Positions 1 to 64,000 of a DNA stretch of 64,000 nucleotides are shown here, piece by piece. The DNA comes from Kibdelosporangium sp. MJ126-NF4 (lineage in GTDB: Bacteria; Actinomycetota; Actinomycetes; Mycobacteriales; Pseudonocardiaceae): the NCBI RefSeq assembly GCF_000826545.1, contig NZ_CDME01000016.1, positions 496,001 through 560,000 of the forward strand. The letters run 5' to 3'. The translations under genes and the position numbers were made by a program. Positions within the stretch are counted from its first letter, which is position 1. Each line of letters begins with the position of its first letter. The notes under the pieces are model-generated. The model was not told the DNA's origin. It worked only from the letters and a program-made list of their open reading frames with translations, and ran no database searches.

Positions 1-1
1 G

Positions 2-820
2 ATCACGCCCGCGGCCGTCTCCCAGCAGCTGGCGAAGCTCGAACGCGAGGTCGGGTGTCCCCTCGTCGACCGGCATCCGCGTGGCGTGCGGCTCACCACC
101 GTCGGCGCGGCGCTGGCGACACACGGCGAGACGATCGTCGGGCAGTTGCGGGCGGCCGAGGAACAGGTCCAGGTCCTGCTCGACCGGCAGCCCACCCAGC
201 TCGCGGTCGGCACGTTCGCCAGCGCCGGGCAGACGCTCGTCCCCACGGCGCTGGCGCGGTTCCGGCACCAATACCCCGACGTGGCACTGTCCCTGCGCGA
301 TCTCGAACCGCCCGACGGGTACGGGCTGGTGACCTCGCGGGAGCTGGACCTGCTGATCACACACCACTACCCGGGTGCCGTGCTGCCCGACGCGCACGGG
401 CTGCGTCGATCGCTCCTGCTGACCGACCCGCTCTGCCTGGTACTGCCCTCCGGTCACCCCACCGCCGCACGCGACCGGATCGCACTGAAACACCTGGCAG
501 ACCACGAATGGATCTCCGGCGGGCAGGCCGTCCCGAACCGGATGTGCCTGGAACACCTCGCACAGCAGACGAACGTGCGCGTGCACGTCGCCTACGAGAC
601 CGCGGACTACCAGGTCACCCTCGCACTCGTGGCCGCGGGACTCGGTGTCTCACTGGTGCCCTCGAGCCTCCTCAATGGACTCGAAGACCGCCGGATCGCC
701 GTCCGCGCGCTCACCGGCCGTCCGCCGAGCCGCGCGATCTACTTGGTGCACAACAAGCAACCCAACCCGCTGGCCCACGCGATGACCGGTTTCCTCGCCC
801 GCTCGGCCACCGTCAGGTAA
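2..820 (+). CDS. LysR-family transcriptional regulator (5' end cut off)
   Basis: Transcription factor, missing its first residues because the gene runs off the left edge. The reading frame is open from base 2 and begins inside the winged helix-turn-helix: ITPAAVSQQLAKLEREVG, followed by the typical RGVRLTTVG turn. About 250 further residues form the periplasmic-binding-like effector domain, with the usual closing segment around VAAGLGVSLVPSS. A GTG at 86 could be miscalled as a start, but the HTH upstream of it is clearly coding. The target and inducer cannot be told, because any divergent partner would lie outside the window. The downstream gene is on the same strand after a 213-bp gap. Confidence 0.9.
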   Translation: MTPAAVSQQLAKLEREVGCPLVDRHPRGVRLTTVGAALATHGETIVGQLRAAEEQVQVLLDRQPTQLAVGTFASAGQTLVPTALARFRHQYPDVALSLRDLEPPDGYGLVTSRELDLLITHHYPGAVLPDAHGLRRSLLLTDPLCLVLPSGHPTAARDRIALKHLADHEWISGGQAVPNRMCLEHLAQQTNVRVHVAYETADYQVTLALVAAGLGVSLVPSSLLNGLEDRRIAVRALTGRPPSRAIYLVHNKQPNPLAHAMTGFLARSATVR

Positions 821-942
821 CCGTCGGAAATCGTTAAGCCGCAAGCAAAACTAAGTACGCTCTCGGCCATTTGCCGCAACCCCTTCGGACAGATGGCGAA
901 ACTTCCTCACGTTTCCCGCTGGTCGGGTAAACGTGTCCGATT

Positions 943-955
943 CTGTCAATGACAG
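943..955. promoter_or_regulatory. 13-bp palindrome CTGTCA-A-TGACAG
   Basis: Perfect inverted repeat with 6-bp arms around one central base, 79 bp upstream of the metalloprotease start and in an otherwise unremarkable 213-bp intergenic gap. Size and symmetry fit a dimeric repressor or activator site. Which protein binds it is unknown; the upstream LysR gene is one candidate. Confidence 0.4.
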
Positions 956-1033
956 TGATCTTCGCGGGGCCCTACAGTCCGGGACTGGATCGATCCACCT
1001 CCACCCATCCCCTGCTAGGGAAGGCGGATTTCA

Positions 1034-2317
1034 ATGCTGAGATCCAAAATTCGCGCTGCCGTGATGACCTTGCTCACCGGCGCCGCGTTGGCGATACCGA
1101 CCGTCACGGCCGACGCGGATCCGACTCTGCTGGTCGACAACCACCGGGATCAGCGGGACCGGGGCGCCCAGGCTGACATGCGGGTGGACCTCGGTTCGTA
1201 CGCCAGTCCCCGTCCGGTCGCCTGCGACGGCAACGGCACCAGCGGCAAGCGAGTGCAACTGGTCTACGTCTACGGCGAGGGCCAAACCAGTCGCCTGCCA
1301 CAGGTCCGTGGCGCGTTCCAGAGCCAGGCCGCGGAGACCGACGACGCGTTCGTCGAGGCCTCACGCCGGTTCGGCGGACAGGTCCGGCACGTGCGCTGGG
1401 TGCACGACAGCTCCTGCCGGGCCACGGTCGAAGAGGTGAAGATCCCGTTGGCCTCGCTGAACGACTGGTACAAGGTCAACAACGAGCTCCGGGCCCGTGG
1501 CCACAACCGCGCCGACCGCAAGTACGTCGTCTGGGGCGAGGCGAACTCGAACGGTGACACCGGCTGCGGCGCGATCGGCGGAAACGACGACCGCCCCGGT
1601 CCGGAGAACAACAACAACACCGGGCCGCACTACGCCCAACTCGGCCCGAACTGCTGGGTGGGCTGGGACTTCGTGGGCCACGAGTTCCTGCACACGGTCG
1701 GCGCCGTGCACGGCAGCGCACCGCACGCCGCCGGTGGCGGCCACTGCTACGACGACGAGGACATCATGTGCTACGGCCCGGAGATTCAGAAGATCTGCAA
1801 GGGCCAGCACGCGTTCATGATCGACTGCAACGGTGACGACTACTTCAACACCAACCCGCAGCCGGGCAACTACCTGTCCAACCACTGGAACATCGCCAAC
1901 AGCGAGTTCCTGATCAGGGGTGGCGCCAGCTACGGCGTCGGCGAAGTCGTGACCGCACTGGCCAACAAGTGCCTCGACGTCCAGAACGGACGGACGAACA
2001 ACGGCACGGTCATCCAGATCCGCGGCTGCGACACGTTGAACAGCCAGCGCTGGGCCAGGATCGGCAACACGCTGACCGCACTGGGCAAGTGCCTGGACGT
2101 CGCGGGCAGCGGCACCGCCAACGGGACCGCGATCCAACTGTGGGACTGCAACGGCACCGGCGCGCAACTCTGGGAAACCACGAGCAACGGCAACCTGCGC
2201 AACCCGCAGTCCGGCCGTTGCGTCGATGTCCGCTCCTCCGACCCGAACGACGGCACCCCGGTGCACCTCTGGGACTGCCACACCGGTGACAACCAGCGCT
2301 GGCGCCTGCCTGCCTGA
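1034..2317 (+). CDS. Secreted metzincin-type zinc metalloprotease with C-terminal ricin-B lectin domain
   Basis: A 427-residue exported protein. Residues 1-28 form a signal peptide ending in ADA. The catalytic part carries the metzincin zinc motif HEFLHTVGAVH (H216, E217, H220, H226) and a downstream Met-turn candidate in DEDIMCYG (M245). From about residue 305 a ricin-B/CBM13 beta-trefoil follows, with three repeats each containing a QxW-type signature (SQRW, AQLW, NQRW) and paired CLDV/CVDV cysteines. The lectin part probably tethers the protease to a glycan or cell wall. The start is the ATG after AGGGAAGG. Family-level activity is firm; the substrate is unknown. A strong hairpin follows the stop. 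Confidence 0.85.
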   Translation: MLRSKIRAAVMTLLTGAALAIPTVTADADPTLLVDNHRDQRDRGAQADMRVDLGSYASPRPVACDGNGTSGKRVQLVYVYGEGQTSRLPQVRGAFQSQAAETDDAFVEASRRFGGQVRHVRWVHDSSCRATVEEVKIPLASLNDWYKVNNELRARGHNRADRKYVVWGEANSNGDTGCGAIGGNDDRPGPENNNNTGPHYAQLGPNCWVGWDFVGHEFLHTVGAVHGSAPHAAGGGHCYDDEDIMCYGPEIQKICKGQHAFMIDCNGDDYFNTNPQPGNYLSNHWNIANSEFLIRGGASYGVGEVVTALANKCLDVQNGRTNNGTVIQIRGCDTLNSQRWARIGNTLTALGKCLDVAGSGTANGTAIQLWDCNGTGAQLWETTSNGNLRNPQSGRCVDVRSSDPNDGTPVHLWDCHTGDNQRWRLPA

Positions 2318-2325
2318 CAGGTCCA

Positions 2326-2369
2326 GATCCAGTACGGGTGGGTCCCGCCAGGCCCACCCGCACTGGATC
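2326..2369. terminator. Bidirectional hairpin between convergent genes
   Basis: Arms 2326-2342 and 2353-2369 form a 17-bp stem with a single mismatch and a 10-nt loop. It sits between the convergent metalloprotease and glycosyltransferase stops. There is no U-tract, as is common in actinomycetes. Confidence 0.7.
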
Positions 2370-2375
2370 CTGCTG

Positions 2376-3758
2376 TCAGCTTTCCAGTGCGGTCACGCCG
2401 TTCGTGGTGACCTCGTTGTTGCGCCGGGTCTTCGCCCAGCCGTTGTGCCCGCGGACCAGTCGGATGAAGGCACGCCACGAGGTGATGTAGAAGGTGTAGA
2501 TGTAGGCCGCGTAGCAGCAGCCGTACCCGATGCCGCGCAGGAAGGTGCCTGTGCGCTCACACTTCCACCAGTAGATCGGCCCCCAAATCAGGAACGGCAG
2601 GATGCCGAACGACCCGTAGATCGCGAAGAGGATCCACGCGCCGTCGGAGAACCACTCCCAGACCATCACCGGGTCCCTGACCGTCTTCCCTGCCAGCAGG
2701 ATCATCGGGATCGGGTAGACGATCGTGCCGATCAGCTGCATCCACGGCTGCGCGAGGTAGTACAGCAGCTCGGCGGCGCCGAGGGTGGTGACCTTGTTGG
2801 ACGCCCAGATGATCCTGACGTACCGGGCGCACTGCATGGTCCCCTGCCCCCACCGGGTGCGTTGGACGAGGAACCGGCGCAGGCTGTACAGGCCTTCCTG
2901 GTCCACGTGGGTGTCCATACTGAACTCGGTCCGCCACCCCTCGATCAGCAGGTGCACGCCGATCTCGAAGTCCTCGAGCAGGCAGCCGCGCCACGGGGCC
3001 CGCGTCGGGCCCGCGATCGAGTCGAGCGCGGACATCCTGGTGAACTGGCCGTTGCCGCCCATCGAGATCGTGCCGGTGTAGCGGCGGGAGGTCTGGATCG
3101 CCGCGATCGCCGTGCGGAACTCCAGGTCCTGCATGCGAACCAGAGTCCGGCCGAACCACTTGTGTGAGCGGTCCTTTCCTGCGCGGCCGACCTCGCGGTT
3201 GCTCATCCGCACGTCGATCTGCACGGCGCCGACGTCCGGGTTGCCGAACAGGTGGTCCGCCGAGCACACCGTCAGGCAGTTCGCCGCGGGACGGCCGTCG
3301 GCGTCGATCACGACCACCACCGTCCGCCCGGGATCGGCGTCCGGCCCGGCCCAGTCGCCGATCTCGCGGTACGCGGCGTTCAGCGCGTCGCCCTTGCCCG
3401 TCCGCGCCTCCGGCAGCACCCTGCGCACCAGGTGCAGGTTGGAACTGTCCTCTTCGGAGTCCAGCAGCCGGGTGACGATGTCGGCGGTGCGGTCGGTCGA
3501 CGCGTCGTCGACCACCCACACGTGGCACGCCGGGAAGGTGCTCCGCAGGTACCGGACGGTGCCTTCGACGACCGCTTCCTCGTCGCGGCACGGCACGATG
3601 AAGTGCCAGTCGAACCGGCTCGGGTCGCCTTCCGGTGCCGGTTTGCGCCGCAGGTAGGGCACCACGATCAGGTACACGTACGTGATGAAGGTGACGCTCA
3701 TGATCAGCGCGATGGCCTGGGTCAGGCCGAGCAGTGCCGCGAAGGTGCTGTCGTGCAT
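2376..3758 (-). CDS. Membrane family-2 glycosyltransferase (processive type)
   Basis: A 460-residue GT2 enzyme, probably polymerising or transferring a sugar for an extracellular polysaccharide at the inner face of the membrane. One N-terminal membrane segment (about residues 8-33) precedes the GT-A domain, with VDDAS (D84, D85), DAD (152-154), an LED acceptor-base motif (~262) and QRTRW (299-303). The last motif is the QxxRW signature of cellulose, chitin and hyaluronan-type synthases. Three or more membrane segments fill the C-terminal third. Its ATG overlaps the exosortase TGA by one base (TGATG), so the two are translationally coupled, pairing polymer synthesis with protein anchoring. The exact sugar is not predictable. 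Confidence 0.85.
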   Translation of the reverse strand: MHDSTFAALLGLTQAIALIMSVTFITYVYLIVVPYLRRKPAPEGDPSRFDWHFIVPCRDEEAVVEGTVRYLRSTFPACHVWVVDDASTDRTADIVTRLLDSEEDSSNLHLVRRVLPEARTGKGDALNAAYREIGDWAGPDADPGRTVVVVIDADGRPAANCLTVCSADHLFGNPDVGAVQIDVRMSNREVGRAGKDRSHKWFGRTLVRMQDLEFRTAIAAIQTSRRYTGTISMGGNGQFTRMSALDSIAGPTRAPWRGCLLEDFEIGVHLLIEGWRTEFSMDTHVDQEGLYSLRRFLVQRTRWGQGTMQCARYVRIIWASNKVTTLGAAELLYYLAQPWMQLIGTIVYPIPMILLAGKTVRDPVMVWEWFSDGAWILFAIYGSFGILPFLIWGPIYWWKCERTGTFLRGIGYGCCYAAYIYTFYITSWRAFIRLVRGHNGWAKTRRNNEVTTNGVTALES

Positions 3759-4324
3759 CAGCGGGTGCCTGCTCTCCGTGCCGGTGCGGGGGTTTTCTGC
3801 TTCGTGGCCAGCCAGACGAACAGGACCAGCGCGGCCGCCCCGCCGATGATGCTGATCACCGATCCCATCAGGGTGTGCCCCCAGTAGTAGCCGCGGTCGG
3901 TGCCGAGCCAGTCGACAAGACCCGCCAGCGCGAGGATGCGCAACTGGTTGACGACGAAGAGGATCAGCGCGGCCAGGCCGAGCGAGCGCAGCACCCTACC
4001 GGTGATCGGCGGCCTCAGCAGGACGAGCACTGCGGCGACCACGAACAGCGGCAGGATCAGGAACGCCGACGTGCACTCCGGTGTCATGGTCAGACCGAGC
4101 GCGTGGTCGGAGCCGAGACCAAAGTAGACGGCCGGTCGGGCGGGATCGACGGACACGCCGAACGTGCTGACCATGCGCAGCACGACGGCCGACATCTCGA
4201 TCTCGAGCACCCGGTACGCCCGTTCGAACAGGAAGACGGCGACCGTGGCCATCAGCAGCAGCACCGCGGTCAGCCGTGCCCGCACGCGGACAGCGAACGT
4301 GGGAGCCGATCCGGTAACGCTCAC
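3758..4324 (-). CDS. xrtP: Exosortase-family transpeptidase (probably exosortase P)
   Basis: A 188-residue multi-pass membrane protein with the exosortase/archaeosortase catalytic layout: Cys in TPECTSAFLILP, Arg in NQLRILALAGL and His in YYWGHTLMGS, each at a membrane boundary. Such enzymes cleave a C-terminal sorting signal (short motif, membrane span, basic tail) and reattach the protein to an envelope acceptor. The likely substrate is the divergent protein at 4688. The GTG at 4324 was chosen because AAGGGACGG lies just upstream; the frame is also open to a GTG at 4372. The assignment to the actinobacterial P type rests on recalled family context. Coupling to a GT2 gene fits the known association of exosortases with exopolysaccharide loci. 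Confidence 0.75.
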   Translation of the reverse strand: MSVTGSAPTFAVRVRARLTAVLLLMATVAVFLFERAYRVLEIEMSAVVLRMVSTFGVSVDPARPAVYFGLGSDHALGLTMTPECTSAFLILPLFVVAAVLVLLRPPITGRVLRSLGLAALILFVVNQLRILALAGLVDWLGTDRGYYWGHTLMGSVISIIGGAAALVLFVWLATKQKTPAPARRAGTR

Positions 4325-4687
4325 AGGCCGTCCCTTCACAAACAAAGACCCGGCACGAGAAGCAGGGCGCACCGGCTGGCATACGGTAGCTGTTCACGCA
4401 GTGGGACAATCCGCGACACGCGGGACGCCGACCTCGCATCGACATATTCCACAGTGGCCACTTTGTCCGCGCCGAGCTGGGGGCAACCGCTTCGGCGAAA
4501 CACGTTCGAGCGATTCGGCAGAAGTATGACCGTTCGAGTGAAGAAGACGGATGCAACTGTCCTGATTGGACTTTGTGGTCAATAGTCCGAACGCGGACCG
4601 GGTCGGTGCGAACCGACTGAGACTGTCCACTGGCGCAGCCTTATCGCCCGGCCGTGGTTGCGCCTCGTTGACAGAAGAGGACACTGC
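4325..4687. other. Divergent intergenic region, exosortase / anchored protein
   Basis: A 363-bp gap between divergent genes that should contain both promoters. No convincing -35/-10 pair was found. A TTGACA at 4668-4673 is only 14 nt before the downstream start codon and cannot serve that gene. No RNA gene or repeat was seen. Confidence 0.5.
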
Positions 4688-5476
4688 ATGAAGAAGTCGA
4701 AAGTCGTACGGGGCGGAAGTCTCGTCGCGGTGGCCGTGGCGGCCGCCGTACTGGCGAACGCCGCTCCTGCCGCCGCCGCGACTCCAGCGGGTTCAGCGGA
4801 CGCACTGACCGTCGACATCCGTCTCTCCAACGGCGTCATCCCGGTGGGCCAGGTCGGCCCACTCGCCCAGTCCAACACCACCGGCCCGACGTCGAACCAG
4901 ATCGTCAACGTCGACATCCCACTGCTGGTCGCGGGAGGATCGGGGACAACGCACTCGACGCAGGACGCGGCGACCGGCGCCGTGCACTCCGACGCCCAGA
5001 TGGGCGACGTCAAACTGCGAATCCTCGACACACTGACAGGCAACCCGCCGCCGTTGCCGTCGCAGTACACGATCAAGGCTGTCGAGTCGCACTGTGACTC
5101 GACCACCGCCGGTTTCACGGGCGACTCGAAGCTGTCCGACGTGAAGCTGGGTCCGCTGCCGATCCCGGTCGCGTTCCCGCCGAACACCCGGATCGGCATC
5201 CCGACCCTGGGTGAGGCCATCTTCAACGAGCAGATCATGTTGCCGGACGGCAGGTTCAGCGTCACCGCGCTGCACGTGACGTTCGGCGGCCCGGTCGCGC
5301 CGATCACCAGCGGCGACGTCTGGCTGGCTCGTTCCATCTGCGGCCCGGCGAGCCCGCCGGTGCCGATGGCGTCCGGCGCCGGTCTGTGGATCGGCCTCGG
5401 CCTGCTCGGCATGATCGCGATCCCGGTGGGAAGCAAGATCGTCCGGTCCCGTCGCCGTGCCGCGACCATCGCCTGA
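4688..5476 (+). CDS. Secreted protein with C-terminal exosortase-type anchor (choice-of-anchor P-like)
   Basis: A 262-residue exported protein. Residues 1-31 form a signal peptide (basic MKKSKVVR start, hydrophobic core, Ala-rich cleavage region). The central ~200 residues are a predicted extracellular beta-rich domain with two cysteines. The C-terminus is a tripartite sorting signal: a short Pro/Ser/Gly segment (PVPMASGAG), a hydrophobic span (LWIGLGLLGMIAIPVG) and a basic tail (KIVRSRRR). There is no LPxTG motif. This matches what an exosortase recognises, and one is encoded divergently next door. The start follows AGAGGA. The role of the extracellular domain is unknown. Confidence 0.7.
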   Translation: MKKSKVVRGGSLVAVAVAAAVLANAAPAAAATPAGSADALTVDIRLSNGVIPVGQVGPLAQSNTTGPTSNQIVNVDIPLLVAGGSGTTHSTQDAATGAVHSDAQMGDVKLRILDTLTGNPPPLPSQYTIKAVESHCDSTTAGFTGDSKLSDVKLGPLPIPVAFPPNTRIGIPTLGEAIFNEQIMLPDGRFSVTALHVTFGGPVAPITSGDVWLARSICGPASPPVPMASGAGLWIGLGLLGMIAIPVGSKIVRSRRRAATIA

Positions 5477-5495
5477 CCGGGGCGGTGAGTAAGGG

Positions 5496-5690
5496 ATGTA
5501 CAAGTCCCCTGGGACTGGCGGCGGCGTAGCCGGTGGCAGTGTCGGGACGCTGGCCTCCACTGGCGCGTCTGTCGGCTGGTGGCTCCTGGTCGCGGGAATA
5601 CTCCTCGTGCTTGGCACGACCGCCGTGGTCGCGTCATGCTTGCGGAACAGGCGAATCGCCCGCGCTCGCGACGAGGCCCTACCCGGTTAG
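5496..5690 (+). CDS. 64-residue LAxTG-type sorting-signal mini-protein
   Basis: A tiny ORF, 19 bp after the anchored protein. After a Gly-rich lead, almost all of it is a sortase-type signal: LASTGA at about residues 19-24, a hydrophobic span (WWLLVAGILLVLGTTAVVA) and an RNRRIARAR basic tail. LAxTG is the motif reported for class E sortases of high-GC Gram-positives. No N-terminal signal peptide is visible, so the span itself may act as the export signal. The ATG follows AAGGG too closely for a normal ribosome site, so expression probably depends on coupling to the upstream gene. It could be a remnant of a larger surface protein, but the frame and signal are intact. Confidence 0.55.
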   Translation: MYKSPGTGGGVAGGSVGTLASTGASVGWWLLVAGILLVLGTTAVVASCLRNRRIARARDEALPG

Positions 5691-5697
5691 TCGATCG

Positions 5698-5738
5698 ACG
5701 GCCGCACCCGGGCGACGTGTTCGCCCGGGTGCGGCCGT
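5698..5738. terminator. Perfect 18-bp hairpin
   Basis: Arms 5698-5715 and 5721-5738 are exact reverse complements with a 5-nt loop. It lies right after the mini-protein stop and 20 bp before the epimerase start, so it probably ends the anchored-protein transcript. It could also act as an attenuator for the epimerase. Confidence 0.75.
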
Positions 5739-5758
5739 GTCGCAGCGGAGGAATGCCC

Positions 5759-6922
5759 ATGGAGATCATGCTGCTCGCCGGCACCCGGCCGGAAGCGATC
5801 AAGATAGCCCCGCTCGCGCTCGCGCTGGCCGGTCACCCGCACCTGCGCCCGGTGATCGTGCACAGCGGCCAGCACCGCGACATGGTCGAGCAGGCCCTCG
5901 CGCCGTTCGGGCTGACGGTCGACGCGCACGTGAATCTTCCGTTCCGCACCAAGGGCACCCAGGCCGAACTCGTGTCGGGCCTGCTGCCGGAACTCGACGA
6001 CCTGCTCGACCGCGGCGCACCGGCCGCACTGGTCGTGCAGGGCGACACCAGCACGGTGCTGGCGGGCGCGCTGGCCGCGTTCTGGCGCAAGATCCCGTTG
6101 GTACACCTGGAAGCCGGGCTGCGCACGTGGGACATCGCGGCGCCGTTCCCCGAAGAGGGCACCAGGCAGATCGTGTCCCGGGTGTCCGCGCTACATCTGG
6201 CGCCCACCATCGGCGCGGCTGACGCGCTGCGCGCGGAAGGCGTGCCGGGAGAACGAATCGTGATCACCGGCAACACAGTGGTCGACGCGGTGCTCGCCAT
6301 CGCGGAACACGACGAACCAGCGCGCGACCAGGCGCTGGCGCTGCTGGAGATGGAGATCGCCGAGGCGGGCCGACGGCTGGTGTTGGTGACCTCGCACCGG
6401 CGCGAGTCCTGGGGTGAACCGCTCGACCGCGTCCTGGCCGCGGTCCGCCGGATCACCCAGGCACATCCGGACGTCCAGGTGCTGTTCCCCGCGCACCCCA
6501 ACCCGGCCGTGCGCGCGCAGGTCGAGGCCGGGCTCGGCGGCGTCGCGAGGGTGACGGTCACCGAACCGCTCGACTACCCGGACCTGGTGCGGACGCTGCG
6601 GATCGCCGACCTCGTCCTGACCGACTCCGGGGGAATCCAGGAAGAAGCCCCCTCCTTCGGCACTCCCGTACTGGTGCTGCGTGAGGTGACCGAACGCATG
6701 GAAGCCGTCGACGCGGGCTGCGCCTGGCTCGTCGGCACGGACATCGACAAGATCACCACGATGGCCACCCGCCTGCTGTCCGGCGCCCGGCACCAGCCGT
6801 ACGACGGAAACCCCTATGGCGACGGAAAAGCATCCTTGCGTGCCGTCGCGGCCATGGAACGGCTGCTGCGGTTGTCCACCGCGGCAGCCGTCGACTCGGA
6901 GTACGCGTCCCTGCCGAGCTGA
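5759..6922 (+). CDS. wecB: UDP-N-acetylglucosamine 2-epimerase (non-hydrolysing)
   Basis: A 387-residue cytosolic enzyme interconverting UDP-GlcNAc and UDP-ManNAc, a precursor of ManNAc-containing envelope polymers. The N-terminal LLAGTRPEAIKIAPL and the C-terminal DSGGIQEEAPSFGTPVLVLR signatures are both present, as is HLEAGLRTWD. Length is normal for WecB/MnaA. Two in-frame ATGs exist (5753 and 5759); 5759 is preferred because GGAG at 5747-5750 is then 8 bases away. Its position beside the GT2-exosortase genes suggests it feeds the same surface polymer. Confidence 0.9.
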   Translation: MEIMLLAGTRPEAIKIAPLALALAGHPHLRPVIVHSGQHRDMVEQALAPFGLTVDAHVNLPFRTKGTQAELVSGLLPELDDLLDRGAPAALVVQGDTSTVLAGALAAFWRKIPLVHLEAGLRTWDIAAPFPEEGTRQIVSRVSALHLAPTIGAADALRAEGVPGERIVITGNTVVDAVLAIAEHDEPARDQALALLEMEIAEAGRRLVLVTSHRRESWGEPLDRVLAAVRRITQAHPDVQVLFPAHPNPAVRAQVEAGLGGVARVTVTEPLDYPDLVRTLRIADLVLTDSGGIQEEAPSFGTPVLVLREVTERMEAVDAGCAWLVGTDIDKITTMATRLLSGARHQPYDGNPYGDGKASLRAVAAMERLLRLSTAAAVDSEYASLPS

Positions 6923-6958
6923 GGACCAGGGCACACTCCCCCACACAGAAGTCCGGCA

Positions 6959-6999
6959 TGGACACCCCGACACCGCACTCCTATAGTTACTCGTGAGTA
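6959..6999 (+). promoter_or_regulatory. Promoter with overlapping palindromic operator
   Basis: A -35-like TGGACA (6959-6964), a 17-bp spacer and a -10-like TATAGT (6982-6987) form a near-consensus housekeeping promoter. The inverted repeat TACTC-GT-GAGTA (6988-6999) begins immediately after the -10, where transcription should start, and is well placed for repression by a TetR-like dimer. The controlled gene begins at 7017. Confidence 0.6.
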
Positions 7000-7016
7000 G
7001 TAATTGAGCCGAGTGG

Positions 7017-7532
7017 GTGAAGGCAATGGTCTGGTTCCAGGCGACGCCGGTCGCCGACGAGAGCGTGTTCACTACCTCGTCGCACGTCTACAGCTACACG
7101 ATGCACCTCAGGGCCAGCGCCGACGAGGTGTGGGCCGGGTTGGTCGCCGACCGCGCGCTGGCCTGGTGCAGGCCGATCTCCGTGCACTACACCTCGCCGC
7201 GACCGTTCGAGGTGGGTACCACGCGTGAGGTCAAGGCGCTGGGCATCACGCTGCGTGAGCGGTTCTTCATCTGGGACGAGGAAAAACGCAGGCACGCGTT
7301 CACCGTCGAGCAGGCGACCATACCGGGCTTCGGCACTCTCGCCGAGGACTACCAGGTCGACCCGATCGACGGCGGCGCGCGGTTCCTGTGGCGTTTCGCG
7401 CTCAACGGCGCGCCTGGCCTGTCCGCGGGAATGAAGCTCCTCGGGCCACTGCAGCGCAAAATGGTGTACAGCAGGCTGATTCGCGACACCGAGAAGCACT
7501 TCGGCATCCTGCGGGCCACCGACGCCGCCTAG
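7017..7532 (+). CDS. SRPBCC-fold protein
   Basis: A 171-residue protein of the START/Bet v1-like SRPBCC superfamily, which binds hydrophobic ligands in a deep cavity. It shows the usual pattern: an opening strand (YSYTMHLRASADEVWAGL), a central antiparallel sheet with TLAEDYQVDPIDGGARFLWRF, and a long C-terminal helix (LGPLQRKMVYSRLIRDTEKHF). No catalytic residues identify a specific cyclase. GTG at 7017 is used; an ATG at 7026 is an alternative. The palindrome over its promoter suggests ligand-controlled expression. Confidence 0.75.
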   Translation: MKAMVWFQATPVADESVFTTSSHVYSYTMHLRASADEVWAGLVADRALAWCRPISVHYTSPRPFEVGTTREVKALGITLRERFFIWDEEKRRHAFTVEQATIPGFGTLAEDYQVDPIDGGARFLWRFALNGAPGLSAGMKLLGPLQRKMVYSRLIRDTEKHFGILRATDAA

Positions 7533-7647
7533 CGCGGTGAACACCCTGAGATGTGGGCTTACCCAGACACCACTGTTACGTTCCGGCAACAATTGCCTGT
7601 CTAAGGTGGACAGCGACCCCAGGAAACGCTTGTAAGGAGTCCCCCTG

Positions 7648-9576
7648 TTGCCGGTTTCCCCTTCCGCTCTTGGTGTTCTGCTGGCCGGGTGCCTGACAGC
7701 CGTGCTGGTGCCAGCCGATTCGGCCACCGCTGACACCGACGAGATCCAGGTCAGCCGGGACAAGGTGGTGATCCCGGTCACCGGTGGCGTTGCCGAGATC
7801 CAGCCAGCCGGTCTGGCGGTCAGCTTCCACGCACGCGGACAGCGAATGGTCGCCTCCGCGCCCGCGGCCGAACTGTCCGCGCCGGGCGCGGTGACCAGAC
7901 GCGGACGGTCGGCGCACTGGTCCTACCCCGAGCGCGGGCTGACCGCGACAGCGAAAGTCGAACGTGGACGGTTGGAGATCTCCCTGTCGTCCACTGTCGA
8001 CTCGACGGTGCACTGGCCGGTCACCGGTACCGACCAGGCGAGCACACACGTGGCGTTCCCGCGCGGCGAGGGGCTGTCCATCCCGGTCGGCGACGCCTGG
8101 TGGAACTCACCGGTGGCGAAACTGGTCGGGTCCGAAGTGGACATGACCGAGGGCCTGACCATGCCGTTCTGGGGCTACTCGCTGGGGCAGCGGGGAATCA
8201 GCTACCTGGTGCCCACGGACATCGACACCTCGCTGCGCTTCGCCAGCACCGATGGCAAGCTGCGCACCGAAGCGCGCCACGAGTTCTCCGAGCGCCGCGC
8301 CACCCGTGAGTACACCGTGTCGCTGGGGATCACCGACAACTCGCCGGTGGCAGCCGCTGTCGACTACCGGCGTTGGCTGGCCGACCGGGGCGAACTGGGC
8401 TCCCTGCGGCGCAAGATGGCGGCGAATCCCGAGATCGGCAGGCTGTTCGGCGCCTTCCACGCGTACACCTGGGGCAAGGCCAGGACAGCTGCCGCGGTGC
8501 AGCGGCTGCGCGCGGCCGGGCTTGACCGGATGTGGCTCGGCTACGACTCCGACCCCACACCGATGGACGCCGCCGCGGTGACCGCGGCCAAACAGGCCGG
8601 TTACCTCGTCGGACCGTACGACAGCTACGACAACGCGCAGGATCCGGCCACGTCGGACGCGCCGTCCTCGGTATGGCCGAGCCCCGTGTGGCCCGAGGCG
8701 TGCGTGATCGACGCGAACGGCAAACCGGTGACCGGCTTCGGCGGCCGCGGCTGCTACGTCAGCACCGAGGCGCTGGCGAAGGACGAGCCGACCAAGCACT
8801 ACCTGGAACAGCGGGTGCGTTCGGTCACCGACAACGGAGTCAACAGCTACTTCCTCGATGTCGACGCGGCGGGCCAGTTCTTCGACGACTACAGCCCCCA
8901 GCACCCGATGAACAAGCCCACGGACCGCGCCAACCGGCTGGCCCGGATGCGTGCCCTCGCCCAGCGCGGGCTGGTGCTCGGCTCGGAAACCGCGGGAGCG
9001 TGGGCCAACACCGCGCTGGCCTACAGCCACGGCTCGCTCACCCCGGTCAGCGACCACCTGTGGGAGCTGCAGAAGGACACCCAGAACTGGGGGCCGTGGT
9101 TCCCCGACCATCGACCGGGTTTCTTCTTCAAACCGGTGGAACTGCCCGCGGACGCGGCCAAGGCGATGTTCGACCCGGCCTACCGCGTTCCGCTGTACCA
9201 GACCGTGCTGCACGACTCGGTGATCAGCCTGGACCGCTGGGAACTGCCGTACTCGAAGTTCCCAGCCCTGCGCAAGAACCGGGCGTTGCTGGCGATGCTC
9301 TACGGCACGCCGCTCAACCTGGTGCTCGACGGCTCCGAGTCGGGCAGCGATCTGGCGGAACTGGCCGAGTTGCAGCGGTTCTTCGCCCCGCTGCACACCG
9401 CGGACCCGATGACCGGTTTCGCCAGGCTCAGTCAGGACGGCCTGGTGCAGCGCAGCACCTTCGGCACCCGGCTGACGGTCACCGCGAACTTCGGCGACCA
9501 GCAGGCCGCCGGTGTGCCCGGTGGCTGTGTGCGTGCGGAACTGGCCGGAGCGCAACCGAAAACGCTCTGCCCCTGA
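7648..9576 (+). CDS. Secreted glycoside hydrolase-like protein
   Basis: A 642-residue exported protein. A signal peptide (about residues 1-28) is followed by an N-terminal beta-sandwich (to about 240) and a probable (beta/alpha)8 barrel with YFLDVDAAGQFFDDYSP as the likely catalytic strand, DVDA being typical of retaining glycosidases of GH31/GH36/GH101-like folds. A short C-terminal beta domain ends in a Cys pair. The exact family cannot be assigned by eye. The start is a TTG at 7648, 8 bases after AAGGAG. Its stop lies one base from the stop of the convergent TIGR01777 gene. Confidence 0.6.
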   Translation: MPVSPSALGVLLAGCLTAVLVPADSATADTDEIQVSRDKVVIPVTGGVAEIQPAGLAVSFHARGQRMVASAPAAELSAPGAVTRRGRSAHWSYPERGLTATAKVERGRLEISLSSTVDSTVHWPVTGTDQASTHVAFPRGEGLSIPVGDAWWNSPVAKLVGSEVDMTEGLTMPFWGYSLGQRGISYLVPTDIDTSLRFASTDGKLRTEARHEFSERRATREYTVSLGITDNSPVAAAVDYRRWLADRGELGSLRRKMAANPEIGRLFGAFHAYTWGKARTAAAVQRLRAAGLDRMWLGYDSDPTPMDAAAVTAAKQAGYLVGPYDSYDNAQDPATSDAPSSVWPSPVWPEACVIDANGKPVTGFGGRGCYVSTEALAKDEPTKHYLEQRVRSVTDNGVNSYFLDVDAAGQFFDDYSPQHPMNKPTDRANRLARMRALAQRGLVLGSETAGAWANTALAYSHGSLTPVSDHLWELQKDTQNWGPWFPDHRPGFFFKPVELPADAAKAMFDPAYRVPLYQTVLHDSVISLDRWELPYSKFPALRKNRALLAMLYGTPLNLVLDGSESGSDLAELAELQRFFAPLHTADPMTGFARLSQDGLVQRSTFGTRLTVTANFGDQQAAGVPGGCVRAELAGAQPKTLCP

Positions 9577-9577
9577 C

Positions 9578-10546
9578 CTACCGCGTCGGCGCCGGAACGC
9601 GGCCGGTGTTTCTGGTGCGGTGCACCAGATCACGGGCCGCGTCCGGCCAGTCGGTGAACTGGAAGGCGAATCCGGCGTCCACCAGCCGTCCCGGCGTGAC
9701 CCGGCGGCTCTTGAGCAGGAGTTCGGTGTCGGACCGCAGGACGAACGCCCCGATCTCGGCCATCCACCTCGTGGCGGGCAGTCCGATCGGGATTCCACAC
9801 GCGGCACGCAGTGCGCGCATGAAGTCGCCGTAGGGCACGGGACTGGGCGCGGCCAGGTTGACAGGGCCGGTCATGTCCTCGTTGTCCATGAGGAACTCGA
9901 CCGAGCGGACCAGGTCCTCGTCGTGGATCCAGGACATGAACTGGCCGCCACCGGCAACCGGGCCGCCGAGGCCGAGCCGGACCATACGCCGCAGCATGTC
10001 GAACGCTCCGCCGCGTTCCGGGCTCATCACCATGGCCGTCCGAAGCGTGACCTTGCGCGTGTGCGGTGTGATCGCCTCCTGCTGCGCCTGCTCCCACGCC
10101 TTGGCGATGTCGACGCTGAAGGCCCAGTAGCCGGGCACATCGGTCTCGTCACCGCCGATGATGCCGGTGGCCTCGTCGTTGGCCGCGTCCGAGCGGTGTG
10201 CGTAGATCGTGGCGGTGCTCATCTGGAGCCACACGCGCGGTGGCGCACTGGCGCGCCGGATCGCCTCGCCCACAGCGCGAGTGGAGTCCACGCGTGAGTC
10301 CATCATCGCCCGCACGTTGCGGTCGTTGTAGCGGCAGTTGACGCTACGCCCGGCGAGGTTGATCACCGCGTCGCAGCCGTCCAGCTCCGCGGCCCAGGCG
10401 CCGACCGTGCGGCCGTCCCAGCGAACCACCCCAGGCCGCGCTCGGTCCTGTCGGCTGAGCACCACCACGTCGTGCCCCGCGGCCGCCAGCGCCCTGCTCA
10501 GCAATCGGCCGATGTGCCCGGTACCTCCCGGCAGCACGATCTTCAT
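9578..10546 (-). CDS. TIGR01777-family NAD(P)-dependent epimerase-like protein
   Basis: A 322-residue extended-SDR protein. It opens with the Rossmann motif GGTGHIG (residues 7-13), carries INLAGRSV and WLQMSTATIY in the central fold, and ends with the DUF1731-type tail containing the SRRVTPGRLVDAGF signature. In-frame sequence continues upstream, but ATG 10546 is favoured by a GGAGGGGGAGG ribosome site. Members of this family are poorly characterised; some associate with SulA-like annotations. Two strong palindromes lie in its promoter region, so it is probably under a TetR-type repressor. Confidence 0.85.
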   Translation of the reverse strand: MKIVLPGGTGHIGRLLSRALAAAGHDVVVLSRQDRARPGVVRWDGRTVGAWAAELDGCDAVINLAGRSVNCRYNDRNVRAMMDSRVDSTRAVGEAIRRASAPPRVWLQMSTATIYAHRSDAANDEATGIIGGDETDVPGYWAFSVDIAKAWEQAQQEAITPHTRKVTLRTAMVMSPERGGAFDMLRRMVRLGLGGPVAGGGQFMSWIHDEDLVRSVEFLMDNEDMTGPVNLAAPSPVPYGDFMRALRAACGIPIGLPATRWMAEIGAFVLRSDTELLLKSRRVTPGRLVDAGFAFQFTDWPDAARDLVHRTRNTGRVPAPTR

Positions 10547-10562
10547 CGACCTCCCCCTCCCC

Positions 10563-10615
10563 GCTTTGAGCAGTCGCTCAAAGCGCACTGTAGCCCGATT
10601 TGAGCGATCGCTCAA
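10563..10615. promoter_or_regulatory. Two TetR-like operators upstream of the TIGR01777 gene
   Basis: Site 1 (10563-10584) has perfect 9-bp arms GCTTTGAGC/GCTCAAAGC around 4 bases. Site 2 (10600-10615) is the perfect 16-bp palindrome TTGAGCGATCGCTCAA. Both share TTGAGC..NN..GCTCAA and their centres are 34 bp apart, about three helical turns. They lie 17-70 bp upstream of the minus-strand start at 10546. This is the typical layout of a TetR-family target; no tetR gene adjoins it. Confidence 0.65.
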
Positions 10616-10684
10616 CCGAGCCGCGCAAACGTCCCGCGATGAGACTGTTCGGCGTAACTTTGGTCTGAACCCGACATACTTTCG

Positions 10685-10713
10685 TTGACTGCAGTCAAAA
10701 GTGTTCGTAGGTT
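10685..10713 (+). promoter_or_regulatory. Promoter with palindrome over the -35 box
   Basis: TTGACT (10685-10690), 17 bp, then TAGGTT (10708-10713) form a plausible promoter for the gene at 10761. The -35 lies within the perfect 14-bp palindrome TTGACTGCAGTCAA (10685-10698), suggesting a regulator that competes with RNA polymerase. Confidence 0.5.
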
Positions 10714-10760
10714 CGCGGGGAAGTCATGTGGAAACCCTGCGCTTCCATCAAGGAGCAAAG

Positions 10761-13745
10761 ATGCTTCTGGCTGTCCACGACCGATGCCGCCAGTCGCTCG
10801 TCGCGGCAATCGCCCTGTTCACGTTCCTGTCTGTGATCGTCACCGTGCCCGCGCACGCGGCCATTCCGCCGCAGCAGCCCGGTGTCACACTTCGTGTGTT
10901 CGACATACAAACCGACATGGCCAAGCTCTGCACCATCAAGCCCGGTCAGACGCCCAACGTCGACAAGCTCATGCCGGTGATCAACTGGACGAGCACGGCC
11001 GACTTCGGGATCGCCGACCGGTTCGTGTCCGAGGTGACCGGCAACATCAACATCGCCGCGGCCGGTACGTACCAGTTCCGGCTGACCAGCGACGACGGTT
11101 CCCGACTGCGGATCGACGACAAGGTCGTGATCAACCACGACGGTCTGCACGGCGGCACGGCGGTGACCGGCTCCGTGCAACTCGGCACCGGCTACCACGC
11201 GCTGCGGATCGAGCACTTCGACAACCACGTCGACCAGCAGATCACGTTGGAATGGCAGCCACCCGGTGCCACCGGTTTCGTCGTCGTGCCGAACTCGGTG
11301 CTCAGCACCGACAAGGACGTCGTGCGGGTGACCGCGCCGGGGCGCAAGGAGTGCGAAGGCGTCGCGGACTCACCGGGTGACGGCCTGCCGTTGACCTCCG
11401 TGCACCCCGGCTTCACGCTGACCAACCTGCGCCCCAACGGTTTCCAGCCGCAAGTCACCGGCATGGACTGGCTGCCGGACGGCAGGCTCGCGATCGCCAC
11501 GTGGGGCGGCTCCAACAACGTGCTCGGCGAGGTCTACCTGATGAGCAACGTCGCGGGCAACACGGACCCGACACGCGTGACGGCCAAGCGCGTCGCGAGC
11601 GCCCTGAAGGAGCCGATGGGCGTCAAGTACGTCGACGGCAAGCTGTACGTGTCGGAGAAGACCAGGCTCGTCGAACTCAACGACACCAACGGCGACGAGG
11701 TGACCGACACCTACCGCACGGTCGCCACCTGGCCGTTCGGTGGCAACTTCCACGAGTTCGCGTTCGGCCTGCTGTACAAGGACGGCTTCTTCTACGCGAA
11801 CCTGTCGGTGTCCATCAACTACGGCGGCGCCACGACTGACCCGCAGCCCGCACCGGGCCGGGGCACCACCATCAAGATCAACAAGAACACCGGTGAGGTG
11901 TCCCCCGTCGCAGGCGGCCTGCGGACCCCACATGGCATCGGCTGGGGACCGGAAGGCGACGTCTACGTCACCGACAACCAGGGCGGCTGGCTCCCGGCGA
12001 ACAAACTGGTCCGGGTCAAGCAGAACCGGTTCTTCAACCACTACACGAACCCGGCGGGCCCGTTCGACGCGCAGCCGGTCACCACGCCCGTGCTGTGGTT
12101 GCCGCAGAACGAGATCGCCAACTCGCCCAGCAACCCGATCACGCTGACACAGGGTCCCTTCGCCGGGCAGATGGTGTACGGCGACGTGACGTACGGCGGC
12201 ATCCAGCGTACGTACCTCGAGAAGGTCAACGGCGAGTACCAGGGCGCTGTTTTCCGCATGACACAAGGACTCGAGTCGGGCGTCAGCCGGATCAGCCTCG
12301 GCCCGGACGGCGCGATCTACACCGGCGGCATCGACGGCGGCGGCAACTGGGGCCAGCCGGGCAAACTCGCCTTCGGCCTGCAGAAGCTGACACCCAACGG
12401 CACCAACGCCTTCGACATCCTGGCCATGCGTGCCGTGCAGGGCGGCTTCGAACTGGAGTACACCCAGCCGCTGTCGGCCGGGACCGTGCAGGATCTGCTG
12501 GCCAAGTACCAAGTGTCGCAATGGCGGTACGCGCCGACAGCGGCGTACGGCGGCCCGAAGATCAACGAGCAGACGCTCACGGTCAGCACAGCGTCGGTGT
12601 CCGCCGACCGCAAGAAGGTCACGCTGCAGATCCCAGGCCTGAAAGCCGGGTACGTGGTGCACGTCCGCTCGCCGCGGCCGTTCTCCTCGGCGTCCGGCAC
12701 GGCGTTGTGGAGCACCGAGGCGTGGTACACCCTCAACTCACTGGTGGGTGGTCCCGCGGCCAGCGTGACCTACGAAGCCGAGCGTGCTGCCCTGAGCGGC
12801 GGCGCAGGCGTCGCTACCAACCACAATGGTTACGAGAGCACGGGCTTCGTCGACGGCTACTGGAACAAGGGCGCGACGACGACGTTCTCGGTGAACGCCG
12901 CCGCGGCCGGGTCGTACAACGTGGGCCTGCGCTACTCCAACGGGCCGAATCCCAGTGCCGGGACCAAGTCCGTGAGCGTCCACGTCAACGGTGCGAAGGT
13001 CCGGCAGGTGCGCCTCGCCAGCACGACCACCTGGGACAACTGGGCGGTGCAACCGGAAGCGTTGACGCTCAAGGCAGGGACCAACTCGATCGCCTACCGG
13101 TTCGACGACGGCGACGTGGGCAACGTCAACCTCGACAACATCACGGTCGCCGCCTCCCAGCGGATCCCGCTGTTCAACGGCAGCAACCTCAACGCCTGGG
13201 AGCTCAGATCAGGCGGCGCCGCGCCGTGGCCGATCAACGGTGGTTCGACGGAAACCCTCGGCGGCGACATCCGGACCAAGCAGAAGTTCGGCGACTTCAA
13301 GATGCACGTGGAATGGTACGAACCGCAGTACCCGTCGAACGTTACCGGCCAGCAGCGGGGCAACAGCGGCATCTTCCTCCAGGAGCGCTACGAGCTCCAG
13401 GTGCTGGACTCCTTCGGCGACCCCACGCTCGGCAACGACGAGGCGGGCTCCATCTACGCGAGGAAAGCACCGGACGTCAACGCGGCGACCGCACCGCTGA
13501 CCTGGCAGACCTACGACGTCACCTTCCGGGCGGCCCGGTTCGACAGCGCGGGCACCAAGACCGACAACGCCCGCGTGACGGTCGTCTGGAACGGCAAGAC
13601 AGTCCACAACAACGTGGAGATCAGCAGCCCGACGGGATCGGGCGACCCGGAGAACGCCGCCGGTGGCGCGATCCGCCTGCAGGACCACGGCGACCCGGGT
13701 GAGAACCCGCGCTACCGCAACATCTGGATCGAACCGATTTCCTGA
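10761..13745 (+). CDS. Secreted multidomain sugar-active protein (PA14, beta-propeller, CBM, DUF1080)
   Basis: A 994-residue exported protein. Order: signal peptide (to about 34, ending AHA); PA14 domain (about 45-165, GTYQFRLTSDDGSRLRIDD); six-bladed propeller of the glucose/sorbosone dehydrogenase type (about 190-560, with TPHGIGWGPEGDVYVTDNQGG); a CBM6/35-like lectin module (about 660-785, YEAERAALSGGA); and a C-terminal 3-keto-disaccharide hydrolase/DUF1080 module (about 790-990, IPLFNGSNLNAWE and NSGIFLQERYELQVLDS). Such combinations act on extracellular saccharides, and the propeller is often a PQQ- or cofactor-free lyase or dehydrogenase. ATG 10761 follows AAGGAG. Confidence 0.8.
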   Translation: MLLAVHDRCRQSLVAAIALFTFLSVIVTVPAHAAIPPQQPGVTLRVFDIQTDMAKLCTIKPGQTPNVDKLMPVINWTSTADFGIADRFVSEVTGNINIAAAGTYQFRLTSDDGSRLRIDDKVVINHDGLHGGTAVTGSVQLGTGYHALRIEHFDNHVDQQITLEWQPPGATGFVVVPNSVLSTDKDVVRVTAPGRKECEGVADSPGDGLPLTSVHPGFTLTNLRPNGFQPQVTGMDWLPDGRLAIATWGGSNNVLGEVYLMSNVAGNTDPTRVTAKRVASALKEPMGVKYVDGKLYVSEKTRLVELNDTNGDEVTDTYRTVATWPFGGNFHEFAFGLLYKDGFFYANLSVSINYGGATTDPQPAPGRGTTIKINKNTGEVSPVAGGLRTPHGIGWGPEGDVYVTDNQGGWLPANKLVRVKQNRFFNHYTNPAGPFDAQPVTTPVLWLPQNEIANSPSNPITLTQGPFAGQMVYGDVTYGGIQRTYLEKVNGEYQGAVFRMTQGLESGVSRISLGPDGAIYTGGIDGGGNWGQPGKLAFGLQKLTPNGTNAFDILAMRAVQGGFELEYTQPLSAGTVQDLLAKYQVSQWRYAPTAAYGGPKINEQTLTVSTASVSADRKKVTLQIPGLKAGYVVHVRSPRPFSSASGTALWSTEAWYTLNSLVGGPAASVTYEAERAALSGGAGVATNHNGYESTGFVDGYWNKGATTTFSVNAAAAGSYNVGLRYSNGPNPSAGTKSVSVHVNGAKVRQVRLASTTTWDNWAVQPEALTLKAGTNSIAYRFDDGDVGNVNLDNITVAASQRIPLFNGSNLNAWELRSGGAAPWPINGGSTETLGGDIRTKQKFGDFKMHVEWYEPQYPSNVTGQQRGNSGIFLQERYELQVLDSFGDPTLGNDEAGSIYARKAPDVNAATAPLTWQTYDVTFRAARFDSAGTKTDNARVTVVWNGKTVHNNVEISSPTGSGDPENAAGGAIRLQDHGDPGENPRYRNIWIEPIS

Positions 13746-13754
13746 CGCCGAACC

Positions 13755-13783
13755 GATGTGGGGCTCACCGCGAGCCCCACATC
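13755..13783. terminator. Bidirectional 12-bp hairpin
   Basis: Perfect arms GATGTGGGGCTC (13755-13766) and GAGCCCCACATC (13772-13783) with a 5-nt loop, between two convergent stops at 13745 and 13794. Confidence 0.75.
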
Positions 13784-13793
13784 ACCCATTTGC

Positions 13794-14783
13794 TCACCAA
13801 CTGCCGGAGCTCCCGCTGTCCGACGAACTGCTGCCGGAGCTCCCGCTGTCGTAGGAACTGCTGCTGCTGGAACTGTCATAGGAACTGCTGCTGCTGCTCG
13901 AGCTGTCGTATGAGCTGCCGCCGTACCAACCGGTGCTGCCGTGGGAGCGGTAGCCACCCGAACGCTGCCCACCACGTCCCCGTCCTGACTTGCTGAGAGC
14001 AGCTATCAACGCGATGAACCCACCCAGGATGCCGAGCCCGAACAGCCAGCCGAACACCACCCCACCACTGGACCTGGATGAACTGTCCGACGAGGCCGCC
14101 GCCCTGGTCGAGGTGGTGTAGGTGGGGGCTGTGTACGACGGGGACGTGTACGTCGGCGTCGCGCGCCGGGTCAGCGTCATTCCCGCCGAGGAGAACGTCG
14201 CCTTCACCGTCAGGGTCTCCTTCGCGGACAACGCGTTCAGCTGGACGCGGAGGACAGCACCGTCGACCGTGGCGACACCGCTGCGGCAGTCGACTCTCCG
14301 CAGGTAGCAGTAGCTCAACTTCGCCGCCGACGGCGCGGTGATCGTCGCGGTCACCGAGGACATCGGGACGTTCCAACTGTCGTCCGCCACCTCCCACCGC
14401 ACGGACGCGTCAGAGTTCACCAGCGACACAGCGTCAAGCACGTCGTAGTCCAGCACGTAGGTGTGCACACCGGTCACCGTGACAGCAGGGTCACCGACTT
14501 TGATGTATGTGCTCCCCATGGTCACGGTCGTGGGAGCACCGTCCGGACTGGTCGCCTTCGCGGGCCCCGCCAGCTTTCGGCCCGAGAGGCCGCGGGTGAT
14601 GCCGTGCCGCTCGTTGGTCCCGAAGTCGTAGGCGATCTTCTCGGTGACGTGTGCGCTGCCGTTGGAGGCGATGGTCACGGACACGTCGTAGGAGGCGATC
14701 CGCTCGTTCGGCGCTGCCGACGCCACCGGAGCCGCGATGAGTGCGACGCCCAGCGCCAGCGTTCCGGCCACCAGAATCCTCAT
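13794..14783 (-). CDS. DUF2207-type membrane protein with Ser/Tyr-rich tail
   Basis: A 329-residue protein. A signal peptide (ending SAA) precedes an extracytoplasmic DUF2207-like domain (about 30-200, with the typical ITRGLSGRK after YDFGTNERHG). A Thr/Ser/Tyr-rich linker with repeated PTYT/PSYT units follows, then one membrane span (GVVFGWLFGLGILGGFIALIA), a short Arg/Gly stretch, and a C-terminal low-complexity tail of repeated YDS(S)n blocks. Most family members have more membrane segments; this is a short version. ATG 14783 was preferred over 14801 on its purine-rich leader. Function unknown. Confidence 0.75.
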   Translation of the reverse strand: MRILVAGTLALGVALIAAPVASAAPNERIASYDVSVTIASNGSAHVTEKIAYDFGTNERHGITRGLSGRKLAGPAKATSPDGAPTTVTMGSTYIKVGDPAVTVTGVHTYVLDYDVLDAVSLVNSDASVRWEVADDSWNVPMSSVTATITAPSAAKLSYCYLRRVDCRSGVATVDGAVLRVQLNALSAKETLTVKATFSSAGMTLTRRATPTYTSPSYTAPTYTTSTRAAASSDSSSRSSGGVVFGWLFGLGILGGFIALIAALSKSGRGRGGQRSGGYRSHGSTGWYGGSSYDSSSSSSSSYDSSSSSSSYDSGSSGSSSSDSGSSGSW

Positions 14784-14876
14784 CGCTCGCCCCCCAGTCA
14801 TGATCGGCCTGTTCGCCGCCTACGACGCCGACTGCGGCGGATTGGTTCCGAATTGCCTGCGTCCATGCTGATCTGA

Positions 14877-15473
14877 TCAGGTTTGCGTGTCGTGCGTTCG
14901 CACTCCGTCGAGCAGCATGCCGACCATTCGCCGGGGGTCGTAGCGCGGATCGCTGTCGCCGCCAATGCAGAGGTTGCCGATCCCCCGCATCAGTTCGAGC
15001 GGCCGCACATCGGGCCGGACCTCACTGGCTTCGGCGGCGGCGTCCAGCAACTGCCCGCACACGGGCAGCAAACGGTCGAGGAAGTAGATGTGCAGCGCCT
15101 CGAAGCCGCTGCTGTCCGACTGCAACGCGTTGGCCAGTCCGTGTTTCGTGACGAGGAAGTCGATGAAGAGGTCCACCCATTGCCGCAGCGCCGTGAACGG
15201 GGAGTCCGCGGCGGCCAGCAGCGCGGGCCCCGCCTCGGCGCACGCTTCGATCTGGTGGCGGTAGACGGCGACGACGAGATCAGCGCGGGTCGGGAAGTGC
15301 CGGTACATCGTCCCGATGCCGACGCCCGCCTTGGCCGCGATCTCCCGGATCGGCGCGTCGACGCCGGAGGTGACGAACACCGCGGCGGCCGCGGCGAGCA
15401 GCGTCTGTTCGTTGCGCTGCGCGTCGGACCGCTTGCTCCGGGGCGCGCCGGACTGGCCTGCTGTGGACACCAC
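14877..15473 (-). CDS. TetR-family transcriptional regulator
   Basis: A 198-residue repressor-like protein. The N-terminal TetR HTH is clear (IREIAAKAGVGIGTMYRHFPTRADLVVAVY, about residues 42-71), followed by an all-helical ligand domain resembling the C-terminal domain of SbtR-like regulators (FIDFLVTKHGLANAL). The start is GTG 15473 with AGAAGGA upstream. It lies downstream of a lipoprotein gene on the same strand (73 bp). It could bind the palindromes at 10563-10615, but it is 4 kb away and nothing links them directly. Confidence 0.9.
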   Translation of the reverse strand: MVSTAGQSGAPRSKRSDAQRNEQTLLAAAAAVFVTSGVDAPIREIAAKAGVGIGTMYRHFPTRADLVVAVYRHQIEACAEAGPALLAAADSPFTALRQWVDLFIDFLVTKHGLANALQSDSSGFEALHIYFLDRLLPVCGQLLDAAAEASEVRPDVRPLELMRGIGNLCIGGDSDPRYDPRRMVGMLLDGVRTHDTQT

Positions 15474-15546
15474 GGCATCCTTCTCTCACGGGCGACGGTC
15501 GTTCTGGAACGACGCTCCGTTTCAAGCGTAGCGGATCCGGCAGGTC

Positions 15547-16431
15547 CTACCGGCCCATCTCCGCCGGATCGATCAGCTTGTCGGCCGGGGGCGCGGCGAT
15601 GGACACGGCTTTGCCGAAGTTCGTGAACTGCGCCTCGATCGTGGTCTTCACACCGCCCGGCGGCAGCTTGACCCCGGCCAGTTCGACGAGCTGTCCCATC
15701 AGGTCTGTCGCGTCCATGCGCACGATCACGATCCGGCCCTGCGCGTCGAGCGCCACGTCCACGGTCACCGTGCCCTTCAGCGCGCTCATGTCGAGGTTCT
15801 GGCGGGCGAACATGCGCGCTGCGGCCGTTCCCAGTGCGGGCATCGCGTCGGGCGCGGACACGGTCAGCTGGAAGGTCGTGCCCGACCGCGACACCGTCGC
15901 CTTACCGCTCTCGATCAGGGCGATCAGCCGCGACGGCGTCCGCGCGGTGGTCTCGACCTGCACGCCCTGGCTCGCCATCATGGTCGCGGCCTGGGCAAGG
16001 GGCATCGCCAGCCACCGGCCGCGCAGCTTCGGCGGCCAGCCGCGCATGGTCATGTACACCTGGTCGCCGACCCGCATCACCTCGGCCGTCAGGTCGGTCA
16101 GCGCGACCGTGGCGTCACCGGTGATCATCCGGCCGAGCTCCGGCGGGTTGGCGGCGAACGCGGCGACGGCCCGGTGGGTGCCTGCCGGACCGTCGAAGTC
16201 TGCGGTCGACGTCCAGTCGAAGGTTCCGTCGCGCCCAAGCACCATCGTCTGCCGTTCAACCAGTTGCCCGGTGCCGGACAGGGTTTTGCCCACCGCGGCG
16301 GTGACCTCGTCGATCGTCGCGCCCAGGATCGGCGCAGCCGACGACCCTGTGGACGTGTCGGTGCCGCAGCCAGTGACGGCGAGCATTCCGGCGAGCAGGC
16401 ATAAGCCCAGCCGGGCACGGATCGATCTCAC
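15547..16431 (-). CDS. Lipoprotein of the LppX/LprAFG type
   Basis: A 294-residue exported lipoprotein with lipobox LAVTGC near residue 22. The mature part has the LppX/LprAFG-like fold pattern: repeated strand pairs, VYMTMRG, an LIALIESGKA helix, and a late segment with VDVALDAQGRIVIVRMDAT. Mycobacterial relatives carry or transfer lipids across the envelope. The frame is open to a TTG at 16446, but the GTG at 16431, preceded by GGGGGAA, gives a normal signal peptide. It sits upstream of TetR on the same strand. Confidence 0.8.
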   Translation of the reverse strand: MRSIRARLGLCLLAGMLAVTGCGTDTSTGSSAAPILGATIDEVTAAVGKTLSGTGQLVERQTMVLGRDGTFDWTSTADFDGPAGTHRAVAAFAANPPELGRMITGDATVALTDLTAEVMRVGDQVYMTMRGWPPKLRGRWLAMPLAQAATMMASQGVQVETTARTPSRLIALIESGKATVSRSGTTFQLTVSAPDAMPALGTAAARMFARQNLDMSALKGTVTVDVALDAQGRIVIVRMDATDLMGQLVELAGVKLPPGGVKTTIEAQFTNFGKAVSIAAPPADKLIDPAEMGR

Positions 16432-16641
16432 TGTGGTTTCCCCCAAGGTTTCCCGGACACAGCGCCGGATGTGCGGGAAACCCTACACCGCTAGCTGGCG
16501 CCCGCCTGCCCGGTGAGCGCATTTCCGAACACCGGCAAGCCATCGCCATCCACCGTCTCGGCGGCGAAACCCTCGAACATGAGCACAGGGTGACCGTTCA
16601 CCCCTATCGGGGAAACCCTTTCGGGTCTTTCTTCCTGTGGC

Positions 16642-17823
16642 ATGGTTGGCGCCGTCATGGGATTCGACGAGACCTTACCGACCCAACGAGCCGGGCTGCT
16701 GACAAAGCGCTCGCTCGTCATCGCGTCGCACGCGGTGGAGCGGGCCGCCCTCACCGGCATCGGCCAGGCGCCGATGATCGTCATCGCGATGTTCCAGCGT
16801 CTGCCGTACTTCGAGCGGGAACGCAGGGTCTACGCCCGGATCGCCGCGCAGGCGTCGGTCACCGTCGTGGGAATGGTCGACACGACACGGCCGGACCTCC
16901 CCGCGGGCGTGACGCCTGTCCTGCTGGGCAAGGACGAGGATCTCGCTCGCGAATGGTCGGTCGTGGTGTTGTCCCCGCGGTTCGGCGCGTCCGTGATCGC
17001 CCAGGACCTGGAGGAGATCGACCCGGAGTCCGCGGCACTGGAGGCGGGCAGGCTCTTCCACGGACGATGGGGCCTGCGCCGGGACGAGGCCTACGCGGAG
17101 ACCGTGCGCATGCGGGACGTCCTCGGTGACCGGCTGCCTCCTTCGGTGCGCCGCAGGATCGACGAGATCCTGGCCAGTACCAACGAGCCGCCGTCCATCG
17201 AGATCGAGCAACGCACCGAGGCGGCCGTCGGCGACCTGGTCCAGCGGCTGACAGGACAGCGAGCCAAGGCCGCCCGCGTCGCGCAGGAGCGTGACCAGGC
17301 GGAGGGCGTGCACAACGACCCGGAGACCGGCCTGAACACACTGGCAGGCCTGACATCCTGGCTCGGAACGTCGACGGACACCGTCCCGCTCGGCGTGGTG
17401 ATGGTACGCATCGCAGCGATGGCGCACCTGACCGAGCGGCACGGCACCCGCGCGTCGATCCACACCGGACAGAACGTGGCCGATCTGCTGCGCAGCGAAC
17501 TGCGCCCGGTCGACCGCGCCGCGCGGATCAGCACGACCGACTTCCTCCTGATCAAACCGGCGGTGTCGATCGACATGCTGGAGGCGACAACGACACGGGT
17601 GTGCGAGCGGATCAAGGAACTCGAACGCGACTACCCGTTCGTGGAACTGGACTGCCTGTCGACGTCCATGTTGACCCGGCGGCGCCCGCTGCCGTTGGAC
17701 CCCATGCGGTCCCAACTCGACCTCGCCGTCAACGAGTACGAGTGGCCCCCGGTCACGGGCGATCTGGCCGACCTGCCCGGCTGGCCGCTGCACCAGCACC
17801 AGCACAGCAACTGGTTCAGCTGA
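16642..17823 (+). CDS. DICT-sensor protein with degenerate GGDEF-like domain
   Basis: A 393-residue cytosolic protein. Residues 25-140 resemble the DICT sensory domain (MIVIAMFQRLPYFERERR followed by VTVVGMVD). The C-terminal half begins with DPETGLNTLAGLTSWL, recalling the entry motif of diguanylate cyclases, but no GGDEF/GGEEF active site is present where expected (RISTTDFLLIK instead), so it should be catalytically dead. In actinomycetes this architecture is usually a signalling or developmental protein. An ATG at 16657 is an alternative start; neither has a clear ribosome site, so the message may be leaderless. Confidence 0.65.
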   Translation: MVGAVMGFDETLPTQRAGLLTKRSLVIASHAVERAALTGIGQAPMIVIAMFQRLPYFERERRVYARIAAQASVTVVGMVDTTRPDLPAGVTPVLLGKDEDLAREWSVVVLSPRFGASVIAQDLEEIDPESAALEAGRLFHGRWGLRRDEAYAETVRMRDVLGDRLPPSVRRRIDEILASTNEPPSIEIEQRTEAAVGDLVQRLTGQRAKAARVAQERDQAEGVHNDPETGLNTLAGLTSWLGTSTDTVPLGVVMVRIAAMAHLTERHGTRASIHTGQNVADLLRSELRPVDRAARISTTDFLLIKPAVSIDMLEATTTRVCERIKELERDYPFVELDCLSTSMLTRRRPLPLDPMRSQLDLAVNEYEWPPVTGDLADLPGWPLHQHQHSNWFS

Positions 17824-17826
17824 TGC

Positions 17827-19017
17827 TCACCAGGTGACGGGGAGTTCCCGGACGGTGTAGAAGATCGCGTTCTCGTCGAACTCCAGTTTCTCCAGCGGTG
17901 TGGCCAGTTCCAGGGTCGGAATGCGCCGGTAGAGAGTCCCGTAGACGACCTGAAGCTCCACTCTGGCCAGTGGGGCGCCCAGGCACAGGTGCCTGCCGTG
18001 GCCGAAGGCGAGGTGGTGGCGGGCGTCTCGGCCGACGTCGAGTGCGTCGGGGTCGGGAAAGGCCCCGGCGTCCCGGTTGGCCGTGCTCTTCACGGCGACG
18101 ATGCCTTCACCGGCACGGATGAGCCTGCCGCCGATCTCCAGGTCGGCGAGTGCGACCCGACGAGCCTCAGTGTGGGTGACGGACAGGTACCGCATGAGTT
18201 CGTCCACAGTGGAGTCCATGTCGTCGCTTGTCCGGACCGCGTGCATCTGCTCCGGGTTCGCACACAGCGCGGCCGTGCCCAAGGCGATCATGCTGGCGGT
18301 GGTGTCGTGTCCGGCCACGAGCAGCAACTGCCCCACGATGGCGATCTCGCGCGGAGTCATCACACGCGGCTCGGCCGCCAGTGTGCTGAGCAAGTCCTCA
18401 CCAGGCGCAACGCTCTTCCTGGCCACGAGTTCTTCGAGGTAGCCGTTCAGCTCCTCACTCGCCGCCATGGCTTCGTCCGGATCGGACTCGTTCATCACGA
18501 GAGTGCGCGCCACTCCTTGGAAGTAGTCACGGTCGCTGTAGGGGACGCCGAGCAGTTCGCAGATCACCTGCGAGGGCACCGGCAACGCGAACGCGCGCAC
18601 CAGATCCACCGGTTTCGGTCCCGCCAGCATCGTGTCGATCAGGTCGTCGACGATCCGCTGGATCCGCGGCCGCAACGCCGCCATCCGCCTGACCGTGAAC
18701 TCGGGAATCAGCAGCCGCCGCTGAGCGGTGTGCTCCGGCGCGTCCATCTGCATCAACGTCGTCATCTGGGTGTCACGGGCCTTGCTGATCGCGTTGGTGT
18801 GTGGAAAGCCAGGATGTGTGGCGTCGACACTGACACGCGGATCGGCCAGTACCGCGCGCACATCGTCATAGCCGGTAACCAGCCACGGCGTGCTGCCGTC
18901 CCACAACCTCACGCGCGTGACCGATCCACGCCCGGTCAGGCCCGGCGCCGGGTCGAACGGACAACCCGCCGCACGAGCCATCGGAAACTGGTACGGCACA
19001 ACGGTTTCATCGATCAC
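17827..19017 (-). CDS. Cytochrome P450
   Basis: A 396-residue soluble class I bacterial P450. It contains the I-helix oxygen-activation motif AGHDTT (235-240), K-helix ExxR (E273-R276) and the heme loop FGHGRHLCLG with axial Cys345. The start is GTG 19017, six bases after AAGGAG. No ferredoxin or reductase gene adjoins it, so electrons come from partners elsewhere. Substrate unknown. It is convergent with the DICT gene and divergent from the M1 peptidase (158-bp gap, no assignable promoter). Confidence 0.93.
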   Translation of the reverse strand: MIDETVVPYQFPMARAAGCPFDPAPGLTGRGSVTRVRLWDGSTPWLVTGYDDVRAVLADPRVSVDATHPGFPHTNAISKARDTQMTTLMQMDAPEHTAQRRLLIPEFTVRRMAALRPRIQRIVDDLIDTMLAGPKPVDLVRAFALPVPSQVICELLGVPYSDRDYFQGVARTLVMNESDPDEAMAASEELNGYLEELVARKSVAPGEDLLSTLAAEPRVMTPREIAIVGQLLLVAGHDTTASMIALGTAALCANPEQMHAVRTSDDMDSTVDELMRYLSVTHTEARRVALADLEIGGRLIRAGEGIVAVKSTANRDAGAFPDPDALDVGRDARHHLAFGHGRHLCLGAPLARVELQVVYGTLYRRIPTLELATPLEKLEFDENAIFYTVRELPVTW

Positions 19018-19175
19018 AACGACTCCTTGTCCGGTCTGCTGACGCCCTCACATCCTGGACAACTCAACACCGCCGGTAATCAGACAAAAAGGATGTGATC
19101 TGCCTCATATGCACCAGTCGATCGCCGCCGCGCTAGCGTGGTCCCACGTCCATTTCGCGCATCAGGGGGTTTCGC

Positions 19176-20696
19176 ATGCGAGCATGGTCCAGATCGGCGA
19201 TCGCCGCGGCCACAGCCGGATTTGTCGCCCTGTCCACGGTTTCCCCAGCCGCAGCGACGGGAGGAACACCGGGAAGTGCGGGAATAGGAGACGCCTACTA
19301 CCCACTGGCCGGGAACGGCGGCTACGAGGTCTCCCACTACGACATTCGCGTCGACTACGACCCGAAGACCGACCGGCTGACAGGCGTCACCACACTGCGC
19401 GCCAGGACAACACAGGCGTTGTCCCAGTTCAACCTCGACTTCCGGCTACACGTGGACTCAGTACTGGTCAACAACACCGCGGCGCGCTTCAAGTCCGCGG
19501 AAGGCGAACTGGTCGTCACCCCCACCGCGGACCTGCCAAAGAACAGTGACCTGACCATCGTCGTGCGATACGCGGACGTGCCATCCGAGGCGAAGGACGA
19601 AAACGGCTACACACCGTGGGTCCGCAAGCCGGACGGCGCGATCGCGGTGGCCCTGGACATCCCCCGCTGGCTGTACCCGAGCAACGACCACCCGACCGAC
19701 AAGGCCCTCTTCGACTTCTCTGTCGCAGTTCCCGCCGGAGTCCCCATGGTCGCGGGCGGTGAACTGGTCAGCCGAGTCCCGGAAGCGAACGGCAAGGTCC
19801 GCTGGAACTGGCGCAGCAGCAAGCAAACCAACACCTACCAGACCTTCATGGTCGTCGGCGACTACGAAGTACGCCACGCGACCACCCCCAGCGGACAACC
19901 ACTGATCACCGCCTACGGCAAGGACCTCGGCACCAACGGCCCAGCGGCCAAAGCCAGCATCGAGCGCACACCGGAGATCGTCGAGTACCTCGCAAGCCTG
20001 GTCGGACCATACCCGTTCGACTCGCAAGGAGGAGTCGCGGTCACGGGAATCGAGTTCGCACTGGAGAACCAGACCCGACCGGTCTACGGTGACTTCTTCT
20101 TCGCGGAAGGAGCAAACACCTTCGTAGTGGCGCACGAGAACATGCACCAGTGGTTCGGCGACTCGGTGTCATTCGACCAATGGCAGCACGCCTGGCTGAA
20201 CGAAGGCCCGGCAACCTACGCGGAATGGCTGTGGTCAGAACACCTCGGCGAAGGAACAACACAACAACTCGCCGAAGCGACCTACCAAAAATACCCAGCG
20301 AACGACCCATTCTGGCAAATCCCACCCGGCGACCCAGGAGTGGAGAACAACTTCCACGACGTGATCTACGAACGCGGCGCAATGACCCTCCAAGCACTGC
20401 GCACGACAATCGGAGACAAAACATTCTTCACGCTGCTACGCACATGGGTGGCACAGCACAAGTACAGCGACGCCAACACCAGCGAGTTCATCGCACTGGC
20501 AGAAAAACTCTCCGGCAAACAACTGGACGACCTGTTCAAAACCTGGCTGTTCACCAAGGCAAAACCCACCACCAGCCCATCCCACACCACCATCACGGCC
20601 ACCCCGGCGTCCTGGAACAGGATCCAGAAAAACCACCAACTAATCGTCACAAACCGCGAACGACACCACCATCACACCGAACAGCGGTCCCGGTAA
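19176..20696 (+). CDS. Secreted M1-family zinc metallopeptidase
   Basis: A 506-residue exported aminopeptidase-type enzyme. A signal peptide (about 1-28) precedes the N-terminal beta-saddle, and the gluzincin active site HENMH (H320, E321, H324) is followed 19 residues later by the third ligand E343 in WLNEG. The exopeptidase GxMEN motif appears as IEFALEN, as in a known secreted actinobacterial subgroup. It lacks the long C-terminal helical domain of PepN. Codons in the last third shift strongly to A in the third position, and the final 50 bp overlap the convergent SDR gene. Confidence 0.88.
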   Translation: MRAWSRSAIAAATAGFVALSTVSPAAATGGTPGSAGIGDAYYPLAGNGGYEVSHYDIRVDYDPKTDRLTGVTTLRARTTQALSQFNLDFRLHVDSVLVNNTAARFKSAEGELVVTPTADLPKNSDLTIVVRYADVPSEAKDENGYTPWVRKPDGAIAVALDIPRWLYPSNDHPTDKALFDFSVAVPAGVPMVAGGELVSRVPEANGKVRWNWRSSKQTNTYQTFMVVGDYEVRHATTPSGQPLITAYGKDLGTNGPAAKASIERTPEIVEYLASLVGPYPFDSQGGVAVTGIEFALENQTRPVYGDFFFAEGANTFVVAHENMHQWFGDSVSFDQWQHAWLNEGPATYAEWLWSEHLGEGTTQQLAEATYQKYPANDPFWQIPPGDPGVENNFHDVIYERGAMTLQALRTTIGDKTFFTLLRTWVAQHKYSDANTSEFIALAEKLSGKQLDDLFKTWLFTKAKPTTSPSHTTITATPASWNRIQKNHQLIVTNRERHHHHTEQRSR

Positions 20697-21420
20697 CATA
20701 AGAAGCAAGATCACTGCAGAGGAAAGCCCCGACCGCGCCGAACTCGTGAATGTCACCATAACGCCCCATCGGAATGGCGGCAGAAGCCTCGGCGCGAACC
20801 TCCTCCTCAGTCCGACCACTACGTTCGGCAACAACCGAGTCAACCGCCGTGGTACGAGCAGTAAGAATCCGCCCGGGAAGCAAAAGGTTGACGGTCACCC
20901 CATCCCTGGCAACCTGAGTGGCAAGAGACTTGAGATAACCAGCAAGAGCAGCCCGCCCAATATTAGAAAGAGCAAGATCAGGAATAGGCTCAACAACACT
21001 GGTAGAAGAAATAGAAAGAATGCGCCCCCACCGACGCAAACGCATACCGTCAAGCACAAGAGAAACCAATCGCTGCTGAGGAAGAACCAAAGAAGAAAAG
21101 GCGCCGTCAACATCCTCGGACGACACATCGAGGGCAGTCGCAGGCCGAGGACCAGGCCCATTGAGAACCAAAATATCCACCGGCCCAAAAGCATCACCAG
21201 CAGCCTCAACAACCCGCTCAGGACCCCCACGACTGAGAAGATCAACACCAACCCCCACAGCAGAAGGCAACTGAGCAGCAATCCCCCGAGCAACCTCAAC
21301 CCGCCGCCCAGTAACAACAACATTGGCCCCCTCAGCCCCAAGAGCCCGAGCAACCCCCTCCCCCAACCCAGAGGTAGAAGCACAAACAACAGCAGTCCGA
21401 CCACGAATACCCAAGTCCAT
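20647..21420 (-). CDS. Atypical short-chain dehydrogenase/reductase
   Basis: A 257-residue SDR. The cofactor loop CASTSGLGEG (about 12-21), TGRRVEVAR and ILVLNGPGPRPA are typical, and the C-terminus closes with VTGTAVRCDGGVVRGL. The catalytic YxxxK is absent; the position reads LALSNIGRAALAGYLK, as in an SDR subgroup with LSN in place of Tyr. Codon use is extreme for this genome: most codons end in T or G. The frame extends upstream to 21639 through low-complexity repeat sequence, but homology begins at ATG 21420. Its 3' end overlaps the M1 peptidase tail by 50 bp. Confidence 0.8.
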   Translation of the reverse strand: MDLGIRGRTAVVCASTSGLGEGVARALGAEGANVVVTGRRVEVARGIAAQLPSAVGVGVDLLSRGGPERVVEAAGDAFGPVDILVLNGPGPRPATALDVSSEDVDGAFSSLVLPQQRLVSLVLDGMRLRRWGRILSISSTSVVEPIPDLALSNIGRAALAGYLKSLATQVARDGVTVNLLLPGRILTARTTAVDSVVAERSGRTEEEVRAEASAAIPMGRYGDIHEFGAVGAFLCSDLASYVTGTAVRCDGGVVRGL

Positions 21421-21437
21421 AAAGCCAACCCTAGCCC

Positions 21438-21500
21438 AAGAAGAAAAAAGAGGCAAAGAGGAGAAGAGAAGAAAACAGCAAGGACAACAAAGAACCGAGC
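21438..21500. repeat. A/G-rich tract at the left edge of the accessory element
   Basis: About 60 bases of almost pure A/G on the plus strand (blocks of AAGAAG, GAGG, AAAA). The right edge at 24963-25028 has a matching T/C-rich tract, so the two are roughly inverted copies. No coding signal. Confidence 0.6.
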
Positions 21501-21516
21501 AACGACTCCAGCCCCC

Positions 21517-21762
21517 AACGAGGCTGGGAGAAGAACTGACTGGTACGCAACCCAACACAGGGCAACCAGCGCCGGAACAGAAAGCCAAGACTGGAAACCA
21601 AACTCCAACGCAACCAATACCACCAAACTCAGTCCCCAACCAGGCTGGAGAGAAGAGCTAGCTGGTACGTATCCAATACAGGGCAACCAGCGCTGGGACC
21701 AAAATCCGAGACTGGAAACCAACCAAACTCCAATGCAACCAATACCACTAACTCAGTCCCCC
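21517..21762. repeat. Two tandem ~120-bp repeat units
   Basis: Units begin at 21517 and 21638 with AAC(G/C)AGGCTGG; a third begins at 21763 and is the left inverted-repeat arm. Periods are 121 and 125 bp. Shared blocks include CTGGTACG, ACACAGGG/ATACAGGG, CAACCAGCGC, GACTGGAAACCAA and CTCCAA. The copies are diverged. No ORF of interest lies here. Confidence 0.75.
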
Positions 21763-21819
21763 AACCAGGCTGGGGAGTAGAACTTGCTGGTACGTAACCA
21801 ACACAGGGTAACCAGCGCT

Positions 21820-23331
21820 CAATACCACTAAGTTAAGGTCAAAATGTGGTAGTGTTTCCCGGTGGCTCGGGTTGGGCAAGTGAAAGTGCGCGGCGACGAT
21901 TCAGCGGCCGTTCGGTTGACAGATCGTATTTCTTTGGGCGTTCTCGCTGAAGTGTTTCCTCGTGATGTTATCGAGGATGTGCTCACGGAGACTGGGTGTC
22001 GCGAGCAGCGAACTCGTTTGCTTCCGGCGCATGTGGTGGTGCGTTTTTGTCAGGCGATGTGCTTGTTCTTCGATGACGACTACGAAGAGGTGATGCGTAA
22101 GCTCGTTGGGTCGTTGAAATCGATGGGCTCGTGGCAGGGTAGCTGGAAAGTCCCGTCGACTTCTGCGATTACGCAGGCTCGACAAAGGTTGGGGGTCGAA
22201 CCGTTGCGCCTGTTGTTTGAGAGAACGGCGGTTCCTGTGGCGCGGCGTGGCACGAAGGGCGCGTGGCTGGGCTTTCGGCGGCTCATGGCGATCGATGGGT
22301 TCATGCTGGACATCCCGGACACAGATGATAACGTCGAAGAATTCGGTCGTAGGACCAACGGCACGAAGGCTAGTGCGTTCCCTCAGGTGCAGTTGGTGGC
22401 GCTGACGGAATGTGGATCGCATGCCGTCGTCGGTGCTGCCATGGGGCCGTGTAACGGGGATGAGAGGGCGCTGGCCAGGCAGATTCTGTCCAGGGCTGAG
22501 TCGGATATGCTGATCACGGCTGACCGGAATTTCTACAGCCTCGACTTGTGGGGTAAATTCCTTGCTACGGGTGCTGACCTGCTGTGGAGGGTCACCGCGA
22601 ATGTGAAACTACCCATTCTGCGCTGGCTTCCCGACGGCTCATACCTGTCCGTTGTATGTCCGAGGAATATTCGGGGTCGGCGGTATGAAGAGCTGATTCG
22701 ACGCGCACGAGACGATGGCGACATTGACGACTCGGAAGGGTACCTAGTCCGGGTCGTTGAATACGATGTTCCGAATCGAGAAGGAAGCGGATCGGATGAG
22801 ATCATCTGTGTGATCACGTCCATCCTGGATCCTGCCGATGCGACCGCCGAACAACTCGCAGCCGCTTACCATGAGCGATGGGAATGCGAAGGCTTCATTG
22901 ACGAGCTCAAGACGCACCAGCGAGGACCGGCCAAGGTACTGCGTTCCAAGTCGCCGGACATGGTACGCCAGGAGATATGGGCATTTCTGCTCACTCACTA
23001 CGGGATTCGCCGACTGATGTGTAATGCCGCAGACGAGATCGGAGAAGATCCCGACCGTCTGTCGTTCATGCGATCTCTCCGAGTCATTCGCCGCCATATC
23101 ACTGGACAGGCGGACTTTTCCCCCTAAACAGCGCGGGAGAGCGCTAAGGGAAACCTTCGCCGAAATCAACGAACGTCGCACCCGTACTCGACGGCACCGG
23201 AGCAATCCACGAGTCGTTAAACGATGGCGACACAACTCCTATACCGTCAAGAAACAGCATCAGCACGGAACTCGACATGATGGGCCGCCTACCATCCGTA
23301 TCCGGGCGACAACCTTAACTTAGTGGTATTG
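21820..23331. mobile_element. IS4-family insertion sequence, 1512 bp
   Basis: Perfect 20-bp terminal inverted repeats (21820-21839 and 23312-23331) starting CAATACCACTAAGTT, and a 10-bp direct target duplication AACCAGCGCT at 21810-21819 and 23332-23341. One transposase gene fills it. Intact ends and duplication suggest recent insertion. IS4-group elements commonly generate 9-12 bp duplications, which fits. Confidence 0.93.
21862..23127 (+). CDS. IS4-family DDE transposase (C-terminus in +1 frame)
   Basis: A 421-residue transposase. The DDE core shows D in LMAIDGFMLDIPDTD, D in DMLITADRNFYS, and the IS4 signature Y-(2)-R-(3)-E-(6)-K in YHERWECEGFIDELK. The start is a GTG 42 bp inside the left end. 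The frame stops at TAA 23125, yet the +1 frame continues with PPKQRGRALRETF...RSNPRVVKR, a normal IS4 C-terminal tail, almost to the right end (23323). Either a one-base insertion truncated the protein, or ribosomes shift +1 at TCC CCC TAA. The catalytic core is complete either way. Confidence 0.9.
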   Translation: MARVGQVKVRGDDSAAVRLTDRISLGVLAEVFPRDVIEDVLTETGCREQRTRLLPAHVVVRFCQAMCLFFDDDYEEVMRKLVGSLKSMGSWQGSWKVPSTSAITQARQRLGVEPLRLLFERTAVPVARRGTKGAWLGFRRLMAIDGFMLDIPDTDDNVEEFGRRTNGTKASAFPQVQLVALTECGSHAVVGAAMGPCNGDERALARQILSRAESDMLITADRNFYSLDLWGKFLATGADLLWRVTANVKLPILRWLPDGSYLSVVCPRNIRGRRYEELIRRARDDGDIDDSEGYLVRVVEYDVPNREGSGSDEIICVITSILDPADATAEQLAAAYHERWECEGFIDELKTHQRGPAKVLRSKSPDMVRQEIWAFLLTHYGIRRLMCNAADEIGEDPDRLSFMRSLRVIRRHITGQADFSP

Positions 23332-23535
23332 AACCAGCGCTGAAACCGTAAGCCGAGGCTGGAAACTGAACTCCAACGTAACCAACAGCGCTAACGCAAT
23401 CAGAAGTAATCCGTTCAAACCGAGCACGGCGGCGGGTGGCCCATGGGTGAGCGGAGCGTGACTCACCATCCACATCCCACAGCGCTACTTGGGCGATTCA
23501 CCCGAAAGAGTACGGCCATGGCTGTGTTTCTTCGA

Positions 23536-23541
23536 TAAAAT
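23536..23541 (+). promoter_or_regulatory. -10 box TAAAAT for a leaderless HNH transcript
   Basis: TAAAAT ends 6 bases before the ATG at 23548, which puts the predicted transcription start on the A of the start codon. No ribosome-binding site precedes the gene. No matching -35 was found. Confidence 0.45.
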
Positions 23542-23547
23542 GGACAC

Positions 23548-24747
23548 ATGTTCGAACAACTAGCTGTGACATTCCATGAACGTCAGGCACCACCGGATAT
23601 CCCGGTGTCGCAGATGGACCGCGAACAAACCCGCAACTACATCGCCGACCGCTACCGACAACGGAACATTGTCGATGCGGAGTTGATCCGGGGTTTGGCG
23701 CGTTTCGCGGAACTGCACCCACCACAGCGGTCGGGGATCGAAGTGGGTGACGGCGCGGCGGAAGACCTCGCGATCGAACTCTGCCTGAGCCCGGTCACCA
23801 CCGGCAAGCAGCTGTCTCAAGCGCAGGCCTTGGTGACGAGACTGCCCGCCACGGTCGAGGCGATGGCGGAGGGTGAGGTGGACGTGATGCGGGCCAAGGC
23901 CATGCACGACTACACCCTCGGCCTGGACGAGGACCAGGCACTCACGGTGGAGAAACGAGTCCTAGACGGCGGGACGTGCGAGAACCTGACCCGGTTCAAA
24001 CACGCCATCCGCCGCGAACTGATCTGGGCCGACCCCGACGGCGAGGAAGAACGGCGCCAGTTGAAGAAAGCCGGACGGGATGCCGTCAAGTGGCACAAGC
24101 CCGACGGCACCTCCGCCATCACCATCACCCTGCAACCACACGAAGCCGAACAGGCCTACTCCCAACTGGATCTGCTCGCCAAACTCAGCCCCAAGCCGGG
24201 CCGGAGCCGGGCACAGGCACGAGCGGACGTGTTCATGGACCTGGTCACCTTCAGGAGGACAGTGGATCGTCCTGCGGCGGCGGTGCATGTACTGGCGCCG
24301 ATGACCACCCTGATGGGACTCAACCGCGAACCCGGCGAGATCAGCGGCTACGGACCCATCACCGCCGAATACGCCCGCGAACTCGCCCACCACGCCACCT
24401 GGCGACGAGTCATCACCGACCCCACCGGACAAGTCCTCGAAGTCAGCCGGAAACGATTCGCCTCACCCGCATTGCGACGACACCTCCAGCTACGGGACTG
24501 GACCTGTCGCCAGCCGGGCTGCGCGGTTCCGGCACAACGGTGCGAAACCGACCACTCCCAGCCCCACAGCCACGGCGGGGTGACCAGTCAAGACAACCTG
24601 GCCATGTTCTGCAAACGCCACAACCTCATGCGGCAACGCACCAACTGGCAACTCGAACACCCCAAGCCCGGCACCCTCGTCTTCACCACCCCCAGCAAGC
24701 AAACCCACGTCACCACACCCCAGGCCCACGACGCCCCGCCGTTCTAA
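23548..24747 (+). CDS. DUF222-domain HNH endonuclease
   Basis: A 399-residue protein. An N-terminal helical DUF222 (13E12 repeat) domain spans roughly 20-290, with the typical MDREQTRNYIADRY, EAMAEGEVDVMRAKA and RARADVFMDLV segments. A C-terminal HNH nuclease with zinc-binding cysteines covers about 315-370: CRQPGC, CETDHSQPHSHGG, NLAMFCKRHN. Actinomycete genomes often carry many such genes and their role is unsettled. This copy lies symmetrically between the inner ends of the two inverted-repeat arms (70 bp on the left, 12 bp on the right), which suggests it is the element's own enzyme. Confidence 0.85.
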   Translation: MFEQLAVTFHERQAPPDIPVSQMDREQTRNYIADRYRQRNIVDAELIRGLARFAELHPPQRSGIEVGDGAAEDLAIELCLSPVTTGKQLSQAQALVTRLPATVEAMAEGEVDVMRAKAMHDYTLGLDEDQALTVEKRVLDGGTCENLTRFKHAIRRELIWADPDGEEERRQLKKAGRDAVKWHKPDGTSAITITLQPHEAEQAYSQLDLLAKLSPKPGRSRAQARADVFMDLVTFRRTVDRPAAAVHVLAPMTTLMGLNREPGEISGYGPITAEYARELAHHATWRRVITDPTGQVLEVSRKRFASPALRRHLQLRDWTCRQPGCAVPAQRCETDHSQPHSHGGVTSQDNLAMFCKRHNLMRQRTNWQLEHPKPGTLVFTTPSKQTHVTTPQAHDAPPF

Positions 24748-24758
24748 CCCGCCGCTCC

Positions 24759-24930
24759 GGGATGTGGATGGTGAGCCACGCTCCACTCACCCATGGGCCA
24801 CCCACCGCCGTGCCCGGCTTGAACGGATTACCTCTGATTACGTCAGCGCTGTTGGTTACGTCGGAGTGCGACTCCCAGCCTCGGCTCACAGTCACAGCGC
24901 TGGTTACCCTGCGTTGGTTACGTACCAGCC
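24759..24930. repeat. Right inverted-repeat arm (172 bp)
   Basis: Begins 11 bp after the HNH stop with GGGATGTGGATGGTGAG, the reverse complement of the left arm end at 23478. The inner 108 bp match the left arm at 99 positions, and weaker similarity continues to about 24955. The 24748-25055 gap holds no gene. Confidence 0.85.
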
Positions 24931-24962
24931 AGTTTACCTTTTCCAGCTGGCTTGCCCCTTGG

Positions 24963-25028
24963 TTTCTTTTTCTTTTCTCTTCCTTGCTTCTTTTTTCTTT
25001 TGTTCTTTTTCCCTTCTGCATCTTCCCT
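24963..25028. repeat. T/C-rich tract at the right edge of the element
   Basis: About 65 bases of nearly pure T/C on the plus strand, mirroring the A/G tract at 21438-21500. It lies just downstream of the minus-strand cluster's last gene (stop 25056), so its complement would be transcribed as an A/G-rich 3' region. Confidence 0.55.
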
Positions 25029-25055
25029 GCTTCAGCACACCTCAGGCAGACACCG

Positions 25056-26963
25056 TCATGCTTCTGTCAGGCGGCGGGTGAGTTCGTTGACCGTTGGGTT
25101 CTCCATGATCAGCCGCACTGGCACGCGCAGTCCGAGTTTCTCCTTCAGCCTCGCGGCCATTCGGACGGCGATCATCGAGTGCCCTCCCAGCGAAAAGAAG
25201 TCGGCGTCCGGTTCGATCGCCGCTATCCCGAACAGATCGCACCACAGCGCGGTGACGGCTTGTTCGATCTCCCTTGACTCTTCAGTTTCGTTGAGCCACC
25301 GGTCACCCACATGTCCCGCGATGCTGTTCGAAGGCCCGAGTTCAGCGGACAGTTCGCCCCACAACGCGTCCAGTCGACGGCGGGCAGTCTCACACGCGAC
25401 GTCAGCCAGATCCGCCGTTGTGGGAAGCGTGACGGAACGGGCCAACACCACCGCCATTCCCAGCAGTTCGCTGCCGATCCGCCCCAGCAGCGCGGTAACA
25501 CGCTGCCGGGCAAAGAGCTCGGCCTGCGAGAACTCCCCGGTCAACGCCTGACAAGTCAAGCCAAGCCGCGCCGCCTGAGCCTCAACGTAGTCACGGTGCC
25601 CGCCACCACGCGGCTCGGGCACATGCACAGGCAAGTCACCGACAACCAGATCGCCCGAGTAGTAACACTGTGCCAAGTTCGCCTCAGCTGACCACCGGTC
25701 CATCATCACATCGACGCCGCCCGCCACACGCAGCGACCGCGCGTCCCGCAAACAACGTTCAACCGGCAGCGGTTGCGCACCGCGAGCGGCTTTGCTGCGT
25801 GCCGTCTCGTAACCCTCCCCGCCCAGCAACGACACAGTCCGGTCAATAGCACGCCAAGCACCCAGCGAGGTGAGGTTCTTCGCCGCCGTAAGTTCCGGTC
25901 CCGTATCGGCGCGTCCAAGCAAGCACCACAGCTGAACACTCTCGATCGCATACGCCTCCGCAGCGATCTCGCCAACCGACCGCCGCGTCTCCTCGTACGT
26001 CCCCAGCGCGTGACTGTCAATGCTGCGTCGGTTCACGAACTCCCGAGCCCACCGCAGCGACGAGCGAGCGACGGCCAACGACGGCGGGCCGATCACCAGG
26101 TGACGGCCAAGCGCAGCCAAACGGCTCAGGTCGAGGCCCTGCCCACCAGCACCGTTGGAACCGGGCCGCATCCGCCACCCCTGGTCGACAGACTCAGGCA
26201 TCAGCCGGTCGGCGGGCACGCGAACCCCGGACAACCGCAGCACCCCGAACGGCGCACCCCGCAAACCCATGAACTCCTGCCTGGTCACAACCTCGAAGCC
26301 AGGACTGCCAGTGTCGACAAAGAACATCCGGACCGCCGAATTGCCGTCAGCATCAACGACAGTCGCGGAGACATCGAGAAACCCGGCAACCGCCCCATTG
26401 CCGATGAAAAGCTTCTCGCCGGTGATCAGGTAGTCAGCACCGCCGTCAACGGGCACAGCGACCGTGGTCCTGGCCTGGTTTGCGGCTCCGGCGACCTCCG
26501 CGTCAGCCGTACCGGAAACAATCCCCTTGGCGACCCGGTCGGCGATGATGTCCCGCAGCAACCCGGGCGGCAGCACCTGCAGATACGACCCCGACCCGAA
26601 GCCGTTGTGAATCGACAAGACGAACGCGACAGGCATCGACCAGTCCGCAGCAGCCTCCACCACCCGGCACGCGTTCAGCCACGACAGCCCGAGCCCACCC
26701 AGCTCAGGCGAGATCATCAGGCTCAACATCCCGGCATCCCGCAGCTCGTCGAACAAGCCATCGGGCAACTGCCCACTGGCCTCCACCGCCTCAGCATCCA
26801 CACAGCGACGCAGCAGATCGGTGAGGACGGCAACGGCCTTGTCCCCGGCACGACAGTCAGCCTCGTCCTGCTCAGGAAACGGAGTCAGCAGATCCCAGCG
26901 TGTCCGTCCGGCGTACAACTCCCGAAGCACGCTGGGAACCGGCGAGGTGTCGGAGAAAGTCAT
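25056..26963 (-). CDS. Acyl-CoA dehydrogenase fused to a C-terminal carrier protein
   Basis: A 635-residue two-part protein. Residues 1-~530 form a flavin acyl-CoA dehydrogenase fold (SGTADAEVAGAAN and LITGEKLFIGNG flavin region; LLGGEGYETARS near the end of the core, with a candidate catalytic Glu). Residues ~555-635 are a peptidyl/acyl carrier domain with FFSLGGHS (phosphopantetheine Ser596). Stand-alone relatives oxidise carrier-bound substrates, for example prolyl-PCP to pyrrolyl-PCP; here enzyme and carrier are one chain. ATG 26963 follows GGGAGCGG and overlaps the upstream PKS gene by 92 bp. It is the last gene of the operon. Confidence 0.85.
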   Translation of the reverse strand: MTFSDTSPVPSVLRELYAGRTRWDLLTPFPEQDEADCRAGDKAVAVLTDLLRRCVDAEAVEASGQLPDGLFDELRDAGMLSLMISPELGGLGLSWLNACRVVEAAADWSMPVAFVLSIHNGFGSGSYLQVLPPGLLRDIIADRVAKGIVSGTADAEVAGAANQARTTVAVPVDGGADYLITGEKLFIGNGAVAGFLDVSATVVDADGNSAVRMFFVDTGSPGFEVVTRQEFMGLRGAPFGVLRLSGVRVPADRLMPESVDQGWRMRPGSNGAGGQGLDLSRLAALGRHLVIGPPSLAVARSSLRWAREFVNRRSIDSHALGTYEETRRSVGEIAAEAYAIESVQLWCLLGRADTGPELTAAKNLTSLGAWRAIDRTVSLLGGEGYETARSKAARGAQPLPVERCLRDARSLRVAGGVDVMMDRWSAEANLAQCYYSGDLVVGDLPVHVPEPRGGGHRDYVEAQAARLGLTCQALTGEFSQAELFARQRVTALLGRIGSELLGMAVVLARSVTLPTTADLADVACETARRRLDALWGELSAELGPSNSIAGHVGDRWLNETEESREIEQAVTALWCDLFGIAAIEPDADFFSLGGHSMIAVRMAARLKEKLGLRVPVRLIMENPTVNELTRRLTEA

Positions 26964-29900
26964 GCGTCCGCTCCCGGAAGTAGAAGTGACCACCCGGAAA
27001 GATCCGTGTCTCGAACGGCCCGGTGGTGTAGTCGCGCCACGCGGCCAGCAAATCCCCGCGTTCCCCGTCGTCGCTGCCGCCGAGCACCGTGATGGCGCAC
27101 GACAGCGGAGCCGCGGGCTGGGCACGGTAGTTCGCCACGATCGTCAGGTCAGCGCGCAGCACCGGCAGCATCAGCTCAAGCATCTCGGGGCTGGCGGTGA
27201 GTTCCGGTGGCAGCGCCCCGTACTTCGCCTCGACGGCGTCAACGAGCTCAGCGTCCGCGAAGTGCTGCAAGTCCCCCGCCGGGTGATGCAGATGCGGCGC
27301 GCGAAACGCCGAGAGGTAAAGCCGTTGCGGCCCAGGCCGTCCGGCGTCCCGCAGGGCACGCGCGGTCTCGTACGCCACCAGCGCGCCGAGGCTGTGCCCG
27401 AAGAACACGTACGGCTCCACCAGTTCGACACCGGCAACGAAGTCCGCCACCAGTGCCTGCATGGACGTGTACGGCGGCTCGGCAACACGGTGGCCCCTGC
27501 CTGGCGGCTGCACGGCGAACAGCTCGACACCGGGCAGGCTGTCCGCCCAAGCCAGGTACTCCCCCGGCGAACCACCACTATGCGGAAAGCAGTACATCCG
27601 CAGAGGCGCGTCCGGCCGTCGCAGGCGACGCAGCAGCCAGTGCGGGCTCCGCGCGGTTTCGGCCGGACCGCTGGGGTCGTCGATGAGCGCGGCGAGCCGG
27701 GAGACTGTGGGCGCGGCGAAGAACGCCCGTGCGGTGAGACCGTCGCCGAGTTCGGCGCGGACATCGGCGAGGATGCGGGAGGCGATGAGCGAGTCACCAC
27801 CGAGGTCGAAGAAGTCGTCGTGCACACCAACTTCGGGCATGCCCAACGCGTGGGCGAACGCGGTCGCCAGAATCTTCTCAACAGGTGACAGAGCCGGTGC
27901 TTCGACGGCGACAGCAACGGCACTGTCTGTACTGTCCTCGTCGAGCCGAAACCTGCTGCGCTGGAACGGATACGCGGGCAGCTCCACCTTCCGGCGGGGA
28001 CGGCCACGGTGCAGGGCGGGCCAGTCGATGCTCACGCCGGACGCCCACAACCGACCGGCCGCCCGCAGCATCGAGACCGCCCCGCCGTCCCGGTCGGGTG
28101 CCCCGGCCGCCGCGAGGCTCTGCGCCAGCGGACGGCCCGGCCCGCAGTCGGGATGGCGACGCGCCAGTGTGCTGAGCGTGTGCCCAGGACCGACTTCCAG
28201 CAGAGCGTCGTCGCCCATGTCGAGCAGCGTCGCGAGCGCGTCGGAGAAACGGACGGTCTGCCGCAGGTGTGCCGTCCACGAGGTCGGATCCTGGGCCTCC
28301 TGGGCGGTGACCACGGAGCCGGTGCGGTCGGAGATCCACGGAATCACCGGTGGCCGTGGCGAAACACCTGCGACCGCGACCGCGTACTCGGGCAGCACGG
28401 CGTCGACGAACGTCGAGTGCGCGGCGGCGGAGATCCGCAGCGGCCGCACGTCAACGCCCCGCGACTCCAGCAGTTCCCGCAGCGCCCGCACCTGCTCGGC
28501 GGGCCCGGTGACCACGCACTGGTCAGGGCTGTTGATCGCACCGATGACCAGGTCGCCGGTGAGCAGCGGTTCGAGTTCGCCAGGCACAAGCGGAACGGCG
28601 AGCATGGACCCGGCGGGCAGACCGTCAAGCAGGCGGCCTCGGGTAAGCACGAGCGTCATCGCGTCCGCAAGAGTGAGCACACCAGCAGTAGCGGCGGCGG
28701 CGTACGCGCCGAGGCTGTGTCCGAGCACAGCCGCCGGGATCACGCCACGCGCCTGCCACAGCTGTGCCAAAGCGTGCTGGACCGCGAACAGCACCGGCTG
28801 ACAGACCCGCATGGTGTCGAGTTGTGTCTGTGCCCAGGTTTCGGCGCCCGGCACCGGGTAGAGGACCGTTCGCAAATCAAAACCCAACTGAGAAGCGGCC
28901 AGATCCGCTGAGGCGTCGACGGCGGTGCGGAAGACAGGTTCGTCGCGGTAGAGGTCCTCGCCCATCCCGAGGTACTGGCCGCCCTGCCCGGGAAACAGGA
29001 ACGCGACGGAACGCCCGTCCCGCGTGGCCTGGCCGGATGTCAGGTCCTCGGACAGCGCACGGGCGGCCGCGGCACGATCCGCGGCGACAACGAACGCCCG
29101 CTGAGGGAAGCCGCGCCGCCCGGTCTGCAGCGTCCAGGCGATGTCACCGAGCGGATCACCAGATCTGTGCAGGTGGTCGGACAGTTCTCGAGAGGCTGCG
29201 GACAGTGCTTGGACAGTCCGCGCGGACACGGGCAGCAGGTGATGCCCGTCGTACTCAGGCTCGCGTCGCGCCGGGACAGGTGCTTCCTCCAGCACGACAT
29301 GCACGTTCGTTCCGCCGAGACCGAGGGAGTTCACGGCAGCGCGTCGGGGAGTGTCCCGCGATGGCCACGCGAGTGGCTCGGCACTGACCACGAAGGGGCT
29401 GCGTTCCAGCATCAGGTCGGGATGCGGGCCGCGGAAGTGCCGTGTGCCGGGGATGATGCCGTGCCGCAGTGCGAGGACCGCGGTGATCAGCCCGATCACG
29501 CCCGCGGCCGCGTCGGTGTGACCGATGGCGGACTTCACCGAGTTCAGCCTGCAGAAGCCGGTGGCGTCGGTGCCGAGAGCGAACGCCTTGGTCAGCGCGC
29601 GGACCTCGATCGGGTCGCCGACTTCCGTGCCGGTGCCGTGCGCTTCGACGTACTCGATGGTCGCCGGGTCGACATCGGCGACGAGATGAGCGGCCCGCAC
29701 AGCCTCCGCCTGGCCCACGACACCGGGAGCGAGGAAACCCACCTTGCCCGCGCCGTCGTTGGTCACCGCCGAGCCACGGATCACCGCCAGCACACGGTCC
29801 CCGTCAGCGAGTACGTCTTCAAGCCGCCGGAGCACGACGACACCGGCTCCGTCGCCCGCGACCGTGCCGTTCGCTGCGGCGTCGAACGAGCGGCACCGCG

Positions 29901-30531
29901 CGTCGGCTGACAGCACGCCGTCGTCGCCTTCGCCTTCGACTGGTGCCGGGACATGAACCGTCACCCCGCCCGCCAGTGCCAGGTCACAGTCACCCGCCAG
30001 CAACGCCTGCCCGGCCAGGTGCACCGCGACCAACGACGTGGCGCAGGCGGTCTGGATCGACACGGCGGGCCCACGCAGGTCGAGTTTGTAGGCGACGCGG
30101 CTGGTGAGGAAGTCAGGCCCGGAGGCGATGTGGAACTCCCACGGTGTGCTGCCGGGGAAACGGTGCCGGTGCTCGCGCAGCGCGGCGGGATGCTCGGTGA
30201 TACCGCAGCCGCCGAAGACACCGATCACGCCAGGGTGGCCGGTGGGGTCGCATCCGGCGTTTTCCAGTGCCTCCCAGGCACATTCGAGGAACACCCGGTG
30301 CTGCGGGTCGAGCATCAGCGCCTCACGCGGGGAGAACCCGAAGAAGGACGCGTCGAACTCGTCGGCGTCCGGCAGCACGCCATAGCCGTGCACACGCCCG
30401 TTCGTATCTATGGGGCCGCGGGTGATCTGGTCGGTCCCGGCCAGCAGGTTGGCCCAGAACGTGGGGACGTTCCGCGCGCCGGGGAACCGGCCCGCCATGC
30501 CGACAACGGCCAGTCCCTCGATGCCGCTCAT
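26872..30531 (-). CDS. Type I PKS termination module: KS-AT-ACP-TE
   Basis: A 1219-residue module. KS (about 5-420): active-site Cys163 in QTACATS, His298 in EAHGTGTEVGDP, His338 in SAIGHTD. AT (about 505-800): FPGQGGQ and Ser606 in GHSLG; the specificity region reads AAAHSTFVD, closer to malonyl than methylmalonyl types. A post-AT linker ends LPAYPFQRSRF. ACP (about 885-950): Ser914 in DLGGDS. Type I thioesterase (about 970-1200): Ser1047 in GHSLG. No KR, DH or ER, so it adds one two-carbon unit without reduction and releases the chain. ATG overlaps the C-PCP stop as ATGA. Confidence 0.93.
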   Translation of the reverse strand: MSGIEGLAVVGMAGRFPGARNVPTFWANLLAGTDQITRGPIDTNGRVHGYGVLPDADEFDASFFGFSPREALMLDPQHRVFLECAWEALENAGCDPTGHPGVIGVFGGCGITEHPAALREHRHRFPGSTPWEFHIASGPDFLTSRVAYKLDLRGPAVSIQTACATSLVAVHLAGQALLAGDCDLALAGGVTVHVPAPVEGEGDDGVLSADARCRSFDAAANGTVAGDGAGVVVLRRLEDVLADGDRVLAVIRGSAVTNDGAGKVGFLAPGVVGQAEAVRAAHLVADVDPATIEYVEAHGTGTEVGDPIEVRALTKAFALGTDATGFCRLNSVKSAIGHTDAAAGVIGLITAVLALRHGIIPGTRHFRGPHPDLMLERSPFVVSAEPLAWPSRDTPRRAAVNSLGLGGTNVHVVLEEAPVPARREPEYDGHHLLPVSARTVQALSAASRELSDHLHRSGDPLGDIAWTLQTGRRGFPQRAFVVAADRAAAARALSEDLTSGQATRDGRSVAFLFPGQGGQYLGMGEDLYRDEPVFRTAVDASADLAASQLGFDLRTVLYPVPGAETWAQTQLDTMRVCQPVLFAVQHALAQLWQARGVIPAAVLGHSLGAYAAAATAGVLTLADAMTLVLTRGRLLDGLPAGSMLAVPLVPGELEPLLTGDLVIGAINSPDQCVVTGPAEQVRALRELLESRGVDVRPLRISAAAHSTFVDAVLPEYAVAVAGVSPRPPVIPWISDRTGSVVTAQEAQDPTSWTAHLRQTVRFSDALATLLDMGDDALLEVGPGHTLSTLARRHPDCGPGRPLAQSLAAAGAPDRDGGAVSMLRAAGRLWASGVSIDWPALHRGRPRRKVELPAYPFQRSRFRLDEDSTDSAVAVAVEAPALSPVEKILATAFAHALGMPEVGVHDDFFDLGGDSLIASRILADVRAELGDGLTARAFFAAPTVSRLAALIDDPSGPAETARSPHWLLRRLRRPDAPLRMYCFPHSGGSPGEYLAWADSLPGVELFAVQPPGRGHRVAEPPYTSMQALVADFVAGVELVEPYVFFGHSLGALVAYETARALRDAGRPGPQRLYLSAFRAPHLHHPAGDLQHFADAELVDAVEAKYGALPPELTASPEMLELMLPVLRADLTIVANYRAQPAAPLSCAITVLGGSDDGERGDLLAAWRDYTTGPFETRIFPGGHFYFRERTHDFLRHLAGSQRASGVVRRTDTLGSADSVS

Positions 30532-32150
30532 CGGGTCGTCCTGCGCCGCCGCAGCCGGTCGCGCCCGGCGACCAGGCGTTGCGTCGGCCGTTCCGGCGTG
30601 GCCGAACCGGCCAGGTGCTGGGCTAGCGCCGCCACGGTCGGGAATTCGAGCAGCGCCACCAGCGGCGGTGGTGTCCCGGTCAGCTCCCCGAGTCGGTTGC
30701 GCACGGACGCCAACGCTTGTGATGTACCGCCGAGGTCGAAGAAGTTGTCGTGCACACCGACCTCGGCCAGTCCCAGCACGTCCTGCCAGATCCGGGCAAG
30801 GTCGCGTTCCATGCCTGTGTGCGCTCGGGCTGTGGGAGCCGCCACCGGTCGTGGTGTCTCGGGCTCCACAGGGGGTTCGATGTCCGCCAGCGCGGGGTTG
30901 GCCGAGAGTGGCGCGTGTGGATCGGCCGCAGTTGCCAGCAGCCGCTCGAAGCGGTCGGCCAGCCGCCGGATGGTGTTCTCGTCGAACAGGTCGGTCCGGT
31001 AGGTGATCATCAGCCGGAAGTCGTCTCCCGCCTCGGTGGCGCGGAAGATCGTCATGTCGATGTCCACTTTGGCGTCGTCGGGCTGGCACTCGATGGCGGT
31101 GGCGGTGGTGCCGGTGAGCCTCGGGTCCGCGAGCGGCGTCGTCTCGAAGGAGAAGAACGCCTGGACCAACGGGGAATGCGCGGGGTCGCGGTCCGGTGCC
31201 AGCTCGGCGACGAGCCGGTCGAACGGCACCTCCTGCTGCCCGAGGATGTCCAGCAGTTCGCTCTGCGTCCGCTTGGCCAGCTCGCCGAACCCGGGATCGC
31301 CCGTGGTGTCGACCATGACCGGCAGCGTGTTCACGAAGAACCCGATCACGGACTCGAGTTCGGCCCGGTCTCGGCTGCTCACCGGCACACCGACGAGCAC
31401 CTGGGGCTGGCCGGACATCCGCGCCAGCAGAGCCGCGTACGCCGTCAGCGCCAGGACGAACAGCGTCACCCGCAACGACCGTGCCAGGGCGAGCGCGGGT
31501 GTCATCACCGCGGCCGGAAGCGTGTGGAAGTGGTTCGCGCCGCGCATGCTCGCCACGCGCGGCCGAGGCCGGTCGGTCGGCAGCCGCAGCACTGTCGGTA
31601 CCCCGTCGAGCTGTTCACGCCACCACGTGAGGTCTTCGGGCGACGGCGGGTGGCCGAGCTGCCAGGCCGCGTGGTCGGCGGGCTGGACCGGCAACGGGGG
31701 CAGGTCGTCGCGGCCGTCGTAGAGGTCCGCGAGTTCGTTGAAGAACAGGTGGATCGACGGGCCGTCGGTGACGAGCTGGTGCATCACCACGACCAGGATG
31801 TGCCGTTGCGGCGCGAGCTGGATCAGCCGGGTGCGGATCAGTGGACCGTGTTCGAGGTCGAACGGCTCCGCGACCCACTGCCGGACCAGGTCCAGTGCGC
31901 TCGACTCGTCAGCCTCGATGACCGGGAGGTCAACGGCCGGTGGTGAGATTCGTTGGGCGGCAGCGGGAAACGTCGTGCGCAGGGCTTCGTGGCGTGTCAC
32001 GATCCGGCCGATCGCGGCCTCCAGCCTGGGCACGTCCAGCGGGCCGTCGAACCGGGCCGCGACCGGGACGTGATGCATCGACGTACCCGGATACAACTGT
32101 TCCACCAGGTAGAGCGCGCGCTGAGACGGGGAGAGCGGCCGTACGGTCAT
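30528..32150 (-). CDS. NRPS condensation domain-PCP didomain (variant active site)
   Basis: A 540-residue protein with a condensation domain (about 5-430) and a PCP (about 440-515, DLGGTS, Ser477) but no adenylation domain. The C-domain core motif HHxxxDG reads HQLVTDG (124-130): the second, catalytic His is Gln125. Other C-domain landmarks are normal (RHEALRTTF, GFFVNTLPV, QEVPFDRLV). Gln may still position the acceptor amine, or the domain may only bind partners. It should receive an amino acid from the A domain encoded just upstream. Both ends overlap neighbours by ATGA. Confidence 0.9.
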   Translation of the reverse strand: MTVRPLSPSQRALYLVEQLYPGTSMHHVPVAARFDGPLDVPRLEAAIGRIVTRHEALRTTFPAAAQRISPPAVDLPVIEADESSALDLVRQWVAEPFDLEHGPLIRTRLIQLAPQRHILVVVMHQLVTDGPSIHLFFNELADLYDGRDDLPPLPVQPADHAAWQLGHPPSPEDLTWWREQLDGVPTVLRLPTDRPRPRVASMRGANHFHTLPAAVMTPALALARSLRVTLFVLALTAYAALLARMSGQPQVLVGVPVSSRDRAELESVIGFFVNTLPVMVDTTGDPGFGELAKRTQSELLDILGQQEVPFDRLVAELAPDRDPAHSPLVQAFFSFETTPLADPRLTGTTATAIECQPDDAKVDIDMTIFRATEAGDDFRLMITYRTDLFDENTIRRLADRFERLLATAADPHAPLSANPALADIEPPVEPETPRPVAAPTARAHTGMERDLARIWQDVLGLAEVGVHDNFFDLGGTSQALASVRNRLGELTGTPPPLVALLEFPTVAALAQHLAGSATPERPTQRLVAGRDRLRRRRTTR

Positions 32151-33637
32151 GTCCGGCTCCTCAACGCGAGCCGGTCGATCTTCCCGCTGGGCGTCAGGGG
32201 AAGCGACGGTACGAGCTCGATCCCGGCGGGCACCATGTACGCGGGCAGGCGGTCGCGCAACGTGGCCAGCAACCGGCCGGGCAGTTCCCCGTTGCTTTCG
32301 TGGGGCACGACGAACGCCCGCAGGTGGCGTTCGTCGGCCGTGGCACCGGCCACGGTCACCACTGCCTGTGCCACGTTGGGCTCCGAGTTCAGTACGGTCT
32401 CGATCTCGCCCAGTTCGATCCGGAACCCGCGCACCTTGACCTGGGTGTCCTGGCGGCCAAGGAATTCCAGCAGACCATCCGGCCGGACACGGCCCAGATC
32501 GCCCGTGCGGTACGCGGGCACGGCCGGGTCAAGCGGGTCCGGGACGTAGCTCTGTGCGGTGCGTTCCGGCAACCCGAGATAGCCGGGCCCGACAGCGGCA
32601 CCGCTGATCCACAGCTCGCCCGCTGTCCCGTCCGGCACCGGTCGGCCGTCCTCGTCGCACACCAGCACGCGGGTGTCGCGGATCGGGGTGCCGATCGACG
32701 GCAGATCCTCCCATGTGGACACATCGGCGGGCAGCCGGTGGGCGGTGGCGACGTGGGTTTCCGTGGTGCCCCACTGGTTGACGAGGCGGCAGTCCGGTAG
32801 GCGGGTGAACATGGCCCGGATCCGGTCGCCTGCCTGCACCTGCTCACCCGCGGTGAGAATCTCGCGCAGCGGGTGCGTCGCCGGGTGCACGTCGTCGGCG
32901 AAGAGGGCGAGCGACTGGATCATCACGAACGGCACGAAGATCCGGTTGATCCGCTCCCGCTCGATCAGGTCCCACAGCAGTTGCGGGTCGAGCCGCTCGT
33001 CCTCGGTGCAGCAGACGACCGTGCCGCCTTCACCGAGAGCGGTGAGGACTTCCTGGTAGATGATGTCGAACGAGGCCGGGGCGAACTGCAGTGTACGATC
33101 CCCTGCGTCGCAAACGCTTGTCTCGCTCTGCCACGCGATCAGGTTGGCCAGGTTGTGGTGCGTGTACCGGACGCCCTTGGGACGGCCGGTCGACCCGGAC
33201 GTGTACACGACGTACGCCAGGTCGTCCTCCGTGGACTGATCGGGCGTCGACTCGTCCACCGCGTAGACGAGGTCGTCGTCCCAGGTCACCGGGGTGAAGC
33301 CGCCCAGCCGAGCCAGCGGCCCCTCGTGACCGATGACCACACGCACACCGGCGTCCGCGCACATGAACCGCAGCCGGTCAACGGGGTAACCGACGTCCAG
33401 CGGCACCGCCGCGCACCCGGCCCGCAGCAGGCCGATGACCGTGACGATCAGGTCGGCCGACCGTTCCAGGTGGACTCCGGCGGTCGTGGCACCGAGTCCG
33501 CGCACCTGCTCGGCGACGCGGCCCGCCCTGTCCCACATGTCCTGGTAGCCGACCGTATCGCCGTGGGCGCGGATGGCCGGGGCGTCCGGGGAAAGACGCA
33601 CCCGGTCGGCGACGGCCTGAAGTTCCGGAACCATCAT
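32147..33637 (-). CDS. Stand-alone NRPS adenylation domain
   Basis: A 496-residue amino-acid-activating enzyme with core motifs YTSGSTGRPKG (A3), FAPASFDIIYQE (A4), TAGEQV and NQWGTTETHV (A5), YRTGD (A7), GRQDTQVKVRGFRIE (A8) and TPSGKID (A10). The pocket begins Asp-Ile-Gln at the first three code positions, and motif text such as LREILTAGEQ resembles proline-type A domains (code DVQ...), so Pro or a related residue is a reasonable guess only. It carries no PCP; the C-PCP protein encoded next is the natural partner. ATG 33637 overlaps the upstream stop. Confidence 0.9.
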   Translation of the reverse strand: MMVPELQAVADRVRLSPDAPAIRAHGDTVGYQDMWDRAGRVAEQVRGLGATTAGVHLERSADLIVTVIGLLRAGCAAVPLDVGYPVDRLRFMCADAGVRVVIGHEGPLARLGGFTPVTWDDDLVYAVDESTPDQSTEDDLAYVVYTSGSTGRPKGVRYTHHNLANLIAWQSETSVCDAGDRTLQFAPASFDIIYQEVLTALGEGGTVVCCTEDERLDPQLLWDLIERERINRIFVPFVMIQSLALFADDVHPATHPLREILTAGEQVQAGDRIRAMFTRLPDCRLVNQWGTTETHVATAHRLPADVSTWEDLPSIGTPIRDTRVLVCDEDGRPVPDGTAGELWISGAAVGPGYLGLPERTAQSYVPDPLDPAVPAYRTGDLGRVRPDGLLEFLGRQDTQVKVRGFRIELGEIETVLNSEPNVAQAVVTVAGATADERHLRAFVVPHESNGELPGRLLATLRDRLPAYMVPAGIELVPSLPLTPSGKIDRLALRSRT

Positions 33638-34965
33638 TTGTGCCACACCTCGTTCGCCGCTGGGCGCACCGTGATGCGGTGCGGTCGTTCGCTGCGCAGC
33701 AGCAGCCGGTTCAGTGCCCGCTCGATCTCGGCGGCCTGCTGCGGGCCTGGGTCGTCCACCGACACCTCCAGGTCGTATCGGAGTTCGTCGCGGTCGTCGC
33801 GGTAGACAGTGGTGGCGCAGTGCCGCACGCCCGGCATGTCGGTGGCGATCCGCCGCACCGACGGCAGCCACACCTTCTCCCCGCCAAGGACCACCGAGTC
33901 GCTGAGTCTGCCGAGGAAGTAGTGGTAGCCGTCGTCGTCGATGGCGAACCGGTCTCCCGTGGCGACCGCGCCGGTCTCGGTCAGTGGATTCGGTGCGCTG
34001 TCAGGCAGGCGGCGGCGCAACACCGTATCGGAGGTGACGAACAGTTCACCGCCGCGGACCTGTGTCGTCACGCCGGGAAGCGGTACACCGACCGAGGACC
34101 AGCGGCGTTCCGGTTCATTGTGGACGGCGAGCGTGCTGACACGGGGACCTGCTTCGCTCAGGCCGTAGGTCAGGTACAGCTCGCGGTCGCCGGTCAGCAA
34201 TGCCTTGACGTGACGTGGGTCGAGCGCGTCGCCGCCGACCGTGAGCACGCGAAGGGGCGACAGGTCCGGCGGGTCCTCGACGAGCCGGGTCGCGGTGCTG
34301 GGCGTGAGCGACGAGACAGTGATGCCATACGCGGCAACAGTGTTCGCGTAGGCCCTCGGGGTGAACGGCGGGCCGGAGACGACCAGACGGCAACCACGCA
34401 CCATCGCCGCCAAGGCCTGAGCGACGAGCGCATACGAGTAGTGCAGGGGCAGGCTGACCAGGACTGTGTCGTCTTCCCGTAGGCCGATCGCGTCCGCGTG
34501 CCGGGACGCGTTACGCATCAAGGCGTCGATGCCGTGCAGGCAACCGCTGGCGATCCCTGCCGTACCGGAGGTCATGAGCACGACGTCGCCACGGCTGTGC
34601 CGCTGATGGTCGCCGGTGAACACCATCGCCTCAGCCACACCGAGGGAATGCGTGCGTGGGGCGCCGTACCGAGCCGGTTCGATCCTCGGCGCGATCAGCG
34701 CGGCCACGCCGAGCCGGTCGGCGATCGCGGCGATCCGCGTCGCGCCGGACGCGGGGGCGACCGGCACCGGCACCGCTCCGGCCAGTAGCACGGCGAAGAA
34801 CGCCGAGAGCATCGCCGTGCCGTTCGGCATGGCCACCAGCACGGGCGCGCCCGGTTCCAGCGCGAGGTCCGCGACGCCGTCGATGATCTCCGTCGGCGTC
34901 GAACTCACTGTGTCGGCGTCCTCGGTCATGGCAAGGAACGTGAGGACGGTGTCGCGGTCGATCAT
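33634..34965 (-). CDS. AMP-dependent acyl-ligase-like protein with altered A3 loop
   Basis: A 443-residue ANL-superfamily protein. The phosphate loop reads MTSGTAGIASG instead of TSGTTGxPKG, losing the conserved Pro and Lys. Later motifs remain: LTYGLSEAGP (A5), TGDRFAIDDDGY (A7), GRLSDSVVLGGEKV (A8). The C-terminal subdomain is short and ends in Lys. It may load an acyl group onto the cluster's ACP, or be a weak or dead ligase. ATG 34965 overlaps the upstream TGA. The frame is open upstream, but only as a shadow of the preceding gene. Confidence 0.75.
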   Translation of the reverse strand: MIDRDTVLTFLAMTEDADTVSSTPTEIIDGVADLALEPGAPVLVAMPNGTAMLSAFFAVLLAGAVPVPVAPASGATRIAAIADRLGVAALIAPRIEPARYGAPRTHSLGVAEAMVFTGDHQRHSRGDVVLMTSGTAGIASGCLHGIDALMRNASRHADAIGLREDDTVLVSLPLHYSYALVAQALAAMVRGCRLVVSGPPFTPRAYANTVAAYGITVSSLTPSTATRLVEDPPDLSPLRVLTVGGDALDPRHVKALLTGDRELYLTYGLSEAGPRVSTLAVHNEPERRWSSVGVPLPGVTTQVRGGELFVTSDTVLRRRLPDSAPNPLTETGAVATGDRFAIDDDGYHYFLGRLSDSVVLGGEKVWLPSVRRIATDMPGVRHCATTVYRDDRDELRYDLEVSVDDPGPQQAAEIERALNRLLLRSERPHRITVRPAANEVWHK

Positions 34966-35477
34966 CGCTGTTCCTCGTGAGTGAGCAGGGCAGTGCGTAC
35001 CTGGTGTCCCTGCTGTGCATCCGCCGTGTGGGCGCTGAGCAGCACTTGGCTGGCGGCTGCGGTGCGCAGCCAGCAACGGGCCACGGTGAGCGCGGTCGGC
35101 CAGCCGGTCCCCGGTTCGGTGGTCAGCAGCAGACTCGGACCACGCAAGCTGTGCACGATGCACGCGAGGCTGGCGGCGCCACCGGGACTGGCTCCGGCGA
35201 AACGCAGCGGCGAGAGTCGTCCGGTCTCCGTCGCACGGGCCACGTCCGCCATCGTGTCCACTGTGGCGTGTGTGCTGACGAGGATGACCGCCACGTCGTC
35301 GGCCGCCTGCCGTACGGTGTCCATGCAGTCGGCCAGTGCCTGGTCGATCGCTTCCAGCACGAGCCAGGCCACGGGATCGGCGTACATCGACGGGATCCGT
35401 TGCCGCCTGGCGGGTTCGGCCCGTTCCACACGGCCTTCGCCCAGTATCGTGAGGTCGTCGGGTAACGCGGTGATCAC
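34962..35477 (-). CDS. Degenerate beta-ketoacyl-synthase partner (chain-length-factor-like)
   Basis: A 171-residue protein resembling the N-terminal half of a thiolase-fold ketosynthase of the Ketoacyl-synt_2 kind: a helix with MYADPVAWLVLEAIDQALAD, then LSPLRFAGASPGGAASLACIVH, SLRGPSLLLTTEPGTG. The nucleophile position carries no Cys. It lies directly after a full FabF-like KS gene with ATGA overlap at both ends, the arrangement of KS/CLF pairs in type II systems. It is much shorter than a true CLF (about 400), so only a partial fold is present. Assignment is tentative. Confidence 0.5.
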   Translation of the reverse strand: MITALPDDLTILGEGRVERAEPARRQRIPSMYADPVAWLVLEAIDQALADCMDTVRQAADDVAVILVSTHATVDTMADVARATETGRLSPLRFAGASPGGAASLACIVHSLRGPSLLLTTEPGTGWPTALTVARCWLRTAAASQVLLSAHTADAQQGHQVRTALLTHEEQR

Positions 35478-36598
35478 GCTGCCTCCAGAACCAGACAGGT
35501 GTTGAACCCGCCGAACCCGAGGGTGACACTCAGCCCGACGTCACCGGTGAAGCTCAGCGGTCGGCCGACGGGCAGGCGCAGCGGGAAGTCCGGCATCGGG
35601 TTCGTCAGACCCCAGACGGGCGGGACGCGGTGGTCGCGCAGTGCCAGCAGCACCGCCACGGCCTCCAACGCGCCCGTGGCGCCGAGCGTGTGCCCGAACG
35701 CTCCCTTGGTGGCGAACACCACCGGGCCGTCCGCTCCGGGCTTGAACGTACGGCGGAAGCTGTGCGCTTCCACGTCGTCGTTCACCTGCGTACCCGAGCC
35801 GTGGGCGTTGACCACCGCGACCTCGTCGGCGCCGCGCCCGGCGGCACGCAGCGCCGTGTCGATCGCGCGGACGACGGTGTCGCCGGACGGATCGGGCGCG
35901 GTCGCACCAGCGGCGTCGTTGGCTGATCCGGCTCCGGTCACGGTGCCGTACACGCGGGCGCCCCGCGCCTCGGCCGAGCGAGCCGACTCCAGGACGAGGA
36001 ACGCGGCGCCCTCACCGAGGATCATCCCGTCACGTCCGGCGTCGAACGCACGCAGCCGAGTGGGCGACATCGTGCCGAGCACGGAGTGGCCGAGCCGTTT
36101 GGCCGGGGTGAGGATGTCCACCCCGCCCACGACACAGATGTCAGTGACACCTTCGGCGATCAGTGCCGTGCCGACCAGAACGGCGTCCGCGCCCGCGGAA
36201 CACGCGGTGCTCAGTGTCACGGGCGCGTGGGGCAGGCCGAGTTCGGTGGCGATCTTGTCGCCCCAGCGCCCGATCGAGTCCGTGGGCTCGTCGAGGTGCG
36301 GTCCATAGCTCGTGCCCGCCACCAGGCGCAACCGGGGATCAGTGGCCGTGAGACCCGCGTCCTCAATGGCCGCTGTGACGGCTCGGCAACCGAGAACGTG
36401 GTGCCGTTCGCCGTGGTTGTCGCCCAGCGGCAGATCGGGCAGGACGGCCGCCAGTTCGTTGCGGACCGGGTGCGCGCTGGGAACCGGCACGACACCGGAC
36501 GCGCCGGACAGCAGCGCGTCCCACACGTGGTCCAGGCCGGTGCCGAGCGCGGTGTGCCAGGCCATCCCGGTGACCCGGACGCCACCGGTCACCACCAC
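35474..36598 (-). CDS. Discrete FabF-like ketosynthase
   Basis: A 374-residue condensing enzyme with a complete triad: Cys133 (STACSAGAD), His266 (NAHGSGTQVND) and His303 (GAFGHTLGATG). It performs decarboxylative condensation on ACP-bound chains. Genes for a KS-like partner, FabZ-like protein, thioesterase and ACP adjoin it, so it probably builds the acyl part of the product. The start is one of three consecutive GTGs near 36598, overlapping the FabZ-like stop by about 10 bp. No ketoreductase is encoded nearby; if the chain is reduced, FabG may be borrowed. Confidence 0.9.
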   Translation of the reverse strand: MVVTGGVRVTGMAWHTALGTGLDHVWDALLSGASGVVPVPSAHPVRNELAAVLPDLPLGDNHGERHHVLGCRAVTAAIEDAGLTATDPRLRLVAGTSYGPHLDEPTDSIGRWGDKIATELGLPHAPVTLSTACSAGADAVLVGTALIAEGVTDICVVGGVDILTPAKRLGHSVLGTMSPTRLRAFDAGRDGMILGEGAAFLVLESARSAEARGARVYGTVTGAGSANDAAGATAPDPSGDTVVRAIDTALRAAGRGADEVAVVNAHGSGTQVNDDVEAHSFRRTFKPGADGPVVFATKGAFGHTLGATGALEAVAVLLALRDHRVPPVWGLTNPMPDFPLRLPVGRPLSFTGDVGLSVTLGFGGFNTCLVLEAA

Positions 36599-37065
36599 TG
36601 CTCCCCCATGTCGGCGACGGTGCGCCGGACCAGGTTCGCGCGGAAGGCGGCGACCGGCCGGTCCTCGACCGTGGCACGGCCGGAGAAGAAGAACGTGTCG
36701 CCGACCAGCCGGTCGACGGTCACGTTGAGCACGACGTGGTCACCGGGGACGACGATCTTGAGAAACCGCGAGTTCATCGCGCCGACCAAGGTCAGCTCGT
36801 CGTCGGTGAGCCGCGATGTGCTGAGCTGGAACAGGATGATGCCCGCCTGCGCGAACGCCTGGCTCAGGTGACTTGCCGGGAAGATCGCGCGCTCGGGGAA
36901 ATGCCCGGCGATCGCGTCCATCTGCGCCGAGACAGCCAGGCCCGCGGTCAGCCGGACACCGGGCTCGTAGTCCAGGACCCGGTCCAGGTACAGCATCGGG
37001 TGCCGGTGCCGCAGCCAGCTCTTGATCTCGGTGAAGCCCATCATGCGGGTCTCAGTTGTCTGCAT
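36589..37065 (-). CDS. FabZ-like hotdog protein lacking the catalytic Glu
   Basis: A 158-residue hotdog protein of the 3-hydroxyacyl-ACP dehydratase family. The His motif is present (HRHPMLYLDRV, His20), and AGHFPERAIFP follows. The helix that normally reads PGVLxxEAMAQ is PASHLSQAFAQ, so the catalytic Glu is Gln69. It may bind or protect the chain, catalyse weakly, or do different chemistry. It overlaps the thioesterase gene by 14 bp upstream and the KS by 10 bp downstream. Confidence 0.8.
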   Translation of the reverse strand: MQTTETRMMGFTEIKSWLRHRHPMLYLDRVLDYEPGVRLTAGLAVSAQMDAIAGHFPERAIFPASHLSQAFAQAGIILFQLSTSRLTDDELTLVGAMNSRFLKIVVPGDHVVLNVTVDRLVGDTFFFSGRATVEDRPVAAFRANLVRRTVADMGEQWW

Positions 37066-37480
37066 GGTTTCTGGCCTCCGTGAGGACGTCGTGCAGTGCG
37101 GGAGTCAGCGCGCGTGCCGTGCCACTGGCCCGGTCGACCAGTCCGAGGACGAGGGTGCCGACGGCCAGTTCGGCGCCGTCGGCGGATCGGCGCACGGTGG
37201 CGTCGATGCGGACGCGTGCCGCACCGAGGTGACCGATCGTGGTCTCCACGCTGAGCTCGTCGGGGTAACGTGCGGAGGCGCGGTAGCGCATGCTCAGCTC
37301 GGTCACGACGAGTTCGGCTCCGTCGCGGGCGAGTCGGCCGAGCCCGACGCCAAGGCGTTCGAGGTTGTCCAGCAGCGCTGTCTCCACAAAGGACGCATAC
37401 CGGGAGAAGTGCACAACCCCGGAAGCGTCCGTGTCGACGTGTTCGACCTTGCGGCGCAGCGGCACGAGCACTGTGGTCAT
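37052..37480 (-). CDS. 4HBT-type hotdog thioesterase
   Basis: A 142-residue acyl-(CoA/ACP) thioesterase. The active-site segment VDTDASGVVHFSRY (with Asp18) is typical of the 4-hydroxybenzoyl-CoA/YbgC group, also found with polyene and enediyne synthases where it releases ACP-bound chains. The rest is the usual five-strand hotdog sheet. ATGA overlap with the aminotransferase gene upstream. It could free the chain or remove misprimed groups from the ACP. Confidence 0.85.
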   Translation of the reverse strand: MTTVLVPLRRKVEHVDTDASGVVHFSRYASFVETALLDNLERLGVGLGRLARDGAELVVTELSMRYRASARYPDELSVETTIGHLGAARVRIDATVRRSADGAELAVGTLVLGLVDRASGTARALTPALHDVLTEARNHADN

Positions 37481-38829
37481 GCCGTGACCGAGCCGGACAC
37501 GAGCCGGTCGACGATGGTCTCGATGTCGGCCCGGTTGGCCACCAGTGGCGGGGCGACGCGCATCGTCGGGTACAGGTAACGCAGCCCGTTCGAACGGCGA
37601 CCTGCGCCGGACATGAACTCGACGTACACGCCCGCGCGGATCATGCGCTGACGCAGCTCACCGAGCCGGGAAGCGGCCTGCTCGGTCAACTCGACGCCGT
37701 GGATGTAGCCCTCTCCGCGTGCTTCGGTGTACAGCTCGGGGAACTTCGCCACCAGCTGCTCGCGCAGCAGCGTGCCCAGGTACTCGCCGAGGTCGGCGGA
37801 GCGTTCCAGCAGACCCTCGGCCACGATGTGGTCGAGACCGGCGCGGATCACGGCGCACGTGAGCGGGCGCAGGTCCGATGTCGCGACGGTGCCAGTAGCC
37901 CGCGCGTCCAGGCCGCGTCGGCTGATCACCATCGAGGTGGACAGCGCGCCCATGCCGAGGCTCTTGCCGATCACGGTGATGTCCGTCGGGATCGGCCCCT
38001 GCTCGTCGGCCATCGCGAAGAACCGGCCGGTCTTGGCGAACGTCAGCACCTCGTCGGTGACCAGCAGCGCGCCGCTGTCCGCAGCGAGTGTGGCCAGCTC
38101 ACGCAGGTATCCCTGCGGTGGCACCAGGATTCCGGCGTCACCCTGCACCGGTTCGACGACGACCGCCAGTACCCGTTCGGCGTTGCGGGCGAACCAGTCC
38201 CGCGCCGCGTCGGCGTGCCCGAACGGGATGTGCTCGACGGTCAGGCCGAACGGCTCGGGCGCGATCGTGGGCAGCCCGACGCGGTAGTGCCTGCGGTTGA
38301 GCAACGGCAGCAGCCCGCCGGACCAGCCGTGCCACGCCCCTTCGAAGGCCAGTACCAGGTCGCGCCGCTCGGCACCGGCGACGGCCTTCAGCCTGCGCCG
38401 GTCGAACCGGGACTCGACCGCGAGCCGCAGCGCGAGCTCCATCCCCTCCGAGCCCGAGTTCCGCCCGCTGACGACGTACTCCTCGGCCGGGAACCGGTCG
38501 GCGAACAGTCCGTCCACATCGAACAGCCGGGCCAGCAGCAGCGACCGTTCCAGCGAGGCGACCTCGTCGGTGACGTAGCCCGCGGTGGCCACCGCGTCGG
38601 CGAGCGCGGTGGCGACCACCTTCGAGCCCGCGCCGAGGCAGGCGGAACCGTAGCCGCCGCTGGCGTCCACGACATCGAACGAGCGACCCGCGTCGGCGCC
38701 GGACAGTTCGACGAAGTGCTGGACGATCCCGCTGGCCCCGGTGCACCCGAACGGCAGCCGCGACCCGCCGTAGTGGTCGAACTGGGTGACCCGGTCGGCC
38801 CAGGTCGCCGGTAAGTCGACAGTGGACAT
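37477..38829 (-). CDS. Class III PLP-dependent aminotransferase
   Basis: A 450-residue enzyme of the glutamate-1-semialdehyde aminomutase/omega-transaminase type. PLP contacts: SGRNSGSEGMELALR, D259 in LLVTDEVLTFA, and Schiff-base Lys289 in VIGKSLGMG. It lies between an ACP and a thioesterase gene, so transamination of an ACP-bound keto or aldehyde intermediate is likely, giving an amino-acyl chain. ATG 38829 is one base from the ACP stop. The frame extends to 38868, but that start would overlap the ACP gene and has no better leader. Confidence 0.9.
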   Translation of the reverse strand: MSTVDLPATWADRVTQFDHYGGSRLPFGCTGASGIVQHFVELSGADAGRSFDVVDASGGYGSACLGAGSKVVATALADAVATAGYVTDEVASLERSLLLARLFDVDGLFADRFPAEEYVVSGRNSGSEGMELALRLAVESRFDRRRLKAVAGAERRDLVLAFEGAWHGWSGGLLPLLNRRHYRVGLPTIAPEPFGLTVEHIPFGHADAARDWFARNAERVLAVVVEPVQGDAGILVPPQGYLRELATLAADSGALLVTDEVLTFAKTGRFFAMADEQGPIPTDITVIGKSLGMGALSTSMVISRRGLDARATGTVATSDLRPLTCAVIRAGLDHIVAEGLLERSADLGEYLGTLLREQLVAKFPELYTEARGEGYIHGVELTEQAASRLGELRQRMIRAGVYVEFMSGAGRRSNGLRYLYPTMRVAPPLVANRADIETIVDRLVSGSVTA

Positions 38830-38830
38830 G

Positions 38831-39103
38831 TCAGGCACCGGCAATCTCGGCGCGGGCCTGCAGGTCACGCACCAGCGTGGCGACCGACCTGATGCTGGTG
38901 AAGTTCTCCGGGCTGAAGTCCGATTCGGCGATGGTCACGTTGAACCTGTTCTCCACCTGGACCCGCAGCTCGACGAAGCCCAGTGAGTCGAGGCCGAACT
39001 CGCCACGCAGCCCGTCGTCGAGGCTCATGCGCTCCGGGGAGACCTCGACGAAGAGGTCGGTGACGAGGATGGAACTGATGGCCGACTCGATGCTGTCGAT
39101 GAT
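38831..39103 (-). CDS. Acyl carrier protein, apparently starting at ATC
   Basis: A discrete ACP with phosphopantetheine motif GLDSLGFVEL. The first in-frame ATG (39028) would cut off helix I, leaving 65 residues. Upstream the same frame encodes a normal ACP N-terminus (IIDSIESAISSILVTDLF), and AAGGAG (39113-39108) sits 4 and 7 bases before two ATC codons (39103, 39100). No ATG, GTG or TTG lies between. Initiation at ATC, or a sequence error in an ATG, would give a normal ~90-residue ACP. It lies between the A-T and aminotransferase genes. Confidence 0.8.
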   Translation of the reverse strand: MIDSIESAISSILVTDLFVEVSPERMSLDDGLRGEFGLDSLGFVELRVQVENRFNVTIAESDFSPENFTSIRSVATLVRDLQARAEIAGA

Positions 39104-39159
39104 GGCTCTCCTTAGGACGAAGAGATCAGCGATCTCTTGTGAGGGACAACAGGGAACAG

Positions 39160-40965
39160 TCAGGGTGCTTCGACGGGGCGCGCCAGTCGGCCGCGTCGCT
39201 GCTGAAGTCGTTTGCGCTGTACCGCCTGGGAACTGGTAGGCGATGGGTGCTGTGGTTCTTCGAGGTACGCGGCCAGTTGCCGGACGGTGGTGTGGACGAA
39301 CATGTCCACGGCGGGGATGGTCCTGCCAACGGCGTCGGAAAGGCGTTGCCGCACGTGGGCGACCAGCAGCGAATGCCCTCCTATGTCGAAGAAGCTGTCG
39401 TCGAGGCTCACATCGGGCACGCCGAGCACGTCGCGCCAGATCGCCGCCACCAGGTCCTGTGTGGTCTCTGGTGGTTCACTGGACGCGGTGGACTGCGGCA
39501 CAGCCGGTAGTGCCCGGCTGTCGATCTTTCCGCTTGTGGTGACAGGCATGCTGTCGAGGTGGACGAAGATGTCCGGGATCATGGCGGCGGGCAGGCTGCG
39601 GGAGAGGTGCCGACGCAGTTCCGGCGTTCCCACGCCATCTCCACTGAGGACAGTGTAGGCGACCAACCGCCTGCCCACTGTGTGATCTTCGACGGCACAC
39701 ACATGCGCCTGACGCACGGCGGGATGAGTGTTCAGCACGGCGGCGACGGCGGCCGGTTCGACGCGGTGGCCGCGGATCTTGACCTGTTCGTCCTTCCGGC
39801 CGACGAAGACGAGCCCGGCTTGCTCGGCGCGGACGAGGTCCCCGCTGCGGTACGCCCGTGGCCAGCCGAGCGCGGGCATTGGCGTGAACCTGCCAGTCTC
39901 GGCCGCGGGATCGAGGTATCCGGCCACGCCGACGCCCCCGATCACCAGTTCACCGACTTCGCCCCACTGGACGGGTGTTCCGTCGGGGTCGACCACCGCG
40001 AGCTGCCAACCGTCCAGCGGTAGACCGATACGCACGGTGTCGCCGCGCACTGCCTGCCATCCGCAGGCGACGACGGTCGTTTCCGTTGGCCCGTAGGTGT
40101 TCCAGACCTGCCTGTCGGCACGGAGAAATCTGGTGGCCAGTTCCGGCGGGCAGGCCTCGCCGCCGAGGACCAACAGTCGCACACCGTCCAGCGCGTCAGC
40201 GGGCCAGAGCGCGGCCAGTGTCGGCACTGTCGAGACCACGGTGACACCGCGCTCGACCAGCCACGGGCACAGATCCACACCGGACCGGACCACGACACGC
40301 GGCGCCGGAACGAGACAGGCTCCGTTGCGCCACGCCAGCCACATCTCCTCACAGGACGCGTCGAAGGCAACGGAGAATCCCGCGAGTACACGGTCATTCG
40401 GTCCAAGAGGTTGGTCCGACAGGAACAGTCGCGCCTCGGCGTCGACGAAGGCGGCGGCCGAACGGTGGCTGACGGCGACGCCTTTCGGCCGACCGGTCGT
40501 GCCCGAGGTGAAGATGATCCACGCGTCATCACCGGGCCCCGGAAGCCCGGTTCCGCCACGGGCCCGCACGTTCGGCCGAAGGCGCAACACTTGCGCCGCT
40601 TCGAGAACAGCGCAGACACCAGCCTCGCCCCAGACCAGCTCGGCACGCTCGTCAGGATCGTCCATGTCCACAGGGACGTATGCCGCGCCGGACATGAGTA
40701 CCGCCAGGATCGCGAGATGGACATCCGCTGTCCCGGATGGGATCCGCACACCGACACGGTCACCGACGCCGATCCCCGCCGCGCGGAGGCGAGAACTCGC
40801 CACTCGGGCGGCTTGCGCCAGCTCCGTGTACGTGAGCAGCGTCGAGCTGTCGTCGATCGCCACAGCGTGGGGATGTGCACGGACAGTCGCGTCGAACACG
40901 TCGAGCAACGTCCGCTCCGGCGGCGGAGAACATGCTGGCAGCACAGCGAGAAGGGCGCGTTCCAT
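39160..40965 (-). CDS. NRPS A-T didomain (polylysine-synthetase-like A domain)
   Basis: A 601-residue protein: adenylation domain (about 15-500) and carrier domain (about 515-575, FFDIGGHS, Ser532). Motifs: FTSGTTGRPKG (A3), SVAFDASCEEMW (A4), NTYGPTETT (A5), YRSGD (A7), GRKDEQVKIRGHRVE (A8), TTSGKID (A10). The A4-A5 stretch is the type I recall from poly-amino-acid synthetases of the Pls/TIGR02353 group, but the membrane and condensation-like C-terminal part is missing. A basic tail ends the protein. ATG 40965; first gene of the operon. The amino acid is not predictable by eye. Confidence 0.88.
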   Translation of the reverse strand: MERALLAVLPACSPPPERTLLDVFDATVRAHPHAVAIDDSSTLLTYTELAQAARVASSRLRAAGIGVGDRVGVRIPSGTADVHLAILAVLMSGAAYVPVDMDDPDERAELVWGEAGVCAVLEAAQVLRLRPNVRARGGTGLPGPGDDAWIIFTSGTTGRPKGVAVSHRSAAAFVDAEARLFLSDQPLGPNDRVLAGFSVAFDASCEEMWLAWRNGACLVPAPRVVVRSGVDLCPWLVERGVTVVSTVPTLAALWPADALDGVRLLVLGGEACPPELATRFLRADRQVWNTYGPTETTVVACGWQAVRGDTVRIGLPLDGWQLAVVDPDGTPVQWGEVGELVIGGVGVAGYLDPAAETGRFTPMPALGWPRAYRSGDLVRAEQAGLVFVGRKDEQVKIRGHRVEPAAVAAVLNTHPAVRQAHVCAVEDHTVGRRLVAYTVLSGDGVGTPELRRHLSRSLPAAMIPDIFVHLDSMPVTTSGKIDSRALPAVPQSTASSEPPETTQDLVAAIWRDVLGVPDVSLDDSFFDIGGHSLLVAHVRQRLSDAVGRTIPAVDMFVHTTVRQLAAYLEEPQHPSPTSSQAVQRKRLQQRRGRLARPVEAP

Positions 40966-41043
40966 GAGATCCCTGACTGATGGAGGTACGGAAAATGCCT
41001 GCGACAGACGGTGATCAGGCGCAGCGGAGCGCAGCGCCGGACA

Positions 41044-41073
41044 ACTACAGCTGGTTTTCCCTTGCCCTGTCAA
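41044..41073 (-). promoter_or_regulatory. Promoter of the twelve-gene biosynthetic operon
   Basis: Reading the minus strand: TTGACA (41073-41068), an 18-bp spacer and TGTAGT (41049-41044), giving a leader of about 70 nt before ATG 40965. This is the only consensus -35 in the divergent gap, and the gene order downstream has no room for further promoters outside coding sequence. Confidence 0.6.
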
Positions 41074-41175
41074 GAGATCGGAGCACACCACCGACAGGAA
41101 AGATCGTGTTAACCGAACGTCTGCTTTACGCCCGCTTTGCTCGTCGCTTGTGGCCGGTTAGCGTCTGGACTCACG

Positions 41176-42819
41176 ATGACGAGCGCCGACGACGATCATG
41201 AGAGCGGTTTCGTAGCGGTCACCGCGATGACAGGCCGTTTCCCCGGCGCCTCGAATGTCGAGGAGTTCTGGGAAAACCTCCTCCAGGGCAAGGAAACCAT
41301 CACACAACTGGCAACCGACGAGCCGGACTACCGTCCGGCGTACGGGCTGCTGGCCGGGGTGGACGAGTTCGACGCGGACTTCTTCGGGTACGGCCCCGAG
41401 GAAGCGCCGATCGTCGATCCCCAGCACCGGCTGCTGCTGGAATGCGCGCACGAGGTGGTGGAGCGTGCCGGGCACGGTGGCCCCGAACGGCTGGTGACGG
41501 GCGTCTTCGTCGGCGGGTCCACCACGGACCACGCCGCCGAGGTCCGCGCCCGGATGCCATCGGCGACCGAGACCTCGATCCGGCTCGGCAACGATCTCGA
41601 CTACCTCAGCACCCGGATCGCTTACAAACTGGGCCTTTCCGGCCCGGCGATGACCGTGCTGACGGCTTGTTCGTCGTCGCTTGTCGCTGTGCACCTTGCC
41701 ATCCAGTCCCTGCTGTCCGGCGACTGCGCGATGGCGCTCGCGGGCGGCGCGAGCGTGCTCGTGGGCACACCGCGCCCACGCCACGACCCGGACGGGATCT
41801 TCTCCCCCACCGGCCACTGCCGCCCCTTCGACGCGGCCGGTGACGGCACGGTCGGCGCCAGCGCGGTCGGGCTGGTCGTGTTGCGTCCACTGGCCGAGGC
41901 ACGTGCCGACGGCGACCACATCCACGCCGTGATCCGGGGGACCGCGGTGAACAACGACGGCCGCGCCAAGATCGGCTTCACCGCACCGAGCGTGTCCGGT
42001 CAGGCCACGGCCGCTCGCACCGCGCACCTGGTGGCCGGGGTCGGCGCGGACGAGATCGGCTACGTCGAGGCGCACGGCACCGCGACCGCTCTTGGCGACC
42101 CGATGGAGATCGCGGCGCTGACGCAGGCGTTCCGGGACAGCACCGACGAGAGCGGATACTGCCGGATCGGCTCGGTCAAGGCGAACATCGGCCACGCCGA
42201 CGCGGCAGCAGGGGTGGTCGGGTTGATCAAGACCGTGTTGAGCGTCGAACACGCCGTGCTCCCGGCGAGCCCGCATTACACACAGTCCAATCCGGACATC
42301 GACTTCCCCGCGTCGCCGTTCGTGGTCAACACCCGGACGCAGCCATGGGAGACGGCCGGTCGTCCCCGGATCGCGGGCGTCAACGCGATCGGTGTCGGCG
42401 GCACCAACGCCCACGCCGTGATCGCACAAGCCCCTGCGCCGCTCGGGACGACACCGGGCGCACCGCACCAGCTCCTGGTGGTCTCGGCGAGGACCGAGGA
42501 CGCCGCGACGTGCGCGGTGGAGCAACTCGCCCGGCACCTGGCCGACCACCCCGAGCTGGACCTCGCCGATGTGGCGTGGACGTTGCAAACCGGCCGCACA
42601 CACCATGCCGTGCGCCGGTTCGCCGTGGCGTCGGACATCGACTCGGCTGTGGCCGCGCTGAACGGGGACGTCCACACCGGACCGGAGGAACTGTCGACAC
42701 TGGGCCGCCGGTGGGTTTCCGGCGAATCCGTGGACTTCGTGGCCCTGCACGAGGACGACCAGCGGCGGCGGGTCATCCTGCCCACCTATCCGTTCCAGCG
42801 GCGGCGCCACACCGTGTGA
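41176..42819 (+). CDS. AT-less type I ketosynthase
   Basis: A 547-residue protein. A modular-type KS (about 10-430) has its triad intact: Cys165 (TACSSS), His300 (EAHGTATALGDP), His340 (NIGHADA). It is followed by the KS-to-AT linker (LLVVSARTEDAATCAVEQL, VAWTLQTGRTHHAVRRFAV) and then directly by the post-AT segment ending LPTYPFQRRRHTV. The AT itself is missing and no ACP is attached. It looks like a module from which the AT was precisely lost. It is divergent from the operon and separated from the MFS gene by a terminator; it may work in trans on the cluster's carriers. Confidence 0.85.
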   Translation: MTSADDDHESGFVAVTAMTGRFPGASNVEEFWENLLQGKETITQLATDEPDYRPAYGLLAGVDEFDADFFGYGPEEAPIVDPQHRLLLECAHEVVERAGHGGPERLVTGVFVGGSTTDHAAEVRARMPSATETSIRLGNDLDYLSTRIAYKLGLSGPAMTVLTACSSSLVAVHLAIQSLLSGDCAMALAGGASVLVGTPRPRHDPDGIFSPTGHCRPFDAAGDGTVGASAVGLVVLRPLAEARADGDHIHAVIRGTAVNNDGRAKIGFTAPSVSGQATAARTAHLVAGVGADEIGYVEAHGTATALGDPMEIAALTQAFRDSTDESGYCRIGSVKANIGHADAAAGVVGLIKTVLSVEHAVLPASPHYTQSNPDIDFPASPFVVNTRTQPWETAGRPRIAGVNAIGVGGTNAHAVIAQAPAPLGTTPGAPHQLLVVSARTEDAATCAVEQLARHLADHPELDLADVAWTLQTGRTHHAVRRFAVASDIDSAVAALNGDVHTGPEELSTLGRRWVSGESVDFVALHEDDQRRRVILPTYPFQRRRHTV

Positions 42820-42821
42820 GA

Positions 42822-42859
42822 ACCAAGGCGGGCGCAGTGAACGCTGCGCCCGCCTTGGT
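42822..42859. terminator. Perfect 16-bp bidirectional hairpin
   Basis: Arms 42822-42837 and 42844-42859 are exact reverse complements with a 6-nt loop, between the convergent KS and MFS stops. Confidence 0.85.
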
Positions 42860-42861
42860 GT

Positions 42862-44109
42862 TCACGACTCAGGCGTCGACTCGGTGTACTCCCGCATCTT
42901 CGGGATGGGCGAGAACAGCGGCGGCAGGAACGACAACACGTTGAGCGCCGCGGCGATCCAGAAGACCCCTTGCAGGCCAATGGGTTCGACCAGCAGGCCG
43001 CCACCGGCCGCGCCGAGCGGGATAACTCCCCATGTGGCGAACCGGAACACGGAGTTCATCCGGCCGAGCAGATGCGACGGCGTCACCGCCTGACACAGGC
43101 TGACCTGCAGGACGTTGAAGATGTAGGCACCGAGAAACACGACGAAGAGCCCGGCGCCGAAGCCCACCGGCCCGGCCGACAGCGGCAGGATGGCCGAGCC
43201 GCCGGTGAACAGCACGATCGCGACCATGAAAGCCGTGCCGGTGCCGAACTTCCTGGCGAACGGCTCGGCCACCAGCGCCCCGACGATGCCTCCGCCGTTG
43301 CCGACCGCGAGCACGACACCGATCATCGCCGGGCTCATCAGCAGCACGTCCGCCGCGTACACCACCTGAAGGGCGAGCACGGCCGCGAACGCCAACTCGG
43401 CGAGTGTCGCGCAGAGCAACAGCGGGCGGATCAGCGGGTGACTGAAGACGAACCGGAGGCCTTCACGGATCTCCTTGCGCAGGTTGACCTTCTGTGTCGT
43501 CGGCGCCGCACGGGGCTTGCCCTTGATGAACACCACGAAGTAGGCGGACGCCAGGTAGGTGATCGCGTCGGCGAGGATGGCCAGCGGCGCGGTGAGCACC
43601 TGGACGAGGAAGCCGCCGACGCCGGGGCCACCGATCTGTGCCACCGAGCGGGAAAGCTCCAGCTTGCCGTTGGCGTCGACGAGTTTCTCCTCCTCAACCA
43701 GGTCGGGGAGGATGGACAGCTGGGCGACGTCGAAGAACAGTGTGCCGAGGCCGATCATGAACGCCACCGCGTACAGCAACGGCATGCTGAGCATGTCGAG
43801 CCACAGCGCGAAAGGCACGGCCAGCAGGGCAACGGCTCGTCCGATGTCGGCGACGACCATCACCGTCCGCAGCGGCAACCGCTCCACCCAGACACCGACC
43901 GGCAGGCCGACGAGCACGATCGGCACGTACTCGACCGCCCACAACAGGCCGACCTCGAACGCCGACGCGTCCAGGAAGAACAGTCCCACCAAGGGTAACG
44001 CGAGCAGGGTGACGCTCGTGCCGAACAACGTGACGGTCTGGGACAGCCAGAGATTGCGGAATCCGGCAACCCGCCACAGGCTCTGCCTCGTCTCCGGCCG
44101 GGTGGTCAT
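42862..44109 (-). CDS. MFS exporter (EntS-like, 12 TM)
   Basis: A 415-residue major facilitator of the enterobactin-exporter/macrolide-efflux group: N-terminal FRNLWLSQTVTLFGTSVTLLALP, the loop 2-3 motif as VGVWVERLPLRTVM, LEEEKLVDANGKLELSRSV in the centre and FRFATWGVIPLGAAGGGLL in the C-half. It probably exports the cluster product or gives self-resistance. It is convergent with the AT-less KS and has its own promoter region of about 325 bp. Confidence 0.88.
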   Translation of the reverse strand: MTTRPETRQSLWRVAGFRNLWLSQTVTLFGTSVTLLALPLVGLFFLDASAFEVGLLWAVEYVPIVLVGLPVGVWVERLPLRTVMVVADIGRAVALLAVPFALWLDMLSMPLLYAVAFMIGLGTLFFDVAQLSILPDLVEEEKLVDANGKLELSRSVAQIGGPGVGGFLVQVLTAPLAILADAITYLASAYFVVFIKGKPRAAPTTQKVNLRKEIREGLRFVFSHPLIRPLLLCATLAELAFAAVLALQVVYAADVLLMSPAMIGVVLAVGNGGGIVGALVAEPFARKFGTGTAFMVAIVLFTGGSAILPLSAGPVGFGAGLFVVFLGAYIFNVLQVSLCQAVTPSHLLGRMNSVFRFATWGVIPLGAAGGGLLVEPIGLQGVFWIAAALNVLSFLPPLFSPIPKMREYTESTPES

Positions 44110-44434
44110 CGTCCGCGCCCATCATCGATCCTGTCTGACATCAAGGAAAACGTCCCCTCTCGAACGGCCCGCTCGACGCGCGGGGCCGGAGTTGGCCAGG
44201 CGAAGGCCAAGTCCACCACAACGAACCACCGGGAAACCCAACTCCGAGCCGAACACTCGGTGATCTCAGGGTGTACGACCGGACACCGGTTGATCCACAA
44301 TGGACTCGACGGGAATGGCGAGAAGTGGACACACCGAAACCGTTGACAGCCGGGACAGGGATTCCATGCAGCCATTCGGGTGAATGGGGTCGGACCCGGG
44401 ACCAGTCCCGTGCCGGGTGCCGGATCATCGGGGC
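44110..44434. other. Intergenic gap between MFS exporter and P-loop ATPase
   Basis: 325 bp between divergent genes. It contains a TTGACA at 44343-44348, but no acceptable -10 at 16-19 bp, and no clear inverted repeat or RNA gene. It marks the likely right edge of the biosynthetic cluster. Confidence 0.4.
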
Positions 44435-46348
44435 ATGACCTCCGCACTCCAGCGGTTGCGTTTCGGGTACGAGGACGCCGAACGCGACATCACGGGCGGG
44501 CTCCTGCGCGAGAGCTTCGTCCGCACGATGGCCTACGAGGCGACCGTGTCCGGCCGCAAGATGCTGATCATCGGCAGGAAGGGCGCGGGCAAGAGCGCGA
44601 TCTGCATGCGGATCGCGGCAGAGGACACCAACCCGAACAACACGATCCTGATCACCCCCGACGACGCGCTGGGCAGTGAGATCCGCCGCTTCGAGCTGCA
44701 GGGCCTGACAGGGGACACCGCGAGATCCCTCGTCTGGCGGTACATGTTCGCTGTTCGCGCGGCCCAGTACCTGGTTTCGAACGCCCGCAGAGCACGCCGT
44801 GGGCTCCGGAAGCACAGGGCGATCAGGGTCCTGCGGCGCTTCCTCAAGGCCAACGGCGAACTGCCCAGCCAGAACCCCGGCGGCAAGCTCGCGCAGACCG
44901 TCAGCGGCCTGCAGAAGACGTCACTGTCCCTTGAGGCGTTCGGGATCAAGACAGGGCTGGAGATGGGCCGGGCGCCGTCGGAGGGCGCTCAGGCGACCCG
45001 GCAGTTGGAGGTCGTCGAACGCGGTGTCGCCGACGCCTTCGCCGAACTCGGCCGCGTCTCCACGCCCCCGGCCGTGCTGCTGTTGGTCGACCAGCTCGAA
45101 CAGGTGTGGTCGGCGGAGCCGGACGCGCACTCGATGATCATCGGCCTGCTCCTGGCCGCCAAGCACGTCACGGCCTACTACGGCGGCGCGATGCGCTGCC
45201 TGGTCTTCCTCCGGTCCGACATCTACGACTCGCTGTCCTTCCCCGACGGCGACAAGTTCCGTGGCGACGAACTGCGCCTCGGCTGGACGAACGACTCCCT
45301 GATGGAACTGGCGCTGACCCGGGCCCGTGCGTCGGTCGGCGCCGGGCTGAGCGCCGAGCAGCTCTGGACCGAGGTGTTCCCCGGCCGTGTCGCGGGCGAG
45401 GCGACCACCACGTTCCTGTTGTCGCGCGCGCTGCCGCGGCCGCGTGACGTCATCCAGTACCTGAACCTGGCCCGTGACGTGGCCGTCCAGAACGGCCACG
45501 ACCGGATGCTCGAAGAGGACGTGCTCCTGGCCACCCGGCAGTTCTCCGAGTGGAAACTCAAGGACCTGACGCAGGAGTACCTGGTCGCGCACCCGTACCT
45601 GGAGCGCCTCTTCCCGCTGTTCCAGAACGCGGGGTACGTCGTCATGCGCAACGTCCTGGCCGGGCGCCTGGCGCACACGGCCGGGACGCTGCACAGCCAG
45701 TTCCCGGCCTACGAGCATTCGCTGACGCTTCCCGGTGTGATCGACACCCTGTACTCGGTCGGCTTCATCGGTGTCCGGCGCGGCAACGACGTGGTCTACG
45801 CGGGCGGCGCGGACCTGTCCGTCCAGCCGTACGAGTCGGAGTTCCACATCCACCCGTGTTTCCGGGACGCACTGGGCGCGACGAACGCGGTCGACATCCA
45901 CGCGTACACACCGCTGGTCATCACCGCGATCGAGTCGCAGGTCGTCGGCGGGCCCGCGCAGGGGTCGATGGTCAGGGTGGCGCGCGCCGGGCGGGAACAC
46001 CGGCTGCTGCGCAGCCTGATCCGCGCCTGTCAGACGCTCGTCAACCAGATCGGCCGCGCGGTGGACCTGCCCGCGGACACGCGCCACGAGATCACCACGC
46101 AGGTGAGCCGGATCATGGACGACGCGCGGCAGGCGTCGGAAGCGCTGGACGCAGGCCACCAGATCAACGTCAACGACCACGTCCTCGCCGCCGCGACCTA
46201 CCTGCACGCGCTCGCGGCGCAGCTCAGGGCAAGCGGGATGAACGGCATGACCGGCGCGGACAGTGTCAGCGCCGGGATCGCCGAGGAGGCACGAGGGTTG
46301 ACCGCCGGTGTCGGCGGTTTCACGGGGGGTTCCGGCGACAACAGATGA
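44435..46348 (+). CDS. P-loop ATPase of the Sll1717 type
   Basis: A 637-residue predicted cytosolic ATPase. FGYEDAERD precedes a Walker A loop GRKGAGKS (47-54). A Walker B-like strand AVLLLVDQLEQVW follows much later, and a sensor-like LVFLRSDIYDSL. The C-terminal third is mixed helical with no recognisable effector. Proteins of this group are scattered among accessory genes and are suspected in conflict or stress functions, without a firm role. ATG 44435 was chosen; the frame extends to 44384. It is not in an obvious operon (the next gene is 34 bp downstream, but an unrelated decarboxylase). Confidence 0.7.
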   Translation: MTSALQRLRFGYEDAERDITGGLLRESFVRTMAYEATVSGRKMLIIGRKGAGKSAICMRIAAEDTNPNNTILITPDDALGSEIRRFELQGLTGDTARSLVWRYMFAVRAAQYLVSNARRARRGLRKHRAIRVLRRFLKANGELPSQNPGGKLAQTVSGLQKTSLSLEAFGIKTGLEMGRAPSEGAQATRQLEVVERGVADAFAELGRVSTPPAVLLLVDQLEQVWSAEPDAHSMIIGLLLAAKHVTAYYGGAMRCLVFLRSDIYDSLSFPDGDKFRGDELRLGWTNDSLMELALTRARASVGAGLSAEQLWTEVFPGRVAGEATTTFLLSRALPRPRDVIQYLNLARDVAVQNGHDRMLEEDVLLATRQFSEWKLKDLTQEYLVAHPYLERLFPLFQNAGYVVMRNVLAGRLAHTAGTLHSQFPAYEHSLTLPGVIDTLYSVGFIGVRRGNDVVYAGGADLSVQPYESEFHIHPCFRDALGATNAVDIHAYTPLVITAIESQVVGGPAQGSMVRVARAGREHRLLRSLIRACQTLVNQIGRAVDLPADTRHEITTQVSRIMDDARQASEALDAGHQINVNDHVLAAATYLHALAAQLRASGMNGMTGADSVSAGIAEEARGLTAGVGGFTGGSGDNR

Positions 46349-46382
46349 GGCCCTGACACCGTAGCCACGCTACGATCACGTC

Positions 46383-47603
46383 ATGTCCGACCTGACCAGC
46401 GCGTTCGCCGCCGACGCCGAGGGGCTGGAGTGGGCGGTCCGGGAGTTCTGCCGCGTGCACGGCGAGCCCGCGCGGGAGGCGACCGTGACGCTTCCCGACC
46501 AGTTGGCGGACGACGGCGCCGGTGAGTCCGCCGCGCTGTCAACGTTGTTGGACGCGGTGGTCCGGCCCGCGCGGCGGTTGGGCGAACCGGGATTCTTCGC
46601 GCACATGGATCCGCCGACGCCGTGGGTGGCGTGGGCGGCGGCGCTGTGGGCGGCCGGACTGAACCAGAACCTGTTGCATGTGGACACCGCGCCGGTCGCG
46701 CGTGACCTGGAGAACACCGTGATCGGCTGGCTCGCTCCGGCGTTCGGCATGTCCGGCGGACATCTGGTGCCCGGGTCGACGGTCGCCAACCTCACCGCGC
46801 TGTGGGCGGCCCGTGACCTGCGAGGTGTGGACACGGTCGTGACGGCGCCGACCAGTCACCTCAGTATCCGGAAAGCCGCGCACCTGCTGGGATTGCGTGT
46901 GGTCGAGCTTGCGGTGGACGCCGACGGCCGCGCGGATCCCGACCGGCTGCCCGAGCTTGACCACGCGGCCGTGGTGTTGACCGCGGGAACGGTCGCGGCC
47001 GGTCTTGTCGACCCGTTGCGTCGTCCGTCCGGAGTGGGCTGGGTGCACGTGGATGCCGCGTGGGGCGGGCCGCTTCGGCTGTCCCAGAGGCATTCCGCGA
47101 TCCTGGACGGCATCGAGCAGGCCGATTCCGTGTCGGTGTCGGCGCACAAGTGGCTGTTCCAGCCCAAGGAGTCGGCGATGGTGCTGTTCGCCGACGCGGA
47201 GCAGGCGCACACCGCGTTGTCGTTCGGCGGCGGCTACCTGGCCGTTCCCAACGTCGGGCTGCTCGGCTCGCACGGGACCACCGCGTTGCCGTTGGCCGCT
47301 ACTTTGTTGGCGTGGGGGCGTTCCGGAGTCGCCGCGCGGATCGACCACTGCATGGACCTGGCCCGGCGGCTGACCGACCGGATCGAACGCGAACCGCGCC
47401 TGGAGTTGCGACACCGGCCGCAGACCGGCGTCGTGCTGTGGCGTGTGCGGGGCCAGGACACTCGTGCTGTCCGGGCGAACCTGCGTGACGCGTTCGTGTC
47501 GCTGACCGAGCTCGACGGCCAGACGTGGCTGAGGTCGGTGGCCGCCAACCCGATGGCCGATCCGGAACTCGTCGTCGACCGGGTGCTCGCCGCCGCTCCG
47601 TGA
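46383..47603 (+). CDS. PLP-dependent group II decarboxylase-like enzyme
   Basis: A 406-residue fold-type I PLP enzyme. Typical elements: GHLVPGSTVANLTALWAAR (phosphate cup), APTSHLSIRKAAHLLGL, WVHVDAAWGGPL (Asp to the pyridine N) and the PLP-Lys motif SVSAHKWLFQPKES. It probably decarboxylates an amino acid (aromatic, diaminobutyrate or similar), but it is shorter than most DDC/GAD proteins at the N-terminus. Promoter not resolved; it may be co-transcribed with the ATPase 34 bp upstream. Confidence 0.82.
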   Translation: MSDLTSAFAADAEGLEWAVREFCRVHGEPAREATVTLPDQLADDGAGESAALSTLLDAVVRPARRLGEPGFFAHMDPPTPWVAWAAALWAAGLNQNLLHVDTAPVARDLENTVIGWLAPAFGMSGGHLVPGSTVANLTALWAARDLRGVDTVVTAPTSHLSIRKAAHLLGLRVVELAVDADGRADPDRLPELDHAAVVLTAGTVAAGLVDPLRRPSGVGWVHVDAAWGGPLRLSQRHSAILDGIEQADSVSVSAHKWLFQPKESAMVLFADAEQAHTALSFGGGYLAVPNVGLLGSHGTTALPLAATLLAWGRSGVAARIDHCMDLARRLTDRIEREPRLELRHRPQTGVVLWRVRGQDTRAVRANLRDAFVSLTELDGQTWLRSVAANPMADPELVVDRVLAAAP

Positions 47604-47678
47604 GGAATCCGCGACGAGTGAAGAGTTTACTTCGTTAGGAGTCTTGCCGAAACTTCTTCACCAAGGCACAGTGCGTGC

Positions 47679-50282
47679 ATGACCGGACGCCTGCTCACCG
47701 CCGTGCTGGCACTGTCACTCCTGTACGTGTCCCCTGCCGGGGCGGACCAGGTTGGGGCGGACCAGGTTGGGGGATTCGCCGCGCCGCTGGCCCCCGGCAC
47801 GGCGACGACCGTGCCAGGCTGGCGGATGCAGACCTCCGCCGTGGCCACACAGGACGGGACGCAGCTGTCCGCCGCCCGGTTCAACGACCGGTCCTGGTAC
47901 GCCGTCCCGGCCCGCTCGACGGTGATGGCCGGGCTGATCGCCAACCGGAAGTACCCTGACCTGAACTACTCGACCACCCTGCGCGACGTGGTCAACGCAG
48001 CCGACTTCACGGTGCCGTGGTGGTACCGGCAGGAGTTCACAGCCGCGCCGGTGCCGGGCAGGCACACGTTTCTGCGGTTGACCGGTGGCGTCATCTCGCG
48101 CGGTGAGCTGTGGGTGAACGGCACCATGGTCGCGGGAACCGACCGGGTCGCCGGTGCCTATCCGCGCCACGAGTTCGACGTCACCAGCCTGCTCAAGCAC
48201 GGCCGCAACGCGATCGCGATCAAGGCGATGCCCGCCGACCCGTTCCGCGACTTCACAGTCAGCTTCCTGGACTGGAGCCCGCCCGCCCCGGACAACAACA
48301 TGGGCGTCTGGCGGGACGTCCAGGTGGCCACCACCGGACCTGTGACGGTGCGCGACGGCCGGGTGCTGACCGCGCTCGACCTGCCGGGGCTCCAGTCGGC
48401 CACGCTCACCGTCAAGGCCGAACTGCGCAACAACACCGACAACCAGGTCAGCACCGTGCTCGCCGGAACGGCCGGGGGCAACCCGTTGTACCAGCGGGTC
48501 ACGTTGTCCCCCAGGCAGACCCAGACGATCACCTTCCCCTTGGTCACCGTGCGCAACCCCCGCGTGTGGTGGCCCGCGCAGTTCGGCGACCAGCCGTTGC
48601 ACCGGCTGGCACTGACCGCGTGGACCGACCACGGCCTGTCCGACCGGGCGGAGTCCGACTTCGGCATCCGGGACGTCCGCTCGGAGCTGACCGCCACCGG
48701 CGCGCGGCAGTTCTTCGTCAACGGCAAGCCTTTCGGTGTCCGCGGCGGCGGGTGGGCATCCGACCTGTACCTGCGCCCGCAGCCCGAGCGGCTGGCCGCC
48801 GAACTGCGGCACGCCCGCGACCTCGGGCTGAACACCCTTCGCCTGGAAGGCAAGGAAGAGGACCACGAACTGCTCGAACTGGCCGACCGGCTGGGTATCA
48901 TGCTGCTGCCCGGCTGGGAGTGCTGCACCAAGTGGGAGAAGTACAGCGGCTGGACCGACGAGGACTACCGCGTCGCGGGCGAATCCACGTCGGCTGAGGC
49001 CACGCGGATGGTGAACCACCCCAGCGTGCTCGGCTTCCTCATCGGCAGCGACAACGCGGCGCCCGCCCGCGTCGAGCAGGTCTACGTGGACGCGTTGCGG
49101 GCCGCGGACTTCCCCGCGCCGATCATCCCGTCCGCCGCCGCGAAAACCACGCCGATGCTCGGCAAGTCGGGGATGAAGATGGACGGGCCCTACTGGTGGG
49201 TGCCGCCGAACTACTGGTACCAGGACAAACTCGGCGGCGCGGCCGGGTTCGCCTCGGAGGTCGGCCCCGGTCCCACCATCCCGGAGCTCGACACGTTGCT
49301 GCGTTACCTGTCGCCGCAGGAGATCGACGACCTGTGGCGCAACCCGGACAAGCCGCAGTACCACCTCGCCAAGAAAGAGGTGTTCTCCAAACTGTCGGTG
49401 TTCTCGACCGCGCTGGCCCAGCGTTACGGCGCGCCGAAGGACCTCAACGACTTCCTGCGCAAGGCCCAGCTGGCCAACTACGAGGCCAACCGCGCCCAGT
49501 TCGAGGCCTACGGCAGGGACTTCGCCGACCCGGTGAACCCGGCAACCGGCGTGATCTACTGGATGACCAACAACGCGTGGCCCACGCTCTACTGGCACCT
49601 GTGGAGCTACGACCTCGCGACGGCGGGCTCGTTCTTCGGCGCGAAGAAGGCGTTGCGCCCGCTGCACGTCCAGTACTCCTACGACGACCGCTCGGTGGTC
49701 CTGGCCAACACGGGGATCGCCGCCGCACCTGGTCTCACCGTGCGCGCCACGGCGTTCGCGCTGGATGGGCGTGTGCTCTCGGACAAGTCCGTCCCGGCAA
49801 CAGCAGCGGCCAACACCTCGCAGCGGGTGCTGGAAGTGCCCAAGCCGGATGCACCGGGGACATATCTGGTCCGGTTGCTGCTGCACGACGCGTCGGGCCG
49901 TGAGGTGGACCGCAACACCTACTGGCTGTCCACTTCGGATGACGTGCTCGACTTCCCGAAGTCCACGTGGTGGTACACGCCGACCACGGCGAGTGCCGAC
50001 CTCACCGGCCTGCAGAACCTCCCGTCGGCCCAGGTCGCCACATCGGTGGCGTACCAGCACAACGGCCTGGATGTCTTGCTGCGCAACGACTCGCCCACGG
50101 TCGCGCTGTCCGTCCGCGCGGACCTGCGCACCGCTCCCGGTGGGGCGCAGGTGCTTCCGGTCACCTGGTCGGACAACTACGTGACGCTCTGGCCAGGTGA
50201 GTCGGTCACGCTGCACGCCTCATATCAGGGCGTGCGACGGCCGCACGTGGAGATCAGCGGGTTCAACGTCGAGCGCCGCTGA
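47679..50282 (+). CDS. Secreted GH2 glycosidase, exo-beta-D-glucosaminidase-like
   Basis: An 867-residue exported enzyme with GH2 architecture: signal peptide (to about 22); jelly-roll sugar-binding domain (about 45-215, ELWVNGTMVAGTD); immunoglobulin-like domain (about 220-330); TIM barrel (about 340-620); further beta domains. Candidate acid/base Asp458 in IGSDNAA and nucleophile Glu527 in FASEVGPGP match the layout of CsxA-type exo-glucosaminidases, which trim chitosan from the non-reducing end. Just after the signal peptide a 15-bp tandem duplication encodes GADQV twice. Chitosan activity is likely, not certain. Confidence 0.8.
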   Translation: MTGRLLTAVLALSLLYVSPAGADQVGADQVGGFAAPLAPGTATTVPGWRMQTSAVATQDGTQLSAARFNDRSWYAVPARSTVMAGLIANRKYPDLNYSTTLRDVVNAADFTVPWWYRQEFTAAPVPGRHTFLRLTGGVISRGELWVNGTMVAGTDRVAGAYPRHEFDVTSLLKHGRNAIAIKAMPADPFRDFTVSFLDWSPPAPDNNMGVWRDVQVATTGPVTVRDGRVLTALDLPGLQSATLTVKAELRNNTDNQVSTVLAGTAGGNPLYQRVTLSPRQTQTITFPLVTVRNPRVWWPAQFGDQPLHRLALTAWTDHGLSDRAESDFGIRDVRSELTATGARQFFVNGKPFGVRGGGWASDLYLRPQPERLAAELRHARDLGLNTLRLEGKEEDHELLELADRLGIMLLPGWECCTKWEKYSGWTDEDYRVAGESTSAEATRMVNHPSVLGFLIGSDNAAPARVEQVYVDALRAADFPAPIIPSAAAKTTPMLGKSGMKMDGPYWWVPPNYWYQDKLGGAAGFASEVGPGPTIPELDTLLRYLSPQEIDDLWRNPDKPQYHLAKKEVFSKLSVFSTALAQRYGAPKDLNDFLRKAQLANYEANRAQFEAYGRDFADPVNPATGVIYWMTNNAWPTLYWHLWSYDLATAGSFFGAKKALRPLHVQYSYDDRSVVLANTGIAAAPGLTVRATAFALDGRVLSDKSVPATAAANTSQRVLEVPKPDAPGTYLVRLLLHDASGREVDRNTYWLSTSDDVLDFPKSTWWYTPTTASADLTGLQNLPSAQVATSVAYQHNGLDVLLRNDSPTVALSVRADLRTAPGGAQVLPVTWSDNYVTLWPGESVTLHASYQGVRRPHVEISGFNVERR

Positions 50283-50366
50283 CGAGACAACGATCACCTC
50301 GAGCTCTGGTCGCAACCGGGCCCCCATTAGCCTGATCGGGTTACATCGGGGAGGCTTGGTTCGAAC

Positions 50367-53300
50367 ATGGGGCACACCGCCGACCAGTTCGTCACACGGG
50401 ACGGGCTGTGGCTCGTTCTGCTCGACGGTGTCGAGGCCCGGCTGGGGTCGCGGCTGCTTTCCCTCGGTCCGCCGCAACGCCGAGCCGTCCTGTGCGCGCT
50501 CGCGTTCCGGCCACGGCAGTGGGTTTCCCCGGCGACGCTGCTGGCCGCGCTCTACGACGACGATGTTCCGGCAAGTGGAATCCGGGTCATCCAGACCTAT
50601 GTGTCCGCGCTGCGGCGGATCCTCGAACCGGACCGCGACGCGCAGTGCTCGCCCACTGTCCTGGTCTCCGGGCACGGCGGGTACCAGCTGCGGGTCGACG
50701 ACGAGAACATCGACCTCGCGGTGTTCAACCGGTTGGTCACCGAGGCTGCCCGGCAACGGGAGCAGGGCGCATGGCAGCAGGCCTACCAGAATTACGAGCA
50801 AGCGCTTGCGTTGTGCGGTGACGAACCGCTGGCCGGGATCCCCGGCCCGTACGCCGAGCTGCAGCGGGTCGCGTTGACCGAACGCCGTCTCGGTGTGGTC
50901 GAGGATCATCTCGACCTTGCTGTGTCGCTGGGCCGGGCCGGTCAGGCCGTCGACCAATTGCGCACCATGATCGCGGAGCATCCGCTGCGGGAACGGCCGC
51001 GCGCGGTGCTGATGCGCGCTCTCCACCGCCGGGGGCGGCAGGCCGAGGCGCTGGAGGTCTACGCGCAGGCGCGGCACGTCATGATCGAACGCCTCGGGGT
51101 GGAGCCGAGCGCGGAACTGCGTGCCCTGCACAGCCAGATCCTGTCCGGTGAGGCGGTCCCCGGGGAGGCCGTGGAGAACGCGCCTCCGATCACGGTGACA
51201 CCCGACTCGGCCTGGCCGATGGTGGGCAGGGAGCGGGCGTTGCGGCGCCTCGCCGGAGTGGCCGCGCAGGCCCGGCAGGGGCAGGGCGGGCTGGTGCTGG
51301 TGTCCGGCCCGCGCGGTTATGGCAAGACCCGGGTGCTGATCGAGACAGCCCGCCGTGAACGGGACTTCCGGCTGGTGGATCTCAGCGCGGGCGGCCAGCG
51401 TGGCCTGCCCGCCGACCTGCCACGGGCGCTCGGCGCAGCCAACTCGTCGGCGGCCGACGCTCCGGTAGCGGAGGACGCCCAGGCACTGGCCGACTGGATC
51501 CTCAAGGCACTGACCGACGTCGCCGGTGGCGGTCCGCTGCTGCTGCTGGTCGACAACATCGTCCACACCGACCAGCAGACGGTACGCGTGCTCAGCCTGC
51601 TGGCAACCCGGCTGCGCGCCACCTCCGTCCTGCTTGTCCTCGCCATGGACGGATCGCCGTGGGCGGGAGCCGACACCGACATCGACGCCGACGGCTACAC
51701 CGCGCTGGAAGCGGAGGCCACGGCGGTGATCCGGCTCGGCGGGCTCGACGAGTCCGCCGTCGCCGACCTCGTCGCGCAGGAGACCGGCAGGCCGTGCCCA
51801 CCGGCGCTGGCCACGGAGATCCACCAGGCGACCGTGGGCATTCCCCAGCTGGTCCGTGCGCTGATCACCGACCTGGAAGCCCTGCCGGAGCGCCAGTCCG
51901 TGCCCCATCACCTGCCGGGCAGCGGGTACGCGAGAGCGCTGGGGCAGCTGTTGGGCCACTATCCGCCCGGCGCGGCCGAGGTCCTTCGCGCACTGGCCGT
52001 GCTGCACGGCCATCAGCCCACTGTGGACCTGATCGCCGCCGTCACCGATTCCCCGGCGACCGAAGTGCGCTACCACATCGAGTTCCACGCCACCTGCGGT
52101 CTGCTCGCGACGACACACCCACCGGCTTTCCGGCATCCCCTGATCGCGAACACGCTTCGCTGGTCGTGTGGCCGCCAGGCCGTGAACACCGTGTGGCTCG
52201 CCGCGGCCCACCACGCCAGATCAACCGGTCAACCGGCCCGGAGGATCGCCTCCTACCTTCGGGAACTGACCAACGCCAGCGGAGCGCGCTGGGTGCCGGT
52301 GCTGCTGGAGGCGGCCCACGAGTGCCTGCGCGAGGACGCGACGCAGGAGGCCATGGGCCATCTGGAGACCGCGCTGCGGATCGTGCCCCAGGCAGGGCGG
52401 ACCGACCTGCTCATCCGGGTGGCCCAGGTGCTGCAGTGGATCGACCCGGTCACAGCACAGACCCACCTGGAAGAAGCCCTGTCCGCGCAACGCGCGGCAC
52501 AGTCGAAGCCGACAGCGGCGATGCCGTTGGTGTGGCTCACCTCGCGGCAGGGGCACGCGGAAGCGGCGTTGGCGTTGCTGGACGAGGTGATCGCCGAGAC
52601 GGCGGCGACGGATCCGGCCACCGCGACCGCTTTGCGCGCGTCGACATGGATGGTGGCCGCACGCACCCCGTCGACATGGGCGCGTTTCCTGTCCCAGTCG
52701 CGGGCACAGGCCGCTGCGTCCCCGGATCCCATCACCATGGCCGTTCTGGCGATGGACGACACCTTCGCTGTGCGGTGCAGCGCACAGCAGGTGCTGGACC
52801 GGTTCCCCGCCGAGCACAACGACAACCGGGACTGGGACCGGCTGCCCTGGGAACTGAACAGTTTCCTGGCGAACATCACCCTGTACGCCGACGATCTCAC
52901 CTCGACGCTGCAACTGTGTGACCGTGGCGCGGACCACCACTTCGCCAGCCTCGACCTGTACCGGCTCATCATGCGGGCGGAGGCGCTGTGCCGCCGCGGC
53001 CAGTTCGCCGTGGTGCTCAGGGAGTTCGAGCTGCTGGAAAGCACGCCGCTGAGCCGGGCGAGCAGTAGGCCGATCGGGATCGTCGCCCAGTACGCGCACG
53101 CACTGATCGGCTGCGGCCGGATCGACGACGCCGAGCGATGGCTCGACAGCGTCGCCGACCACACCCACGACAGTTCGTGGGAATGGACGATGGCCAAGTA
53201 CGCCAGGGGGCTGGTCCATTCCGCGCGGGGAGCCGCCAGGGACGCCGCCGCGTGCTTCCTGGACTGCGGCCGTCGCACCGCGGCCTGGGGGATGCACAAT

Positions 53301-53702
53301 CCCGGTTTCATGCCGTGGCGCAGCAACGCGGCGGTGGAGCTGCACAAGCTAGGTGAACACCACCGGGCGCGTGAGCTGGCCACGGCGGAGCTGGGCATCG
53401 CGCAGCGGTGGGCGGCACCGCGGACACTCGGGCTGGCCTGGCGTGCGGTCGCGTTGACGTCGGCCGACGAGACGGAGAAGGTGCCGCTGCTGGAGCAGGC
53501 CGCTGCGCATCTGCGGCGCAGCGAGTCGGTGATCGAACTCATCCTGACCCTGATCATCCTGGCCAAGGCGCACGCCGAAGCGGACAGCCCACAGCAGCAG
53601 CGGGCCGTCCTCGCCGAGGCCCGTGCCCTCGCCGAACCCACGGACGCCGACCATCTGCTCGCCGAGATCGACCGGATGACCTTGGCGTTGCGCGAACGTT
53701 GA
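50367..53702 (+). CDS. Large SARP-type regulator with P-loop and TPR-like region
   Basis: A 1111-residue AfsR/SARP-family regulator. Residues 15-110 are the OmpR-like winged helix; 115-260 the BTAD domain (QAALEVYAQARHVMIERLG-type helix); 285-~650 a STAND-like NTPase with Walker A GPRGYGKT (314-321) and LLLLVDNIV as Walker B; and the rest is helical repeats of TPR type, including long Ala/Arg-rich helices to the end. Such proteins usually activate secondary metabolism; it may control the cluster at 25-44 kb, but it lies 6 kb away and no SARP direct repeats were identified at that promoter. Confidence 0.88.
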   Translation: MGHTADQFVTRDGLWLVLLDGVEARLGSRLLSLGPPQRRAVLCALAFRPRQWVSPATLLAALYDDDVPASGIRVIQTYVSALRRILEPDRDAQCSPTVLVSGHGGYQLRVDDENIDLAVFNRLVTEAARQREQGAWQQAYQNYEQALALCGDEPLAGIPGPYAELQRVALTERRLGVVEDHLDLAVSLGRAGQAVDQLRTMIAEHPLRERPRAVLMRALHRRGRQAEALEVYAQARHVMIERLGVEPSAELRALHSQILSGEAVPGEAVENAPPITVTPDSAWPMVGRERALRRLAGVAAQARQGQGGLVLVSGPRGYGKTRVLIETARRERDFRLVDLSAGGQRGLPADLPRALGAANSSAADAPVAEDAQALADWILKALTDVAGGGPLLLLVDNIVHTDQQTVRVLSLLATRLRATSVLLVLAMDGSPWAGADTDIDADGYTALEAEATAVIRLGGLDESAVADLVAQETGRPCPPALATEIHQATVGIPQLVRALITDLEALPERQSVPHHLPGSGYARALGQLLGHYPPGAAEVLRALAVLHGHQPTVDLIAAVTDSPATEVRYHIEFHATCGLLATTHPPAFRHPLIANTLRWSCGRQAVNTVWLAAAHHARSTGQPARRIASYLRELTNASGARWVPVLLEAAHECLREDATQEAMGHLETALRIVPQAGRTDLLIRVAQVLQWIDPVTAQTHLEEALSAQRAAQSKPTAAMPLVWLTSRQGHAEAALALLDEVIAETAATDPATATALRASTWMVAARTPSTWARFLSQSRAQAAASPDPITMAVLAMDDTFAVRCSAQQVLDRFPAEHNDNRDWDRLPWELNSFLANITLYADDLTSTLQLCDRGADHHFASLDLYRLIMRAEALCRRGQFAVVLREFELLESTPLSRASSRPIGIVAQYAHALIGCGRIDDAERWLDSVADHTHDSSWEWTMAKYARGLVHSARGAARDAAACFLDCGRRTAAWGMHNPGFMPWRSNAAVELHKLGEHHRARELATAELGIAQRWAAPRTLGLAWRAVALTSADETEKVPLLEQAAAHLRRSESVIELILTLIILAKAHAEADSPQQQRAVLAEARALAEPTDADHLLAEIDRMTLALRER

Positions 53703-53727
53703 CCGATCACCGACTACCTTGCCTGGC

Positions 53728-54372
53728 ATGACCACAGACGACTGGCTGGCCGACACTCGAACCTCGTACGACACTGTCGCGGTCAGCTACTCCGACCTAG
53801 TGCGTGACTCGTTGGCCGATCAGCAGCACATGCGCGCGGCACTCACGGTGTTCGCCGACAGCGTGCGTGCCGCGGGCGGCGGACCGGTGGCGGACGTCGG
53901 CTGCGGCCCGGGGCAGATCACCGCCCACCTGAACGGACTCGGCGTCGACGCCTTCGGTGTCGACCTCTCCCCCGGGATGATCGACGTGGCCCGGCGCGAG
54001 CACCCCGGGCTGCGCTTCGAGGTGGGCTCGATGACCGCGCTGGACCTGACGGCCGCGTCGGTGACCGGCCTGATCGCCTGGTGGTCGTTGATCCACATCC
54101 CGGACGAGGAGATCCCGGCGGTGCTGGCGCAGTTCCACCGGGTCCTGCGCCCCGGTGGACCACTGCAACTCGGCTTCCACGTCGGCGACACGTCAAGCCT
54201 GAAGACGGAGGGCTACGGCGGCCACCCGATGAAGCTGCACGTCCACCGGCGCCAGCCGGACAAGGTGGCGTCCTGGTTGCGTGACACGGGTTTCACCATC
54301 GAGGCCCAGTGGCTGTTCAACCCGGACGAGCGTGTTCCCGGAGCGATCCTCTTCGCGCGCCGCGAATCCTAG
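53728..54372 (+). CDS. Class I SAM-dependent methyltransferase
   Basis: A 214-residue methyltransferase with motif I VADVGCGPGQITAHL, acidic FGVDLSPGMIDVARR, and post-motif LRPGGPLQLGFH. The substrate is unknown. ATG 53728 follows 25 bp after the SARP gene, on the same strand. Its stop is one base from the convergent DinB-like gene, with no hairpin between them. Confidence 0.88.
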   Translation: MTTDDWLADTRTSYDTVAVSYSDLVRDSLADQQHMRAALTVFADSVRAAGGGPVADVGCGPGQITAHLNGLGVDAFGVDLSPGMIDVARREHPGLRFEVGSMTALDLTAASVTGLIAWWSLIHIPDEEIPAVLAQFHRVLRPGGPLQLGFHVGDTSSLKTEGYGGHPMKLHVHRRQPDKVASWLRDTGFTIEAQWLFNPDERVPGAILFARRES

Positions 54373-54373
54373 G

Positions 54374-54988
54374 TCACGCGGTCCAGTCCGGGTTTCTGCC
54401 CATCCGGCGCAGCACTTGGTCCTGGCATGACGCGGCGGCGGAGCCGTCCACCGGGGCAGCGAAGAACCGGTGAGTGGTGTCCGCCGCGGTGGGCGTCTCC
54501 GCAAGACCGGCGTAGATCTCATCGAGATGGCCGTCGATCCACCTGACCAGACCGGTATCGAGCGTGTCGTCGACACCGACCGCGCGAGCCAGGTCCCACG
54601 TGTGGACAATGCTGTCCGTGGTCCGGACGGCGAGTGCCTGCCGTCCCAGCACCGCGCCCAGGGGATAGTCAAGAACCCGTTGCAGCGCGCCAGGCTGGGT
54701 GAACGCCGACGTGCATTCCCTGACCGACCTGACGTACGCGTCCACCGCGTCCGTCGCCAACGCGTCGACGTCCCGCAGGCGCAGGAACTCCTCCGCCGTG
54801 CCGCCCTGAGCGAGCAGCACGTAGTTGAGGTTGCCCCGCACCACGTGGTTGACCAACTGGCGGACGTTCCATTCCGCGCAGGGAGTCGGCCACAGCCCTT
54901 GCTCGGGCCGGACTGTCCGCAGTACTCGCTCGAAACCTCTGCTGGACAGGACGAATCGGTCGACGATCCCGTCGAAACAGCTATCCAT
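54374..54988 (-). CDS. TIGR03086/maleylpyruvate-isomerase-like DinB protein
   Basis: A 204-residue DinB-fold metal-binding protein of the TIGR03086 type. N-terminal CAEWNVRQLVNHVVRGN carries the first metal His, and TDSIVHTWDLARAVG the second region. The family is frequent in mycothiol-producing actinomycetes and includes mycothiol-dependent isomerases and transferases. Specific reaction unknown. Confidence 0.8.
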   Translation of the reverse strand: MDSCFDGIVDRFVLSSRGFERVLRTVRPEQGLWPTPCAEWNVRQLVNHVVRGNLNYVLLAQGGTAEEFLRLRDVDALATDAVDAYVRSVRECTSAFTQPGALQRVLDYPLGAVLGRQALAVRTTDSIVHTWDLARAVGVDDTLDTGLVRWIDGHLDEIYAGLAETPTAADTTHRFFAAPVDGSAAASCQDQVLRRMGRNPDWTA

Positions 54989-55048
54989 GTGCTTCAGCGT
55001 GCCTACCGCCGGGCGGTGAAGCTGGCCGTTATCGGACGTGGCGTCGAG

Positions 55049-55714
55049 TCAGCTGATCGCCTTGCATCCGTGTTTGCTCCACCACTGGTAGAGCTCGGCG
55101 GCGTTTTCGCTTTCCGCGGCGAAACCGATCTTCTCGCCGTAGTACGACCAGAAGATCCGGAACGTGGTCCCTTTCTTGCACACCATCTGACCTTTGATCA
55201 CCCCGTTCCACTTCCAGGTCCCCGTGTAGTTCTGCCCGGCCGAACAGTTGCCGCCGCCCGTGAGGCCACGGCGTTCGCTGTCGTAGAACGCGTCCATCGC
55301 GCTCGTGCCGGGAAACTGGATGACCAGTGGTTTGCGGGACGGCCCACTGTTGGTGGCAACGCAGTTGAGCGCCGCGGCGGTCTCCGCGGTCAGGTCTCGT
55401 TTGGGATCGCAGTTGGCGAACTCGTCGGACAGTTTGCCCTGCAGGTCGAACTCCTTCTCCTGCCGGTCACCGACGTTCCTGGTGGTCGGCTCGGCCGGGC
55501 GCGGGGATCTGGCTGTCGTCCTGGTGGTGACCTTGGACGACGTGCTGGTTGTCGTGGTTGTCACGACCGCGTTCGGGTCACCGGCAGGTGGTTGCGATGT
55601 GGGTTCGGCCTCCGGCGAACCGGCGACCAGTACCGCCACCACCACTCCCCCTGCCGTGGCCAACGCCCCGGCCGCGGTCCAGACGACCATCCACCGGCTA
55701 TTGGACTCGCCCAT
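55049..55714 (-). CDS. Membrane-anchored protein of unknown function
   Basis: A 221-residue protein: a short cytoplasmic lead (MGESNSRWM), one membrane span (VVWTAAGALATAGGVVVAVLVA), a Pro/Thr/Ser-rich linker (about 35-90, with TTTTTSTSSK) and a C-terminal extracellular domain (about 95-221) with several Cys (FANCDP, LNCVA, GNCSAGQ, MVCKK, GCKAIS) that could form disulfides. It contains FPGTSAMDAFYDS and TYTGTWKWNGVIKGQ-like strands. The fold is not recognised; relatives with such linkers are often associated with serine/threonine kinases. ATG 55714 follows GGAG. Confidence 0.65.
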   Translation of the reverse strand: MGESNSRWMVVWTAAGALATAGGVVVAVLVAGSPEAEPTSQPPAGDPNAVVTTTTTSTSSKVTTRTTARSPRPAEPTTRNVGDRQEKEFDLQGKLSDEFANCDPKRDLTAETAAALNCVATNSGPSRKPLVIQFPGTSAMDAFYDSERRGLTGGGNCSAGQNYTGTWKWNGVIKGQMVCKKGTTFRIFWSYYGEKIGFAAESENAAELYQWWSKHGCKAIS

Positions 55715-55909
55715 TCGACTCCACTCCCGAGAATCCGTGCACACCCTCGTCGCAACACCCAGCCGCCGCGTTACGAGCGCTATGAAAACGCTACCTCAAA
55801 GTGACGGAATGTGAAGCAGCGCAACACATCACAGCGATATGAATGGCTGACACCACTTCTTTGTCACGGATTTGGCATGAAGGTCATTGCGCGCACCCCA
55901 GGACGCTGA

Positions 55910-56434
55910 TCAGATCCCGGACTTGCTCATCCGGTGACGGCGTACGGCGTCACGGTTGGCGCACACGCGTGAGCAGTAGCGTTGTGAGCCACCTCGGCTG
56001 AAGTCGACGAACGCGAGGCGGCACTCCTCAAGTGCGCACCGGCCGAGTCGGTGCATGCCCAGTTCGGTGAGGTGCTGCGCGGCAGCGACCGCGACCACCG
56101 CGCGCAGGACCGCGGCGAGGTGCACGCCGTCGTCGCGGTAGTGCAGATGCCAGCCTGCGCCGTCGTGATCGGTGATGCGCGGGTACGCGGCGGCCTCGGC
56201 GAGCAGTGCGTTGAGCAGGTGTACCCGGTGCTGCTCACTGTCGGCGTCCACGATCTCCGCCCAGCGCAACGCCAGGGCACGCACGGCGTCCAGGTCGACG
56301 GGACCGGCCGGGATGGTGAGGCTGAGGCAGGTCCGGGCGCAGCGCTGCCGCAGGTCGGCGACGTCGACCAGTGGCACGTTGGTGAAGTCCGTCACAAGAC
56401 GCAGGATCTCGGCGTAGTAATGGTTCTCCCGCAT
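55910..56434 (-). CDS. CGNR zinc-finger transcription factor
   Basis: A 174-residue DNA-binding protein: N-terminal ABATE-like helical domain and a C-terminal CGNR zinc finger, here CALEEC...YCSRVCANRDAVRRHR (the family's CGNR box reads CANR). It is head-to-head with a DHA2 exporter, start codons 25 bp apart, the usual layout of a repressor and its target. A -10 box 6 bases upstream predicts a leaderless message. The frame is open beyond ATG 56434 into the exporter promoter, but only as overlap. Confidence 0.8.
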   Translation of the reverse strand: MRENHYYAEILRLVTDFTNVPLVDVADLRQRCARTCLSLTIPAGPVDLDAVRALALRWAEIVDADSEQHRVHLLNALLAEAAAYPRITDHDGAGWHLHYRDDGVHLAAVLRAVVAVAAAQHLTELGMHRLGRCALEECRLAFVDFSRGGSQRYCSRVCANRDAVRRHRMSKSGI

Positions 56435-56440
56435 AAGGCC

Positions 56441-56446
56441 ATTACA
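56441..56446 (-). promoter_or_regulatory. Leaderless -10 (TGTAAT) and CAGCA-TGG-TGCTG palindrome
   Basis: On the minus strand TGTAAT (56446-56441) ends 6 bases before ATG 56434, so the RNA should begin at the start codon. The partly overlapping inverted repeat at 56445-56457 lies in the 25-bp gap shared with the MFS gene and is a candidate operator for the CGNR protein. Confidence 0.5.
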
Positions 56447-56459
56447 GCATGGTGCTGGC

Positions 56460-57839
56460 ATGTCCACCGCATCTGACCACGACGCGCCACCGGTGTCCTG
56501 GCGTCCGCTGGCCGCCGCCTGCCTTGGCACCTTCCTGCTGATGATCTACACCACCATCGTCACCGTGGCACTGCCGAACATCGGCGCCGACCTCGGCGGG
56601 AGCTTCACCGGTCTGCAGTGGATCGTGGACGTCTTCACCGTGGCGCTGGCCGGGTTGTTGCTCGGGATGGGCTCGTTGAGTGACAACCTGGGCCGCAAGC
56701 GGGTGTACATGGTGGGCCTGGCCGCGTTCGGGGTGGCCACGCTGATCTGTGGGCTGGCTGGCTCGATGGCCGTGCTGATCGCCGCCCGCGCGGCGCAGGG
56801 AGTGGCGGGCGCGGCGATGTTCGCCACGATCCTGCCGCTGGTCGGCCTGACGTACCACGGCCGCGCGCGGGCCAAGGCCTTCGCTGTCTGGGGCACGGTG
56901 GCGGGCGTCGCGGGCGCGGTCGGCACGGTGGCGGGTGGTGTGCTGGCGGAACTGTTCGGCTGGCGCTGGATCTTCCTTGCCTCGCTGCCTGTCTGGGTGG
57001 TGGCCGTCGTGTTGGGCAGCACCGCGTTGACCGAGAGCGCGCGCACCGGCAAACGCGTCGACCTGCCCGGTATCGCCGCTTTCACGTTGTCCGCGACCGC
57101 GTTGACCTACGCCGTGATCAACGGCGGCGATCACGGCTGGACGGCGCCGGGCACCGTCATCGCCGCGATCGTCACGGTGGTGGCGGTGGCGGCGTTCGTC
57201 ATGGTGCAGCGGCTCAGCCCCGCGCCGATGGTGCCGTCGAAACTGTTCGGCACGCCCGCGTTTCTCGGCGTCCTGGTGGTCGCGTTCGGATACTACTTCG
57301 CCGCGTTCGGCGCGCTTCCGGTGCTGTCGCTGTGGTTGCAGGGCACGGCGGGGCTCAGTCCGCTGGGCACGTCACTGGTGCTGACCGTGCAGATCGTGGT
57401 GTTCTTCCTGGTTTCCGGGCTGATCAGCGACCGGCTGCACCGGCTGGCGCCCAGCATGGTGCTCGGCGGCGCGACCGTCCTCGTCGGACTGGGCTGCGCG
57501 GCCGCCGCCGCGGTGCTGGCCGATCCGGGCTGGGTTGCCCTGCTGCCCGCGCTGGTGCTCACCGGGCTCGGCGCGGGCATGGTGTCCCCCGTGTTCCCGG
57601 CGGTGGCGATCGCCTCTGTGCCACCGGCCTACGGCGGCACAGCGGGCGCGGCGGCCAACAGTTCCCGCCAGCTCGGCCTGGCACTGGGGATCGCGTTGTG
57701 CGGCACGATCTACCGCGGTCACGGTCCACAGACGACGGACGGGATCGTCGGCGCGATGCTGTTCTGTGCCGCGCTCGCGATTCTCAGCGGCCTTGTGGCG
57801 GCACGGTTGCTGCGCAGCCACCAACCCGCACATGTGTAG
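56460..57839 (+). CDS. DHA2-family MFS drug exporter
   Basis: A 459-residue MFS transporter. The TM1 region FLLMIYTTIVTVALPNIGADL, the motif LQWIVDVFTVALAGLLLGMGSLSDNLGRKR, and the antiporter motif in GTVAGVAGAVGTVAGG are characteristic of EmrB/QacA proton antiporters. The predicted span count is near 14, with the last spans short. It probably expels a drug or metabolite, controlled by the CGNR protein. Confidence 0.9.
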   Translation: MSTASDHDAPPVSWRPLAAACLGTFLLMIYTTIVTVALPNIGADLGGSFTGLQWIVDVFTVALAGLLLGMGSLSDNLGRKRVYMVGLAAFGVATLICGLAGSMAVLIAARAAQGVAGAAMFATILPLVGLTYHGRARAKAFAVWGTVAGVAGAVGTVAGGVLAELFGWRWIFLASLPVWVVAVVLGSTALTESARTGKRVDLPGIAAFTLSATALTYAVINGGDHGWTAPGTVIAAIVTVVAVAAFVMVQRLSPAPMVPSKLFGTPAFLGVLVVAFGYYFAAFGALPVLSLWLQGTAGLSPLGTSLVLTVQIVVFFLVSGLISDRLHRLAPSMVLGGATVLVGLGCAAAAAVLADPGWVALLPALVLTGLGAGMVSPVFPAVAIASVPPAYGGTAGAAANSSRQLGLALGIALCGTIYRGHGPQTTDGIVGAMLFCAALAILSGLVAARLLRSHQPAHV

Positions 57840-57905
57840 GTGGGGGCCAGCCCCCGGGGGTTCGCCAGGTGTCCCAGCGGGTCCACAGTCAGAACACTGA
57901 ACCGT

Positions 57906-59270
57906 ATGAACCGACGCCTGTCCCGCGCACTCACGGCTGGCACCGCACTGTGCGCCGCACTCACGGTCGTTACCCCAGCGCGGGCCGACGGTGGCGGCTC
58001 GGTGGACGGCGTGTGGCTGGCCGACGGCTACGGCTCAGTCATCGAAGTCGCCGACGGCCACGCCCAGTCCTATGAGACCACCAGGATCAGCTGCGCCAAG
58101 GGAGTGGACTCGGCGCAGACCGGACCGGGCCGCTTCGCCAACGAGGACTTCGAGTTCAGCCTCCGGGCCGACCGCGGGCAGCGTGCGGTCATGCGGATCG
58201 ACAGCTCGGTCGGCGAACGGCACCTGCGGCGACTGTCCACACTGCCCGACCTGTGCCGGGTTGCCGCCCCGGCGAACCGGATCGCGTCCTTCGACGTGTT
58301 CTGGACGACCTTCGCCGAGAACTACCCGTTCTTCGCCGCCAAAGGCGTGGACTGGGCGGCTGTCCGTGCCCGGTACCGGCCCTCGGTGCGCGAGGACATG
58401 ACCGACGGGGAGTTCTTCGACCTGCTGACCGAGATGGTCGCCCCGCTGCACGACGCGCATGTCTTCCTCCGCGCGGGCACCCGCGGGTTCGTGGCGGTCC
58501 GACCAGGCACGACGTTCCCGACCCCGGCCAAGGAGGACGCGGTGCGGGCGTTCGTCGTCAGGCGGGATCTTGGTGGCAAACCGTTGCTGGAGTTCGGGAA
58601 CAAGCGGATCGGCTACGCCGAACTGCCGGGCCGCATCGGATACCTGCGAGTGTCCGCGTTCACGGGCTACACCGGCAAGGGATACGCCGCCGACGCCGCG
58701 GAGCTCGACCGCACGCTGGACACCGTGCTGCCCAAGAACACGGCAGCACTGCGCGGGCTGATCATCGACCTCCGCATCAACGGCGGCGGTGACGACCCGC
58801 ACGGCATCCGGATCGCACGGCGCCTGACCCGTCAGCCGTACCTGGCGTACGCCAAACAGGCCCGCAACGACGCTGACGATCCGACGCGGTACACCCGGCC
58901 TCAGCCGCAGTGGGTGCTCCCCGAGCGCGACGCGCCGGTCCACGACGGCCCGCTCGTGGTGCTGACCGGCGGATCCACGCTCAGCGCGGGCGAGACGTTC
59001 ACCCAGGCCCTGCTCGGCCGGACACCGGAGCCGGTGCTGATCGGCGAGAACACCCAGGGTGTCTTCTCCGACAAGCTGGAGCGGACACTGCCCAACGGCT
59101 GGTTTCTCACCCTGCCCAACGAGCGGTACCTGACCCGTCGCGGCCACACCTTCGACGGCACGGGCATCCCACCGCACATCCGGACCCCGGTCTTCACCGA
59201 CGAGGAGTTCGCCGCCGACCGCGACTCCGCGTTCGACCAGGCGGTCGCCCTGCTGCGGCACGGACGCTGA
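57906..59270 (+). CDS. Secreted S41-family peptidase
   Basis: A 454-residue exported protein. A signal peptide (to about 27, ARADG) is followed by an N-terminal domain of about 110 residues, a helical region (FWTTFAENYPFFAAKGVDW) of the Tricorn-core/IRBP type, and the S41 catalytic domain with Ser in GGSTLSAGETF. LIIDLRINGGGDD and IGENTQGVFSD lie before and after. No PDZ domain is visible. ATG 57906 was chosen. Substrate unknown. Confidence 0.85.
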   Translation: MNRRLSRALTAGTALCAALTVVTPARADGGGSVDGVWLADGYGSVIEVADGHAQSYETTRISCAKGVDSAQTGPGRFANEDFEFSLRADRGQRAVMRIDSSVGERHLRRLSTLPDLCRVAAPANRIASFDVFWTTFAENYPFFAAKGVDWAAVRARYRPSVREDMTDGEFFDLLTEMVAPLHDAHVFLRAGTRGFVAVRPGTTFPTPAKEDAVRAFVVRRDLGGKPLLEFGNKRIGYAELPGRIGYLRVSAFTGYTGKGYAADAAELDRTLDTVLPKNTAALRGLIIDLRINGGGDDPHGIRIARRLTRQPYLAYAKQARNDADDPTRYTRPQPQWVLPERDAPVHDGPLVVLTGGSTLSAGETFTQALLGRTPEPVLIGENTQGVFSDKLERTLPNGWFLTLPNERYLTRRGHTFDGTGIPPHIRTPVFTDEEFAADRDSAFDQAVALLRHGR

Positions 59271-59285
59271 CCGGACAGGTCAGCG
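59265..59285. terminator. Hairpin covering two convergent stop codons
   Basis: Perfect 8-bp arms CGCTGACC and GGTCAGCG with a 5-nt loop; the plus-strand TGA (59268-59270) and the minus-strand stop (59280-59282) lie in opposite arms. Confidence 0.7.
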
Positions 59286-60434
59286 CAGGCGCCGGAACGC
59301 GTCCCGCAGCTCCGCCACCAGGAGATCCGGTTGTTCGAGGCCGGGGAAATGGCCGCCGCGGTCCAGTTCGTGCCACGAACGCAGGTCGACGTAGCGGCGC
59401 TCAGCCCACCGGCGGGCCGTGGGCCATGGTTCGGCGGGGAACAGCGAGCACGCGGTCGGGACGGTCACGGTCTGCGCGTTCTCCTGCTCCGCACTGCGCG
59501 GCACCCAGCGCAACGACTCCCAGTACCAGCGGGAGCTGGACGCGCCCGTCCCGGTCAGCCAGTACAGGCTGATGCCGTCGGCCTGCTGGCGAGGGCTCAC
59601 CCCGCCACCGGACCCCGGCCGGGTGTCGGAGTAGGCGGCGAACTTCTCGCCCAGCCACGCGGCCAGCCCGGACGGCGAGTCGAGCAGCGCGTACCCGAGG
59701 GTCTGTGGTCGCGTACCCATCTGGAGACCGAAGCCGTAGCCGTCGGCCATGTGCAGGTCGCGGCGCTCGATCATCCGCAGCTCGCCGGGAGACGCGGTGG
59801 CCCTGTCGTCCGGCAACGGCGAGGCGACGGGCATGGTCAGGTGCAATCCGGTCACCCGTGACGGGTGCAGCCTGGCCAGTTCGGTGCTGACGATCGCGCC
59901 CCAGTCGCCGCCGTGCGCGCCGAACCGCTCATAGCCGAGCCTGCTCATCAACGTCGCCCACGCCCGCGCCGTCCGGCCGGGATGCCAGCCGGTCGTGGTG
60001 GGTCGGTCGCTGAACCCGAATCCGGGCAGTGCGGGCACGACGAGGTGGAACGCGTCGCGCGGGTCGCCGCCGTACGCGGCGGGATCGCTCAGTGGACCGA
60101 GTACCTGCTCGAACTCCAGTACCGATCCCGGCCAGCCGTGCGTCAGCAGCAGCGGTGTCGCCGACTGTTCCGGCGAACGGACATGCCAGAACACGATCCC
60201 CAGGTCGTCGATGACAGTGCGGTACTGCGGAATGGCGTTCCACTGGCGTTCACGTTCCCGCCAGTCGTGTGTCCGCAGCTGTTCGAGCAACGCACGCAGT
60301 TGTCCCCATTTCAGGCCCTGCGAGTCGTCTGGCACCGTTTCCGGCTCGGGGAGGCGGACGCGGTTGAGACGCGCGTGCAGGTCGGCGAGCGCTGAGTCGG
60401 GAATGGCGATGGTGAACGGCACGATGTCGGGCAC
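59280..60434 (-). CDS. Epoxide hydrolase (EHN-type alpha/beta hydrolase)
   Basis: A 384-residue alpha/beta hydrolase with an N-terminal EHN lid domain (FTIAIPDSALADLHARL...WRERERQWNAIPQYR). Oxyanion HGWPGS, nucleophile Asp in AHGGDWGAIVS, and His in ELDRGGHFPGLEQP form the site. It hydrolyses epoxides to diols; physiological substrate unknown. Confidence 0.9.
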   Translation of the reverse strand: MPDIVPFTIAIPDSALADLHARLNRVRLPEPETVPDDSQGLKWGQLRALLEQLRTHDWRERERQWNAIPQYRTVIDDLGIVFWHVRSPEQSATPLLLTHGWPGSVLEFEQVLGPLSDPAAYGGDPRDAFHLVVPALPGFGFSDRPTTTGWHPGRTARAWATLMSRLGYERFGAHGGDWGAIVSTELARLHPSRVTGLHLTMPVASPLPDDRATASPGELRMIERRDLHMADGYGFGLQMGTRPQTLGYALLDSPSGLAAWLGEKFAAYSDTRPGSGGGVSPRQQADGISLYWLTGTGASSSRWYWESLRWVPRSAEQENAQTVTVPTACSLFPAEPWPTARRWAERRYVDLRSWHELDRGGHFPGLEQPDLLVAELRDAFRRLR

Positions 60435-60494
60435 AGGACGGAGGCTAGGTTCGTGTCCGGTGTGGCGAGAATGCGCCAGATTGCTGCCAACCGG

Positions 60495-61373
60495 TCAGGA
60501 ATTGCGGTAGGCCGACGGCCGTACGCCGATGTGCCGCAGGAACGTCGTCGACAGGGAGCCTGCGCTGCCGAACCCGCACCGCGCCGCGATCCGGTCGAGT
60601 GACAGGTCGCTGTCGTCGAGCAGGCGGCGGGCCTCCTCGATGCGCAGGCCGGTGAAGTAGCGGTGCGGGGTCTGTCCGGTCGTGGCTTTGAAGACCCGGA
60701 TGAAGTGGAACACGCTCAGGCCCACCTCGGCGGCGATGTCCGCCAGCGTCACCTGGTCGGCCAGGCGCTCCCGCATCACTGTGATGGCCTTGTGCGCGCG
60801 GGACTTGTCACTGTCCGGCTCCGGGCCGACCGCCTGGCGTGTCAGCAGGTGGGTGGCGAGGAACGCGGCGGCCGTCTCCGCGTACAGGTCGCCCACCGCG
60901 TGCGCCGTGTCCAGTGACCGCAGTGTGTGCTCGACCACCCGGTCGCCCGCCGCGACCGCCGCGGCCATCTGCTCGTAGTCGACCGGCCGCCCGTCCAGGC
61001 GCTCGGCCACCCGCTCCAGTGTCGTGTGGGGAATGTGGACCTGCAGCGTCCGGAAGGGATGCGCCGACCGGTAGCCACGCTGGGCGCTCTGGCCGGGAAC
61101 CGTCATGTCGAGCGTCCCCGGCAGCCAGCGCCTGCTTTCCCAGCGCCCGGTGGTCCGTGTCCGCATCTCGGCATGGCCCGCGACGGTCAGCACGAGGTGC
61201 AGGTCGGACGTCGCGGGCAGCGCCATCTCCTCGACCTGCGAGACGTGCTCGAACCGCTGGACGAGCAGCGACCGCCACCCGAGGTCCTGCCAGCTGCAGA
61301 ACCTCCGGTTCACGTACCGGTCCGTGTCGACGACCGCGTACGGTTCGAGGTCGAAATCAGACGACTGGAACAC
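60495..61373 (-). CDS. AraC-family transcriptional regulator
   Basis: A 292-residue regulator. The N-terminal cupin-like half is followed by two C-terminal HTHs: VTLADIAAEVGLSVFHFIRVFKATTGQTPHRYF and LDRIAARCGFGSAGSLSTTFLRHIGVRPSAYR. The start is GTG 61373. It lies 60 bp upstream of the epoxide hydrolase on the same strand, so it may regulate it. Confidence 0.88.
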   Translation of the reverse strand: MFQSSDFDLEPYAVVDTDRYVNRRFCSWQDLGWRSLLVQRFEHVSQVEEMALPATSDLHLVLTVAGHAEMRTRTTGRWESRRWLPGTLDMTVPGQSAQRGYRSAHPFRTLQVHIPHTTLERVAERLDGRPVDYEQMAAAVAAGDRVVEHTLRSLDTAHAVGDLYAETAAAFLATHLLTRQAVGPEPDSDKSRAHKAITVMRERLADQVTLADIAAEVGLSVFHFIRVFKATTGQTPHRYFTGLRIEEARRLLDDSDLSLDRIAARCGFGSAGSLSTTFLRHIGVRPSAYRNS

Positions 61374-61391
61374 CGCACCGAGGATACCCGC

Positions 61392-64000
61392 TCACGGCCG
61401 GAACGGTGCCGTCAAGGACTCCACAGTGGACAACCTGCCGTTCTTCATCACCATCCGGACGTCCGCCAGCCTGGTGATGTCACGGGAGGCGTCCCCCTCG
61501 GTGAACACCAGGTCGGCGAGCTTGCCCGCCTCGACACTGCCGAGATCCCGCTCGACGCCCAGCTCGCGCGCGGGCAGCAAGGTGGCGCTGTGCAGCGCCT
61601 CGAACGGCGAGATGCCGTACTTGGCCATCGCGCGGAGGTTCAGGTGCAGGCTCACCGCGGTGCTGTCCAGCGGGGCGTCGGTGCCCGCCACGACCGTGCC
61701 TCCGGCGTCCAGCAGCCGTTTGATGGTCCCCACATCACGACGGGCCTGCTCTGGCGTCCCGTCGAGGAAGCCACATGGGCCTTTGCCCTGTGCGCACAGG
61801 AGTTTGGCCAGCAACGCCTGCTGCTCGGCGGTGGTGTACAGGGCCCGCACTCGCGGATCGCCGAGAATGCCCGGGTCGTCGGCCAGCAGTGAGCTCGCGC
61901 TGAACATCGTTGTGCTGAAGGGCATCCGGCCGCGTGCCGCCAGCTGGATCACGTCGTCGTAGACGCCGCCCGCCGACGACTCACGGGAGAAACCGAAGCC
62001 CCATTTCGTCGGCCCCGACAGGTGTTCCTTCATGTCCACGCCGTTGGCGACCGCGGGGTGCAGGTAGTGCGAGGTGGTGGGGATGCCCAGCCGGTGTGCC
62101 CGCCCGGCGGTCTGTGCCTGCCAGTCGACGCGGAACCGCTCGTAGGTCTTGACGAGGTCGTAGCCGAGACCGCGCACGCGGGACCATTCCAGTTCCAGCT
62201 GCCGTTCGTCGCGCACCGGCCGCGCGAACTCCCAGCCGACGCGGGAGCCTTCGAGCATCTCGCCGGTCATGAAGAACCTGGGGCCGACCCGTGTCCCGGC
62301 GCTGAGGGACTCGCGGTCCTCGACCGCCCGGTACGCGGGATCGCCGGTGGACCGCGTGGTGGTGATCCCGTAGGACAACAGCAGCCTGCCCTGGCGGTCG
62401 CCGGTGAACTTCGCGCGCATCTCCTGGTGCATGTGCATGTCCACCAGGCCGGGCGTGACCGTGAGCGCGGACGCGTCCACGAACTGCCAGCCGCGCCGAT
62501 CCCGGTCCGCGCGGTGCGGTTCCACGCGCCTGATCCGGTTGCCGACGACGATGATGTCCACGTCGGTCCTCGGCTCGGCGTGCCGCCCGTCCCACAGCCT
62601 GCCCGCGTGGACAACCAGCCGGGTGTCCGGCTTGTCCTGGACGAACGTCAGTCCGGTCGGGACGTCACCCGTCGGCTTTCCCTCCACTGTGGTGGTTCGA
62701 AGCAGACCGTTGTGCAGGTAGAGCAAGGTCTTGGCGTCGCCGCTCCAGCTCGGTGAGTCGCTGGCCTCGTGCGTGACCTGGCGAGCCGGACCGGTCGGGG
62801 TGCCTGTCGAGTCGACAGGCAGCACGTGGATCGTGCTGTTCATGGAGAACGCGAGCAGCCTGCCGTCCGGCGACCACACCGGGCCGTCACTGCCCCGAGT
62901 GGACACCGACCCGAACGGCGCCGGGTCGACGATCCTGGTCGCACCCGAAGCCGTGTCGGCCAGCATGATCCGGTTGCGGTCGGCGTCGGACACGGTGAGC
63001 GCGAGGAGTTTCCCGTCCGGTGACCAGCTCGGCTTGCCCGGCGCGTTCAACGGCCCGATCACCCGCGCGACCGTCCCGTCCGACAGATCCACCGTGGACG
63101 TTTGGCCGGTGTGGTCCTGGAAGGCCAGTTTCCGGCCGTCCGGCGAGAAGACCGGTGCCGTCTCGGCTCCGGGCAACGAGGTCACCCGGCGCTCCCGCCC
63201 GGCGGCGAGATCAAGCACGTACAGGTCTTCGGTGCCTGCCTTGTCCGAGGCGTAGGCGACGTGTTTGCCGTCGGCCGACCAGGCGGGATCAGCCTCGAAG
63301 AACGCGTCCGAGGTGAGCCGCCGCGCGGAGTCGCCGACTGGCAGCAGCCACACGTCGTTGAGGGCCTTGAACACCACGGACCGGCCGTCCGGCGACAGCG
63401 ACGGCCCGTCGATTCCGCGCACGGGCTGCGGGCGCTGGGTGTCGAAGTCGTAGTGCTTGCGCGGGTACTGGTCGCGTTTCAGGCTGAAGGTCGCCGAGAA
63501 CGGCACGGTCCGCGACGCGCCGGTGACCACGTCGGTCGCCGCTATCCGCCCGTTCGCGCTGTAGAGCAGTTCGTTCGTGGACAACCAGCGCGCCGGGAAC
63601 GGGAACACATCGCGGTGCGGCCCAACCTGGCGGACGGCCCCGGACTCGGCGATCTGCAGCGAACCGTTGCGCCCGAACGCGAGCCGCCGCCCGTCCGGCG
63701 ACCAGGACGGCGCCGACACGAAACCGCGCTCGGCGGGAACAACTGTCCGCACAGCCGAGGTGGCCAGGTCGACGCTCTCGATCGTGGTCCCTTGGACGTA
63801 GGCGATGCTCTGCCCGTCCGGCGACCAGGTCGGCTGCGTCTCCTGTGTGGCCGCGGTGGTGATCCGCCGCACCTCACGGGTGCGCACGTCGACCGTCCAG
63901 ATGTCCGCGCCGCCAGCCCGGTCCGAGGTGAACGCGATCCGCGTGCCGTCCGGGGACCACGCGGGGTACAGGTCGTCGTACTCGCCGTCGGTGAGTTGCC
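61392..64000 (-). CDS. TolB-propeller/amidohydrolase fusion (5' end outside the window)
   Basis: At least 869 residues are visible; the start lies beyond 64000. The N-terminal part is a row of PD40/WD40-like repeats with SPDG signatures. The C-terminal ~430 residues are an amidohydrolase: VTPGLVDMHMHQE (first HxH), TTSHYLHPAVANGVD and AGTDAPLDS (late Asp). These fusions are usually exported imidazolonepropionase-like proteins. Signal peptide not visible. Confidence 0.85.
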   Translation of the reverse strand, partial: QLTDGEYDDLYPAWSPDGTRIAFTSDRAGGADIWTVDVRTREVRRITTAATQETQPTWSPDGQSIAYVQGTTIESVDLATSAVRTVVPAERGFVSAPSWSPDGRRLAFGRNGSLQIAESGAVRQVGPHRDVFPFPARWLSTNELLYSANGRIAATDVVTGASRTVPFSATFSLKRDQYPRKHYDFDTQRPQPVRGIDGPSLSPDGRSVVFKALNDVWLLPVGDSARRLTSDAFFEADPAWSADGKHVAYASDKAGTEDLYVLDLAAGRERRVTSLPGAETAPVFSPDGRKLAFQDHTGQTSTVDLSDGTVARVIGPLNAPGKPSWSPDGKLLALTVSDADRNRIMLADTASGATRIVDPAPFGSVSTRGSDGPVWSPDGRLLAFSMNSTIHVLPVDSTGTPTGPARQVTHEASDSPSWSGDAKTLLYLHNGLLRTTTVEGKPTGDVPTGLTFVQDKPDTRLVVHAGRLWDGRHAEPRTDVDIIVVGNRIRRVEPHRADRDRRGWQFVDASALTVTPGLVDMHMHQEMRAKFTGDRQGRLLLSYGITTTRSTGDPAYRAVEDRESLSAGTRVGPRFFMTGEMLEGSRVGWEFARPVRDERQLELEWSRVRGLGYDLVKTYERFRVDWQAQTAGRAHRLGIPTTSHYLHPAVANGVDMKEHLSGPTKWGFGFSRESSAGGVYDDVIQLAARGRMPFSTTMFSASSLLADDPGILGDPRVRALYTTAEQQALLAKLLCAQGKGPCGFLDGTPEQARRDVGTIKRLLDAGGTVVAGTDAPLDSTAVSLHLNLRAMAKYGISPFEALHSATLLPARELGVERDLGSVEAGKLADLVFTEGDASRDITRLADVRMVMKNGRLSTVESLTAPFRP

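Follow-up and report, generated by a model that had tools for sequence, protein, structure and literature searches.

The locus considered here, in a stretch of 64,000 nucleotides from Kibdelosporangium sp. MJ126-NF4 (contig NZ_CDME01000016.1, positions 496,001 to 560,000; this whole stretch is referred to as the window), raises the question of whether a DUF222-HNH gene and the inverted arms around it form a single mobile unit, and which enzyme would move it. A first-pass annotation had described two gapless inverted arms enclosing one gene and no transposase belonging to the arms, and had proposed that gene and arms spread together by cleavage or by hairpin-based transposition. The features of the locus are listed in Table 1.

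Table 1. Coordinates of the DUF222-HNH unit and of neighbouring features in the window
Feature	Coordinates	Strand	Evidence or remarks
Left inverted arm, outer part	21781..21819	+	Ends at the insertion sequence; 95% complementary to 24896-24934; resumes at 23342
Left inverted arm, inner part	23342..23484	+	Stretch 23332-23484 (153 bp) 87% complementary to 24753-24905
Right inverted arm	24753..24934	-	160/182 matches to the rejoined left arm
86-bp conserved core module, right arm	24845..24930	-	Profile match, E 3.7e-20
Extra arm-core module, tandem copy outside left arm	21540..21619	+	Profile match, E 7e-13; 121/125-bp tandem family
Extra arm-core module, tandem copy outside left arm	21661..21744	+	Profile match, E 2.1e-15
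IS4-family insertion sequence, passenger inside left arm	21820..23331	+	21-bp perfect inverted repeat, 21819-21839/23312-23332
IS4-family transposase	21862..23127	+	NCBIfam NF033592, E 3.2e-67; PF13006, E 4.3e-33; PF01609, E 2.7e-16
DUF222-HNH gene, only gene of the unit (399 aa)	23548..24747	+	PF02720, E 1.3e-20; PF01844, E 6e-4
HNH zinc-finger motif (C320, C325, H336, N350, C355, H358)	24505..24621	+	Residue conservation

The inverted arms of the window were confirmed as real: with the insertion sequence removed, the inverted-arm score was 187 bits, against 21.1 bits for the best of 100 shuffles, and the alignment of the two arms spans 182 bases with no gap (160 matches, 18 transitions and 4 transversions). 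The gapless arms described earlier were borne out, as was the single DUF222-HNH gene between them. The earlier count for the inner 108 bases (99 matches, all differences being transitions) was corrected to 98 matches, 9 transitions and 1 transversion. The IS4-family insertion that splits the left arm had gone undescribed. It is flanked by the direct repeat AACCAGCGCT (21810-21819 and 23332-23341) and was regarded as a later passenger, outside the unit, because the left arm is interrupted by it. This passenger, within one arm, carries the sole DDE gene found in the window.

Pfam assigned DUF222 and HNH to the encoded protein, not the Y1 tyrosine transposase (Transposase_17), and detected no DDE domain. 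The HNH score of the window protein (PF01844, 20.3 bits) was slightly below the cut-off of 21.4, and HNH went unscored by Pfam in the G225 and G248 examples. Among 61 aligned proteins, C320, C325 and C355 were invariant and H336 and H358 were at least 90% conserved; N350 was conserved at 90% or more in 17 proteins. The HNH motif was present in 19 of the 22 armed proteins checked (armed meaning encoded between inverted arms), and its Asn was missing in three of four armed G225 proteins. Judged from this motif, cleavage by the window protein is plausible. The AlphaFold2 model had a mean pLDDT of 88.6. The fold search of the protein gave no match at E ≤0.001; its HNH part bore a partial resemblance to 4h9d, a nicking enzyme, with a probability of 0.93 but an E-value of 0.9, and a sequence profile compared with solved structures gave a weak Cas9 match across the HNH part (E 0.0045). 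A protein cluster with 12 members, which carries the name of Kibdelosporangium sp. MJ126-NF4, was 97% identical to the window protein. Plasmid and phage records yielded distant homologs only (8 plasmid, ≤33.9% identity; 7 phage, ≤39.4%), and nothing reached the Rfam gathering threshold in seven armed loci.

The arms are not confined to this locus: window-family arms were found in 7 of the 8 Kibdelosporangium-like genomes searched in detail, with no genome exceeding 22 arm cores, and solo arms occur. Three relatives have the unit of arms and DUF222-HNH gene in multiple copies, at differing, non-homologous loci. As the first-pass annotation had led one to expect, the arms flank other DUF222-HNH genes: 13 of the 14 complete inverted pairs from these relatives enclose one and the remaining pair a gene fragment, and no gene was detected between the arms of one further pair in a fourth genome. 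Copies resemble one another essentially only within the unit and the repeats flanking it, which reach up to a few hundred bases.

Occupied and unoccupied sites were compared for 12 elements (L051 and L057 singly, ten in one query). Both flanks adjoined at short distance in relatives for L055, L056 and L035, and not for the remaining nine. For the G215 elements L055 and L056, the unoccupied sites measured 31 and 118-122 bp, against ~1.8-1.9 kb when occupied. The L035 site (G219, 24 bp) was counted as confounded because the element lies among insertion-sequence relics, and this reduced our odds both for the nuclease as mobiliser and for a new kind of transposase. The arm module was absent, at E ≤1, from all 13 homologous loci fetched. 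For the window's own element no unoccupied site was found: its left flank and its right flank map to separate loci in relatives. Visual inspection of the junctions of 3 elements revealed no target duplication, most flanks being too divergent for base-exact junctions, and no common target was seen for the units. With multiple copies at differing places and compact unoccupied sites in relatives, gene and arms behave as the one mobile unit that had been proposed, and the mobility of this unit is well supported. The outcomes that the first-pass annotation had set against its own proposal did not occur.

The same data bear on a reading in which the protein would be a domesticated arm-binding or repair nuclease and the units would owe their multiplication to segmental duplication and to recombination among dispersed repeats. 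The ragged ends of the G215 units and the lack of a visible target duplication would suit it, as would the 3' side of one gene, where G215 has the full unit and G217 has a solo arm; but the confinement of similarity to the unit and its short flanking repeats, the compact unoccupied sites and the recurrence of the gene-between-inverted-arms plan in several families render it highly improbable.

That plan was found with other arms as well: 27 of 68 testable DUF222 ORFs were armed, compared with 2 of 163 control ORFs, and in other genera the counts were 15/39 and 0/96. Detected arms were 57-366 bp long, and the enclosed gene is of the same kind in several arm families that differ from one another; in one G220 family, the orientation of the arms is flipped relative to the gene. 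Armed copies cluster as recent same-genome groups, and a same-genome paralog of at least 75% identity was found for 25 of 26 armed genes versus 12 of 38 unarmed genes (Fisher 9e-8). Since these 12 unarmed genes have close paralogs and the multicopy DUF222 genes of G213, G231 and G242 showed no arms, DUF222 genes can multiply without them. The class-wide sample, drawn by best PF02720 score from 296 genomes (203 with a DUF222 match), was essentially unarmed, with weak inverted repeats in 2 of 29 testable loci. Another 29 Pseudonocardiaceae loci (L231-L259) included four armed ones, giving 6/58 together with the class-wide loci. Arms as a general feature of DUF222 genes were rejected.

Hairpin-based transposition did not survive for the arm family of the window. 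The full window arm showed no folding advantage over shuffled sequence (z -0.09), eight cores had folding z-scores from -1.75 to +0.23, one G219 arm had a z-score of -2.08, and two-sided changes were seen in 0 of 8 predicted pairs of the 86-bp core (41 module copies). On these fold scores and pairs, hairpin recognition was rejected for this family and kept for others: single arms of G214, G225 and G248 are strong hairpins (z -5.30, -6.28 and -7.32), and a second G220 family has a strong hairpin (z -4.70, one arm) with two-sided changes in 10 of 89 predicted pairs. A single recognition rule fails to cover all arm families, because the arms of the window are without a hairpin.

An LTR-like homogenisation of the arms at each transposition was rejected in general and found support in the second G220 family alone, where the mean identity was 91.6 between an element's own arms versus 84.1 between same-side arms of different elements (7 elements, contig-end copies left out). 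The corresponding values were 93.5 vs 94.3 in G219, 95.4 vs 95.1 in the first G220 family, 82.7 vs 89.7 in G215 (L059 left out), 91.9 vs 94.4 in G214 (L145 left out), 89.0 vs 90.8 in G225 and 86.4 vs 91.8 in G248.

Free-standing and intron HNH homing endonucleases resemble the DUF222-HNH unit in that an HNH nuclease is the mobile gene. They differ from it in that DUF222-HNH copies lie at non-homologous rather than allelic sites and have their own inverted arms. Under homing, arm-like sequences or empty alleles would be cleaved by the HNH nuclease, and recombinational repair would then copy the gene and convert paralogs; the arms would serve mainly as homology tracts and cleavage sites. It fits the presence of an HNH domain and the lack of side identity, as after exchange, among the arms of G219 and one G220 family, and the cited part of PMC13061034 presents REP13E12 (DUF222) loci as gene-conversion hotspots in M. 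tuberculosis. Besides the scatter of copies over non-homologous sites, the lack of an arm as homology at homologous unoccupied sites argues against it, and an element's own partner was rarely the best match of an arm (1/8, 0/8 and 0/8 in three families, 6/14 in a fourth). We consider homing distinctly unlikely.

Another candidate mover is suggested by G219, where every one of the six units tested sits amid remnants of a DDE insertion sequence of 898 bp whose tips touch the unit ends; some copies also have a tip at the outer junction. Ordinary DDE transposases could move the units in trans or within larger insertion-sequence structures, with DUF222-HNH as a passenger; this would also explain the third unoccupied site (L035), and the solo arms and the two-arm unit without a detected gene resemble MITEs. 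The G219 units may indeed have been moved by the DDE insertion sequence instead. Relics of this sequence were found within 600 bp of none of 37 other units, those of the window and G215 included, and the arm families, which differ and are spread over several genera, would each need to have acquired a gene of the same sort. We regard this account of the units as unlikely. DDE insertion sequences and MITEs share with the units a single gene between inverted repeats and gene-poor derivatives, in addition to the direct neighbourhood in G219; they differ in that the DUF222-HNH protein has no DDE domain and no target duplication was seen. Typical DDE terminal repeats are also far shorter than the arms of the units.

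Our preferred reading, to which we give a probability of roughly 0.56, is that of a self-contained Pseudonocardiaceae mobile element of ~1.5-2 kb, with one DUF222-HNH gene between long inverted arms, mobilised by its own nuclease. We infer that mobilisation is the work of the DUF222-HNH protein. Binding to the arms would fall to its helical DUF222 part, which would contact the conserved 86-bp module where the arms are of the window's family, and hairpins in others; the HNH part would nick or cut at the arms, after which the unit would be copied or pasted elsewhere. A bolder version, in which DUF222-HNH would constitute a new type of transposase, with an HNH nuclease acting alone on its own long inverted (often hairpin) arms, we rate tentatively at a little under even odds. 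If so, it would represent a class of autonomous transposable elements distinct from those built on DDE, HUH, tyrosine, serine or Cas1 enzymes, and might point to the ancestry of the widespread actinobacterial DUF222/13E12 genes. Transposition would gain another enzyme chemistry if the nuclease is the mobiliser.

Casposons offer a precedent for a nuclease outside the classical transposase families that mobilises an element bounded by inverted repeats, as proposed for the DUF222-HNH unit; they carry Cas1 and polymerase genes, whereas the unit carries only its one gene. A closer parallel lies in the RAYT (REP-associated tyrosine transposase) genes, which the cited part of PMC2817692 describes as flanked by inverted REPs, with solo repeats elsewhere. 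Both systems have one nuclease-type gene between inverted repeats, solo repeats and, here in several arm families, hairpins; the solo arms could be non-autonomous products, as the REPs of RAYTs are. They differ in the enzyme (DUF222-HNH here, Y1/HUH tyrosine transposase in RAYT), in the length of the arms as compared with the short REPs, in the low number of arm cores per genome and in the absence of a hairpin from the window's arms. The REP13E12 repeats of Mycobacterium share the same protein families (DUF222 with a C-terminal HNH), are multicopy and are prone to gene conversion, according to the cited parts of PMC13061034 and PMC10589994; the former describes 13E12 repeats as still without a defined function. 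Any difference from REP13E12 would lie in the arms: in the class-wide sample of DUF222 loci, long inverted arms were found, weakly, at the two loci mentioned above. A subset of DUF222-HNH genes now has a clear anatomy, with arms as a natural candidate substrate and several replicate families, and this anatomy, together with the unoccupied sites, makes the function of DUF222-HNH proteins directly testable.

As a separate observation on location, a position between convergent genes was found for 11 of 26 classifiable elements (11 further elements were unclear) versus 13 of 68 control pairs (Fisher p 0.03), which, given the crude gene calling, is taken as a hint only.

The window element consists of a single DUF222-HNH gene (399 aa) between two inverted arms, which match over 160/182 bp when an IS4-family insertion in the left arm is disregarded. 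The uninterrupted part of the arms scored 187 bits, as against 21.1 bits for the top of 100 shuffles. The IS4-family insertion is later than the arm that it splits, and the stretch in which it sits, AACCAGCGCT, belongs to the arm module's conserved core, CCAGCGC(T/C)GG. Outside the left arm, two further arm-like modules stand in tandem. At 97% identity, the protein cluster closest to the window DUF222-HNH protein comprises 12 sequences and takes its name from Kibdelosporangium sp. MJ126-NF4; the gene is therefore probably multicopy in its own genome. The genes to the right of the element match two relatives, G219 and G215, at 73-74% DNA identity.

Coordinates of the features, by locus
Feature	Locus	Coordinates	Remarks
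DUF222-HNH gene	window	23548-24747	+ strand
IS4-family insertion sequence with transposase	window	21820-23331	divides left arm; 10-bp direct repeat AACCAGCGCT
Tandem repeats (121/125 bp) of arm-like modules	window	21513-21819	ahead of left arm
Neighbouring genes	window	17827-20696 and 25056-31089	by reading: cytochrome P450-like, metallopeptidase-like, large polyketide or peptide synthetase-like
Intact copy of 898-bp DDE insertion sequence	L300	1885-2782	tips CTTAGAGTTCC...GGAACTCTTAG; DDE_Tnp_1 E 5e-21
Other ORF within unit	L037 (G219)	4596-5708	DUF222 gene cut down to first 68 residues
Inverted arm pair	L158 (G217)	3943-4648	~190 bp in between; one arm's module damaged
Module and palindrome as neighbours	L001	5593-5902	
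Module and palindrome as neighbours	L070	5039-5344	
Module and palindrome as neighbours	L072 (G218)	4971-5138	palindrome is a remnant

The right-arm query gave matches in 10/390 Pseudonocardiaceae genomes (short and weak in 3 of the 10), and in 7/8 genomes of a follow-up on Kibdelosporangium-like relatives. An alignment of the 86-bp core module took in 41 copies, and a sequence model, with 150 candidates scored per genome, detected 58 copies at E <= 0.001 across the eight genomes: G001 1, G214 1, G215 9, G216 0, G217 11, G218 1, G219 22, G220 13. All inverted arm pairs fetched from G215 (5/5) and G220 (5/5) contained a DUF222-HNH gene, as did those from G219 (4/4, counting one with a mere DUF222 fragment beside another ORF); additional G219 copies extended into contig ends. 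In one G220 family (L050-L054), the orientation of the module relative to the gene is the reverse of that in the window, G215 and G219.

Solo arms were present in G217: DUF222 was absent at 8/9 loci searched and lay ~3 kb off at the remaining one, and the eight-genome listing for the DUF222 profile (PF02720) showed no hit near two further solo-arm loci, L123 and L124. DUF222 was also looked for at L158, with its two inverted arms, and was not found; this locus looks like a MITE-like derivative. At one site, near a gene that we take to be TetR-like, the unit is complete in G215 and a solo arm stands in its place in G217.

Gene and arms form a unit that occupies differing places and is missing as a whole from homologous sites. 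Copies within a genome were alike essentially only over the unit and flanking repeats (at most a few hundred bases). Unoccupied sites were examined for 12 elements. At L055 (G215), 1759 bp separated conserved flanks that were 31 bp apart in G217; with anchors set further out, the distances were 1935 bp versus 241 bp in G218. At L056 (G215) the flanks stood 1898 bp apart, as opposed to 118 bp (G217) and 122 bp (G219); in five more relatives other DNA (~0.7-2.8 kb) occupied the site. At L035 (G219), 2038 bp contrasted with 24 bp in G217, the left flank being anchored by an extra 2.6 kb at 91%, and three more relatives had other DNA (~1.1-1.6 kb). The arm module was absent at E <= 1 from all 13 homologous loci fetched, and no target duplication was seen by eye at the junctions of 3 elements, where most flanks have diverged too far to place a junction to the base. 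The tip of an insertion-sequence relic sits on the L035 host junction, so that the L035 comparison bears equally on the insertion sequence and on the unit; clean unoccupied sites are therefore two, not three.

Relics of this 898-bp insertion sequence, intact in G001, adjoin unit ends in G219. In a test that covered this insertion sequence alone, they lay within 600 bp of the unit in 6/6 G219 units (L035, L036, L037, L038, L043, L045) and 0/37 non-G219 units, the window's included. Either units and insertion sequence favour each other's ends, or the insertion sequence has moved units in G219; the G219 relics lend direct circumstantial support to a transposase acting in trans. Unoccupied sites without arms make such a transposase less likely as the mover of the units, and also make less likely their spread by homing-type conversion or their multiplication by plain recombination between repeats.

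The same enzyme type recurs with differing arms, which also lowers the odds of these three explanations. PF02720 gave 81 hits in the eight genomes, and 77 DUF222 ORFs were called in the fetched loci, 9 of them untestable at contig ends. Inverted arms (>= 50 bp, >= 70%, within 900 bp) flanked 27/68 testable DUF222 ORFs, compared with 2/163 testable control ORFs, one of these two lying inside a DUF222 unit. The 27 come from 26 loci, and some of the broken genes among them count as two. In further genera, 15/39 testable DUF222 genes were armed versus 0/96 control ORFs; these loci were picked from best matches, and the fraction should not be read as a population frequency. Across the class, canonical long DUF222 genes essentially lacked arms (2 weak cases among 29 testable).

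Three arm families were unlike one another: the window's module, a palindrome of G214 and the arms of a second G220 family (~290-370 bp). Ten of the 12 palindrome copies in G214 were arms of five units; one lay beside a DUF222 remnant and one on a contig without PF02720 hit. The palindrome was also found in G218, G216 (where two copies surround one gene) and G001. In G001, G214 and G218 there are loci at which a DUF222 gene, or what is left of one, has upstream of it the module and, next to the module, the palindrome; composite arms may thus be ancestral.

The units have been amplified recently. A tree of 107 proteins, built by a quick method and with several of its long branches flagged, placed armed genes in recent species-specific clusters, and many unarmed genes looked like single orthologs. 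A same-genome paralog of >= 75% identity was found for 25/26 armed versus 12/38 unarmed genes (eight genomes; Fisher 9e-8), a comparison in which intact copies make arms easier to detect. Unarmed multicopy DUF222 families were present in G001, G215, G216 and G219, and also in G213, G231 and G242.

Strong hairpins were obtained for one arm in each of four families (z -4.70, -5.30, -6.28 and -7.32); a structure of this kind was looked for in the window's arm family and not found. Two-sided changes affected 10/89 predicted pairs in the second G220 family, and stem changes in the alignment from genome G248 were matched on both sides, by eye. Such covariation alone does not prove function, because hairpin-templated correction could also maintain these pairs.

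The window protein was modelled with a mean pLDDT of 88.6, with a predicted layout of an all-helical N-terminal part, a mixed middle and a C-terminal HNH. The fold search gave no convincing match for the helical part; the partial match of interest was to 4h9d, a nicking endonuclease of the HNH type (probability 0.93, E 0.9). The HNH residues are kept among relatives, and the motif pattern was present in 19/22 armed proteins checked. In genome G225, L260, L261 and L263 have Gln at the motif Asn position and L262 retains Asn. Pfam HNH scored in the second G220 family and not in the single G225 and G248 examples. We propose that the DUF222 part would bind the arms, the HNH part would nick or cut, and the unit would be copied into a new place, solo arms being possible by-products.

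In architecture the unit resembles REP/RAYT units, as presented in PMC2817692, but it lacks the enzyme that defines them. It shares its DUF222-HNH protein with the 13E12 repeats of Mycobacterium, the function of which is described as undefined in PMC13061034. In a literature search, with subscription journals and most preprints outside its scope, none of the titles and abstract openings listed described an armed DUF222-HNH unit, and the search returned nothing joining DUF222, inverted repeat and HNH, and nothing joining Kibdelosporangium and DUF222.

Some G215 units (L055-L058) adjoin apparent terminator hairpins at gene 3' ends, as judged by eye. With crude gene calling, convergent-gene intervals were mildly over-represented among the elements (11/26 versus 13/68 controls).
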